Origin: Coniochaeta sp. PMI_546
Lineage: Eukaryota; Ascomycota; Sordariomycetes; Coniochaetales; Coniochaetaceae
Assembly: GCA_021432605.1 (NCBI GenBank)
Contig: MU271146.1
Location: forward strand, 1,116,001-1,180,000
Reading direction: 5' to 3'
DNA length: 64,000 nucleotides
A program made the translations under genes and the position numbers. Below the pieces are notes generated by a model. It had not been told where the DNA came from. It made no database searches and saw only the letters and a list, made by a program, of their open reading frames with translations. Numbering within the stretch: position 1 is the first letter of the stretch; each line of letters opens with the position of its first letter. Below are positions 1 to 64,000 of the stretch, one piece after another.

Positions 1-663
1 AGCACCACCACCTCCGCCATACCGGTTGTTGACCTGACCACCCTGCGGCTGCTGCTGTTGCACCGGCGGGCTCCCCGTCCTGTTCCCGCCACCCCAGAGC
101 TTCTGCCTCAACCTCTCCTGCGCACTCCCACCCGAGCTCCCAGGAGGCGGCGATGCGCCATCCCTGCCGTACGGGCTGGCGCTCTCATAGCTCCCCCTCT
201 GGCCAGCCAGCGGCCGCGCCTGCGCAGCAGCACCACCACCTTGCGTCCCCCCACCCGCAGCAGCAAACGGATTCCTACTGCTGCCGCCCGTTATGCCACC
301 CGTCCGACCAGCCCTCAGCGACGCCGGCGCCGCCCCTGCCGCATTCTGGTTGCCCCCGCTGTCCCAGAGACTGCTCAGGGCGCTCCCGCTCTGTTGCGTG
401 CCCCCTTGCATGGCGCCGTAGCGGCTGCCCACCTGCGCCTGGCCGCCGGCGAACACTGGGGCCACCGGGGCCGGGGCCTTGGGGTCCGGCGGCAGCCATG
501 GCGGGAAGGGCCGGCCCTTCTCGGTGTAGTAGTTGCGCAGCACGCGGCAGACGTGGGTGTCGTCTTCTGTGTCGCCGTCGGCGTCAGAGGAGAGGAGGGT
601 GCGCTGCAGGTTGGAGATGCGCGAGGTGGTGGTTGTGAGGATGTTGGAGTACCAGGTCGACAT
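1..663 (-). CDS. MSO1: Mso1-like Sec1-binding exocytosis protein (C-terminus beyond the window)
   Basis: Reads leftward from the ATG at 663-661 and stays open through 221 codons to the window edge, so the 3' end is missing. The first 60 or so residues (MSTWYSNILTTTTSRISNLQ onward, including RVLRNYYTEKGRPFPPWLP) look like the Sec1-binding domain of fungal Mso1. Mso1 binds the SM protein Sec1 and helps SNARE-driven fusion of secretory vesicles at the plasma membrane. The rest is low-complexity, rich in Gly, Ala, Ser and Gln, with an RLRQKLWGGG segment, as expected for the poorly conserved tail. No intron is needed. It shares a 532-bp divergent promoter region with the Sm F gene. The family call rests on recalled domain similarity. 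Confidence 0.72.
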   Translation of the reverse strand, partial: MSTWYSNILTTTTSRISNLQRTLLSSDADGDTEDDTHVCRVLRNYYTEKGRPFPPWLPPDPKAPAPVAPVFAGGQAQVGSRYGAMQGGTQQSGSALSSLWDSGGNQNAAGAAPASLRAGRTGGITGGSSRNPFAAAGGGTQGGGAAAQARPLAGQRGSYESASPYGRDGASPPPGSSGGSAQERLRQKLWGGGNRTGSPPVQQQQPQGGQVNNRYGGGGGA

Positions 664-1195
664 TGTTTGGGCGGGTGGTGGAGGTAGTTCGGCTCCCCCT
701 CTGCTGTCAGTCAGTCGGTGCCGACAGGCAGGCGGCCTGCGGGGTTGTGGTGAAGATGGAGGAGATGTGGGATTGTCTCGTAGGTGCGAATGATTTGTGT
801 TGTACTCTGTCGTGGCTGAATGTACGTATAGAGGATGGTTTGGCTGCGGAGAAGAAGACAGAGTAAGATAGGTAGTTTGAAGGTTAAGGCGCTGTAGTCA
901 TATCTATATTATCTGACTCTTAAAGTTTGGAGAGACTGGAAGTGAATGTTGACGATGGCTCTTCCCGTCGACACTTCCCTCGCTTCCCTCCCACTGTTTC
1001 GGAAGGAAGGTCGACCCCCCCCCTCGGTACGTACCGAAACCGACCCCACCGTTAGGTAGCGCCGGAACCACTTCGGTTAGGCAAACTTTTGTGGAGCTCC
1101 CCGCGGACTTCGAGCTGGAAATGTTGTCGAAGAAGAGAACATTATCTGGCCCTCAACTCCCAACTCCCCAACACACAGCACTCAAACCCGCCACA
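664..1195. promoter_or_regulatory. Divergent intergenic region, Mso1-like / Sm F
   Basis: Non-coding region between two divergent genes. It holds a pyrimidine-rich stretch around 965-1000 and the perfect 12-bp palindrome CGGTACGTACCG at 1025-1036, whose 10-bp core recurs in four other intergenic regions of this window. An ATG at 1121 is in frame with the Sm F start but would add 25 residues that are not typical of the family. Confidence 0.6.
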
Positions 1196-1534
1196 ATGAG
1201 CTTCGTACCAGTCAATCCCCGTCCTATGCTCCAGGAGCTCGTCAACAAGGATGTCGTTGTCCGCCTGAAGTGGGCCGAGACCGAGTACAAGGGCCGCCTG
1301 GTCAGCACCGACAGCTACTTCAATCTTCAACTGGCAAACGCCGAGGAGTTCATCGCCGACAAGTTGACCGGACAGCTGGGCCAGATTCTCATCAGGTAAA
1401 GCTCTCATCTGGCTACAAGTCTGAAAATCATGATGGCAGGGTTTGCTAACATGCTGGTCTATAGGTGTAACAACGTTCTGTACATCAAGGCCGCCGACCA
1501 AACAAAGAGCGAAGACACCGAGATGAGGGGTTAA
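1196..1534 (+). CDS. SMX3: Small nuclear ribonucleoprotein Sm F
   Basis: Exons 1196-1395 and 1465-1534 give 89 aa. The protein begins [20 protein letters not shown] and shows the Sm fold: Sm1 ([27 protein letters not shown]) and Sm2 ([13 protein letters not shown]), with the RNA-contacting D-x-Y/F-N and R-C-N residues. Sm F is part of the heptameric ring on U1, U2, U4 and U5 snRNAs and acts in pre-mRNA splicing. The 69-nt intron has a GTAAAG donor, a GCTAAC branch site at 1444-1449 and an ATAG acceptor. The length is typical of Sm F. An upstream in-frame ATG at 1121 exists, but the family N-terminus favours 1196. Confidence 0.95.
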
Positions 1535-2214
1535 GCGGGAGGAAATGAGAAATATCTACTTTGTGGAGGCGGAAGCCATGACCCTGCACTTTGGGCACAC
1601 GTTACGGGATTACGATACCTCGGGGAAGAGGATGGAGCATTAAGTGGGAGACGCGCATCACGCGCATCCCTGGCCTTTTGAGAAAGAAGACATAAATGGC
1701 TTCAGGTGAAGAGCAGATATCACGACTTGGAAGGTACCGAGTTGATGGCATGCATTGAAGCTTACGATATGGCGAGCTCTGGCGGTCGGTGGGTGGGAGG
1801 CCGGGAATCAGGCGTCTAGGCAATTGTTTACATGGCCACTGGCTCTCTGGAGATACCCCGATTAGAAATATTACCTGCGTCAAGACCGCCATGTGAAGAT
1901 CTCTCCTTGAGCTTGCGTGAAATGGGCTCTCACTCAGGAGTAGGATCCCCCACATACGTACAGCCCAGACGACTGCTCTTGGTCTAGGTAGAGTCATCTT
2001 CAACAGCATCAAACTGACTTGCATAGGAAAAACGACGATCATCAGTCGAGGAATTTGCATATACAAGAGAACGCAGACTTGCAGGGTGACCAATGTTGTA
2101 GATATGTATGGTATCCGCGGGCTTCACCCTGTATGCATAACATCACACTAACCCGAACAAGTTCCACGCCGTAACGCCAAGATAGTATCAGCAAACGACC
2201 CAGTCCTAGCGAGT
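1535..2214. other. Intergenic region between convergent Sm F and MAK16
   Basis: Holds the two 3' untranslated regions. The open frames here show no family features and no plausible splice structure. Confidence 0.6.
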
Positions 2215-3283
2215 CTAGAACGCCAACACCTTTTGCCTTGAGCTCTCCTCCTCGATCTCCAGCTCCCTCTTCTTGCGAGGCTTCATGCGCACCACCCGTC
2301 CCTTCTTCCTCTTGTCGCCGCTCTTCTTCTTCTTCTTGCTCGCCTCCTCATCAGACTCGTCCTCGTCATCATCGTCCTCATCGTCATCCTCCTCCTCACT
2401 GCCGAGCCAGTCCTCGATATCTCCGAGCTCATCATCGCTCTCCTCGAAATCACTGACATACTCCACCTGGCCATCCTCCTCCTCTTCCTCCTCGTCCTCA
2501 TCCTCCACCTCCAGCTCCTCCTCATCCTCCTCCTCGTCATCCTCAATACCCTTATCCATATCCCGATCCCTCTGGCCCTCGCCCTCGCGCTCAAGCGCAT
2601 TGAGCACCTTCTTCCACACCGTCTCGCTCACATTGAGCGGCTGGTCTCCGTACGCCCCCTGCCTCAACCTCTCAATCAGCTCCCGCTCAATGGTCCTCTC
2701 CAGCTTCGCCGCGGCCTCCGCCTTGCGCTCCCTCGCCGCCTCGCGGTGCTTGATCTTGGGCGCCAGCTTGGGCACCAGCCTCTCGCCCAGCCGGGCCTCC
2801 TCGGCCGCTATCCGCCGCGTGCGGATGGCCACCTGCGTCAGCCGCGTCAGGCGCTGCTTGCACTTGTGCACCAGGAACTTGGGCCAGTACTTGAGCCGCT
2901 CGTCGATCGTGGCCAGCGCCGCCTGGTAGTTGTTGCCCAGCTTGACCCGCTCCCACAGCTTGGACGGCAGGTGCGCCCGCTCGATCGTCTTCATGTACAG
3001 GTACAGCGTGCCCTTCTCCGGGTGCGCCCGCACGGTCGCGTACCGGCTGTTGGCCAGCGGGCACGACTGCCGGTTGCAGTAGCCCGTCACGTTGTATTCA
3101 TTGCGGCAGAAGTTCTTCTCCTTGGTCGTCCTGAGAAAAAGGGGGTGTTTATTAGTTTTTTGGAGAACTTCTTGGAAAGGGTTTGTTCAAAGACAGAAAG
3201 TGTGGCAGAGCCTATTCTTACTTGAGCTTGAAGGCGCAGAACTGCTGGTTGATGATCTGCCAGACAATCTCGTCGGACGCCAT
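2215..3283 (-). CDS. MAK16: Ribosome biogenesis protein Mak16
   Basis: Exons 3283-3222 and 3130-2215 (91-nt intron, GTAAGA donor, CTCAG acceptor) encode 325 aa. The N-terminus (MASDEIVWQIINQQFCAFKL, then TTKEKNFCRNEYNVTGYCNR) carries the conserved cysteines of the family, followed by the basic Mak16 core (YLYMKTIERAHLPSKLWERV). The C-terminal third is a long acidic Asp/Glu tract ending in a Lys/Arg-rich stretch likely to be a nuclear or nucleolar signal. Mak16 acts in the nucleolus in early 60S subunit assembly. The acidic tract makes the opposite strand read as long serine-rich open frames, which are artefacts. The gene is divergent from MSS1. Confidence 0.96.
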
Positions 3284-3764
3284 GGCTGCGGACTGGGGAC
3301 TTGTGGTAGGCTCTGGTCTTCAGTTCTCACTGAGAGGATGAGGACGAGCAGTAAAGGAGAGCCAAGACTGAGCTTCAATCCTGCGGTTTGAAGTTGAGCT
3401 TCAGTATTTAGTTTATTAGAGAGAGAGGCGGACTTCCTCTGATAGTGAAGGAAGCACAAGCGGTGGGGCAGGTGTGTTTGCCGCTCAAATTTTCTGAAAA
3501 TGGCTGACGGTCGAAGCAACTTGGGGGACACAACTTTTTAGTGGATCCAAGCGACTTCAGCAGTGCAGCTAGACCTATTAGACTCTAGTGCACTCTGGCC
3601 TGTGCCTCCACTAGACGTGTAGACTTTAGAGATCAAGGTAGGCAGCGTAGGTAAGACAATCTACACCACGGTGTGCCGCTTCTGCTCACCTCGAATTTCT
3701 TTAATCCTTCTCAATTCTTCCCGATGAAGAGTGCTGTAGCTCATGCTGGATGGAGTAGGGGTCA
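3284..3764. promoter_or_regulatory. Divergent intergenic region, MAK16 / MSS1
   Basis: Serves both genes. It contains AAATTTTCTGAAAA around 3487-3500, about 210 bp upstream of MAK16, which resembles the RRPE (AAAATTTT-type) element of fungal ribosome-biogenesis promoters. It also contains CTTTTTAGTGGATCC at about 3535-3549, a 15-mer that reappears upstream of DED1. Confidence 0.45.
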
Positions 3765-5633
3765 ATGTTTCGCCATGCCTTGAGATCAAAGGCATTCTCC
3801 TCACTCGAGAGACTTGCAGTAATCAATGGACTGAGATTGCGCCCGTATTCTGCTTGGGCAACAACAGCTGGCCGATTTGGACATGCGAGGACGGCGTTAT
3901 CGGTGAAGCCTGTTGTCTCTGAAGCTCGCCGGGGTATCGCTGGTCTGTCGTTTGATAATGACACTATCTACGCCTTGTCGTCTGCTCAGGGCAGAGCGGG
4001 TATAGCCGTCATCCGTATCTCAGGTCCTGGCTGCGCTGATGTCAGTCATTCCCTAATTCTCCTACTTGAGGTGAACCCGCCCCAGAGGTTAACACGCAAC
4101 CAGGTCTACGCGGGACTATGTCCTTCCAAAGCTCCTCCAATGCCACGCTACGCGGCTGTCAGGACGCTATTCGAACCCGGTACAGCAGGCTCAAACATCG
4201 TGGACTCCAGCGCCCTGGTCCTCTCCTTCCCCTCCCCCAACACAGTGACCGGCGAAGACGTCCTGGAACTCCACGTCCACGGCGGACCAGCAACAGTAAA
4301 AGCTGTCCTATCCGCCATATCCAAGTGTCCGTCCCCCTCTGGCAGCAAGATCCGCTACGCCGAACCAGGCGAGTTCACCAAGCGCGCATTCGTCAACAAC
4401 CGCCTCGACCTGGCCCAGGTGGAAGCCCTCAGCGACACCCTAGCCGCAGAAACAGAGCAGCAGCGCCGCGCCGCCGTGCGCGGCTCCTCCGGTGCTCTGG
4501 GCCGGACGTACGAGGCGTGGCGGGCCCGGCTCCTCCTCGCCAGGGCCGAGATCGAGGCCCTGATCGACTTCTCCGAGGACCAGCACTTCGATGAGTCGCC
4601 CGCCGAACTGCTCGGCAACGTGGCCGGGATCGTGGCCGGGATTGTGCGGTCCATCCGCCTGCACGAGGTGGCCGGCCAGCGCACCGAGCTGCTCCGCAAC
4701 GGGATCCGGATCGCGCTGCTGGGTCCGCCCAACGCGGGGAAGAGCTCGCTGATGAATCTCATTGTCGGGCGGGAGGCGAGTATTGTCTCCCATGAGGCGG
4801 GCACGACGAGGGATGTGGTGGAGGCTAGTCTCGATATCAGGGGTTACCTGTGCTCTTTTGCTGATACGGCCGGGTTCCGGACCGTGGCGCGGGCTGATGA
4901 GGGGGTTATTGGGGCGGTGGAGGAGGAGGGGATACGGCGGGCGCGGAAGAAGGCGGAGGAGGCGGACGTTGTTGTTGTGCTGGCCTCGGTTGAGAGTGCT
5001 CCTGGTGGAGGGCGCAGGATTGTCTATGATCCTGAGACGCTGCGGTTGGCTTCGGCTGCGGAACAGTGCCTTGTCGTGGTCAACAAGCGCGATGCAGTGG
5101 ATGATGAGGGCGAGCTTAGGGATTTGATTTCAGACTTCAAGGCCCAGGCCAGGCTGGGGACGGAGCCACTCGCGATATCCTGCCGGGACGCGACGGAGGA
5201 TAGTGCGGCCCGTGATGGTGACCCTGGTGGTCTGCATGGGCTCATATCGGCGCTGGTAGGGTCCTTCGGAGAGTTGACGGAGCTGCCGAGCGATATGCAG
5301 GATTTGCTGGGGGTTACGGAACGTCAGCGGCAGCTTCTTGTCGAGTGTCGTGCCCATCTTGAAGAGTTCCTGCTAGAGGCCGGTGCTGGTGGAGAGGGTG
5401 GTGCTGCTGGACGAGGAGGAGAGCAAGAGGCGGACGTCGTGCTGGCTGCTGAGCATCTCCGATCTGCGGCAAGTTGTCTGGCAAGGATCACAGGTCGTGG
5501 AGAAGGGGGAGATGTTGAAGAGGTGCTGGGTGTTATTTTCGAGAAGTAAGTGCCACTGCTCTATTCCACTCAACTGTGATAACTTAACGACAGGAAGGGC
5601 TAACAGCGTGCCAGATTTTGTGTCGGTAAATGA
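3765..5633 (+). CDS. MSS1: Mitochondrial tRNA modification GTPase (TrmE/MnmE family)
   Basis: Exons 3765-5545 and 5615-5633 encode 599 aa. The N-terminus is basic and Arg/Ser-rich with few acids, fitting a mitochondrial presequence. Then come the TrmE N-terminal domain (TIYALSSAQGRAGIAVIRIS), a helical domain, and a G domain with GPPNAGKSS (from residue 320), DTAGFR and NKRD. MSS1/GTPBP3 works with MTO1 to modify the wobble uridine of mitochondrial tRNAs. The last exon is only 19 nt: it is reached through a GTAAGT donor, GCTAAC branch site and GCCAG acceptor, and it restores the C-terminal FCVGK motif (usually FCIGK), whose cysteine is needed for modification. Without this intron the protein would stop just short of the motif. 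Confidence 0.95.
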
Positions 5634-6053
5634 TATAGATTATATATTATGCCGTCGTAGCTCTGTATCATACATCGTATATATCGTCGTCAAAGGAGCG
5701 TCCCTGTCTATTTCTGTCCTGCATTTAGGCCGGTGTTGCCCGTCTTATGCTTCTATGGTCTTCGTCGCGATCTAATAGGAAAAGGGGTGCGCAAAAAAGC
5801 AAAAAGTTTACCACCGCCACCGTCTCGTGCCGTCGTTGATCGTTGCATCGAAAGACAAGAGTTCGCCACCTGCTGATACTCATACATTGATACTCCCAGC
5901 ACCTGTCAATCCGGCGAGCCTGCGAAGGCTGATCCTGATGAGAGGGCCATGCTGATAGTGAAGAAAATCTGTTGGACAATAATAACACACTGGTGTCGTC
6001 TTGATTAAGGTATAAAGAGGACGAGTCCAGAAGAGTGAGTGAGCGTTAGGCTC
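5634..6053. other. Intergenic region between convergent MSS1 and the small repeat protein
   Basis: AT-rich 3' flanks of both genes. No gene or notable structure was seen. Confidence 0.5.
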
Positions 6054-6283
6054 TTAGTTGTCATCTTCATCGTCGTCACCCTTTTCGCCCCTGAGAAGAT
6101 AGGTTAGCTCGGTGCTCGGTGTCTGATATGGAAAGGTAAAACTCACTTGTTGTAGCCCGATCGGCCGTAGTTAACAAGCTTGTTATCCTCATCGTCGTCG
6201 CCGTTGCCGTCCTTGTTATAGCCGGAGCGGCCGTAGACAACGGGGCAGCTGGTGGTGAAAGTGGTAGAAGTCATGGCGGCCAT
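6054..6283 (-). CDS. Small acidic protein with two YGRSGYNK repeats, function unknown
   Basis: Exons 6283-6147 and 6090-6054 encode 57 aa. The intron is 56 nt (GTGAGT donor, CTCAG acceptor). The protein is almost wholly two imperfect repeats: VVYGRSGYNKDGNGDDDED and VNYGRSGYNKGEKGDDDED. The first ATG (6283) has a good context (GCAATGG); a second in-frame ATG lies at 6274. There is no signal peptide, membrane segment or Lys-Arg processing site. Support for a real gene: a TATATAAA box about 200 bp upstream on the same strand, consensus splice sites, C/G-ending codons, and an intron that keeps the repeat in frame across the junction. I recognise no family; a regulatory or stress-related peptide is possible but is a guess. 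Confidence 0.62.
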
Positions 6284-6483
6284 TGCGATGGTGTTGGTGG
6301 TGGAGCTGAAAGCTGGACTTTGTGATGGGTGGGATAGTGGTTGGTCGAAGTGAGGTGGTTGAGGTGCTGTGAATAAGAAGCTTGAAGATTGTCTGGCTGG
6401 TTGTATATATTGCTTGAGTTGCTGGGATGGTGATGATGATGATGCTGATGAGACGCTTGTATCATGGCGGGGGGGAAGGAAGG

Positions 6484-6491
6484 TTTATATA
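6484..6491 (-). promoter_or_regulatory. TATA box for the small repeat protein gene
   Basis: Reads TATATAAA on the minus strand, about 200 bp upstream of the ATG at 6283. The C/A-rich sequence between them fits a fungal 5' untranslated leader. Confidence 0.4.
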
Positions 6492-6887
6492 GACAAACCG
6501 GGGAGAGACGGCATCCCCGTCCACGGCTGCTCCCATATACACTACTCAGGTACCTTGGTCTCGGTCCGGGAGTTGGGAAGCTGTACCGTTGTCAGCACCA
6601 TGTCTCGTCTCGGCAAGGGATCGCTGTGCGCGCGCACTGGCTATTCCTCTGTTTGGGATGCCGTGACAGTGACAGGAACAGATGAACCCCCAACTTCTTA
6701 GGTCGCAGATGGTTGTGGATGACCTAAGGGACATGAATCCTGGCGGGCGCTGCTTCAGCCTCTAGGTGTGATGGCGTGCGTGTAGGAGCACGGGGGGGCG
6801 TCTAGATACGGTAGCCGTGGATGGGAAGTTTGGATGGTGGTGGTGGTGCCGGGAGTGATGTGGATGCTTTCGGCAACCTAGGAAGCA

Positions 6888-6945
6888 CATGGTGGACATG
6901 GTGGACATGGTGGACACGATGGAGATGGTGGACATGGACGACATG
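6888..6945. repeat. 9-bp minisatellite (TGGTGGACA type)
   Basis: About six imperfect tandem units of a 9-bp GGTGGACAT motif. It lies in the gene-poor region and is not inside a supported gene. Confidence 0.8.
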
Positions 6946-9900
6946 CGACACGTCGAACAGCCTCTGCCCTGACATGACAGGTTGCGTCATCTGCATCAGG
7001 GATTACAGGAACCTGGAATGCATGCAGTGCCGTGGTGGTTGCTACTTCCTTCAGGTTTGTTCTTGGGCTTTGCAAAAGCGCATGTTCGTTCGAGAAGAGG
7101 AAAGTGCGCCTCCTCTGGATTACATGAGCGACTGAGGCGCGTACCTTGGCCTTGGCTGCTGCCGATTCCAGTGAGATGGTACGCAGTTGAACGGTAGATG
7201 GGCGATGCTCAGCCTCCTAATCCCATGGCGTCTTGGAGCAACGGATGACTGATACTGGCTTGCATGGCACTGAATTCGCAAACGGACATACGAGTCCACT
7301 ATCCCGCAGGAGGAAACTCCGTCAGAGCGCGTACCTGAAGAATTGGCATTACAAGAAACGAGGCGTCGACTTGGCCTTCTACTGCCACAACCGTACATCC
7401 GACTATTTGGCCGAAGCTAAGGCACTATCAGCCTGGGAGCTGTAGCGTCAGATCACGGGCTTTCAGTGCAAGTGACCAAGAGTCTAGTACGAATAGGATC
7501 AAACAGCGAGCCTAGAGTCTAAATTCGGAGGCGAAGCAACCTTGTCGCTTGTCACTTGGTGACTAAATGAGGGATAACGTCGAACCGTTGGCCATTTGAT
7601 AGGTGGTGAACAGTTCAGGCCACCGTAAGCGCTGGTCTTGGTAGCACAGATGTGGCTCAGTAGAGTACGAAAAGTTGGGTGGTATTTAGCTGACCTGGTA
7701 CCTCTTGGAAGGCTCTGTTGCTGACAGCATCAACGGTAGAATTTCTGTGCGCATTGTACAGTACGGCCGGCGGGTTGTGTGCCAGCCGGTGCAGCATAGA
7801 ATTGCCCGAAACGACCTAGTTACGCGGTCTGGCACGAGGTGAAGGGTGCCTTCGAGTCACCGGCACCATGGTAAGGGCACCGGACGACAGGGCCAGCGAC
7901 AGCGACCCGGAGCTTCCGCCGGGCCATGGTTCCCTGGAGCTTGGATACTAGTGCTGCTATAATTCTGTACGGTTAAGATACACAGTGCTCACGGAAACAT
8001 GTCATGTAACCCACGGCATGTAAGGTCTTGCTGCAGAGTAGTGGCAAGCTGGTATAGGTGACACGGTGACACGGTAACACGGTGACTCTTCGAGATTCCT
8101 AATATTCGATTTTTAATCTGGTCCATATGTCAGATCTTACGTACATTTCGGTGATAGTCGCTGGTACGTGTAGTACTATCTGTCCTCCTGGGCGTACAGC
8201 GTATGGCTCCAGGCTTCTCCGGAGCATTATTGAGTCACGGAGGTGGCCCATCTGACTTCTCTGCACGCGCAAATTCGACCTGTCAATTTGGATTTGCGTA
8301 AGAGTGGGATGTATCCCTATCATCACGTATTCGGCGAGTTTCCATCCTTCTCGAGTCTTCGCGTCAAATCTAGCAGAATGCCAGCATACTACTGTAGTGT
8401 CCTGCAACTGCGCCGGAGTTATTGACTTGACATACCTAGCTAACAGCGAAGGTAGGGTAGGTTACAGGAAAGTTGAGATGCTATTCGTTGCCATGAACTC
8501 GAATAATACTGCCCTAGTACACTCTCCCGACACTGTTACTCAGCATCCTTCACACCACCCAGCATTTGACTACACAAGATCCGTGCATGAGTTCCCGCCC
8601 CGCCGACTCGTGGATTCTCAATGTCTTGCATCCATGTGCGGCCTGTGAGAGCCAAACAAGCCACCTTCCGTCGTCCGCACCACCTGGTAAAACCAACGTG
8701 GTGGGATTCTGGTTCAGGGCCCTGACGACGTGCTGGAATCGAACATGCCCCTGCTTGACTAGTGTACAACGCGGATACTGCAGATCCTCAGATTAACCAA
8801 GAAATTTTTCAATTTGTCCACATCCAGACATATCACAGGACCAATGCGGTCCAACTGCGGTGATCGTCGTTAACCTTGCCCGTGTAACATAACGGCTGCC
8901 CCGACTAGACTTAGCGGAGGATCCATCCGGAGAGGGACGATTCCATGCCGGGTGCGGACCCCCGGGTTGGGCCCTATTGGCCTGACAAGCCGGCCGCCGA
9001 GCTGTCAGTTTAGGCTGCCCTTTTTGGGCGCTCAAAATAGCCCTTGAAAGTTCAACAGTGACTTGAAAGTTCAAGCAGTGAAGAGTGTCCTATTTTCACT
9101 CAGCCACACCTTTCTCGCCCAACTGCAACGTTCTCCTTACAATTGCACTCGGTGCTCTCAGGTCCTTGGTTTGGGGGCCAAGCCATACATGTGGCTGGGT
9201 TTGCATAGGTCAACTCGTATCTGCTGTATGTTTGTGAGCCGCGTCGGAGCCGATGCTTGTGGCTGACCGGTGTTGCGTACCACCGCTACGGAAGTCCAGC
9301 CCCTGGAGCTGCTTGCCGTCTTACCGTCCGTCTTGATCACATAACTCTATTGGCGCTACTGACGGCTGATTGGCCGCACAGTCTCTCATCACGGCTGTGC
9401 AGGTATACACTGAGGTGAGGCTAGCCTTGTCGACAGCACTGAGGCTCTTAGTAAGATATTTTTCCAGACTCCGCCCCGCATTCTTGCACGGCCCCCAAGC
9501 TGAAATGTGAAGCTATTCACACCTCGACATCTCCAGTGACCCCGTAGTAAGTCGACCGTTACGAGGTTTGGTCAGGGCTGAGGTAGTCTCGGCCTTGGCT
9601 CTGCCTCAACCATTGCTGGAACTATGCTTTAGGGTACGTGTCTGGCGAAGCGACTTGCGTAGTTGCAATGCGAATCTTGCCGATATCTTTTCCTGTATGG
9701 GCTTTTTGTTCAAGAAGGCGCGGAAGGGCGGACTTCTGATCCCATTGCAATCTCGTTCCTCTTGCTTCATGTCACGGCGGGGCTTTGACCTCATGCACAC
9801 GCTTGATGCCTTGCCTCAGGATATGCAGTCTAGTCCTAAGGGGCTACCTTCTTCGAGACTAATGGTGTGTGTCGAAAGAGTGCCTTCGGGTCCTGATTCG

Positions 9901-11330
9901 ACTCCTTTACCACTTGTCGCGGTGTTCTGATAATGCCCTCAATGATGCTGAAACAGGTGTCGGTCAAGGCTATCGAGCAGTGCAGCCTGACTCGCGTGAA
10001 ACGGTCAGCACCGAGGCGTTCAGGAACACGGAGGATCCCAGTGCTGAAGTTGAGATAACGTTCTCATCTTGTCGTCTAGCGTCGCCAAGCCAAGAAAAAT
10101 TTGGATCGGGAAATGTATTCAGAGGCGAAGGGGCGCATACCCAATCCTTCCCGTCTCGCTGGCGCGCCAAGCTATCAGACTGAGTGTCTGGCACCAGGAC
10201 CGGAAGGCACTCCTCAATCTCGATCCTGGAGTGGAAATGGTCAGCATCCCGCAATCAGGAGGTAAATCGTGTGTCAGCAATCGCACAGTCTTTGGACGAC
10301 GTGTCGTGGCACTGCGTGGGACTGGCGGTGGAAAGCCGTGTGATGTGAGCGATGCGACCTTTGCAGCCGTCCTTCTTCAGACAACGGGGGTGTGGAGACA
10401 GAACCACGGGGACAAGCTCTTGGGATTATTGCTCAAAGAGGTTCTGGAGATGGGAAGTCACCGTCCACCAATATTTTCGAGGTCGGAGAGAGTATCAAGG
10501 TGTGAGCGAGCGCATGCGAAGTGGTTACCGACCTCGGATTGTGCAGAGTACGCGTCAACAGTAAGCAAGCATGTTTGAAGGACTCCTGTGAGATAACTCT
10601 ATTTTGTGCCGATTGGGACCATTTGGGTTGCTCAGACCAGAGAAAAGCTGGATTGATAGTGGGCACTGGGATGGATGTGTCACGAATAGGTACACCCGAC
10701 GCTTCATTCACGAAGGTTGATGTGTATCCGTGAGTCGGGGTCGGGCTAACAGCATTGGAGAAACGGGCTTCCTAAGCGCTGACAAGGCGAGCAGGGGATG
10801 AAGTGAATCGTGGTTGAGGTAGGTATATCCGGTACAAACCTGAGGAAATCAGCATGCATCGTAAGACACGTCTTGCGGAGCCGTCTTACACTCCGGGGTG
10901 CTTCAGGCAGCTACAAATTTGAAGTGAGAGCGTTAGTATCTTACAGTATATGAACAGTAGATACCAAAAGCATCCTCGACATTGAATCGGCATTGAGTTT
11001 AACTCACATCGCCGCTCCAGGGGCCTCTCGTTCAACGAGCTCTCGCTACTGATACGCGTGCCCTGAGTGTATGCAAACTATAGGACAAGAGAGCCAGAAG
11101 CGAACCACCATCGCGGTGAAGCCGGTGCTTCTTTCTACGCCCCTTCTCTGTCGTTGTAACGTGGCAGCCGTTTCTGTGGGTAAACCGATTCGTCTTTACT
11201 TCCACAGATCGCACACTCAGCAAGAATGCCATGTTCTTATTGTTCCTTGATGCGAATGCATTTCCAAGCCAATTTCGCCCATGTACCGCCAATCGAAAGT
11301 GACGTTGTCCGCTCTCAAAGACGTGCCTCC

Positions 11331-12374
11331 TCATTCATCTGCCGTCCCATCCGAGTAGTAATCGAAAGGCTCGGGCACAGCTGCATCCGCTGCCTCACCA
11401 CCTTCCTCATTCTCATCGTCGATCGGTCTCGCAGCCGGTTTCTTATCAGCAACCACGACGTCCTGCGTCTTAGCGCTAGTGATGCCATCCATCAGCGCAT
11501 CCCAAACAGTCCTCTCACCCCGAAGCAGAGCGGTCATGAACCTCGCCCACTCCCAAGGCCTCTCCTTTCCGCCAGGCAACGAATTGAAGTACTCCCACCC
11601 CATGACTCCCCCGAACCTGGCATGTCGGCCAACCAGCGCTGGAATCACGCTCCCTAGCATCTGCCAGGGTACCCAACCGCTACCATTCTCCGGATTCGTG
11701 ACTAGTCCGACAACGACCTTCTCAGCCGGCCACCCGCGAGCGAGTATCATCTCGTACATGAGAGGACTGGCGCAATCTCCCCACCCGCAGTAGAACTGTG
11801 CGTTGTACCAGGAAATCTCCTTGCCTCTCATCACCTCGAGAGCTTCATAGTCAAAGCCGGAAAGGTTGCGCCTAGCATCCAACAGAGCCGAAGCGACGGG
11901 CGCAAGAGTGATGATGAAATCAGGTCCGAAGTCGGACCGTAGCTGGTCGATAAGGTGAATGACGCCGGCAAGGGACATGGGTTCCTCCACATCGAGATCT
12001 ATGCCGTCGAGGGCGTAGGTCCGGATGAGATCGCGCAAAGGGGGGTAGTAGCTCTCGAATGCGGACTCCAGACGCGCATAGGATCCCTTAGCTGCTCCGC
12101 CGAGCATGGCTAGCACCTTGATGCCCGATGCTTGCAGGACGCGCAGCTCGGCCCACAGGGTGTCGAAGCGGGGGTGGCTGGCATGATGATCGTTGAGGGT
12201 TATGTTTGACGGGTCGTCGTTGATGTGTATAGCAGCGAGGATTAGATGTGTTAGGGAGATACCGGGTTGTTTGATGAGAGGCAGAACAGATATATGAGCG
12301 CCTGTCTCGGAGTCGTGGTGCGTCTGATAGTAGGTTATAATGCGCGGAGAGTGGAGAGCGGGGAGGGGAGGCAT
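11331..12374 (-). CDS. Glycoside hydrolase family 18 protein, probably intracellular
   Basis: Single-exon gene, 347 aa. It carries the GH18 active-site motif DGIDLDVE at residues 123-130 (D123, D126, D128, catalytic E130), the preceding strand VLAMLGGAAKGS (87-98), and a WYNAQFY strand typical of the family. GH18 enzymes cleave beta-1,4 GlcNAc linkages in chitin or N-glycans. There is no signal peptide (the protein starts MPPLPALHSPRIITYYQTHH), and it ends in an acidic low-complexity tail, so it probably acts inside the cell. A cytosolic endo-beta-N-acetylglucosaminidase-like role is possible, but the substrate cannot be read from sequence. It is divergent from FCF1. Confidence 0.85.
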   Translation of the reverse strand: MPPLPALHSPRIITYYQTHHDSETGAHISVLPLIKQPGISLTHLILAAIHINDDPSNITLNDHHASHPRFDTLWAELRVLQASGIKVLAMLGGAAKGSYARLESAFESYYPPLRDLIRTYALDGIDLDVEEPMSLAGVIHLIDQLRSDFGPDFIITLAPVASALLDARRNLSGFDYEALEVMRGKEISWYNAQFYCGWGDCASPLMYEMILARGWPAEKVVVGLVTNPENGSGWVPWQMLGSVIPALVGRHARFGGVMGWEYFNSLPGGKERPWEWARFMTALLRGERTVWDALMDGITSAKTQDVVVADKKPAARPIDDENEEGGEAADAAVPEPFDYYSDGTADE

Positions 12375-13007
12375 GTCTGCCGTTCAATGATAGGAAAAGC
12401 ACCAAGTGAGATGTAGCCCGGGTCTGACGTTACAACATGCACTTCTCGCAAATGAGAGTGACAATTGACGAGGCAAAACGTGACTGGAGATGGTGATATG
12501 TCCGAGTATAAGGTAGGGCACACTGTTGAAGAGCAGAACTGGACAACTGTCCGAAGTGTAAAACGAGAGGAAATGTGACAAATGATCGTAGAGATCTCCT
12601 TTCACCTGATCGCACCGATTTCCATGCTTCCAGTTTACAATAAATGAGTGTCTTAGCTTAATTGAATGAAGTTCATAAGATTTAAGGCCAACCTCAACGC
12701 GACATCGTAGTGTACGGTAGGTCGTCTGAGCTGACTTGAGCCTCAGTGGCGAACTGCAACAGCGGTGCCCCTAAATGTACAACGCCCCACTTTTTAGAGC
12801 CTTGCCAAGAGCGCCCCAGTATCCGTCTTTGCATCCTGATCCAAAATTTTGAGCTGGATGAGTTTCTCACCACACTGACGATAACCACAACCACGGCCAC
12901 TCAAAACAATCCTCATCCTCATAATCAACTGAATCACACCCCGCACCTAAAGCCACATTCCAATAGTATCTCAGGATCACCTCTTGCTGTCAAGGGCGCC
13001 CGTCAAC
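12375..13007. promoter_or_regulatory. Divergent intergenic region, GH18 / FCF1
   Basis: Contains the palindromic CAAAATTTTG at 12842-12851, 157-166 bp upstream of the FCF1 ATG, resembling the RRPE element of ribosome-biogenesis promoters. A CA/AC-rich leader follows at 12880-12990. Confidence 0.45.
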
Positions 13008-13861
13008 ATGGGTGTGGCAAAGAAGACGAGAAAGTTTGGAGCGGTCAGTCGCCCTATGAAGTCTTATCGATAAGCACTCAACTGACGAGCATTGCTAGAT
13101 CAAACGAGTGATTGGTAAACGCGATGCCAGGTTAAAGGAGAACAAAGACAAGGCAGATATAGGAAATGCAAAGAAGAAGGCGGAGGCTTTCCCTGAGGAG
13201 GTCCGCGTGATGTAGGTGTCTCAAACTCTGGCCATATGCTTACTGGACGGAAACGCTGACCCGACTACATCAGACCTCAGATGCCTTCATCCATGTTCTT
13301 CCAGTACAACTCCGCGCTTGTACCTCCCTACAGCGTCCTAGTAGTATGTTACTCTTGTCACCCGCGCTGGTATTGCATGACATCGTTTGTTGACCACATT
13401 CAGGACACCAATTTTCTCTCTCACACAGTCAGAGCTAAGCTTCCTCTGGTCGAGACGATGATGGACTGCCTCTACGCAGCCTGCACACCGATCATCACGG
13501 ACTGTGTGATGGCCGAGTTGGAGAAGCTTGGGCCGAAATATCGACTGGCCCTCCAGATCGCCCGAGACGAGCGGTTCGAGAGGAGTGCGTGTGACCACAA
13601 GGGCACGTATGCAGACGACTGCATAGTCGACCGGATAATGAAGCACAGGATTTACATTGTTGCAACCAACGATAAGGATCTTTGTAAGTCATGACTGCCT
13701 TCGAGATGGACACCCTCATATCAGCCACTTCTACGACCCGCACTCGGAATACTAACCGGACACTCATAGGCCGGAGAATCAGGAAGGTCCCTGGCGTACC
13801 GATTATGAAGGTCGCACGGGGCAAATATCTCATTGAGAGGCTGCCCGGTGCTCCTGAGTGA
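13008..13861 (+). CDS. FCF1: rRNA-processing PIN-domain endonuclease Fcf1/Utp24
   Basis: Five exons (13008-13043, 13099-13211, 13274-13343, 13404-13683, 13770-13861) encode 196 aa, matching the family length. It starts MGVAKKTRKFGA, then IKRVIGKRDARLKENK, then the PIN domain with its acidic residues in VDTNF (D74), ITDCVMAELEKLGPKYR (D106, E111), GTYADDC (D144/D145) and ATND (D163). It ends RGKYLIERLPGAPE. Fcf1/Utp24 is a nucleolar nuclease of the SSU processome that cuts pre-rRNA at sites around the 18S 5' end. Introns are 55-86 nt; the first uses a GTCAGT donor. The dense intron structure hides this gene from simple open-frame searches. Confidence 0.95.
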
Positions 13862-14715
13862 GGGAAACGCATTTGTTGGAGCCCAGACTGCTCTACCCAC
13901 GACTGGTGACGACCGGACCACTATCGAGTCCATAGATGGAACGAGGACCTGCCACTTCTAATGGCAGCGCTCGCGGCAAATACTTTTGGAGTTATGGTTC
14001 CGCGATGGGACAGGTTGTGATATATGAGGCGTATGTGCCCTACCGCGATAGGACACTCAAATGAGCAGGACAGCTGCAAGATAGGGGACCTGGATACTCT
14101 CGTAGAGCTAGCAGATTGCCAGCTGCCGTTCTGTGGCTCAGTCAGCATTGGGTATCAACACGGCAAGGGGCAAGGACGGTTCGTTTCCCCACCGCCGGTG
14201 TTGCACATGAGGCTCATGGTGTTGGATCGGGCGTGCATTTCTGCATCAAATCTGGCAGATGACTGCTTGTAGAGAAGGAACCACGAAATACCTTTGCGAG
14301 CAGCAACTTGAATAGAGGGTTAAAACAACACGGCCACTCAAGTGTGGCAGGGTTGCTTTCAAAGAAGCTTGGCGGTCAGATTTAGGCTTAGTAATACGCA
14401 TCAACGTCACGATAGTCCCAAGCCGTGGGCATAGTGTTTGTCTAAGCTTCTGTATATTTGTGGGGAAATAGAACAAGATAGTGGCACTCTCCTCTTGGCG
14501 ATGCTCAGTGGTAAGGCTGAGACATTATCAAATCTATCGAGCCTATCTACTTGGGGTTGGATTTCTTCTGTTCTGATCAGGCGTCTCGAGACCGTGCCAT
14601 CAGAGGCTAAGACATCAGCCCATCGGGTCGACTTTAATGTCGACGAGCTCGGATTCACACTCACGCTTCCCCGAATCTTCCTGCAGGAGTACAGGTTGAG
14701 ATATGATGCTCATCC
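13862..14715. other. Intergenic region upstream of the Zn2Cys6 regulator
   Basis: Downstream of FCF1 and upstream of the regulator. No supported gene; the open frames present are short and featureless. Confidence 0.5.
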
Positions 14716-17377
14716 ATGGAAGCTGAAGCAAGCATGTCATCTCAACAAGCATTCGTGCCCGGAGAACCGGGTCCGTCTCGGACTTCCGGCAGTGCGAGTG
14801 GCCCGTCTATCTACGGCCCAAGTCCCTTGGAATCAGCCCAAACAACATCAGAAGACAACCAGAGTGCGTCGTCCTCATCCGGTGCCCAAGCACGGTCCGG
14901 ATCGGGCTTAGGCCCCCAAAGTACATATGCCTCACAACAACAGCAGCAGCAGCAGCAGCACATCAAGCGCACGCGTGTGCTGCTGTCCTGCGCGCCATGT
15001 CGGACCTCGAAGCTCAAATGCGACCGCGGCCAGCCGTGCTCTATGTGTGTCAGAAAGGGGCGGACAGATGGCTGCCTCTACGCACCTCGGCCGGAGAAGG
15101 CACGGCCGGCGAAGAGCATGGCGGCCAGGCTGAAAAGGCTGGAGGGGATGGTCCGGGGCATGATGCCTGGGGAGGGCGGTGAGGCCAATGTCCCGGCTGA
15201 ACCGGTCAGCGCTGAATCTGGTGACTTCTCTCAGGGCCGCGGACAGGTGGTTGTCGCTAGCGGTGGAAAGTCCACCACCTACGTTGGGGCGACGCATTTT
15301 ATGGCTATGCTTGATGATGTGAGTGGTGTTGGTCTTCGGCTGTGCCACTTCAGTTCGTGTCCTGACGAGATATTCTAGATCGAGGACCTCAAGAGCTACT
15401 TTGAAGAGGATGATACTCCATCGGATGGCGCCTCAGAGCCGGATATGGATGGCCAATCTTCGGAGGTGCTCATGGTCAACAGCTCCGCCCCACGAAGCCG
15501 CCGGGAACTCCTCAATCATCTCCCACCACGGCATATCGTCGATCGACTCGTTATGAGGTTCTTCAGTGCATACAGCCCGTCTCAGCATATAATCCACCGA
15601 CCGACGTTCGTCAAGCAGTACGCCGAGTTTTGGCAGGACCAGAGTCAAATGCCGCTGGATTGGGTCGCCCTCTTATTTAACATTCTGGCCCTGGGCACAT
15701 TCTTTTCCACCTACACGGCGCCGCACGAACTCGAACTCGACAGCGATATGCCTCCCATGCATCGCTTCTCGCAATATCGGACCGCAGCAGGATGGGCACT
15801 GATCTCGGCAAAGTACACACATCCCGGTCCGATGACACTTCAGCCCATGGTCCTGTACATCGAGGCAGAATTCCTCGTCAACCGCGCTTCTCAGATGAAC
15901 TGCTACCTCCTCTGTGCGGTAGGTATTCGGCTCATGATGAAGATGGGTCTGCACCGCGATCCAAGTAAGCTACCAAACATCTCGCCTTTCGACGGCGAGA
16001 TGCGGAGGAGGATGTGGAACCTCCTAGTGCAGATCGACTTGATCGTGTCATTCCATCTTGGCCTTCCGAGCATGATACACGGCATCGAGAGCGACACCAA
16101 CCTGCCGAGGAACCTTATAAACGAGGACTTGAGGGAAGACATGACCGAACTGCCTCCCAGTAGACCTGACAGCGAATACACCGAGCTCACATATCCGATC
16201 TGGAAGAGTACGATATGCAGAGTCTTCGGCCTCGTCGCAAGACAGGCTCATTCCCTAACCTTACCTACATATAGCGATGTCATGAGGCTGGACAGCCTTC
16301 TCGAAGAGAAATGGAGGCAAGTACCATCCTTCATAAAGGTCAAGCCTCTGGAAGACTCTATCACGGATCCGCCTCAGCTGGTGAACCAGCGCTTCGGTTT
16401 GGCAGCGCTGTACCAGAAGAGCAGATGCGTACTTCACAGGCGGTACCTCATCGAAGCCATCCCGCGGAAGGAGCACGAGTACTCTCGCAAGACCTGTCTG
16501 GACGCGGCGCTGAGCTTGCTTGATTACCAGAACACCATTTACCAAGCTACGCTTCCCGGCGGCCTGCTCAGACAGAACGGGTGGTTCATCACTTCACTCG
16601 CAATCCACGACTTCTTGCTCGCGGCCATGGTCATATACCTCGTCATCCAGACCGGTCGATACCCTGCGACTACCCCGGAGTTCGACCCGATGAGCCAAGA
16701 CGAAGCTGCGCCAAGCAGGAACGAACTTATCAATCTCCTGAGACGATCTCACCGAATCTGGATCGCCGTATCCAGCGACGCTGCTGTGGCGAAGAAAGCG
16801 TGCAATATCCTGGCCACCATGTTAAGAAAAATCACTGATCGGGGCGGGGAAGCCGAGGGAGACATGGAACAGGGTGCTTTTGACAGCGATATACTGCAGG
16901 GACACATGCGCCAGGGCCGGCCGACCCCAGGGTTTGGGCAGGTGTCGCAGTCCTCCATGAGCCGTAAGTCCCCTGCTTCTTCTACCCATCTCAAATGCCA
17001 TCTAAGAGTCCCTTCCAGAGCGTCCATCGTTAGAACCCTACACCGCTGCGACGCAGCAGACTGGACCTCAGACTCCTTTCTCGAGGACGGACTTCGTGCC
17101 AGCTGCCGATACACCTTGGCTGTCATTAGGGCCAAATGCAATGGACTGGGTAAGTTTGGTCTTTTGATCCGTAGAAGGAGACTCAATCACTGACTTACCT
17201 CTTCCGCAGTCATCGTTCGACCAGGCACTCAGGGGCGAAGAAGAGACAGCAGATCCGTTACTGACAGACGACTGGCTGCAACAGAGGACAGTCTTAGACG
17301 ACCTAGACTTTGCTTCTTCTGGTTTCTGGGGGCCTCCCTCAGCCCCTTCCAGCGGTACCGGTCCATCTCGGCAATGA
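14716..17377 (+). CDS. Zn(II)2Cys6 fungal transcription factor
   Basis: Exons 14716-15318, 15379-16963, 17019-17149 and 17210-17377 encode 828 aa. A Ser/Gly-rich start and an eight-Gln tract precede the zinc cluster CAPCRTSKLKCDRGQPCSMC...C (C92, C95, C102, C108, C111, C120) and a short basic linker with a likely coiled coil (MAARLKRLEGMV). The middle is a fungal-specific transcription factor domain (RFFSAYSPSQHIIHRPTF; MKMGLHRDPSKLP; RRRMWNLLVQIDLIVSFHLG). The C-terminus is rich in Asp, Trp and Pro (DDWLQQRTVLDDLDF) and could be an activation domain. Such proteins bind CGG half-sites in the nucleus. The target pathway is not evident; no metabolic cluster adjoins it. An alternative start lies at Met5 of the N-terminal region (MSSQQ). 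Confidence 0.93.
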
Positions 17378-20300
17378 GATGACTGAGATAACCTCTCCTC
17401 CACCAACTATGGTGTGTATCGTATCGGAAGCGGGCTGTAGCCTGTTTAAGGACGAATCTGGGACGCGGGAAGGTGCTCGTCAGCAGCCACTACTTGCGAT
17501 TTGCCAGCCGACGTGCTCTGAGGCAGGGGTGAGCATCGTCTGACTGGTCACGTCATTGTCATTTTGCGGATGCTGCTCTTGACCTCAATTGCCTGTAGCC
17601 CGCATCCTCCTCACCGGATGCAAGCGGGAAGCAAGCGCTTTCGGCTCCTGAAGGTGCTGTCACACAGAGTGGCAGCCCCACTAAGGTTAAGGCAAGGGAG
17701 AACGAGTGCAGGGCCGAAAGGGTTCTTGACCACTCATTGTTTCTTGAGGTTGTCCTCACTCCCATCCGCACATGGCATTGTACATTGCCTCAGCGCCCAG
17801 TCACGGGCAAAGAATTGAAGCCATTGACGCCATCGAGTTACGCGTCTATCCGTAAGGTACCTCGCCCCGGAAATAACTGCAGCACGTTTTCGCTAACCAT
17901 TGTTATGGGAGACTGTGCCACGACAGTTTGGAGTCAAGTCAGGACAGCGACCCAAGTTGGAGAGAGAGAACGTTACAGATGTCTCTGGCCGTCGAACAGC
18001 GGCGGTCGAGCACTATAGCTAGTCTCCGCGGAGATGTCTCGCTTGAATAGCCAGCATGACTTCAATGACTGCAATCCTATGTTGCTGAATCTTGCCCAAA
18101 GGCGTTAGCGAAGCTCGAATGTACGTAATTGAAACGGGCTCGCAGCGGTTGCCCGCGCTCGGTGTCCACTCGGTCAGTCAATCATCAGTCGCAGCAAACC
18201 ACGGTAAGCGCGTCATAACTAAAGCGCAGAATCGCCCGGACTACCTTCGGTGGACGAGATTCACGGAATACTGTTGAGATCTATCTACTTGTCGGCCGTT
18301 GCCGTGTTGCATGGACCCGCGGCTTAGACCAAGGCACTGGGTACCTCGAACAAATAAGACATCCAGTTGCTCACATGTGTATGTATGTACATAACACCGT
18401 AATTCGCACCGGCTGGCCAAGACAGGAGCTCTAGAACGTGTTGACGGTCCGGGTCTGTCTGTATGTGAGTCTCAGAAGAGCCGCTTGGCCTAAGCTAATG
18501 TAGTGTCATAGAAATGTAGTGAGGGGAGTCGTGGACAGCGCAGCGTAGCAATTGATACAACACCGAGAACCCCGTCGTCGCAAATGACCGACAACGAGGA
18601 TAGACTAGAGGAATACTTTTACTCAAGCGGCCCAGCAAGACAGACGCCGATTATAGTTAGGGCAGGAGGACAGTAATGGGCCCACGAAAAAGAAGCAAAA
18701 ACAGGCGAGGCGACGATCCAGCGATCCATCGCGGTTCGGACGCACTGAAACTTTTACCTAATTCGAATCTTGGAGAAGTAGGAAGGCGACAGTGTCCGGT
18801 CGACTAGTTCCAGCATCGTCATCTTTCCCAGTTCCTGCGCCATCCGCTTGGGGCACGACATCCAGGGGGGGAGGGGGACAAAGCACTAAAATATATCGAG
18901 CGACAACGTGACCACGCAACTTTGCGAAAATCCGGGGTCCAACTCTCCATATGTGGACTAACAACTTCATGGTCAACCTGGAAGTAAAGTCGTCAAGGGC
19001 AGTCCTGGCAGTGAGGCAAGGGACTTGTTGAACACCACTGAGGTCCAGAATGACAACAGGAGGCTACAAGGAAGGCATAGGAATATACGTGGACTTCTGG
19101 ACAAGACGAAAACATGGGCGGATTCATGTCATTAAGGGCACAATTGCACTGAACAATACACTGCCCTTTGTTCGGGTTGGCGGCGCTAGAGAAAACAATC
19201 GAATAATGAGTCAAAGTCTGCTCCACGATCAAGAAGAAGTGTTATCCGCACCAAACACGTCTGTGTAGACTCTAGTCTAGACCAAGTGCTTGATAGCTCA
19301 CCGCTCAGATATTTCCACGATGGCTATTACACATGATAAGACGGCGTGGAGGAAGATATGGAGAACAGGACGCCGCAGCTCTTACGTGCCAAGCTAGAAA
19401 GAAGACGTGCAAGGAGCAGTGTTTCCGCAGCGTCCAGTTTTCTCAATGATCCAGCGTTGGCATCTCTTCAGCGCATCGGATCGGATGGACCGACTGGGGG
19501 TTATTGAAGGTACAGTGCCTTCACTACGAAAAGAAGGCTGAATAGCGACGTCCAGTCTGCCCTTCCGACCACTCCTGCTGGCTTGCTGTAGCACGACTTC
19601 AGTATAATAATCTCCGATTGGATCAATCGCTCCAAGTGCAAGTGACTTTCCTTGCTGCTTGTCGTCCGGCATCATCATGACCGACGTTCATCCTATCTGC
19701 TGGCACATCGCAAAAAGCAGCGTGCTGTCAGTAGGGCGGCGGGCCAGTGTATCCACAAGTCTCCGTAAAAGTCTTACCAGTTGAAAATTCCCATCAGGCG
19801 ACCGCTGCGCAATGCTGTATTCTAGTTGGTCAGAGCACGTTTCTATTTGGTCATGTCTTTGCCCAGGGGATGCTTCCCGGCCCTAGCGAGTTCGTCATTT
19901 CAGGTTCCTTCCATGCGTATCTCGCGCGAGGGCGCAAAGCAGTTCTACTGCGGTACAATGTACCTCATGCGCCATCCGATGCTGTCTGTTGAACACAACG
20001 GTCCGGCCAGCAGGGTGTCAGTGCTAGAGGAGAGGTACCTTAAAATTACAGCGGAGGTACGTACCCGCAAGGTACCTCCAACTCCCATCCGAATAGGTAA
20101 TACTTTTGCTACCTCTGTGCCCTTATCATGTCGTCGTCTGCTCCCTTTCCCTTTGAGCTTCCAATTGTCAGAGATCTCTTCTTCCTCATCTTTCCCTTCC
20201 CTCCATGCCTAAACTACCATAAACACAAGACAGAGTTGAATTTAAGTTGACTTGCCTGTCTCTTCCCCAGACTTTCCTCGATCTCGTCGATTTCAACTCA

Positions 20301-20803
20301 CGCTATCTATATCTGCCCCGCAATCTACAGGCAGAGCAACCCCACTAAGATAACGTCCGGGCGAACAACTGGAGCGTCAGAAGTCCTAGCAAGCAACGAC
20401 TGCATCTTTCCGGCCTGGTGATCTGACCCTTGGGGTGTCGTAAGGCATCAGCAGCATTCCTGCGGCAGACTAATTTGCGCCATCCCGGACAGCTTAAAAC
20501 GACAGGTGCGCTATCTGACATATTATCCGCCCCTCGAGGCGCGTCTCGCAAGCCTGCCGTCCGGGGGTCTGCGCAACGCCCTCGATACCCAGTTCGGTTT
20601 TTTCTTTGTATAAGAGAAGGGCACTAGGTCAGGCGCGGATAAACGCCTTTTTGTCGCCCGCTCAGAAAAAGAACTTTCGATTCTTCTCCATCTTCCTGCC
20701 AGTCATTTTCCACGGGTTCAATCTGGGTTTAGAACAGATACTGGGGGGGGAGAGCGACTGAGTTGGCTCTTTGAGTCGCGATCCAAAAAAGCTGACGGTT
20801 GCG
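17378..20803. other. 3.4 kb gene-poor region upstream of the NmrA-like gene
   Basis: No gene supported. Features: AGGTACCT copies near 17857, 20035 and 20081, the GGTACGTACC palindrome at 20056-20065, and pyrimidine-rich DNA around 20110-20300 that probably belongs to the promoter/leader of the downstream gene. A 94-codon minus-strand open frame at 19394-19678 starts with three Met codons but has no recognisable features. Confidence 0.5.
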
Positions 20804-22159
20804 ATGCCAGCCGAACTACGCTCGGATCTGGCGATCCGGCCAGTTCCGAAAGACATCAAGTTCCCAAATATCACGAACGGAGAGAGGACGCACAAGCACT
20901 CGAGATCCTCATACTCTGAAGCCTCGCCTCTGACTTCACGGAATAATTCTCTCACTTTCCGCCCCGCCAAGCGGTCCATGCCGTCTCCAGATAAGACCAT
21001 TGCCGTTATCAATGCAAGTGGACGTCAAGCGGCTTCCTTCATACGAGTGGCCACTGCGGTCGGCTACCATGTGCGCGCTCAGCTGCGCAACCTCGAGGGC
21101 GTGATCGCGACAGAGGTTGCGACCAATCCGAACGTGACGGTCCTCCAGGACGAACTATACACCAAGGAGCCCGCCGCGGAAAAGACTGACGTCGACGTCA
21201 CCGTAGACGGGCCCATCTCCGGCATCGGCGTCAACCACAAGCTGATCGAGAAGCTGTTTCGCGGATGCCAGCTCGCGTTCATCAACACCACATTCTACGG
21301 CGATGAGGTCAAGATCGGACAAGCGCTTGCCGATGCGGCCAAGAAGGCCGGTATCCAACATTATGTCTACTCGTCAATGCCGGATCACGCCGCCTACAAC
21401 AAGGACTGGCCATCTCTCCCGTTATGGGCCTCTAAACACAAGGTCGAGGAATACGTCAGGAAGATAGGACTACCCGCCACATTTGTCTACACAGGCATCT
21501 ACAACAATAACTTCACCTCGCTGCCATACCCGTTATTCTGCACCGAATTGCAGCCCGACGGCTCCTGGATATGGCAAGCGCCCTTCCACCCAGACGTCAA
21601 GCTCCCCTGGCTGGACGCGGAGCACGATGTCGGACCTGCCATCCTGCAGATCTTTAAGGACGGCGTATCGAAATGGGGTGGTGGTAAGCGCATAGCGCTA
21701 GCCTACGAGATGCTCACGCCCAGAGAGGCATGTCGCGTCTTCTCGCGCGGGGTCGGAAGACCAGTGCGCTACGTCCGGGGACCGATCGAGATCAAGGTCC
21801 CGATCCCAGAGGGCTACAGGAGCCAGCTGGAGGCCCTCGAGGCCCATTACGCCCTCGGCAAGGACGATCCCAAGAAGCAGCCGCCGTACTTTGGCGACGT
21901 GGCCCTGGAGGAGAGCTGCCCGAAGGTCGCGCTAGAGCTGTGGGAGGGCCCTCGCGGGCTCGAGGAGTATGCGCGCGAGATCTTCCCGCTGGAGGAGCGG
22001 GCGAATGGCCTTACGTGGATGCTCGAGGAGGACGATGGCGGTGGTGGCGGCCACGAAAATGGGGGAGACGAGAGCGAGAATTCGGACTCGGAGGATGAGG
22101 ACGACGACGGGCTGGTTATGCGTGGGCTGAAGCGGGATGAGGAGGAGTGGCTTGCCTAG
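20804..22159 (+). CDS. nmrA: NmrA-like negative regulator (NMR type)
   Basis: Single exon, 451 aa from the ATG at 20804. The Rossmann nucleotide-binding motif reads KTIAVINASGRQAASFIRVA (about residues 64-83), followed by YHVRAQLRN, and the NmrA pattern HYVYSSMPD, GLPATFVYTGIYNNNF and PWLDAEHDVGPAIL. NmrA/NMR proteins resemble short-chain dehydrogenases but lack the catalytic Tyr-x3-Lys. They bind NAD(P) and restrain the GATA activator AreA/NIT-2 in nitrogen metabolite repression. The C-terminus is an acidic Glu/Asp/Gly tail. A second in-frame ATG at 20978 (MPSPDK) would remove 58 residues and could be the main start. The match to the NMR group looks close, but other NmrA-like proteins exist. 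Confidence 0.88.
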   Translation: MPAELRSDLAIRPVPKDIKFPNITNGERTHKHSRSSYSEASPLTSRNNSLTFRPAKRSMPSPDKTIAVINASGRQAASFIRVATAVGYHVRAQLRNLEGVIATEVATNPNVTVLQDELYTKEPAAEKTDVDVTVDGPISGIGVNHKLIEKLFRGCQLAFINTTFYGDEVKIGQALADAAKKAGIQHYVYSSMPDHAAYNKDWPSLPLWASKHKVEEYVRKIGLPATFVYTGIYNNNFTSLPYPLFCTELQPDGSWIWQAPFHPDVKLPWLDAEHDVGPAILQIFKDGVSKWGGGKRIALAYEMLTPREACRVFSRGVGRPVRYVRGPIEIKVPIPEGYRSQLEALEAHYALGKDDPKKQPPYFGDVALEESCPKVALELWEGPRGLEEYAREIFPLEERANGLTWMLEEDDGGGGGHENGGDESENSDSEDEDDDGLVMRGLKRDEEEWLA

Positions 22160-23744
22160 GAAAGCGGTCCATCTCGATCGCCCTGGGAATATCACGTCCA
22201 CGACACACACACACGTACACACCAAAAACCTAAGTGATACTGTCATGAAGGGGGCTTGGTAAACACAGCTACCTCAAAAGGAAATGGATCCAGGAAAAGG
22301 ATTCTTGAGGCAGGGAGGCGGCTTTTCACTCTATTCTACATCTCGGTTCGCATGGCATAGCTTCGGAGCGCATCTGGTGATAACTGCGGGCATATTGGGC
22401 GGCAGGGGGGATCGGATGATGGGAGCCGTCGGCGGCATGCGTCTTATTGTCATTTCTCTCTCTATCTCTCTCTCTCTCTATCTGGGTTGGCGTTATGTGC
22501 TCCGGTCCCGACAAAGCGAGCTGTCCATGACCAGTTTCACTGTGTACTTCAGCAGCCTTGAAGCTTAGGTATGATCAAAACGGGGGTGTTACATGAGGAG
22601 AAGAATTGGAAAAGCTCGACTCGGAAGAGACAGTTGGTCGTTTTTAAAGTGGTGAGATGGGATGCAACTCTAGTGAATCCTGAATAGTCTGAGTGATGAA
22701 CTCATGCAATCACGCAATCAGAACGGATGACGGAAGTCGGTTCGTTATCATGATCAGGGTCACCGAGGACTCTCCACTTCCTGCACCACAAGCTCGGTGA
22801 CATCTTTGCAAAGATCGAGGTCTGACAGGAACAAATAGGAACGGCACATATAAGCTAGTAGTAGCAACGCAACGGTCATCGCGCTCCGTTGTCGAAGTCC
22901 ATTGGCACAGAGAGGTACCGGCTTGCATATAGTATGCGAGAAAAGTATCGAAAACCAAGACTGTGGTCTTGGACCTTAGGCAGGCAGTCATCCTCTTGCG
23001 AGTGCCATAGGAAAGATGATTCTACCGCGGCCGAGTTATTTTCTTTCGATCTCTGTTCATCTTTGTCGTCAGTTGTTGTACTACTAACCCCCACTGGAGG
23101 ATTAGTGTTCAAGTTTCTTTGCGTGGGAGTGGAAGCTTTGCCACGCTTCCATGCATGAACATGTACTGTGCCGGGGGGTGGGCTGCAGTTGCTGGGTTCG
23201 GTGTGCCTGGTGATTGGCTGCGAGGACAGGCCGTTGAACCCTTGGTCAGGAGTAGATTTGCAGTGAAAGTTGCCTAGTGTGCCTACTTCATGGATTTATA
23301 AGATACAAAGTCAGGAAAATCTATGGTACTTCAATTACTCATCACATATGCTATTATCAACTCGCAAGATAATTGTGGACGGTTCCAAGTGTATGCAAAG
23401 CTCATGCACGCAGCGTGATCGCGAGCAGGTGTCTTTAGGCCACACCGGAATCGTAGGTGCTCTAGCCTGTGGCGGAACATGTAAGCCTGTAGAGTGGTGC
23501 TCATCATGCCTCTCAGTTCGCCGATAACTCATCAGATATATTAATGTTAGATAGATAACGACTTGCGCCGTGAGGCTACCAGTCGCACCAGGCGTCCAAG
23601 TTCAGAACGGCGCGGACTGGCACCGTATTACTTCCTGATAGGACTTAGTACTGACGAGTGCCAATTCGTTCGCCTATGAGCACAGTTCGCCTGAACATAG
23701 AAAACCAATGCCCTTTTGCCGAAGGTGCATTTTTCTTCCTTTTC
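22160..23744. other. Intergenic region between convergent nmrA-like and ERG2
   Basis: Contains a TCTC/CTAT microsatellite at about 22455-22485 and no supported gene. Confidence 0.5.
22455..22485. repeat. (TC)n-type microsatellite
   Basis: Short run of TCTCTC/TATCTC units in the 3' flank of the nmrA-like gene. Confidence 0.7.
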
Positions 23745-24494
23745 TTACAACTTGCCCTTGAGCAGGTTCTGCACCATCTCCCGACCAGTAATCACGCTCG
23801 TCCGCCAAAAGGTAGGGAAGTCGAGAGTGCTGGACAGGGTGTCGGCGAAGCCAAAGAAGAGCATGGGAGGAATCCAGCCGCGCGCATACTCGAGAGCGAA
23901 GCAGCCCTCGGGCATCTTGTACTGCTTGACGTCGCCGCGACGGAGGTGATGGACGCTACCCTGGGGGTAGACCTCGGGTTCGTACTCGCCGGCGGTGTAT
24001 GCGAGTTGAGTGCCTGTCAGGATGTGGAAGTAATCATCGGCCGTGTGGCGGCCGGTGTGTCCCTCGGTTCCGATGGCGGTACCTATGCTATGTTTAGAAA
24101 CGACGTCATGGTTACAGTGATATCAAAGACCTGAGTGAGTGAGCTTACCGAAGATGATCAGGTACTCGGTGATGCTGGCATGGATGATGTACATGGCTCC
24201 CATGGCGCCACCCGCATTGTTGAAGACCCATTCCTCATCGAGGTTGACGTGGCTCTTGGTGCTGACGTCCGCGCTGAGCTCGTCGACGATATACTTGACC
24301 ACAGACCTCGTGTCGTTTCCGTGAGCCGCGATAGCCCTCTGAGACAGGTCATGTAGATGAGCAGGCTGGAAGATGTAGAATGACTCGAGCCTCTGCTCGA
24401 GAACGTACCAGGCGGGGGTCAAGACTCCAAGGAGGATGGCAAAGAACTTGAGCCAGCCGCCAAAGCCAGACGATGAGGAGGAATTGGGCGCCAT
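23745..24494 (-). CDS. ERG2: C-8 sterol isomerase
   Basis: Exons 24494-24149 and 24082-23745 encode 227 aa, the usual length. A short Ser-rich N-terminus is followed by one membrane segment ([19 protein letters not shown]), then the ERG2/sigma-1-receptor fold: [56 protein letters not shown], and [21 protein letters not shown]2 moves the double bond from C8 to C7 (fecosterol to episterol) in the ER during ergosterol synthesis and is a target of morpholine fungicides. The 66-nt intron (GTAAGC donor; AAACATAGCATAG acceptor end) splits the Gly codon of IIFG. The gene is divergent from CSL4. Confidence 0.97.
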
Positions 24495-24876
24495 TGCGAG
24501 TTTGTTGGAGGAGAGGTAGGTAGAGACAGGACTTGAGCACCCGGTACGTACAACGAGCGGCAGGTGCTAGGACGGGGTCGGTCTTGTACTTCCTCAACTC
24601 TCCAGCATGGGAGCTTTTTGCTGGGCAGGGTTACGCGAGTCGTACGTGCCGGCTCTGGGGATTCCGGACAATTTTTTGAAGTGGTCCAGGTACGGGGCCC
24701 ACCCACCTGCAGGAGTGGCCCACTAAGGTATCGCCCATCTACCCCACTGGCAGGACGAGCTGGCAGCTGGCGTGAACAGTGAAGGGTTGATCCATGGCCT
24801 GCATCGCTTTGTGAAAGCCTCAATATCAAAAACACAACTACTTTGCATCTGGCACAAGGCTGCCAAAGCAGACGGG
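24495..24876. promoter_or_regulatory. Divergent intergenic region, ERG2 / CSL4
   Basis: Contains GGTACGTAC at about 24542-24550 (nine of ten bases of the recurrent palindrome) and GACAATTTTTTGAA at 24667-24680, about 200 bp upstream of the CSL4 ATG, similar to an element upstream of RRP9. Confidence 0.45.
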
Positions 24877-25573
24877 ATGAGCTCGACAACAACCCATTCT
24901 ATAGCCATTCCAGGCCAGGCCTTGGGCCCGACATCAAAATACCTCCCAGGCCCGGGTACACACATTCACCAGTCGAACCTCTACTCGTCCCTCCTCGGCG
25001 TCGTGCACGTCAGCCAGCCCGAAAAGGCGCCAGGACCAGCGAAGCGGCTGACCAAGATCACACCTCTCCCTCCCACAGAGCTGCCCACCATATCAGTATC
25101 ACGCTCTGGCATTTCAGAAAAGCGCGAGGTGCTGCCAGAAGTCAACAATGTCGTTCTGTGTCGGGTGATCCGCATCACCCCGCGGCAAGCAGTCGTGAAT
25201 ATCCTGGTCTGCGGCGACAGTGTGCTGGAAGCCGAGTGGCAGGGCCTCATTCGGGTGCAGGACGTGCGTGCAACTGAGAAGGACAGAGTCAAGATATATG
25301 AGAGCTTCCGTCCGGGTGACATTGTGCGGGCCGAAGTTGTACGTCTACACTGCACCGTTCCACATGACTGAACAACGTTTGAGACTAACCGGTTGTGTCT
25401 AGATTTCGTTGGGTGACCAGGCAAACTACTACCTGTCCACAGCTAAGAACGAGTATGGAGTGATAATGGCGACGAGCGAGGCTGGCAATACAATGTTTCC
25501 TGTCAGCTGGAAAGAGTACAAGGACCCGGAGACGGGCATTAGCGAGCTCCGGAAGGTTGCGAAGCCATATTGA
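24877..25573 (+). CDS. CSL4: Exosome complex cap subunit Csl4
   Basis: Exons 24877-25338 and 25403-25573 (64-nt intron, GACTAAC branch, CTAG acceptor) encode 210 aa. The N-terminal domain has IAIPGQALGPTSKYLPGPGT, followed by an S1 RNA-binding domain (VVLCRVIRITPRQAVVNILV to FRPGDIVRAEVISLGDQANY). The C-terminal piece contains MFPVSWKEYKDPETG. Csl4 caps the nuclear and cytoplasmic RNA exosome and takes part in 3'-end processing and decay, including rRNA maturation. The first in-frame ATG of the conserved N-terminus is chosen; the frame is open upstream but has no ATG. Confidence 0.95.
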
Positions 25574-26509
25574 GCCAGCTGAATAACTAGCTGGTAACTA
25601 TCGACCTCTGGCTGCAAGCTGTACGGTGCTCTTGAGGCATCACGTTGCGTCGTCCACATGGACAGGACGAGCATGTCCGTGGCCTGGTACGCCGAAGCTT
25701 TACTACGGTTCCGGTCAGTTGGGGATCGGGATTGCTACGCTTGGGCAAGTCCCGATATGTGAGAGGGCTTCCTAGGGCGTGCGCGGAGATCATGACGTTG
25801 GGATCTCCAAAGAATACGGGAAATGCCCTGACTCCAGGTCATGGCATTGAGCTTCCTTGGATTTAGCCAAATCACGAACCGCATGAGCAGCAACAGGTTG
25901 GCTGCGACGGAAGGAGACTTGCCACGTTCGAGAAGGACATGCGCGCAGTAACGTACCGAGTATTAGACTCGCAATGTCATGCGAAATGCAGTGAATCGGA
26001 CAATGATCTTCCCATACACCGCTTATCGCATTACTGATGTGCGAAGTTGCCCGGTAAAGTGACAGAAACGAGATGTATGAGACTTTGAATCACAATTGAA
26101 TCACAAGCTCGCAGCTGGCAGACATATCCCCCAATCCTTGGCTGGACCCACAGCACTTTATGGGCATTCCATCATCCCATGCTGCCCTATGTCACGGTCC
26201 GAGGCGCAGCATCCCTGACGCCAAATCCGATGCCAGCCAGCCACCAGCGCTCAGCCCACAGCTGCATCATCTCGTAAATAACATGGACATGATCAGAGGC
26301 CCGATGCCGACGTGTGAAGATCGGACTTGACTTTTCAACATACGAATTACACACACAGACACACACACACAGGACAGTTTCCTAGTGCGACTGACCACTC
26401 TTTCTCGACCAACGCAAGAGGTACACGACACTGCGAGCACCTCATTCATTCATTCACACCGAGACAATATATTCATCCCTACACAGTAGAGGCCACAAAA
26501 CAGAAGGAA
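25574..26509. other. Intergenic region between CSL4 and the Sec2-domain gene
   Basis: No supported gene. A CA/ACAC microsatellite at about 26345-26375 lies in the probable leader of the downstream gene. Confidence 0.5.
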
Positions 26510-27316
26510 ATGTCTTCCACGATGGTTATGACCGCCGCCCTCGCGCCTCAAACAATGTTATCCTCCGAACCTCCTGCATCCTGCTGTCCCAACTGCGGCT
26601 TCAACCTCCCTCTTCCGTCCCAACAAGACTCCCAATCCGCCCTCCGCCAAGCGCAGCGCCAGATCGACGACCTCGAAGCCCAAGTCCGCCTCCTCAACGA
26701 AAAGGCCTCGGCTGCCGTCGACCGCTGGGCAGACTACGAAGACGAGCTGGCCCGCCTGCGCCTGACGCTCGACAACCGGCAGGAACAGCAGCGCCACTCG
26801 ACCTCCACCGCCGCCTCCTCCGCGCCGTCCCCGTCCCCGGCGCGCTCGTCCTTCCTGCCCGCCGGCGCGGCGACCCGGATATCCGCCCTCCTCTCGCCCA
26901 GGAAACCGCTGCCCGCCGCGCCGCAGGGGGCGAATGCGCCGCGTGCGGATGCGACGACGGAGGAGCTGCTGACTGCGCTGTCGAGGGAGCAGTATCTGAG
27001 AAAGGAGGCCGAGGGGCGTCTGAGCGAGACGAGTCGGGAGGTGGAGGACCTGAGCGTTACCCTGTTTGAGCAGGCGAACGAGATGGTTGCTACGGAGAGG
27101 CGGGCGAGGGCGAAGCTGGAGGAGAGGGTTGAGGTGCTTGAGCGCAGGGATTGGGAGAAGAGGAGCCGGTTGGAGAAGCTGGAGGCTGCTATGGGGAGGA
27201 TCGAGAGGGTGAGGAGGGTTCTTGGGGAGCCCGTCCCGAGGAAGGCTGGTGAGGTTGGGGATGGGGAAGAGGAAGAGGATGAAAGGACTGACAGAGCAGA
27301 GGAGCTGGTGCGATAG
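26510..27316 (+). CDS. Short Sec2-domain (Rab GEF-like) coiled-coil protein
   Basis: Single exon, 268 aa. An N-terminal CCPNCGF segment is followed by a coiled coil (about residues 44-90: QAQRQIDDLEAQVRLLNEKA), a Ser/Pro/Ala linker with LLSPRKPLPAAP, and a Sec2-type coiled coil (about 147-225: LSREQYLRKEAEGRLSETSR then VEDLSVTLFEQANEMVATER). In yeast Sec2 this coiled coil catalyses GDP/GTP exchange on the Rab Sec4 for secretory vesicle transport. The protein is much shorter than full Sec2 and lacks its long C-terminal part, so it may be a paralogue. The ATG at 26510 has a GGAA context; no ATG lies further upstream in frame. Confidence 0.78.
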   Translation: MSSTMVMTAALAPQTMLSSEPPASCCPNCGFNLPLPSQQDSQSALRQAQRQIDDLEAQVRLLNEKASAAVDRWADYEDELARLRLTLDNRQEQQRHSTSTAASSAPSPSPARSSFLPAGAATRISALLSPRKPLPAAPQGANAPRADATTEELLTALSREQYLRKEAEGRLSETSREVEDLSVTLFEQANEMVATERRARAKLEERVEVLERRDWEKRSRLEKLEAAMGRIERVRRVLGEPVPRKAGEVGDGEEEEDERTDRAEELVR

Positions 27317-27750
27317 AGAGGTACCTATGGTGGGAGAGCCTCTGCTTTGGCGCCGATATACTGCCTTGAAGATGGCTACCGAATGATAATGATAGACAAG
27401 TTGGATGTATGAATACGAACGATACTGGACCGAGGATGGTTGATGGACAGGATGGGCTGGTGGGAATGATCATGGAAGGACGGCACATGCATAATACGCC
27501 CACGGACGGGCAATGGAAGGACAGGAAGGAGCATCTATGTAGGAGTTAAAGCAAGGATTTTATTATCGAGGAATTTTTACTTTGTAAATTCATCGATATC
27601 TAATGGCGAGAAGTGACCATCTACACATCTGATCTAACATGGATCTAGACTAGTATGAGCCGATGAGCGTCCTTATGACGCCATACGCTATGCAGCTCCG
27701 GAAGACATAACTGCCACTGAGCAAGAAACAACAAAAATGTACGAGGCGAC
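27317..27750. other. Intergenic region between convergent Sec2-domain gene and PUS4
   Basis: 3' flanks, AT-rich near 27540-27600. One AGGTACCT at about 27320. Confidence 0.5.
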
Positions 27751-29561
27751 TCAAGCCTTCGGAGAGCTGGGCTCGTCCTCGATACCGTTCCATTCCTCCT
27801 CCTCGACACTTGGCTTTGCCGTGTCCGCGTCTTCAATTGTAACCTCAGCAGCCGCAGTCACGGCGTCCAGAACCTTCGAGACATCGACACCATCAGCATG
27901 TGGTTGGCTCGAGTCCTCAATGCTAGGGAGAACGGCAGCGGCGTCCGATTTCTCGATGCTGCGCTTCGGAGGGCTAGACTTGGGCGATTGAGACTTCTTC
28001 TTGACCCGTTTTGCGGCAGGTGTCTCGGCCTCTGAATCTTCGATACTACGCTTGACAGGCGAGTGCTCGGGCGAACTAGAGTTCTTCCTGCCGGCCTTGG
28101 GCGAGGACCTTGCGCTGGATGCTTCGATGCTGGGTTTGATGTCACCGGCTCCTGGCGAGCTAGAGTTCTTCCTCGCACGCTTCGGGCTCGCCTGCTCTCC
28201 GTTCACTCTCTCGGCCTCATCACGGCCTCTCTTTCGTGGAGCAGACTCTGCCGCTTTGGGACCGTTGACACCTGGAACGGGCTTGTTCATCCAGTGAGTT
28301 AACATTGTCTCAACCTGCGGACCCCAGACGTTCTCGCCCTTGGCAAGCTCATCGTACTCCAAGCACTCTTCAGTACCGAGGCTGAATTCGCCTTGTCGGG
28401 TACGGACGAGCTCTGCCATCATGCCTCCGCAGCCAAGCTTCTCGCCGAGATCATGACACAAGCTGCGGACGTAGAAGCCAGATGTGACAGTCATGCGGAG
28501 CTTGGCAGCCGGCGGTCCCTTGCCTTCCCATGGAGGCGGCGTGCCCGGCTCGGGTGGTGGTGGGATAAGATTCGAGCCTTTCCCCTTAGGAATGGCTGGC
28601 GGCAGCTCGCCCAGAGCACCAGACATCAAGGCTGGTTTCGTCGGAGACGGCTTCCGCCTGTTTGACTTCTTGTCTTTGATGAGGTTGTCGACCCGCTCAT
28701 CTGCTTTTTGCTTGGTAATCTCCCATTCTGCCAATGCCTGCGTCTCCTGCTCCTCCTGTTCGGGTGTGAGCTTCTTGGGTGTCTCGCCCGACGCCGCCTG
28801 CTGTTTGCCGAGCCTCCACACTGAATTCACCAGGTACTTCTCAGACTCCTGTGCTTCTTCTGTTGGCCATCGGTGGTTGTGCGTTCCCGGCTCATACCAC
28901 TCGAGCATCTCCAATTCTGAGACTTCGACTTCCCGAGTTTCGATTTCCCTAGGAAGCGGCTTGCCCTCGCGAGCATACTCATAGATAGGTTTGCCATCCA
29001 TCTTCAAGGCGGCAAACAGTGGCGGCATCTGCCTGTACTTGCCCCGGAAGCTCTCGAGAGCCTGCTCCACCATTGATCGTGTGACTTCATCGTAGCGGCT
29101 CTTCTTTACGATGCGGCCCACGCGGTCATACGTGTCGGTGCTAGCGCCGAAGAGGACGACAGTCTCGTACGTCTTTGTACAGGTGATGAAGTTCGAGAGC
29201 GACTTGGTGCCCTTGCCAACACCAAGGATAAGAACTCCAGTTGCCAAGGGATCCAGAGTTCCGCCATGGCCCATCTTCACCCGGAGGTCTCTCTTCATCC
29301 TCCCCCGACGCTTCTGCTGTCCTTTGGATTCGCGGGCCCTGGCCTCTGCTTCCTGTTCCAGGAGAGGTGCGAACAGATTTGAGGGATTGAAGTACTCTTG
29401 ACAGTCACGGATGACTTGCGCCGAGCTCATTCCATATGGTTTGTTGATGGCTTCACCGGATGACTTGTCAGAATCTTTGATCACCACAGAAATAACCAAA
29501 TCGTAGAGAGAGAAAGAGCAAACCTACCGAAAACGCCCTCGAGAACTTTGCCTTTGGCCAT
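27751..29561 (-). CDS. PUS4: tRNA pseudouridine-55 synthase Pus4 (TruB family)
   Basis: Exons 29561-29528 and 29450-27751 encode 577 aa. The start MAKGKVLEGVF joins AINKPYGMSSAQVIRDCQEY across a 77-nt intron. A second acceptor 23 bases away also stays in frame and would insert eight residues, so the exact junction is uncertain. The TruB catalytic motif is GHGGTLDPLATGVLILGVGK with Asp78 as the nucleophile; RQMPPLFAALKMDGKPIYEY and MTVTSGFYVRSLCHDLGEKL are further TruB motifs. Pus4 makes pseudouridine 55 in the T-loop of nuclear and mitochondrial tRNAs. A tail of about 170 residues, rich in Lys, Ser and Pro, contains degenerate SP-K...SIEDS repeats that are not part of the enzyme core. Confidence 0.94.
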
Positions 29562-30337
29562 GTTGAATAGGTTGCTTAGCGTCCTCATATGAGAACTGAG
29601 CAAGACTGGTTAGAGCTGAGGTAGGTGAACCCCAGAAAGATGAAGGAGGTGAGATGGCCGATGAAGAAGGGAGTGCAGGAGGGAGAAGGTTTGGGTGTAA
29701 GAGACGAGAATAGGTGAGAGCAAGAGGAAGAGAGAGAGAAAGATAGTTGTTGAAAAGACCGAGTGAAGCCCCAATTGGCAAATCACTTATGATTCGCAGT
29801 TGGACAGTTCCGCCTCGAACGGCGAGAACAGACTTATTGTTCCTGAATGAAATGAATAGGGCAAAAGTTTAAGCTTGTTGTCCCTCTGAGCCTCAGCTTC
29901 CAGTCTATAGACTATAGGAAGGCACCGAAGAATAGCTCTAAATAGAACAATCTCTCACGTATCAATAGGACTTATGGCGACCTCTGCGAATTATTTTGGA
30001 TTTTTTTCTTGTTAGGTGGAGCCTCCAAACCCGAACGACGGGGCTTCTCCGCTGCGTGTCTCCAACGGCGGAGCGAAAGTGCCCCACCATTGCGCTAGCT
30101 CTGCGCATCTGACACTCGCGTTTAGTCGCGACATCATGTAGCATAATATGTACGGAACCTTAATCAAGCGCGTAAAGAGCTGCATCCCTCACTATCTTAT
30201 CCGTGACCAATCCGCCGCCAACATCCCCTGCACCCATAGTCTGTCTCCTTTACAACCCTTGAACCTGCTATTCGACTGATATTCTTTTTACTCGAACCGT
30301 ACACGCACATGCGCCCGCCATAATCCTCGCCGTCGAC
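29562..30337. promoter_or_regulatory. Divergent intergenic region, PUS4 / RFTS-domain gene
   Basis: Pyrimidine-rich (on the minus strand) near 29620-29750, then AT-rich DNA around 29980-30020. No gene supported. Confidence 0.45.
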
Positions 30338-32727
30338 ATGGCCGGACACCGGCGCAACGTCTCCAATTCGACCGTCGCTACCGTCGACAGCTCTCGGACG
30401 AGATGGCGACCCGAGACAGATTTCCTGAAGCCGGTGCCAGAAAAGATGCTCCTCGACAGCAACTCGTGGCCATGCTTTGTCCTCACCGAGGCAACCGTTT
30501 ACTTGAAAGATGGAAAGCGCCCAGCAAATCCGCTTCTGCCAGACGGCCCTTTCGTTGTCCGAGGCAAACTGGAGGTGGACGAGAAGGACAAGGAACAACG
30601 AGAATACTGTATGCTCCCGCCAATATTCTATTCCCGTTACAAAATCTGACCGTTCATGAAGTGGTGGATCCCCATGTCCACTCCGGCTACATCGAGATTC
30701 AAGGCGCGACCATGTACTCCATCAGCTATGGCCCTCTGGCTGTCTGGGTCGGCGGCCGTTGCGGATGGTTCGAACTGGTCTCTCCGTCGCCCCAGTTCCA
30801 GGAGATACAAGATCAGATGCGCGAGGCCATCACGCTGTACTACGAGATTCTGACAGTCTTTGAGTCGCTCGAAGCGGAATTGGAGGAATACCGAGCTACC
30901 GCAAAGGCTCAGCGGAAGAGGATGAGAGAGCCCACCGTCGATCTGGACGAGTTGCTGTTGAAGGTGGGAAATATACTGTGGCCTCTGTGCCCCCCTCCTG
31001 GGACTTCGCGAACCTGACATTTCTGTCTCTAGTATGCCGTGGCTGTCGGTGACGGCATGTTTCGTGACGAAGCTGAGGAACGGTGCCATAAATGGGCTCC
31101 CTTTCTCATCAACCATTTCCCCAAGGAGGACCAGTTCGAGTGGCAGGGCACGTTCTTTTATACCTGGATCATTGACAAACACCCGGTAGAGAACCATTAA
31201 CCATCCTCTTGACATGCTTCACGTGCTAACTCCCGTAGGATGTCTACAAGAAGCATCTGAAGAGGGCCGCTGCTGAAGAAAAATTGAAGAAAGCGGCTGC
31301 TGCGGCTGCTGCGGCTGCTTCCCGGCCCTTGCCTCCTCTTTTGAACCAGGAGTCTCTCTCAAGAGCTTCTTCAGTGAAGTCGCAGAGCAGAAGTGCTCGC
31401 TCACGGAAGCAGAGTCTCGATACTGATGTCGATATGAAGGATCTCTCCTCAGCTTCCCCTCCGGCTTTACCACGACCCAAATCCAGCACGGTCAGCAGAA
31501 GCCCTGCTGGGACGCCTCAGTCTCTGCAAACCAAAATCCCCCAAGCTACACCGCTAGCTGTACAGCGTCCGTCTCCAGCACAGTTGGAACAAAACACCCC
31601 AACGACAGGGGAACTTTCATCACTTGTCGATATACTCGTTGAAGCTATAGAAGAAATTGCCGCCAACAACAATGGTCCAATAGCCAAAATCGCCCGGTCC
31701 ACGATCGGCTCGAGGCTGTACTACGGCCACAGGATCACGAATTACAATGCCTCCACGGAGATTTTAGCCTACTTTTCAAAGGACCTGGTAAAAAGACTAG
31801 ATGCCAAGTGGCATGCAAGTCCGTTTTGGGAGTGGCTGCTGCAACAGACCAAGAGACCATCAATCGAGCTACACCACACCGATTTAGAGAAAATCCCCAG
31901 CCAATTGGTCCGCAGGCAAAAGAAGCAGATAGCCACGCCGGCCGCACCGGCGAACCCTCTACCTCCGAAGCTGGAGATCCGACCGAAGGCACGGTTGCCC
32001 TCCTCAGACGAGGAAGGTCTAGACAGTGACGATGATGGATTCTCAAGCCATCCCCGCCATGCAGGTAAAGGAGGTCTGCGCCTGCAGTCCGCATCCAAGA
32101 AACGCACGGCGACAGAAATGCTCAACGACGACAGCGCCGCCTCCCGTCGGGGCCGCAAATCCGCCAAAATATCCCCCTACTTCTCTAACCAAGAAGACGA
32201 AGACTCCGAAGACGAAAGCTCCCCAACCGACCTCGCCACACCAGAAGCAAAAGCAGAGGCGGGCGACGATGACCCCAACGGCCTACTCTCTCCGCCACCA
32301 AAAGACGCCGTCCGCGTCGTCTTGCACGCCGAGAAGCTCCCCTCCATGTCGCCCTCGGGCCCGAACGGGACCTGGGTCTGCAGCCAGGAGGACTGCGGCT
32401 ACGTCGTGCGCGCCGCCGACGAGGCGGCCGGCCAGAAGCTGGTGCAGCAGCACTTCCGCGAGCACGAGGCCCAGACGCAGAAGATGTCGCTTGCGCTGAC
32501 CGAGGCCGAGCGCCGCGGCCGCATGCCCATAAAGTACGCTTTTTTTTTTTCACTCTCTCGTTTACACGATCATTTACAGGCAAATCAGACTAACCTAGAT
32601 GTGTTTCTAAAACAGCCACCTCCTCGAAAAGATACAGAGAATGGGCAAGGACAGTCTATTCAAGGAGCGGGAGGTCATCAACGGCGAGGAAGTGCCTCTG
32701 CCCATCAAGCGGCGCCTCATCGTTTGA
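30338..32727 (+). CDS. RFTS (DNMT1 replication-foci) domain protein with a C-terminal zinc-finger-like motif
   Basis: Five exons (30338-30608, 30662-30963, 31033-31185, 31239-32533, 32616-32727) encode 710 aa. Residues about 38-170 look like the replication-foci-targeting domain of DNMT1: SWPCFVLTEATVYLKDGKRP, HSGYIEIQGATMYSISYGPL and AVWVGGRCGWFELVSPSPQF. Next come a conserved helical part (HKWAPFLINHFPKEDQFEW; FFYTWIIDKHP), an Ala-rich stretch, a long Ser/Pro-rich region, and a C2H2-like motif (C623, C628, H647, H651) followed by HLLEKIQRMGKDSLFKEREV. No methyltransferase domain is present. A chromatin or replication-linked role is inferred from the domain only. Confidence 0.85.
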
Positions 32728-33385
32728 GACCGCGAGACTCGGTGAAGGTTCGATGCGATTTCCCCTGCCTTGAAGTTGTTGTTGTTCTTTAGCCCTTTTT
32801 CTCTGTGTGGCTTCGTGGTTTATACCCCTGGTACAATGGTCTGGTGCCGTCTGGCATGTTCATTAGAGTCTTGCATTGCGTTTGGCGCGATCGGTCGGAA
32901 TCTTTGTGTGATTTTAAGGAAAAGGACAAGGAAGGATGGTTGTACTTGAGTTGATTCAGGGGTTTGAAAACCCTCCAAATGAAACCGATGATTTACGACA
33001 TGGCCGGAGCACTACTCATTCTGTAACGAAGCTGCATATCTGAAGGGTGTCACAGGTCCTAGAGATGTAGTATTGCGTTCACGCTGAAAGGCACCGAGGG
33101 CAAGATTTATCATGCTCCGTTCTACTCCGCTTGCTAACGTTACAGAATAGCTAAGGCAAGGCGATGTCTGACTGTAACCGGACCCCCATCTTCTACCCAC
33201 GACATGACTCTCGAAGTTCGTGGATCAACCCCGTCTAGCCTTAGCAAACATTTTTCCCTCTTCCTGAGTTAGTCTTGGTGCTGGCTGGCCAAAAACCAAG
33301 GAGGGATGGGAGGCCCCTGTATGCTGCCGTCAGCGGGGATATGGCCCTGGACTAGGCCGGCGATCTGCTAGACATGAGGCAGAGT
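32728..33385. other. Intergenic region between convergent RFTS gene and MKT1
   Basis: 3' flanks of both genes; nothing else seen. Confidence 0.5.
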
Positions 33386-36244
33386 CTATCTCCTGTTCTT
33401 GAGATACTTGGCAGCATCGTCCCATTCCTTCCGCTGCTTGGGCGTCATCTCTTGGTCGTCAAGAGTCTTCACACCCGCATGGATGGCATCGAAGAAGGAG
33501 CAAGCAATCTCCAGATCTCCGGCGAAGTTGACAGCGTATGGCAAATAAGTCTTTGGGAACTCCCTCTTCTTGTCTTCCTTCTCTCTCTGCGTGTACGTGG
33601 GCAGGATATCGTCAAAGTAAGTCTTGACAGCAATGCCCAGCGCGACGTCCGGGTCGTCGATGAAGGGGAGCCTGATTGAGCATTGTTAGTCCACACACTT
33701 CTATATGGTGGGAGGTCAAGAGCTCGATGAGCGAGGACAGCATACCGTTGACTGATTTCAAAGTAATCATCACGCTCCCGCTCCGATTGGCCGCGCAAGA
33801 AAGTTGAGGCGAGGATAGCCTCGGTAAGATCTCGATCGGCGGATCGGACTTCAGACGCAAGGCTACGGAAGTGCAGCAGGTTCTTGCTAAGTGGTCCAGT
33901 GTATCCAATCGATTCATGCCGCAGCTTGAGTAGGCTCGCGCAGCGGCTAACGAGGAGGAGGCTCGCCTTGTCTTCCTCGGTGCCGTTCATCGGCAACCCC
34001 TGGAGCTCCTCATGCTTGTTCTTGGAGTTTAGAAGATCGAACCTGATGAGCTCGAATGCTACCAATAGTTGTTCGTAGAGATTTCCAACGTCGGGGTTCT
34101 TGTCCACTGTCGGTTTCAGGGCCTCCATTGCGGTGGCCAGAGCGTTGCCCCATTTGGTAAGGGTATGTGCATCGCTGATATAGTCCCTGAGGTGGAGGAA
34201 CCGCCAGATAGTGAGAGTGACAATCGAGTCTGCCGAGTTGATTCCCTTGGCCTTTTCTTTAGTGTGCGTGGATTGAACAAAGTCAGCCTTCTTAAGGGCT
34301 AGCAGTTCCGACGCGATGGAACCAGCGGAGAACTGGGGGAAATGCTCCTTGGTTGCAGCCTCCTTGACAGTCCACTTGGTGACTTTGGAAATTGTAGTCG
34401 GCTGAATAGTCCGATGGTTGATCATGTCGGGGTTGTCTGGTTCATACCACAGCTTCAGAGTGACATCCTTGTGTTGGATACCACGATGCAAAGCGCTCGT
34501 GATTATGGCCAGTGCATGCTCCTTTATAGCAAGTGTCTGACTCTCAACGAGTCGCTTGTATTCGGGTGACGGAAACCCATCGACTGTTGGTAGGACCACA
34601 ATTTGCAGATGGGTTACCCAGCTAAGGATCCTGGGACCGATGAGTCCAGTGTTGAGGTAGTGGAAGAGTTCTGCAGGTAATTGGAGGCCAAGGTACTCAT
34701 GGTTGTCCGAGGTAAGATGTTCGAAATCATGTACTTTAATCTCCCCGTTCTCGGCAATGTAAATGAAGTGACTAATGACCATACGTGCCTTCCGGAACTT
34801 GTCCAGCCAAAGAGGATCCTGGGCTTGGACGAAGTCGTTAAAGGAGCTGCAAGCAACAGCTACAGACTTATCCGTAGCCCGGAGCAAGTTCACAGCATCC
34901 TTAACGTTTGGAGATTCGCTCTTCACGACAGACGGCTCTAGCAAGGCTGGAAACCGCGTCAGGAATGAGGTACCCGTCGTGAGCAGAGCGTCGACAAAGA
35001 GCGGCTCGCTAACATTAAGGGCTCTGAGCAGGTAATTCTTCGAGATGGCGCTCACGCTTTTCTTCTCCCAGTTCATGGATCTCAGTACGCAGTCTTTGAT
35101 CGGGTAGAGGAAAAGCTCCTGAGAGCCCATAATCCCTGCACATTGGTTGGAGTCGATCATGTCGAGATATGCGATCTACAAACAGTGAGCAACGAGACAA
35201 CCCCGACAAAACAGGACGAGTTACAAACCTGCGCAGCGGCATTGTATGGTGCGACCAGAAAGTGCAGTTGCCTCTTCCTCAGGATCTTTTGAAGAACAGA
35301 GTAGAGAGTCTCGGGCCTGATAGCTCCTGCATGGAGTTAGTATCCTGTTCCCCTCCAAGAAGGGCAAGTCCATCGCGTTTACCTATGTTGGAACCGAAGG
35401 TAGTCACGGCTTCGATGGCTTGGTTTCCGAAGTAGAGGTCCCATGCCTTCTGTGTCTGCTCCAGCGCCTTGCGCCCCCTCATCCTTGATATCTCGTCTTG
35501 ACCTTCGACCACTTGACCGTCGAATACGAAGAGAGGTGTGACGCGATGGTTTGCCCATTGATCGAGATCATCTTCGATACGCTTGACAATGCCCGTCATT
35601 CCACCAAGGGCCGGAAGCAGAGGTTCAAAGCTTTGGCCACTGCCATCATCGGAGTGGAGGAGGAGTTGGAAATAGTAAGTTGCGTCGACGGCAATCGCAC
35701 AGTCCTCGATCTCGGCGATGGGATAGTTTCTGTGGAAAATGGACATTAGTGACATTCGAAGCCGGGACGTAGAGAACAAGATGGCTGGATACTTACACCG
35801 CCTGCTGGTTGATCCAGGAGTCTTCTGTGAGAGCTGCGAAGAAGTCATGGTCAGTTTAGAGAAATCAAGGTCTCGCCAACGGTTGGGTGATCATCTCTGG
35901 CGGCCAAGGCAATGATGCAACACGCTGGGCGCTCCAAACCTAAACGCCATGGACGTGGTTCCGCATGCCTCGGACGGGGAGCGGGAGAACTGGCAGAGCT
36001 GGAAGCGGGAGGATGGTTGGAGCTGAGATCGGGAACAGCGGCAGGAGCAGGAACATAGTACCAGCCCGGACTGTTTGAGGGAGCTTGCCAGTAATAGTCC
36101 GGATCGAAATCCATCATATAAGACTCTTGGTGTATAGAGGAGGCGCGAAATACGAACAATAGAAGCAAAATCGTAGTAATGGCAATGTCGTATTGAATGA
36201 CAGCGGGATGAGTATAGTACAGCAGAGAAAGACTCACAAGGCAT
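33386..36244 (-). CDS. MKT1: Mkt1-like post-transcriptional regulator (XPG-like fold)
   Basis: Six exons (36244-36238, 35833-35797, 35729-35383, 35326-35229, 35175-33746, 33671-33386) encode 734 aa. Joined, the first three exons give MPSLTEDSWINQQAVNYPIA then EIEDCAIAVDATYYFQLLLH, the expected N-terminus. The XPG N-like region (TPLFVFDGQVVEGQDE) and I-region-like part (TLYSVLQKILRKRQLHFLVA; PYNAAAQIAYLD; GSQELFLYP) are followed by the Mkt1-specific C-terminal domains. In yeast Mkt1 binds Pbp1 on mRNAs and promotes HO and other mRNA translation or stability. Nuclease activity is not expected. Oddities: a 7-nt coding first exon and a 404-nt first intron, while the other introns are 53-74 nt. 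Confidence 0.93.
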
Positions 36245-37918
36245 CCTGACGAACGGAGGGGGGGTCCCACCACCGATCGCCAACAAGGTTCAGAAGTTGA
36301 GACGAAGCTTTCTTCGCAAGAGAGAAGGGACTCGAGACTCGGGGGCTTCAGGCGCGACCAGCAAGCACAGCTGGTCAGAATGAGAAGCTTTGGAAGGTGA
36401 CACGCGGCAACGAAGTGCACTGCGAGCGACGAGGCGATTTGATAAGGAGCGACTCTCTGAGTTGGTCAACCTTAAATGCAGCCCATGATAACTCCAGAAG
36501 CCACAAGCAGAGGTGGTGAAGGAGTCGCTTTCGTGGGGCGTGGGAGGTAGGAGGTAGGAGGTGGCTGTCTGGTAAGAGGTGCACAAGATGGAGCTATCGA
36601 GATCAAGGTGTGAGGCTCGCGAACCCTCCAAACAAGAAGGTCGACCCTGGAAAGTTTGTCATTTGTGGGTACTTGCAGGGGCTCTTCTCGCTAGCGGCTA
36701 GCCTGGTCTCAGTTCCCGCTAGCGGTACGTACCGGTAGTGAGGCCAGTCTCTGCAGCATTCCCTTTGGAGACATTCCCACACAAATATATATTCCAGCTT
36801 TGGGAATAACTTCAATTTTATGGCACGACAAAAACAGGAAAAGGCAGACATTACCTGCGTTTACATTTACAACAAGGCAACAACACATGTCACAGATAGA
36901 GAATCAAGAGAATCAAGTAATGATTTTATGAGGAACTGATGAAGGTTTTTTTTTTTATTCGGGTGTGTTCTCAGTACGGATTGTGTCTCTATCACGAGAG
37001 GAAACCCAGCAGCAACCATGATTGCCTTCGCCCAGATGTCAAAACCCGGAGCCTTCTGCAAAGCCTGCAGCAGCTTTGGCAAATTGCCTGCATCATTTTA
37101 TGCAGACGGCCTTGGGGTCTCTTTTTCCTGCGCCATTATGTCGAAGAGAGTCGACTCAAAAAGCATTTCTTCCCTTCTCTGCCAAATCTCTTCCACGAAA
37201 AAGGGGTATCATGCTTTCCATCGACCTGCGCGCGCTCTTCAGTCAAACTGCTGAAAATTACCCTTCTATGTCTCATCCTCTCTATGTAGTCCACCAAGTT
37301 CTCGTGACGAGACCGTCGACACTGAGCACCATGCCGACCAGAGAACCGAGAAATCCCTTTTGTCTATTGAGTGTAGAACACGCATCGCAAAAATAAGAAT
37401 AAAAGAAGCAAGAATAAAACTGCTCTTGCGGCGAGGCCATGACACCTTGCTGTCTTTCTATGCGAGAAAGCGGAAAAATGACCTCTAGGGGAAAGTAGGG
37501 CTCCTTTCCGAGGCAGAACGTCGCAGCCTGGTGAGTCGATCAAGATCTAGTTCCCTCCTAGATCCCACCAACTCGTGACTGCAGCGCATGGTAGATCCAT
37601 GCTCAAACGTGTTGCTGCTCATGAGTTCCGCCAAGTTCATGTTCCAAGGGTATCATTTTATGTCGGGGTGCTGCGTGCTTGTACGAAAACCAATGCGATC
37701 TATCGTGATGATGCCCGAGTATGCCTTAGAACCTGAAGCCTGCCACTCCCGGCCGGGGTCCTTGCGCGTCATGTTTGCCGCTGAAAACAATGTCTGCGCG
37801 AGCTGAGAAAGTCGAAAGAAAAAAAGTCCGTAACGTTCAAAAAGCAATGTGAAGAACAGCTCTCAGCGGATGTTCCGGATGAACACGCCGAGAAAACCCA
37901 GAGAATTGGGAGAGGTGA
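36245..37918. other. Intergenic region between MKT1 and DED1
   Basis: Holds the MKT1 promoter and the DED1 3' flank. It includes the CGGTACGTACCG palindrome at 36723-36734, about 480 bp upstream of the MKT1 ATG. Short plus-strand open frames at about 36940-37400 have no family features. Confidence 0.5.
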
Positions 37919-42266
<4,348 letters not shown>

Positions 42267-43066
42267 TCAAGGGCACTTGACAACCTTGTCGTCGTCAAAC
42301 TCTATATCCACGATGCCGTCCTTGGTTACCGCCTTCACTACCATTCCCTTGAAGTCTATTGGTAATCTTCTCTTGAGCTCGTCCGTGCACATAGTCATGA
42401 GCTTAATTCCCTGTCCGAGTGTGATATCCGGGTGGTGGTGCTTGTCAAGGATGGAGAGGCAATAGTACCTATCATTGTTGGTTAGCGGGCTCCAGATCTC
42501 GTTCTGCAAATAGTCCATCCAACATACTGGGCATATCCGTGAGCCGCATAGGGCAGTGGCGCCAGTGCTGCCAGGTAGTCCAGCCAGTACAGACTGGGCT
42601 TGTGTGTGATGGGGTCGACCCCTCCGAGCAGCAGGTTGACATTGTACGGCTTCCGCGATCGTAAGCTTGACGCAAGCTCACCGCGGACGAAGTGCGCCAG
42701 GGCGGAAGGGGAGAGGTCGGCTTCATTACGCATCGAATAGAGCTGGGCGTTGGCCTGGATGTACTCGGCAAACTGGACTGTGAACCTGTCAGCTTGCCTG
42801 TTACGTGACTTCTACTGTTTCTAGTGTCTCCAACAGCAATCTTGTCGACTCACTTGTGTCTCCTGCTTCGCCAACAAACGCCATGAGCGTATGCTTGTTC
42901 AGCGCCCTCGTCTTGTCGTCTGACGCCTTGAGAATGGTGGCACCTCGCATCGCAGCCTTTGAAGCTGCAATCAAGGTAAAGTCCTTGCCGGTAATGCCTA
43001 GAAGAACCTCCCTGGTACATTATTAGCATTCGTTTCTCGTCACTGGACATTTTGCTCTTCTTACAT
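42267..43066 (-). CDS. PRE1: 20S proteasome subunit beta-4
   Basis: Four exons (43066-43065, 43011-42854, 42777-42528, 42468-42267) encode 203 aa: [20 protein letters not shown], then [80 protein letters not shown] and [20 protein letters not shown]. Beta-4 is a non-catalytic subunit of the core particle and needs no propeptide, which fits the direct start. The start codon itself is split: AT at 43066-43065, then a 53-nt intron (GTAAGA donor, GCTAAT branch, CCAG acceptor), then G at 43011. Unspliced, the ATG is followed at once by TAA. No other upstream in-frame ATG exists. Confidence 0.93.
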
Positions 43067-43443
43067 CTTGTCGGTGGTGTTGGTCTCTTTGAATGGGAAA
43101 GTTGTATGTTTGTTGGAACCAAGAGCTCCGTTCCTGTACTTCAAACGGGAAGCTTGCCAGAACGCGCACTGGAGCTTCAGCCTGCCAAACGCACAGACCA
43201 GCTCCAGCCCCAGGTCGAGCCTCAGTGGATCCGCTCTAGCCCAGCTGGTCCCACAACAAAGGTCGGGCCCGGTGCTTCTCTTCTCCGACGTCATGGTGAG
43301 CGACGAATCGGAGCTTTGCTCCACCGAGCCTCAGACAATTTTTTTGGTCCCGCTACGAATTGGAAGGCAGCTTTTTCGCAGACTGCTGCCGCCATAGACG
43401 ACCACCGGCTCCTTCTTACGAGAAGTCCACCACGACCGGCACC
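43067..43443. promoter_or_regulatory. Divergent intergenic region, PRE1 / RRP9
   Basis: Contains GACAATTTTTTTGG at 43334-43347, about 100 bp upstream of the RRP9 ATG. It shares eleven bases with the element upstream of CSL4. Confidence 0.45.
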
Positions 43444-45291
43444 ATGTCGTCCTTCTTCACAGTCCCAGGAGCTCACAAGAAGAGAAAACAAACGGGAGCC
43501 CCAGAACCCCCAAAAAAGCGGTTCAACGCCTCCAAAACCTCGTCGAAACCCGCCGGCAGACCCCCCGCCGCCAAATCCGCCCCTTCGACACGCAAGAGAC
43601 CAGAACGAGATGAGTCGATATCAGGCAGCGATTCGGAGGACTACGACACCGATGCCAGCATCCCCGACCACGCGGGTTCCGACAATGGCTCGGACGACAC
43701 AGACAACGAGGGCGAGACGGCGGCCGAGAGGCGGTTACGACTAGCAGAGCGCTACCTCGCCAACGTCCGGCAGGAGGTGGTGGTAGACGAGCATGGCTTC
43801 GACGCGGAGGAGATTGACCGGGACATGATCGCCGAGCGTCTGATTGAAGATGCCGCAGAGACAAAGGGCAAAGTCTACCGCCATTTGGCCCAATCCCTCG
43901 ACTTCGAAAAGGCATCTCACACCATGTTCAGGTGGAATACGGAAAACGTCACTTCGGTCGCATTATGTTCTCCTTACGCATACACCACCTCAAAAGATGG
44001 ATACCTGGTCAAGTGGAAGCTACAAGACCTGCCGAAAGACCAATACCCCCAGACCACAAACAAGAAGCCAAAGAAGCCTCCCCCGCCGCCCAGGCGGAGG
44101 CCGGAGCGGATAGCGTCCGTCAGGAGCGAACCGAGCAAAGCGAAGGACAGGACCTTCCAAGGCCACACGGGCGGCATCCTCGTCGTCGCAGCCTCCCAAG
44201 ACGGCAAGTTCGTCGTCACGGGAGGCTCCGACAAGCGCCTGGTGGTCCACGACGCCGAGACCCTAAAACCCCTGCGAGCATTCACCCACCACCGCGACGC
44301 CGTGACGGGGCTGGCCTTCCGCCGAGGCACCAACCAGTTGTACTCGTGCTCGCGCGACCGCACCGTCAAGGTCTGGTCGCTCGACGAGCTGGCCTACGTC
44401 GAGACGCTCTTCGGCCACCAGGACGACGTGGTCGACATCGACGCCCTGGCCCAGGAGCGCTGCGTGTCGGTTGGTGCGCGCGACCGGACGGCCCGTCTGT
44501 GGAAGGTCGTCGAGGAGACCCAGCTGGTCTTCCGCGGCGGAGGCGGTGACAGCACCATCAAGAAGAAGAAGAAGGGAGGGGAGGTAGCAGCAGCAGCGGC
44601 GCCGTCGCAGGACACGGAAGGGCTGGACCCGGACTCGCTTGCCCACGAAGGGTGCATGGACAGGGTCGCCATGATCGACGACGAGCTCTTTGTCACGGGT
44701 AGCGACAACGGCGCGATAGCGCTGTGGTCCATCCAGAAGAAGAAGCCCGTTTTCGTCCTTCCGAGGGCGCACGGCGTCGACCCGCGGCTGCTGCCGGCCG
44801 AGGTCTCGGCTGAGGAGAATCCGGACCCCAAGGTTGTGCCTGCGCCGCAGCCCAGGTGGATCACTGCGCTCAGGACGATCCCTTACTCGGATGTCATTCT
44901 GAGTGGTAGTTGGGATGGCTGCGTGCGCGTGTGGCGGCTGAGCAAGGACAAGAAGAAGATCGAGCCTGTCTGTGTGCTCGGTGTGCCATCTTCCTCGGAG
45001 AGTGATGCTGAGCAGAAGGTTAATGGTGATCACGAGAAGGAGGCTGAAGCTGGGTCGGCCGCCGGTCTATTGATCAACGGTGTTGTAAATGACATAGCCA
45101 TGTTTGAACGGGGAGACAGGGGCAGAGATGGTCTCTGCGTGGTGGCCGCTATCGGCAGAGAGCACCGTCTTGGTCGGTGGAAGGTCATCAAGGGAGGAAG
45201 GAATGGAGCAATGGTATTCGAAGTACCGCGGGTACCCAAGGCTACGACCAATGGTGTAGAAGACTCGGATGACGAAGATGAGGACGATTGA
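43444..45291 (+). CDS. RRP9: U3 snoRNP WD40 protein Rrp9 (U3-55K)
   Basis: Single exon, 615 aa. Starts MSSFFTVPGAHKKRKQ, with a basic then acidic N-terminus (SGSDSEDYDTDASIPDHAGS) and the family segment ERRLRLAERYLANVRQEVVV. WD40 repeats follow: TFQGHTGGILVVAASQDGKF, VTGLAFRRGTNQLYSCSRDR, TVKVWSLDELAYVETLFGHQ, DRTARLWKV, FVTGSDNGAIALWS and SGSWDGCVRVWR. Rrp9 binds box B/C of U3 snoRNA and is needed for early 18S rRNA processing in the nucleolus. A low-complexity insertion (KKKKKGGEVAAAAA) sits between two blades. The ATG has an ACC context. The gene is divergent from PRE1. Confidence 0.96.
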   Translation: MSSFFTVPGAHKKRKQTGAPEPPKKRFNASKTSSKPAGRPPAAKSAPSTRKRPERDESISGSDSEDYDTDASIPDHAGSDNGSDDTDNEGETAAERRLRLAERYLANVRQEVVVDEHGFDAEEIDRDMIAERLIEDAAETKGKVYRHLAQSLDFEKASHTMFRWNTENVTSVALCSPYAYTTSKDGYLVKWKLQDLPKDQYPQTTNKKPKKPPPPPRRRPERIASVRSEPSKAKDRTFQGHTGGILVVAASQDGKFVVTGGSDKRLVVHDAETLKPLRAFTHHRDAVTGLAFRRGTNQLYSCSRDRTVKVWSLDELAYVETLFGHQDDVVDIDALAQERCVSVGARDRTARLWKVVEETQLVFRGGGGDSTIKKKKKGGEVAAAAAPSQDTEGLDPDSLAHEGCMDRVAMIDDELFVTGSDNGAIALWSIQKKKPVFVLPRAHGVDPRLLPAEVSAEENPDPKVVPAPQPRWITALRTIPYSDVILSGSWDGCVRVWRLSKDKKKIEPVCVLGVPSSSESDAEQKVNGDHEKEAEAGSAAGLLINGVVNDIAMFERGDRGRDGLCVVAAIGREHRLGRWKVIKGGRNGAMVFEVPRVPKATTNGVEDSDDEDEDD

Positions 45292-45696
45292 AGAAGGACA
45301 ATGGTGCAAAATGGGAGGGTCTAGGACGAGGAGAACATATAGACCAAATCATGCCTCTTTTGAGGGAGTCAAACTGTCACATATTTTACACGGTATACCC
45401 GACATGGTGGTCACTGCTAAGAAAATGCATGTTCAGAATTCAGAACTGTCCAACATAATTTTTCGCTCCCCAATGTCTGGGTATAGGAGCCGTGCCATGG
45501 TGCCGCTGCTTGCTTGCTCGATAGTCAAACTCCTTCCTGCCTACGAACCGTGGAGCTAGATACAAAAAGCGTATTTGACTGACGCCTCAGATTTCCGAAT
45601 CCCAGTCAACGCCACTTCTAGAGACGAATCGTTATTCTCTGCCATGTGTTACCAACCCAGCTACGGGATTACGGCTAGCAAGCCGGAAATAATCTC
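45292..45696. other. Intergenic region between convergent RRP9 and ULP2-like gene
   Basis: 3' flanks only; nothing else seen. Confidence 0.5.
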
Positions 45697-48600
45697 TCAC
45701 TCGTCAGTCAGATCGATCATCTGCCCGCCATTGTGAGTCTTGCGCACTCTGCTATACGTCTTGACCTTAGGCGCCGCACTGGTCTTCCAAGCCGAACCGA
45801 AGTGCGGGCTCTTGTCTGAGCTTTGCTTGAGCCCGACATGAGTGCCAGAGTTCTGAGGGGGTGGCGTTGAAGAAGATGCTGAGGCTCGGTTGGTAGTTGA
45901 CGCTGGCCTAGGAGGAGAGGACGACTTTGCAGACTTCTTGCCCGCGCTGTCATCGGCAGGTCGCTCATGTGGTCTTCTCTGGACACTAGCGGCACTTGTA
46001 AGGGTTTCTGATGTGCTCCGATTGTACCCATGTGAAGTATCGAGGCCACCGGAGGGAAGCTCAACGACCTTATCTTCGAGATTTTCAATGGAGAGACGTC
46101 CAACACCAAGCGATGCCTGCCTTGATGACAACTCGGACCGCTGCGTAAGCACTGCAGGGGCATCGTCATCATCGGCAATCTCGATGGAGGGGAGTGTCTG
46201 TGAGGCTCGCACGAGGCTTTGCATTGATTGTGGTGGCGAAGCTCTCGCGGTTGGTTTTGTGCTCTCATGGTCATCAATGACGTGAAATGCTCGGGTTTCA
46301 TATTGCGCGGTCTCGGACAGCCCGCTCCCTGCTCCCTGGGGCGATGTTGTCGAATGTTCGCTCTTCTCGACCGCGGCTCGCCCAGTCACGATGCCCCGCG
46401 GAAGGGCCTGGCGGTCTGCTGCAGGCGAAGTACGATGTGACGAGGGTAATGCAGAGTCCACCGCCTTCTGCGGTGACACAGCTCCCTCGCCAGGCGACAC
46501 CGGCACCGAAAGCGCAGACCCATCAACGGGGGCTTCTGACTTGCTCCGTTCTCGCTTCCGCTTTGCCAATGCCTTATGGCGCTTGGCCTCTTCTTGTTCC
46601 TGTTGGTACGGGCCGTGCAAATCGAATATTAGCTGTCGAATCTCGTTCCGCATCTCCGACGCGTTGAAATCCCATTGTCTATTTTCCCTTTGGAGAATAC
46701 CCTGTATGAACTTGTCAGGGTCGCTCAGGAACTCGGCGACATATTTGAGAAGATAGACTCCGCAATCACAGAAGTTATCCTGTTCCGGGATGTTCGTAGC
46801 TCGCATCCCGATGGAAGGCTTCTCGTACTCTACGTCTTTGCCCTTCTTGTCCTTGAACTCGGCAATGAGGTACTGCTTGAGGTGGCCACACACCGGCGAA
46901 TGGCTGGCTCCAAGGGAATCGAGGGTAATGATCCTAGGATCGGCCGGATTGTACTTCCTCTGAGGAGCGCCGAAGGACCTCCTACTGGTCTTCCGCCCTC
47001 GCTTTCCACGGGCTGGCACTGCATCATCGTTCACGGTGACAGCACCATCACGACCCTGGCCGGACACGGCTGTTTTCGTATTGCTCTCATTAGAAATCTC
47101 CGGCAGATTATCATCACCGAGCACCAGATCACGACGCTCCTGCACGGCGACATCACCATTGTCCTGTGGGGACATCGAGTGAGCATCGGTAGGCAAACCC
47201 TCTTCAATCTCCTCAACGGCATCAGGGCTGTCCACGACATTCTGAGCCACGGTCGAATCCAGTTTACCCGGATTGCAGATTATGGCAACCCACCAATGAA
47301 AATGTTCGTTGACGGGCACGACGATATAGTCGTAGGCGAATATATCGACCTTTGCTGTCCAATTCTTGACACCATCGTAGTTGATGTGTCTCCCAGTCGA
47401 AGGCTTCAGCTTTGAGTAGAAGAAAGAATTGTGAAAATATATCCTCTTTGACGTCTCTGGTCGCTGCTTCTCAGCTTGGATCTGGAGGTACTTCAGGTAG
47501 AACCCAATTATGTTGTCGTTCAGGCACTGGCCTTCATCCAGCCGGGGTATATCATCCTTGTCGACCATGGTACGGTGGAATGTCAAAGGTAGACGCCAGT
47601 CCTTGTCCCATTCAGGATTGACTTCGGTCCAGCGATCAAGAATAGGTATTGAAGGAGGTGACGTGGGGTCACGCTGGGAGCGAAGCGCCCTCCTCGGCCG
47701 ACTCTCCTCAAGTGAGTCATCGTCGCTTATATTGTATCCGTACGTCCCAGATCTCACACCAGACGAAGGTTCTAGCTTATCGATTAAGCGGCTCCCAGTC
47801 TGCTGTGGCCGACCAGCTGTGACAAGGACTTCACGGCTTCCGGTGTCTTTGCTGACTTCACCCATCGCATGGGCCGCCGCAGGGCGGGTAGCTCTGGGTG
47901 TAGGCCGCTTCTTGATATCTGCATATGCTTTGTCAAATTCCCGGGCAATGCCGTCATCGGGCGCTGGTTCGAGGATTACATTCGAGTATCTGCGAAGCCA
48001 CGAGGAGAATTTGTGCGTATCTTCCGTGGAATGAAACTGGAGGTAGAGGATTGCTCCCAGGTTGACGTCAATAGTCGAGGGGAGGACTATCTTGACAAAG
48101 CCCCGGTCATAATTGATCCTGACTCTTTGTATCTTCCATGACTGAATTTGGAACCAAGCGTACTTTGGCGGGACATCGTGGGGTGGAGTGGCACGGAGCA
48201 GCGTGAGAATCGCCCTAGTGTTGTCGACCTCACGACTGCTCAGGACGACACTTTCGGGGTTTTCTTTGTCCGTAGACGATTCTGATGCGTCGTAGATGTG
48301 GCTGGGTTTCCAGACTGCTACCTTCAACGGCAGTGAGTTGCCCTCCAGCGGTGCTGTCTTTGCGTCGGCGCCCAGTGATGGCTTCAGGTCTCCACGAGTG
48401 GAGATACTCGAAGACTTTCCCTGTTGGGGCCCTTTGTTTCCAGTGTTGAGCTTTTTGTGTGGGTGGCTACTGCTGTATTCAGACTCATCTGCTAGCTCGT
48501 CGATTTCGCCGTTCATGTCGGCCTGCTTAAGGCGCTTCTTGTTCCGATTCATCGTGTGGGCAAAGTCCTGCTTGGCTGGCAACCTGGAGGATTTGCTCCC

Positions 48601-49041
48601 TATTCCAAGAATCACGATGTCGGCTGCGTCCGCAGACGAACGAGGTTTCACGTGGCTGGTAGAGGACTCGTCGCTCAGGTCCTGTATTGGGTCTTTGTCG
48701 TCCATGCTCGCATCTAAATGCATAAGTCGCCCCCGATGGGACCGAGATCTTCCTCTAGTCCCACGAGGACGCCTGTGTGGGTCGTGGATGCCTTCCACGG
48801 CCCGATACTCCTTGATTCCGGTGTCCCAGGTCTTCTCGTCTACGGAGGTAATGCTCTGGCTTCCAGTTTGCTCGGTCCTCGACATTCGGTTGGAGGGGGA
48901 GGGAATCTGGTCAAGGTCTTCAATAGGCGCGAACTTGGACATAGTAAAGTTGCCAGAATCATCCGTCTTTTGTCGCTTGGCCGAGAGACGATCCGTTGAG
49001 GCTCGTGAAGAAGATGGGACTGTTTGAGTTTTCGAGGACAT
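45697..49041 (-). CDS. ULP2: Ulp2-like SUMO protease
   Basis: Single open exon, 1114 aa from the ATG at 49041. A long disordered N-terminus leads to a conserved pre-domain (KYAWFQIQSWKIQRVRINYD) and a C48 protease domain: RLDEGQCLNDNIIGFYLKYL, YFHNSFFYSKL, then catalytic His582 (HFHWWVAIICNP), Asp708 (ITLDSLG) and Cys760 (DNFCDCGVYLLKY). Ulp2/SENP6-type enzymes trim poly-SUMO chains in the nucleus. His and Asp lie 126 residues apart because of an acidic, disordered insertion; in compact ULPs the gap is under 20. The C-terminal 330 residues are Ser/Pro-rich and end KVKTYSRVRKTHNGGQMIDL, with a possible SUMO-interacting MIDLTDE. The frame is open upstream of 49041 but lacks an ATG. Confidence 0.93.
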   Translation of the reverse strand: MSSKTQTVPSSSRASTDRLSAKRQKTDDSGNFTMSKFAPIEDLDQIPSPSNRMSRTEQTGSQSITSVDEKTWDTGIKEYRAVEGIHDPHRRPRGTRGRSRSHRGRLMHLDASMDDKDPIQDLSDESSTSHVKPRSSADAADIVILGIGSKSSRLPAKQDFAHTMNRNKKRLKQADMNGEIDELADESEYSSSHPHKKLNTGNKGPQQGKSSSISTRGDLKPSLGADAKTAPLEGNSLPLKVAVWKPSHIYDASESSTDKENPESVVLSSREVDNTRAILTLLRATPPHDVPPKYAWFQIQSWKIQRVRINYDRGFVKIVLPSTIDVNLGAILYLQFHSTEDTHKFSSWLRRYSNVILEPAPDDGIAREFDKAYADIKKRPTPRATRPAAAHAMGEVSKDTGSREVLVTAGRPQQTGSRLIDKLEPSSGVRSGTYGYNISDDDSLEESRPRRALRSQRDPTSPPSIPILDRWTEVNPEWDKDWRLPLTFHRTMVDKDDIPRLDEGQCLNDNIIGFYLKYLQIQAEKQRPETSKRIYFHNSFFYSKLKPSTGRHINYDGVKNWTAKVDIFAYDYIVVPVNEHFHWWVAIICNPGKLDSTVAQNVVDSPDAVEEIEEGLPTDAHSMSPQDNGDVAVQERRDLVLGDDNLPEISNESNTKTAVSGQGRDGAVTVNDDAVPARGKRGRKTSRRSFGAPQRKYNPADPRIITLDSLGASHSPVCGHLKQYLIAEFKDKKGKDVEYEKPSIGMRATNIPEQDNFCDCGVYLLKYVAEFLSDPDKFIQGILQRENRQWDFNASEMRNEIRQLIFDLHGPYQQEQEEAKRHKALAKRKRERSKSEAPVDGSALSVPVSPGEGAVSPQKAVDSALPSSHRTSPAADRQALPRGIVTGRAAVEKSEHSTTSPQGAGSGLSETAQYETRAFHVIDDHESTKPTARASPPQSMQSLVRASQTLPSIEIADDDDAPAVLTQRSELSSRQASLGVGRLSIENLEDKVVELPSGGLDTSHGYNRSTSETLTSAASVQRRPHERPADDSAGKKSAKSSSPPRPASTTNRASASSSTPPPQNSGTHVGLKQSSDKSPHFGSAWKTSAAPKVKTYSRVRKTHNGGQMIDLTDE

Positions 49042-50563
49042 AGTGTTTATCGGCCTAGGTCCGAACGAGGCGTTGAAAACCCTCTGCAACACTGTCAGCC
49101 AGGGCCGTTCCGTTCCCAAGAAGGTAGAGCACCACACGCAGACATACGAAATAGTCTCCACGCGCCATATTGCCGTCGGGGCTTATATGTCTATGGCAAA
49201 ATCGTTAGGGACTGTTAATCGGCGTGGGTTCAACTCGGAAGAGCCCACCCATAATCTGGAAATGAGTGAGAGCGAGGCGAGAAGTAGCGTTGAAGAGGGT
49301 CGCTGTGCAGAGGCATATAAGCAGTGGTGCTGAAGCACAGAGATGGACTAAACATACAGACTGTTCCTCCTCGCATTCTGTTCTCTTCTCTGACGAGGAG
49401 CCGTGTACGGGCTCTTGAATCGGTTTCGGGGAACGGTGAATGGCTGAAGAATCGTACCAGGGGGCTCGTCGTTCGGTAGGCGGCTTTCGGCATGTTAACC
49501 ACAGGGTTTATTTGTTTCCTGGCGGGGCGAGAGGAAGAAGGACTTACGTCGACTCTCCAGAGGAGTGAAGTTCGGACTGCTTTAGAGCGGCCGTCTTCGC
49601 GTTATCCTCCGGTGAAGAGCCGGAGGAATGTTGCGAGGTATCAATCACCGCCTAGTGAGAGTGGGAAAATCAATTATCGGGAAATCCTCTGGCGATAAGC
49701 TAAGAGGTACTGTATGTGCACATAGTAAATTTGGGGGGTTTTGAGCTTGGAAGTTGTTTGCGGTGGGGAAAGGCACAAGCGGCCACTCAGACCAGCAGGG
49801 TTCTGGGTCAGCCTTGCAGCTGGGCTACTTCACTGCTATGAGTGGTAGCACCAGGCACGCGACTGCCCTATTAAAGCGCGCTTCGTAGATCAAAGTGATT
49901 GAACCAGAGGCGAGAAGCAGGTGTGGACAGCTGTGCCTGCCAGAAAAGGGCAGAGGTAACAAGGGGAAAAAGGAAATCATGGTATTCGCAGACTACAACA
50001 TCTCATGCGTCCCAAAATGTCACGGTAAGAAATTAACAGAAGAGAGACGGCATACCTCATCTCTAGACGGCATCGCCGGCCCAGTCCACCGGTGGAGCAG
50101 AGAGTGGACCGAGTTAGCGACAGCCTGTGAGAAGCCAGTCGCGTCTCCGTCCGCCGGGCTCTGGTCACCGGTGATGCGTTTCAACAAGGACTTCATTCGA
50201 GTCGAAACCTACCATGGTCATCGGGGATGCGTGTTTCGTCTGTTTGGCCGTGGTTTCTGAGCCAGAGTCCGTGGGCCAAGTTGAGAATCGAGGGTTGTTT
50301 TGGCAATAAAGGACGGATAACGGCTGGGCAGCTGAGAGATACCGATGACGCTACGCTCAACAACCCAGACTGCTGCAGCACTACAAGGAACTCTACACGT
50401 GTAGCTAAAAGTAAGTCAAAGTCTACGTCGCTGCGAGAAGCAGCGCTTAAGGTACCATCCCTCCCCCTCTCACGACCGGGTTTGATGCAAATAACAGCAC
50501 TCCTTATACACGTAGCATCTTAATTCAATAAATACGCATAAACAATCTAGCAAAACAGCCACA
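49042..50563. other. Divergent intergenic region, ULP2-like / OXNAD1-like
   Basis: No gene supported. Open frames at 49043-49333 and 49895-50260 are featureless. Confidence 0.5.
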
Positions 50564-51562
50564 ATGGCACAGACAGTCAATGAAAGCCACTTGGAAAGAA
50601 CGTCACACGAACCACGAGATTCTGTTAGTGCACATTCTCTCATCCCTTAATTCCGGAGCCATTAACTGAAAGAGCAGTCAGCTGCTACACAAGGTTATCC
50701 TGAAAAGAATAGATGAGATTAACGATGATGTTCGCATCTATCGCCTGGAGATTCCGAAGGGAGACACAATAGGGGTAAATGTCCAAATTGCCATCAGGCT
50801 GCTTAAAGTAAAAGCCAACACAAGATGCAATAGTTCCTCCCCGGGCAATGGCTCGACGTCTTCGTGCCAGACCTCCCAAAGCCAGGAGGCTTCACCATAA
50901 CCTCGCCTCCTTCCAAAGCCGTCCCAACTGACTCCTCCGCTGGTTATCTCGAGCTTGCAATCAAGAAGTCACCCGATAACCCAGCAGCTATCTGGCTGTG
51001 GCGTCCGGTATCAGAGATCCTGAGCTCAGAGCTTAATATCCGCGTTGGAGGCAGTTTCGTCTGGCCTCCGCGTGACATTGACCTCTCCACCCTCCGCAAA
51101 GCCGTCTTTGTTGCCGGCGGCATGGGCATCAATCCACTTATCAGCATGGTCAGTTTCTTATCAGAGCAGTCCAATGTAGAGTTTGAGCTCGAGGTCCTAT
51201 ACTCCTTTAAAGATCCTGGGGGCGACAGGGAGGCCGATGGGATGCTGTTCGTGGAACGGATTGCAAATATCTTCGCCAGGGAGAAGCTGCGCGGGAACTT
51301 GAAGCTCTTTCTCACGAGGAGTGAAGGGGCTGACCCTGGTGAAGGGCCGGACTACGTGGCATGCAATGAGGTCGAGGTGCCGTTTCAGTCGAGGAGGATA
51401 GCCACGGATGATATCACAGCAGCAGTCGGTCAGGATGTCGCCGCAGCAGTGGTTTATATATGCGGCGTTCCAGCCATGACGGATCAATTTGTTGCATATC
51501 TCACGTCCAAAGAGGGATTGGCTATGGAGGCAGCACGGGTGTTGTCTGAGAAGTGGTGGTAA
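50564..51562 (+). CDS. OXNAD1-like FAD/NAD-binding oxidoreductase
   Basis: Exons 50564-50623, 50673-50774 and 50834-51562 encode 296 aa: MAQTVNESHLERTSHEPRDS, then SSQLLHKVILKRIDEINDDV and RIYRLEIPKGDTIGFLPGQW. The ferredoxin-reductase-type flavin barrel has FLPGQWLDVFVP and GGFTITSPPS; the NAD-binding half has KAVFVAGGMGINPLISMVSF (about 142-161), LEVLYSFKD and VVYICGVPAMTDQFV. It is probably an NAD(P)H-dependent flavin reductase acting in the cytosol or mitochondria; the electron acceptor is unknown. The first intron needs a GTTAGT donor and an unusual GAAAG acceptor, the only choice that keeps the frame. The second is a clean GTAAAT/ATAG pair joining TIG to FLPG. Confidence 0.85.
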
Positions 51563-51868
51563 TAGTCCTCGCAACACATTCTGTTCACGGCGTGCATACC
51601 AAACGTAGGTGTAAGACATTTCCTTTGACCACAAGTGACCGAATATGAGAATGTGATCAACAGTGATGCTACCTACAACAAACGAGACTATCAACAGGGA
51701 AGACGGCAAGCTGACATTGCTCTCACTGCTACCAGAGGGCATTTCTGGTAGCACTGGCCGCCACAGCTCAACGTCGTAAACGAACGAGATACCGTAACTA
51801 TACCGACGGCTGAAAACACGGGGTATCTTTGAAAAAGACAAGGAGACCGTTACCACGTGTCGACATAA

Positions 51869-51900
51869 ACCCTAAGACCCTATGACCCTATGACCCTGCG
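51869..51900. repeat. 8-bp tandem repeat (ACCCTATG type)
   Basis: Four units: ACCCTAAG, ACCCTATG, ACCCTATG and ACCCTGCG. Slightly telomere-like in composition but not a telomere repeat. Confidence 0.85.
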
Positions 51901-51940
51901 CCACAAAGTAGACAATCCGGTCGAAGTTCCGGTCGGCCCC

Positions 51941-51988
51941 CTCGACGTGAATACCCCTCGACGTGAATACCCCTCGGCGTGAATAGCA
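51941..51988. repeat. 16-bp tandem repeat (CTCGACGTGAATACCC type)
   Basis: Three units with a 16-bp period, the third with one base change in the CGACG core and a diverged end. It starts 40 bp after the 8-bp repeat. Confidence 0.85.
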
Positions 51989-52409
51989 CGAGTTCGCACT
52001 CTCGTCAGCCAAGACACCTGAGCTAACAACCAATCGAGGCAAGACAAAACAACAAAGTATTCAGACAACAACAGAACCATGAGACTTCCACCTACTTATG
52101 ATGCCCATTCGTACAGGATTTTTTTCCCCCGTCAGCCGCAGCTCAAATTTGAAAGTCAGACGAACAGAGGCAGATCATGATGACGAAGAGACCGCATACT
52201 CCAGTCAGTCATCGCAGGGCGCCGCCGTTGAAAAAGGGAATACAACGCAACAATTAATCCGACAATAGAACGATTTCTCTTCGTTTCATCATCATCAGAA
52301 ATCAGGGTATGCCTCGAATGGGCACGACAAGAACGCAGCCAGAACCGAACTGCTGGAAACGATATGAAGACTGAACCTTTCAAGTCTCAGCGGCGAGTCA
52401 GAACCAAGA

Positions 52410-54685
52410 CTACTCCTCATCGTTGTCAGATGGAGGACGGTTCTCCTTAGGATCATCAAAGCCATTCAGCTCGGAAATCATTCTATCAATGGTGCTCTCA
52501 TGTCGAGGAGACTGCCGAACAAAATCCTCCCAAGAAACGCCACCTCGCGGCTCAGGTGGAGCATTGCGAGGAGTCCAGCGCTGGTCGGCAAAAGAAGACC
52601 TGATCGGAGTGGTGGCTGAGCTTGAGTAGCGTGAGCTCCCAGACTGCATAGAGCTGCGGCCTTGGCCACGTTCTGCGGAAGACTGGGTATCGGAAGGGCG
52701 GTTATTGCGTGCTGGGCTACGGCCGGCGGGAAAAGACTGTACGTGTGTGCGACTGTCGTTGCGGCGGAAGGTCGAGCCGCTCAACATGGCCGCTCCAATG
52801 TCTCGAAGGGCATTATATGTTGATGGTTGCTGTGGCGTCGAATAGGCTGTCGAAGACAGGTCGAGATCTTGGGGCCTCTGTCTCTGCGGGGACCGTCGGA
52901 CCTGCGCTTGCAGCATTGTGTCCGCTCCACGGTACGTGGGGACCGTGAGGCCGAGAGACTGTGCAGGTCGTCTCTGTTCATGACCAATAACTCCTTGGAC
53001 CATCTCCTGAGCACCTGGACGTCCTTGCTGGTGAGACACATTATCCCTTGGACGGCTGCCTGTTGGCTGGCCACTTGTTGGCTGGTAGCTATGTCGCTCA
53101 AACTGGGCCCGAGACTGCGAGGGCTCGTGGCGCTGGGACAAGATCTCACCGCCACCAGCGTGCTGACGTGGTGCTATAGTACCTGGGATGTGCAATCTGC
53201 GAGACGCGAAGGATCTGGGGTGATGAACCGATGAAGCGCTGGTTGTCGGCTGATAGCTGTGACGAGTGTTACCAGGGACATGTCTATGTACTGTCGGACC
53301 CGATCTCGGCAGATCGAACGACGACGTTGAGTTGCGACCAGGTGCGACATTCAGTAAAGTTGGCTTGTGGATAACCTTGTTGTAGCGCACGACTTCGGGC
53401 TCGGCGATTTCGATGTCGTCGTCAAAATCTCCATCATCGACACTTTGCTTCAGACTAGGGCTCAGCGACGGGGCTGGTGACTTCGCTGTTTCTCTGGGAG
53501 GAGGTGCAAGCCCGCCAAATGGAAGTTCCGGGAGAGGTCGTTGAAGGCTCAGGGCAGAACGATCGCTTCGGCCAGCCTGAACTGCGGCTGGGACATTCTC
53601 TCTGCGGCGGGCTTGAGAATGCTGGGCCGGCAGCTTAGCGGACTGTGCCTTATGCTCTCTCATACTCCTATCCAATGATGTAGCGACTGGTCGATCATCG
53701 TCCGCCGCTCCGTCCGTCCATAGGAAGGCAGGGTCAGGGGTGCTCGACCGAGAGGCGTGCTCGACCTCATACGAAGGCTGCTGCTTGGATGATCGACAAG
53801 GTTCTTTCCCCTTGCCAGAAGCATGCTTCGGTTGTCGGAAGCTCTCCTCAGGGATGAGGTTCAGTTCCTTCAAGCTATCAAAAGAGCGGTAGTGAAAGAA
53901 AAATCGGGCGTACGGTGTGTCCTTGGGGTCGATAAGATGGTACTTGTACCATTCAACCTCCTCTGGCGTCTCGATGAAGCCAGTGGATGGAGTGCTATAC
54001 TTATCATCAGTACTGACACACATTATGCAGGGAAGGGGCAAGTCTTACGCAATCCCATATTGGCGTGCCGGCCGGAACTCTTGCAGTGCAGGAGATCGTA
54101 GTGACCGAGCCACAGCCCGGTGGACCTGGACTTCAATGAGTCCACCGTCTTCGGCAGCGGATTTCGTCTTCTCATCCGGCAGAAATACAAACTGGCGGCC
54201 CTCTATACCGGCATACAGGTCCCAGCGATCGGATGGAGCCCAGAGAGTCCGGCAGATGACGCCACGGGTCCTGTCTTCGAGGTCTCGTCCGCAAGTTACC
54301 ATGTGACGGCCATTTACAAACACCTTGAAGTTGACAAATTTACAAGAATCCGGGATCTCGTTAATATCATATGCTATGATGAACTGAGAGCCTGTTCAAG
54401 AGCGTGAGATACTCTTCTGATAGATCAAGGAAATAGAGTCAAGAGCTTACCAGGTTGTGTCGCAATGTACACCGAGCTTCTGGGATCAGCTTTGCGACTC
54501 GGTACCACGGGCTTTGACGAGGAAGGCGAGCCACCTGCGGTTGACAGGTCTTTGGCGACAGTAGATGCTGCCTCCGGTCTGGTCACTAGGCGGAGCGAGG
54601 AGCCGTCCGGATGCGGATACTCTTGGATGATCTGCTTCGCCGGATAAGTGACAAGCTTCACATCGATGCCCCGGAGACACGGCAT
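52410..54685 (-). CDS. Uncharacterised fungal protein, folded N-terminus and disordered tail
   Basis: Exons 54685-54451, 54391-54049 and 53994-52410 encode 720 aa. Introns are 59 and 54 nt; the last uses TATAG as acceptor. Residues 1 to about 235 look folded (MPCLRGIDVKLVTYPAKQII; QFIIAYDINEIPDSCKFVNF; KVFVNGRHMVTCGRDLEDRT; LWAPSDRWDLYAGIEGRQFV) and could be a beta-sandwich, followed by a conserved-looking TPEEVEWYKYHLIDPKDTPY and FFFHYRSFDSLKELNLIPEE. The remaining 430 residues are Ser/Pro/Arg/Gln-rich and probably disordered, with a final motif DFVRQ...ESTIDRMISELNGFDD. I recognise no family with confidence. There is no signal peptide or membrane segment. Confidence 0.82.
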
Positions 54686-55319
54686 CTCGGCGGCAGTGCG
54701 CGGGACCGGAGCGGGTCAGTGAAAGTGTAAGGGGAATTGGCGACAATGCGGGGAATGGTATACGCACTCGAGGTGCATGAGATGGTTGACAATGGAGACG
54801 CGGCGATGCTGGTGATATTAAGGAAGTAGGGAACCACGGCGCTTGAACGCGTTGAAAGGTATCGCGACCAGCGATAAGTGTGAAGCGTGTGCGAAGGAGA
54901 TTCGCGGGGTTGGCAAGTTCAGAAGGAAGGAGCAGTATCCTTTCTTCGCATCAACACCGCACCATGACCCAAATCCGTAGCACCAACTAACGAGGCATAG
55001 ATAAAGAGACCATTCGCGGGGTCCCAGCTTTGCACTCCGAGTTCCATCAGGTCCTTTTAGCCGCTTGTGAAGCTTCTTATCCTCTGGCTCACTTGAACAC
55101 CCCCTATAGCACGGATAGGAGCCATCCTTCAACCACATGCAAGCCAGGACATTCACTCACACAGATTGTAGATCACATCACCACAACACTTCCAGAGAAT
55201 ACACGGCAAGGAGAAAGATACGGCATGATAATTCACTGAACAAGCCAGAACCTAGCCCTGACAATTCCGTCCAGGTCTCCATGACAATATACACATCAGG
55301 CAAAGAATTCCACGGTCCA
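54686..55319. other. Intergenic region between two minus-strand genes
   Basis: Promoter of the uncharacterised gene and 3' flank of the NDUFS5-like gene; nothing else seen. Confidence 0.5.
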
Positions 55320-55766
55320 TCACTTATTCTTTGGGGGTTCGTCCTTATCTAAAAGTCCCAGACTCCGTATTTGGGCGGCGCTCGGTGCATTGTCTTTCGC
55401 GCCTGCTGTCGCTTCGGCCTTCCGATATGCGCTTTGTAGCATCTGGACTCTCGCATACTATTGTCGCTCTATAGTTAGCACCGGTGGTCTCCCCACGATT
55501 CGGTTCCGGAGTGCCGTGGCTGACCTCTTTCTTGTGGTGTAGGCACTCATAGTAATCTTCCAGCGCCGGTGCGCACTTCTTCTTTCCTGAATCGTCTTCC
55601 GCCGATGTGTTGACGACGTAGCATGCAAGAACGTCCTGCCAGAAGGGGAAGCATCGTGACGGCCCTGGTGAGCAATTGTTAGCTTGCTACTCTTGATTTG
55701 GGACGTGTCAGCCATTGAGCGTCTTGACAGTATCCTACCGCCTTGTAGACCGTAACCGGAGGCCAT
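55320..55766 (-). CDS. NADH:ubiquinone oxidoreductase subunit, NDUFS5 (15 kDa) type
   Basis: Exons 55766-55739, 55664-55525 and 55457-55320 encode 101 aa: MASGYGLQGGPSRCFPFWQD, then VLACYVVNTSAEDDSGKKKC, APALEDYYECLHHKKEYARV and QMLQSAYRKAEATAGAKDNA. The twin Cx9C pattern (CFPFWQDVLAC and CAPALEDYYEC) is diagnostic of CHCH proteins imported through Mia40, and the spacing and length fit the NDUFS5-type accessory subunit of complex I in the mitochondrial intermembrane space. The intron choices (GTAGGA; GTCAGC donors) are fixed by keeping the four cysteines and the Arg/Lys-rich C-terminus in frame. With two introns in so short a gene, it is invisible as a single open frame. Confidence 0.9.
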
Positions 55767-56437
55767 TTTGAGCTTGTACACGCGTCACGGCGTCACTGTG
55801 TCGAGGATTGCAATCTGGACGGCAGCAAGGTGAAGCTGGTGAGGTCAATTGAGGTTGAAGCTTGAATCTCGGTACGTACCAGGCAGCCGCATGTTTGTGG
55901 AGACCACTTAAGCCACCAGCCTCAATATTCCACAATAAATCTCACCAGCCTCAGCATCATGCGCCACAGTCCTAGACTACCTTACCTTACCTAGGTACCT
56001 TATGGTACGGTCAGCTTAAGGTACGTCCGCAACGATGTAACCTTGACAAAAGGAACCACCTCCTCAGATTATTGATGAGGTATTGAGCTTTTCTTCTCGC
56101 GTTACCTACCTTAGTCTTAACAAACTCAAGGAGGGCCAGGTACCTTATGCACAATGACAAACCTGAGTCTAAACTGACTGGAAAACGATTGAAGTGACAC
56201 AACGAAGTAATCGAGTCTCAGCTCGAAGACCTACCTTACCTTAGATATACATGATAGCAAATGTATTGTTTGACCTTGCTTCACACGACAGACCATGTTA
56301 TCAGGCCTTCATATTAATCTTTAGGTACCTCACATTATGGCAAGGCTTTGACTGATAGGTCTGGTTTCTATGAATTAGGTCGTTGCAGCGATTTGTTGCC
56401 GGATGGAATCTGCAGGTGGTTCAGGGGAACATCATCA

Positions 56438-56457
56438 AGTAACGGTGCACCGTTACT
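56438..56457. repeat. 20-bp perfect palindrome
   Basis: AGTAACGGTGCACCGTTACT equals its own reverse complement. It lies about 425 bp upstream of the SEC39 ATG. Confidence 0.9.
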
Positions 56458-56661
56458 GACGGTAGCAATAACGGGAGGTAGAGGTACCTAGGTACCTTCC
56501 TTAGCGCGCGGTGGGGATTCTTTGCAAGAATGCTAGTAACCTGATTGGATGAAATGCTGTTGAAAGCCTGTTGGCAGTCCTTTTGAAGGCCTGTCGACAG
56601 CCTGCTCGCGCTTTGGTGTTACCGACAGTCTTGCAAAGAACCCACGCCGGGCGCTATGAAG

Positions 56662-56690
56662 CTACCTTAACCTAAGGTACCTTAAGGTAG
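56662..56690. repeat. 9-bp inverted repeat around a GGTACC core
   Basis: CTACCTTAA at 56662-56670 and TTAAGGTAG at 56682-56690 flank CCTAAGGTACC. Confidence 0.85.
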
Positions 56691-56881
56691 GTACCCGTAT
56701 CTGCAAGCCCCACCGTTTTCGAGCTTGGATGGATGGGAGCTTGAGCTGGCATCATCGTCATAAGGCATTCGCACTTGCGCATTATCTACAATTGAGGTGA
56801 CCTATAGCTTGACGCAGGCGTCGCCTCTGCACGCCGATGACCAACTCATACTGCCACGCGCGATAGCACAGCTGATCCAAG

Positions 56882-59800
56882 ATGTCGCTTGTTTTATCGG
56901 CCCCTAAGATCGTCCTGCTCGCCGTGGAGCTCGCAGCGAAGGCTGACATTGACGGCCTTCGACATCTCGCAGCTCGACACGACAATGTCCTGCGGAAAGA
57001 CATTCTTCTTCGCGTCCTCCTGACATACCTACCCGAAGCACTGCCTTCAAGCAAGTACGTCGGCTTCCTCGAGGAGATCGAACGCGGGGAATACTCGGAG
57101 AGCGATTATGGGGACGTCGATTCTTCCGCAGTTGATGGCCTGAGCGATCAGGAAGCCGCCAAGAAGGTGCGGAGGCTACACTTGCTCCAGCTCTCGTCGC
57201 CAGAAACGCCCCTTGATGCTGCAGAAGACTTGACAACTCAGTTCCTGCTCAGGCGAGCTTATAAGGTAGACGAGGAGGCGGGATTGCTTGACTCGCTGCC
57301 CGATCTGCTTGTTCCTTTCTTGGACCATTCGCCTTGTATCCGCACTCTGATGGTATCTGCCATTCTACCGCTCTTAAGACGAAATTTCGAATACTACCCG
57401 ACATCTCCAATACAACACACGCTCTACAGCTTCCAGCACCTACCAGACCGAACGGCTGTCAATCTTCTCCTGGATCAGACAGGAGACCGCGCGGGAGACC
57501 ATACGTCCATTGGACGAGATCTCAGAGGTCTGATCGGTCCATGGCTGTACAATGAAAAGAGATGGACTACAAGAACGAATGACAGTGAGACAGGTGGCAA
57601 AATTTCCGAGCCCGCCGGCTCCGCGATAGAGCAAGAGTTATGTCCTGGCTGGGCGGAAGTGCTCGAATGGCTCACAACCAAGGCTTCGAAATCCTGGAGA
57701 GTTGCCGTCAGTGCTATAAATGAGTGGGACGGGCCTGACGATGTCGACTTGGGTGGCTACGGCGCGATGTGGCTTAACGATCAAGAGCAGGAGCATCTGG
57801 AGCGCACATATGCCCGCGCTGCACTGGCATCAGCCTATCTAATTCCGGAAGCCTCCCAAGATGCTCTCTCAGGAGCCCACAGCATCATCACAAAAATCAT
57901 GGGACTCCTTGATCAGGACACCGGCTCCCCACTACAGAGCGCCGCATCTCTGCTACCACCTATCTCAGCCCAAGAGATCAGCCACCTCTTGAGTGCCAAA
58001 AATGCGACGTGGTTGCGCAACGACTTACTGCAGGAGTCTAATCCCCTGACATCGCCTACTAAAGCGGCCACACAGCTCCTCTACGGCCTCACCCTGAGCG
58101 CATATCTCCTGACGAGAAATGGTGTGCCATGTACTGTGGGACGGGCGGGAGAGTTGGCTCTTCTTCAAGACGAGCGTGACCAGAAGTCGGAAGCTGCGAA
58201 ACTAATACACACTCTAAGCAACAACGGACCTAAAAGCGATGACAAATACTGGATCAAAGCCAGGAATGAAATTCTTTGGCTGCGCGACTGGGGCTCTGAG
58301 GAGGAGGGCACAACCCCTGGACAACAGCCCAAGGGTGTCTTCAGCCAGTTGAAAAGAGAGTATATAGAGGTAGAGATACTCAAAGCCTTGCTGGCAAACA
58401 CACGTGAGTCGCAGCACATCTAGGTCAAAGAACGGGCGATATTGACATTATTCCAGGTTACTCGCTAGCCCGGTCACTGTACGAAGACAGTCCAGACAAG
58501 CCCCTATCGAAAAAGGTGCTCCAAGACACTGTCTTTGCCGCAGCCTATAACGCCTTCGACAACGCCTCCAATCCAAATCGGACGAGGGGAGGTTTGAAGA
58601 AATGTGATGATATGTATGTATCATACCTGTTTCCAGTTGTCCCTCAGTCCTGGCAACTCACAGTCTCGCAGAATCAAGGCCTTTCCCAAGACCATCGAAA
58701 AATCTCTCCCAGCAACCAAACGAATAGAGGCCCTACTCAAAGTAACCCATGCCTTGAGCGAGTTCCGCATCGTCCTCAAGCAAGGCGAACCTTTCACCCC
58801 GGTGCTCCTCCGCGTGCACCAAGATCCAGTGGCCATAGTAGGCAAGATTCTCGAGCAGAATCCAAAGAGCTACACCCGAGTCCACGACCTCGTCGATCTC
58901 GGCGCCAACATGGTCGCCGCCGGTCTAGTCACCAGATCCTCCCGCGGCACCAATCCCCCACCGCTAAGCCCCGAAGACGAACGCGCAGAACAGGAAACAG
59001 CCGAGCGCCGCATAACAGCAATGTGCATCGACGCCGCCCTGACAGAAGACGACTTCGAAACAGCCTACTCGTACGTGACCAACCGTCTGTCGGCCCTCTC
59101 CCCCACCACCCCTCACACCAAATCCCCCTCCCCAACCTCAGTCCCCACTGGACCCGTAGTAGACGACTACTCGTGGAAAGCCGCCCTCCAAGCAGGCAAG
59201 TACCGCCGCACCCCGCGCACCCTCCGTCCAACCCACCTGGGCACCGCGTCCGCGAACCCGGACATCCGCCACCTGGAGCAGCGCATCGACTGCCTCTCGA
59301 CCGCCCTGCGCATCGCGCCCGCCCCGACCCTGACCGAGATCCTCAACGCCTTCCGCCGCGCGGAGGAGGAGCTCGTCGCCGCCCTGGCCGCCGAGGCGGA
59401 GCAGGAGAGCGCCTGGGACGAACGCGCCGACCAAGGCCTGGGAGCCGCCATGCCGGGTGGGTTTGGGGCGGCGGCGACGCCTGCCTCTTCTGCTTCTGGC
59501 TGGAAGCCCCCTGCGGCAGCGGCGAGGACTAGGCGGGATAGTGTCCACCAGGTCGACGAGAAGCCCATGTCGCTGTTTGATCTGTCGCGTGCGAGCGTGG
59601 CGTCCGCGCAGCGGAACTTGACGGCGCTGTCGAGTCTGCAGCGGAGTGGGTTGGGTAGGTTGACTGGGTTTGCTAGTGGTGGTGGTGGAGGTGGTGGTGG
59701 AGGAGGAGCAGGAGGAGGAGGTCCCCTGTCTGCAACATCCGGAAGTGAGGATGAGGGTGGAGAGTCCAAGCGTGTGAGGAAACGGGATCAGCTCCGCGAG

Positions 59801-59890
59801 GCGGCCATGGGATCACTTGTGTCTGGTGTTGGGTGGCTGATCGGTGCTGATAACAACGCTGCCCAAGGAGGCGGGCATGAGGATCGATGA
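56882..59890 (+). CDS. SEC39: Sec39 domain protein of the Dsl1 tethering complex
   Basis: Exons 56882-58403, 58457-58613 and 58672-59890 encode 965 aa. The N-terminus (KIVLLAVELAAKADIDGLRH; RKDILLRVLLTYLPEALPSS) and the alpha-solenoid body (FLLRRAYKVDEEAGLLDSLP; LHLLQLSSPETPLD; RNEILWLRDWGSEE; YIEVEILKALLANTRYSLAR) fit the Sec39/NBAS family. Sec39 works with Dsl1 and Tip20 at the ER to tether COPI vesicles in Golgi-to-ER transport. The third exon continues the helical domain (ITAMCIDAALTEDDFETAYS) and ends with a Gly-rich linker and a conserved-looking LREAAMGSLVSGVGWLIGAD. Introns are 53 and 58 nt. No membrane segment is expected. Confidence 0.9.
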
Positions 59891-60283
59891 GATGGATATC
59901 AATGCACACATGACCACCGGAGTAAGGCAGTTTTATGGATACAGTACAGTGTAATATCATGGCTGGCTTCTAAATTTTCATCGCAAAGCTATGAGTTATG
60001 AGTCTGATCGATCAGTCTTTTACCCCAAGACATAACCCTGCAGCCTCTGGTAGTCATGGCAGACCGACGATCCACGAAATCTACCCACTCAGACAAGAGT
60101 AACAACGCACATACCTTTTTTTCCTAAAACAAGGCCAACCTCAAAGAAGAATGCTACGGGGCTCTCGTACGCCGACGTACGAGCCTCGTTTTGAGTTTTC
60201 CATGCGCAAAGTGCACAACCAAAGCTTTCCTTGCCGCCTTGTTTCCGTAATGTATTAGTACAACCATCCCAGGAGCGCCATTT
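59891..60283. other. Intergenic region between convergent SEC39 and IES1
   Basis: 3' flanks only. Contains a CGTACGCCGACGTACG inverted repeat at about 60167-60182. Confidence 0.5.
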
Positions 60284-60625
60284 CTAATCCTCCGTCTCGG
60301 ATGTCGACCAAGTCGCTCCCAACAGACCTCTCTCGACGTGAGTGACATCACTGTCCGGTGTCGAGGGCGTCATTCCTAGGAGAGCCCGTTCGATATGGGT
60401 AAAACTCTCCCCTAGGCAGTCATCGTCCTTCGAGGCAGTTGACGGAGTCGGTGGAGTCATGCAAAGAAGGGATCTATCGATATGGGTGGAGCCTTCCTCG
60501 TCTTCCTCGTCTCCCTCGTCTCTCTCGTCTCTCTCGTCCTTCTTCTTTGCAATATCGTACTCGCTCGCACCGCCCATAACGGTCAGGCTGCCGACGCTGC
60601 TCGCGACGCCGATGGTAACAGATAA
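60284..60625 (-). CDS. In-frame open extension downstream of the IES1 stop codon, with three LLG repeats
   Basis: The frame directly after the IES1 TAG (60628-60626) stays open for 113 codons to a stop at 60286-60284. The first ATG in it is at 60577 and would give a separate 97-aa protein (MGGASEYDIAKKKDERDERD and on). It holds three repeats of about 20-27 residues: THIDRSLLCMTPPTPST, THIERALLGMTPSTPDS and THVERGLLGATWSTSET. The last residues of IES1 before the stop (NDVDKTLLGLDGESDTD) resemble a fourth copy. This could be a readthrough extension, a short independent gene, or a former part of the IES1 C-terminus cut off by a stop; sequence alone cannot decide. Confidence 0.4.
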   Translation of the reverse strand, partial: LSVTIGVASSVGSLTVMGGASEYDIAKKKDERDERDEGDEEDEEGSTHIDRSLLCMTPPTPSTASKDDDCLGESFTHIERALLGMTPSTPDSDVTHVERGLLGATWSTSETED

Positions 60626-62862
60626 CTAGTCGGTGTCAGACTCGCCGTCCAGTCCCAGCAGAGTCTTGTCGACGTCGTTGAGTTCATCGTCATCCTGATC
60701 TTCCCGTTCTGCGGTCTCAGCCTCGTCACCGCCGTAGCCTTCAGCCTCGGCAAGGAGTTCCTTTTCGCCGTCGGTCAACTCATCTTCCACCCGCGACGTA
60801 TGGCCATTTGTAGTGCGCCGTCGAGAACCGTTGGTCTTGGCGCGGCGCGCTCCATGAGTGACAGCCCGGCGCAGGAGTATCTCCTGCTCGTCCTCGGTCT
60901 CGGCCGGATCAATGGTGTTGTTATCATCCATGTCCATGCGATCCTCGTCGTCCTCGTCGTCACCGTTCTTGTGCCCGTTGATCCTCTCCTTCTTGACAGG
61001 TCGAATGACGCCCAGGTCGGGACCAACATGGTTCTCCCAGCGAGCAAGACGTCGATTGATGCGACGGAGCGCACCAGCATACGCGCTAGCCTCCTCGCCA
61101 AAATCATCCTTCTCGCTTGCCAACGGTGTCAAGCCTCCAAACCCGCGCTCGCGAAAGGGGTCCGCGCTAGGAATGACGGTTGAATCGGCACCAACGCTCG
61201 CCAGGACGAGCCGCTGCTGGTTCTGCGCCGCAACCTCCTCGTCTTCGCTGTTCTCGAACGGCCGGTCCTCCCTGTCCTTCATATACGTGAGGCGGGTCAG
61301 AGCACGGATAATGGCGCCTTCGCCTCGGCGCAGCTTGCGTGCCTTGCGGTGTTCTTTCCGCATACCGCGATCAAGGATGTACTCTACACGTTGAGACCGG
61401 TTCCTCTCAACAGCTAGTTGGTGTGCGGTGGGCGGCCGAGGCTTGCGGGTTGGAATGCCGTCGATACCATGTCCTGGGGCGGCTGGAGACGAGTGGTCGA
61501 CGATCTGGTACTTAAGAGACGCGCCGCCACGTCGGCTGGTGCCCGCGTTGCTCAACGGTCCGCTTCTCGCGCCGAGGGCTCGAGGTGGCGGGGTGGATGT
61601 CCGGGAGTCGAGGTCGCTGTCGTGCTTGGAGGGACGAATACGTGGTAGAATGCCGCTCGTGGGCACCGGAGTGAGCTCGTCACCAGGGAAGACGCGAGTC
61701 CGAGCTGCTGCGCCTGGGCGTTTGGCTTGGGTATCGGCTATCAGCTGCTGGTCGGCTTCGATAATCTTGGCTCGCATCTCTCGCTTCGCATTGCCGAACT
61801 CTACTTCCTCTGGCGTATCGATGTTTTCCAGCTCTTGTTCCTCTTTTGTCATCTCCTCGAGCACCGGCACACCTTGGTTCGCAACATCCAGACCATAGTC
61901 AACACCTGGGCCGAACGGGTTCTCCTCGCAGCCCTCCTCTGTGAAGTCGGATTCCAGATAGAACCACATGATCCAGAGGAAGGCTCTAGCACGCGACTTG
62001 CTGGTATAATTGGTTCGCATAACCAGGTCATGGAACTCTCGGCCAGCCGGGAAGTGTAGCTCTGCAATCTTTGGTGCCGCCTGGCAGATGACGAAGAGCA
62101 GATTTACAGGATTCGTCCTTGGGACGTCGCACTGTTTTATCTTCTCTAGCGTGTTTGGCTCGGGCCGGTCTTCAGCACCGCCTTTCAGAATCGACTTTAG
62201 TCGTGGTGCATCTTGAAGTTGCTTGTATTGATGAGGGTCTTGATGTGCTTGGAGAGAGGGTATCGCGTGGTATGTCCTGAGTTGTGCTCGCATTTCAGGG
62301 AAGACTGTAGGCAGGGCCGTTGATTAGTATCTTCATCTCCTTGGGATCCAGAGGGATACTCACAGTTGAGGGTGGTATTCATCCGGCCGATATTGACCAA
62401 GAGGCACACCATGGCCATGCCCTTTGCAGCCTCGCGGTCACTTAGCAGCTTGTCTCGGAGGACCTTGCTGGTCTTGCTGCTCCTCGACATGGTATCAATG
62501 TAGAGGTCAGCAAAGCACTGCTTGCCGATCGTCTCGGGTTCGTAGCTGTTGGTAAACTCCTTGCGTTCATCGTCAAAGACAGCCTTGAGAAAATCAAACT
62601 GAATGTCCTTCCTCCACAGAGGCTCTCCGTCCTCCTTCTTCAGATGCTTAACCTTGCCTATGGTACTGCCTCCATTTGGTGCCATGGAGTCCCTTGCGCC
62701 ACGGCGTCGGCGAGGGCCTTCTGATGGATCCGGGGTCGCGTCCATCATCTTTGTATCCTCGTCCTCTGTCAAGTTTGTCATGAAAGATGCTTGGGCCTGT
62801 ATTGGAGAGCTTGGCTGCTCCATGTCGGACATGGCTCCCGGAGAGCTCGCTGGGGGAGCCAT
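60626..62862 (-). CDS. IES1: INO80 chromatin-remodelling complex subunit Ies1
   Basis: Exons 62862-62364 and 62304-60626 encode 725 aa. Signature regions: KDIQFDFLKAVFDDERKEFT, ADLYIDTMSRSSKTSKVLRD, AMVCLLVNIGRMNTTLNFFP joined over the 59-nt intron to EMRAQLRTYHAIPSLQAHQD, YKQLQDAPRLKSILKG, RTNPVNLLFVICQAAPKIAE and SKSRARAFLWIMWFYLESDF, then NPFGPG. These fit the Ino-eighty subunit 1 family of filamentous fungi, a nuclear subunit of the INO80 nucleosome remodeller. The C-terminal third is acidic and disordered, with LTDGEKELLAEAEGYGG and DVDKTLLGLDGES just before TAG. The open frame continues past that stop (see the neighbouring entry). Confidence 0.9.
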
Positions 62863-63924
62863 GATGGCGGGATGACAAGACGGTTTCTTGGTTGGCGCGT
62901 CACCTCAAGACGAATCACGATATGGATGATGTGATATCCTGGTGAGAATCACTGGCAAATGCAGGGAATCATCAGGGTATTGCTCAATTGCGTTGCAGGA
63001 AGTGTGGCGGATGGAAAGAGGTGCGAAACCGGAAGACGTTCGGCAGATGTAGACTCTTGGACCTAGTCGATTGCCAGATAGCTTGGCTATCAGCGACTGC
63101 CAGAAGTGATGGATTGCGTGAATGATTGAACGAGTGGACTGGTTTTGATTGTGGAAAGGATGCAATTATTCATCGCGGGTTGACACGGTCTGTGGCATGC
63201 TGACGGCTCGCCGGTGATTTTTGAGAATTTGGGGTGGGAAAGGGCGAAAGGCGGCGGACCTGCCGCAGAAAATAGGCTCAGCTATGCCCCTAACATTGTC
63301 GAGATTCGAGGCAATCACGTCTCTATCGCCGTTGTGCGAATTTCCAACAGCTGCGGCAAACAATTCCAGCCGGGTGAGGTACGTACCTACCTACTTCCGC
63401 TAGCCGGCTACGTGTGGTATCGCAGTACGTACCACGACCGCCACAGCGAGGTACATGTAGACTTACTATGTAAAATCCCAGAACTGGTTCGCGCTAGCAG
63501 GGATCCGAGGTAGGGATACCGGTATGGGGGAATGTGCTTTGCTACGGGGCACTTTCAAGTGTTTTCGTCCGCACACAGTACCTGTGTACCCGTATCTGAT
63601 ACTCCGGGCTCAACAGCAACCTGGAAGTGGCCCGTCAGCCCAAACCTCCGGAAACTACAGTTCGTATATTTGCCGGCCGGGTTCCGCCGCCGACACTAAG
63701 ATAAACATAAGATATATGTGTAAATATCTGACAATTTTCGTGTGAAAGGTAAAGCTGCTGCTTATATCTTAATGGGGTATAAAGCACTGAACCGCAGTCA
63801 TCTTCAGAAACATACGCTCTCCCAATCGTCTTCTCTCTCTTGCTTTTGACGGACTCCAAGTGACACCCATAAAGTGAGGTGCTATTCATATCTCCTCCAC
63901 GTTGTGACATTAAATACCTCCTGC
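62863..63924. promoter_or_regulatory. Divergent intergenic region, IES1 / oxygenase
   Basis: Contains AGGTACGTACCT at 63377-63388 and GTACGTACC at about 63425-63433, both from the recurrent palindrome group, and a TATAAA at 63778-63783 about 145 bp upstream of the oxygenase ATG. Confidence 0.5.
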
Positions 63925-64000
63925 ATGATCATGGTCGCCGCAGCCGAGATCCCTGTCATCGACATCTCCGACGATGCGAATCAGCTTCAAGTTGCCAAGG
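63925..64000 (+). CDS. Start of a 2-oxoglutarate/Fe(II)-dependent oxygenase (runs off the right edge)
   Basis: Only 25 codons are present: MIMVAAAEIPVIDISDDANQ then LQVAK. The IPVIDIS segment followed by a helix start is typical of the DIOX_N domain of isopenicillin-N-synthase-like oxygenases. The catalytic His-x-Asp...His lies outside the window, so activity and substrate are unknown. A TATAAA box about 145 bp upstream and a C/T-rich leader support a real start; either ATG at 63925 or 63931 could be used. Confidence 0.6.
   Translation, partial: MIMVAAAEIPVIDISDDANQLQVAK

Follow-up and report, generated by a model that had tools for sequence, protein, structure and literature searches.

An Ies1-like gene in the window analysed here (the whole stretch of DNA, 64,000 nucleotides) terminates in a TAG, yet its reading frame continues well beyond it. 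Is the sequence behind this stop part of the protein and, if so, how would it come to be translated? A first-pass annotation of the same DNA raised the matter and offered (i) stop-codon readthrough, (ii) a strain-specific or wrong stop, and (iii) a separate gene. All three stay on the list, which lacked A-to-I mRNA editing although the genome supports that mechanism specifically.

The Ies1-like gene

The gene occupies 62862-60626; all coordinates given for the gene and its tail are on the minus strand. Exon 1 (62364..62862) ends at a GTGAGT donor, and the frame continues across the 59-nt intron (62305..62363, GTGAGT...CTACAG) once the exons are joined. Exon 2 (60626..62304) extends through the TAG, which it includes, to complete a protein of 725 amino acids. 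The TAG itself (60626..60628) presents the A at 60627 as a candidate A-to-I site.

Presumably this protein is Ies1, a probable subunit of the INO80 chromatin-remodelling complex. Pfam returned no match for the three frames of the region that were tried, and the PDB none for the 97-aa tail or for the protein of exon 2. The genome assembly comprises 33.5 Mb in 24 contigs, in which the exon 2 protein has one match, at its own locus, as does the tail when hits with E up to 1 are admitted. Searches with the exon 2 protein in two collections that are not fungal gave 2 stretches fitting the pattern in viral_contigs and 26 in genome_contigs, with 0 confirmed relatives in either. A named Ies1 gene, MGG_08312, is recorded for Magnaporthe oryzae in an excerpt of PMC8878131. 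In a literature search of titles and abstracts, no publication on the Ies1-like tail appeared among the matches listed.

Adjoining the Ies1-like gene and convergent with it is a gene for the secretory protein Sec39 (PF08314; window 56882-59890, plus strand), of which the ORF at 58607-59890 may be a further exon.

An open frame behind the stop

As the first-pass annotation had read it, the TAG at 60628-60626 is followed in frame by 113 sense codons (60625-60287), which a second TAG (60286-60284) closes. Its placement of a possible gene start at 60577, 48 bp past the stop, agrees with the sequence as well (ATG 60577-60575, gap 60625-60578); the ATG could open a separate 97-aa ORF. The acidic stretch of the tail contains a 9-bp tandem repeat of 4.8 copies (60496..60538).

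The length of the tail is by itself mildly unusual and not unique. In sets of 4,000 sequences each, a 113-codon open frame arises by chance in 0.95% of random genome-like ones, 0.98% of tail shuffles, and 0.08% of 3′ flank shuffles. Across 264 kb, 4 of 60 coding-like ORFs (each at least 150 codons long), Ies1 included, are followed by an in-frame stretch of at least 113 codons. One of the other three is antisense to an ABC-transporter-like frame and one has its stop inside intron-like sequence, both as judged by eye, while the third scores as non-coding. Extensions of at least 60 codons number 10 in the same 264 kb, again with Ies1 included, and five of the others were inspected as sequence: two neighbouring ones lie, as judged by eye, on the strand opposite an ABC-transporter-like frame, two have intron-like sequence around the stop, and one is non-coding by score.

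Coding constraint within the tail

Taken as a whole, the tail has a codon score of 0.121, against a mean of 0.120 for 217 real coding windows, and its own frame scores best of the six. This value rests largely on the acidic stretch, whose high score comes from the region of the 9-bp tandem repeat. The repeat part alone scores −0.018, which is ambiguous: 7% of 326 real windows score as low, and 17% of 1,625 off-frame windows reach that value or a higher one.

The repeats themselves are more informative. All three that had been read in the tail (THIDRSLLCMTP, THIERALLGMTP, and THVERGLLGATW) are present, and their codons were compared over THIDRSLLCMTPPTP (repeat 1, 60443..60487), THIERALLGMTPSTP (repeat 2, 60356..60400), and THVERGLLGATWSTS (repeat 3, 60299..60343). 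In frame, their pN/pS is 0.29-0.30, whereas the two alternative frames give 0.98 and 4.18; of the 15 codons compared, 12 vary at the third position, 9 at the first, and 3 at the second. Of 20,000 column permutations, 2 give a pN/pS of 0.30 or lower, and of 20,000 neutral simulations none does, although the ratio is biased downward, and these tests are somewhat favoured, because the repeats were first noticed as protein repeats. Since the differences per site are mostly synonymous, the tail has probably been translated in the Ies1-like frame and has probably been under protein-level selection. The annotation had regarded an absence of codon constraint in 60284-60625 as evidence against its own proposal; constraint is in fact found there, among the tail repeats.

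An origin of the tail by chance, as an open frame containing an acidic repeat of low complexity, would be consistent with the 1% or so of random sequences that stay open as long, with the 9-bp tandem repeat in the acidic stretch, and with the ambiguous codon score of the repeat part. The synonymous pattern of the tail repeats, matched in so few permutations, runs counter to it and leaves chance an extremely improbable explanation. A recent nonsense mutation or an assembly error fares better, since an ancestral protein that ran through a TAG now new or unreal in this strain would leave exactly such an intact, constrained tail, and the locus is seen in one genome only. Weakly opposed to this is the fact that the stop happens to be an editable UAG, and the small number of contigs suggests a good assembly; on balance, a recent or false stop is rather unlikely.

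Probable continuity across the stop

When the 725-aa protein is scanned with a matrix built on the three tail repeats, the copy NDVDKTLLGLDGESD (60635..60679), just before the stop, matches best. The best 8-mer in this copy, VDKTLLGL, scores 20.3, versus 9.0 for the next among 718 8-mers. With the caveat that this core was picked after the repeats had been seen, its score is reached in 1 of 2,000 shuffles of the last 120 residues. None of 38,073 control positions reaches it; these come from 69 other long frames, each running from stop to stop over at least 300 codons, and some of them are not genes. The pre-stop copy is also the best of 713 13-mers; here, the score is reached at 3 of 37,728 control positions and in 17 of 2,000 shuffles of the same 120 residues, a less sharp result than that for the 8-mer. 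Plain Smith-Waterman alignment of the pre-stop sequence with the tail is weak, with 84 of 2,000 shuffles as good and other stretches of the protein tying with it. Compared with the three tail repeats in turn, the pre-stop copy gives pN/pS values of 0.58, 1.18, and 1.07 and hence no clear synonymous excess.

The resemblance that had been claimed between the tail repeats and the last Ies1 residues is thus upheld by the matrix match but finds little echo in plain alignment and none in a synonymous excess. The accompanying argument, that the frame past the stop is non-random, draws its strength from the codon constraint among the tail repeats and, to a lesser degree, from the repeat match across the stop. 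This match suggests that the sequence on either side of the stop was likely one protein, of which the upstream copy is the most diverged.

The tail could instead be a separate 97-aa gene or downstream ORF with the ATG at 60577 as its start, perhaps one that arose when an ancestral gene split. The ATG is flanked by G at −3 and +4, lies close behind the stop, and leads into an open frame. The shared frame and the continued repeat would then be a matter of coincidence or ancestry, the space for a promoter is probably small, and the genome holds no second copy of the tail. Taken together, these points give a separate gene a small chance of being correct.

Splicing around the stop

Alternative splicing would connect the tail to the main protein if an exitron-like intron took the TAG out of some transcripts. 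At the stop itself are a CTAG acceptor and a CTGAC sequence that resembles a branch site, and the frame would be kept by removal of GTGGAA..CTAG (165 nt) or by GC-AG options such as GCGGGT..CAG (198 nt). Among the 40 listed of 87 candidates, however, the in-frame options each rely on a weak GT donor, a rare GC donor, or an unusual acceptor, and both of the removals named above would delete the pre-stop repeat. No GTRNGT donor is found between 61500 and 60500. Splicing is, for the present locus, a distinctly unlikely explanation. On the same donor search, a consensus GT intron spanning the stop was rejected.

Probable editing machinery in this genome

In a PDB comparison, an isocitrate lyase fragment from this genome matches 5e9h, 5e9f, and 5e9g best, with 1dqu behind them; we take the first three to be from Magnaporthe or Fusarium and the last from Aspergillus. 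The genome looks like that of a Sordariomycete. Fungi of this class, according to excerpts of PMC4817773 and PMC11156358, edit mRNA from A to I when they reproduce sexually, strongly preferring an A that is preceded by U, and this editing turns UAG stops into UGG. Stop-loss editing in 323 Fusarium graminearum genes is given in the excerpted PMC4817773. The editing enzyme consists of Tad2-Tad3 and the DUF726 protein Ame1, the ability was gained in Sordariomycetes, and a KN to MV change in Ame1 is critical for editing, as stated in PMC11087585.

DUF726 has five matches at three places in the genome. An Ame1-like gene with the MV pair lies at C11:79431-80548 (L007 and L009); further DUF726 genes are located on C7 (L006, with KN) and C2 (L008 and L010, divergent). 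L007 thus has MV where its paralogue L006 has KN. The distance from the MV pair of L007 to the active-site Ser is 30 residues, versus 31 by the numbering in PMC11087585, so a one-residue indel is assumed. The S-D-H spacing fits both L006 and L007 and does not discriminate between them. On these sequence features, the lineage appears to have the editing machinery.

A PUK1-like kinase serves as a positive control. The match at C2:1760874-1761062 contains TAGTGG and translates as RCD*WSIGV; in the three PDB alignments shown, the corresponding residues are D[LW]WS. The locus (L041) spans C2:1760100-1761800, with its TAG at C2:1760964-1760966. In Neurospora crassa, UAGUGG of the PUK1 orthologue NCU03242 is edited to UGGUGG (PMC4817773, in excerpt), and the TAGTGG found here occupies the same kinase motif. 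The kinase match looks PUK1-like, an orthology drawn from the motif and codon pattern and not from a tree, and its TAGTGG is a good sign, by analogy, that the lineage uses UAG to UGG editing. A survey of kinases reported 141 matches, of which 8 contain a single TAG and no other stop, 1 a single TAA, and 5 a single TGA. Three of the 8 single-TAG matches were inspected, those with nearly no extra length, and no TAG excess is therefore claimed. One is the PUK1-like case; the other two have the TAG near the edge of the match, at codon 4 of 146 and codon 7 of 61, in what is probably intron or flank.

RNA context of the stop codon

The A of the Ies1 UAG has U at −1 and G at +1, which is true of every UAG stop and carries little weight; further on, the context is mixed, with U at +2, U at +3, and A at +4. 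This A is unpaired in the minimum-energy folds at all seven lengths tried. Its predicted probability of lying in a hairpin loop is ~0.3 with 30 nt on either side, against a mean of 0.29 for 400 random UAGs, 33% of which reach the Ies1 value. At 20, 25, 35, 40, and 50 nt, the probability is 0.96, 0.86, 0.44, 0.15, and 0.33, respectively. The A of the PUK1-like site attains 0.96-1.0 with 15-30 nt on either side and 0.035 at 40 nt. Since the probability varies with length even at this site, the folds depend on the stretch chosen. The modelled RNA structure does not speak for editing of the Ies1 UAG, so the case for editing rests on the constrained tail and the presence of an editing system.

Ribosomal readthrough of the UAG is served equally well by the tail evidence and would render editing unnecessary. 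Known leaky stop contexts include UGA CUA and UAG CARYYA; the UAG UUA of this gene is not a known one, and nothing specific at this locus favours readthrough, which is accordingly rated improbable.

A candidate edited stop codon

A-to-I editing of the Ies1 UAG to UGG is the best single mechanism for this candidate site and, in our estimate, has an even chance of being right. UAG as the stop favours editing because the preferred U precedes the A and one edit yields a sense codon. Under the editing proposal, the tail would be a real coding part of the Ies1-like gene, and during sexual development the Tad2-Tad3-Ame1 deaminase would turn the UAG (60628-60626) of some transcripts into UIG, which is read as UGG (Trp). 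Hyphae would then contain the 725-aa protein, whereas fruiting bodies would additionally contain an 839-aa form that gains the acidic stretch and three more LLG/MTP repeats. We infer the editing of this UAG, its timing and extent, as well as the function of the tail, which is perhaps that of a docking tail. TP pairs resemble proline-directed kinase sites.

A fuller version of the proposal envisages an INO80 subunit with two developmental forms, of which the long one would be made by fruiting-body editing only; its tail repeats would extend a series begun in the main protein and so tune docking valency. This version is tentative and, as a whole, somewhat doubtful.

Comparison with known systems

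Three systems of fungal stop-codon editing offer points of comparison. The first is CHE1 of Fusarium, a case of premature-stop-correction (PSC) editing in hyphae (PMC11169179, in excerpt), in which, as in the Ies1-like gene, an in-frame UAG divides a short from a long form. CHE1 is a different gene edited at a different stage, and the excerpt describes a predicted hairpin loop and a site conserved in relatives, whereas the loop predicted for Ies1 is unconvincing.

The second is PSC editing of the PUK1 type, which the Ies1-like gene resembles in having a UAG within what is apparently one ancestral coding sequence. Coding constraint downstream of the stop, seen here as the pN/pS of 0.30, is likewise expected of PSC rather than stop-loss sites. 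PUK1 is described as non-functional without editing in the excerpted PMC4817773; the 725-aa Ies1-like product, in contrast, is probably functional alone.

The third is stop-loss editing as in white collar 1 of Sordaria macrospora, where the loss of a UAG adds an extension of 131 aa with peptide evidence, according to an excerpt of PMC6794485. The Ies1-like gene shares with it a UAG end, a long in-frame C-terminal extension, and a lineage that seems equipped for editing. It differs in that editing is deduced here and in that the Ies1-like tail seems to carry on a repeat begun in the main protein. A stop-loss candidate with protein-level constraint on its tail, in a probable chromatin regulator, would make a good test of whether such editing is adaptive or noise. 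If confirmed, it would be a further case of known fungal stop-codon editing, notable as a probable INO80 subunit whose tail carries repeats.
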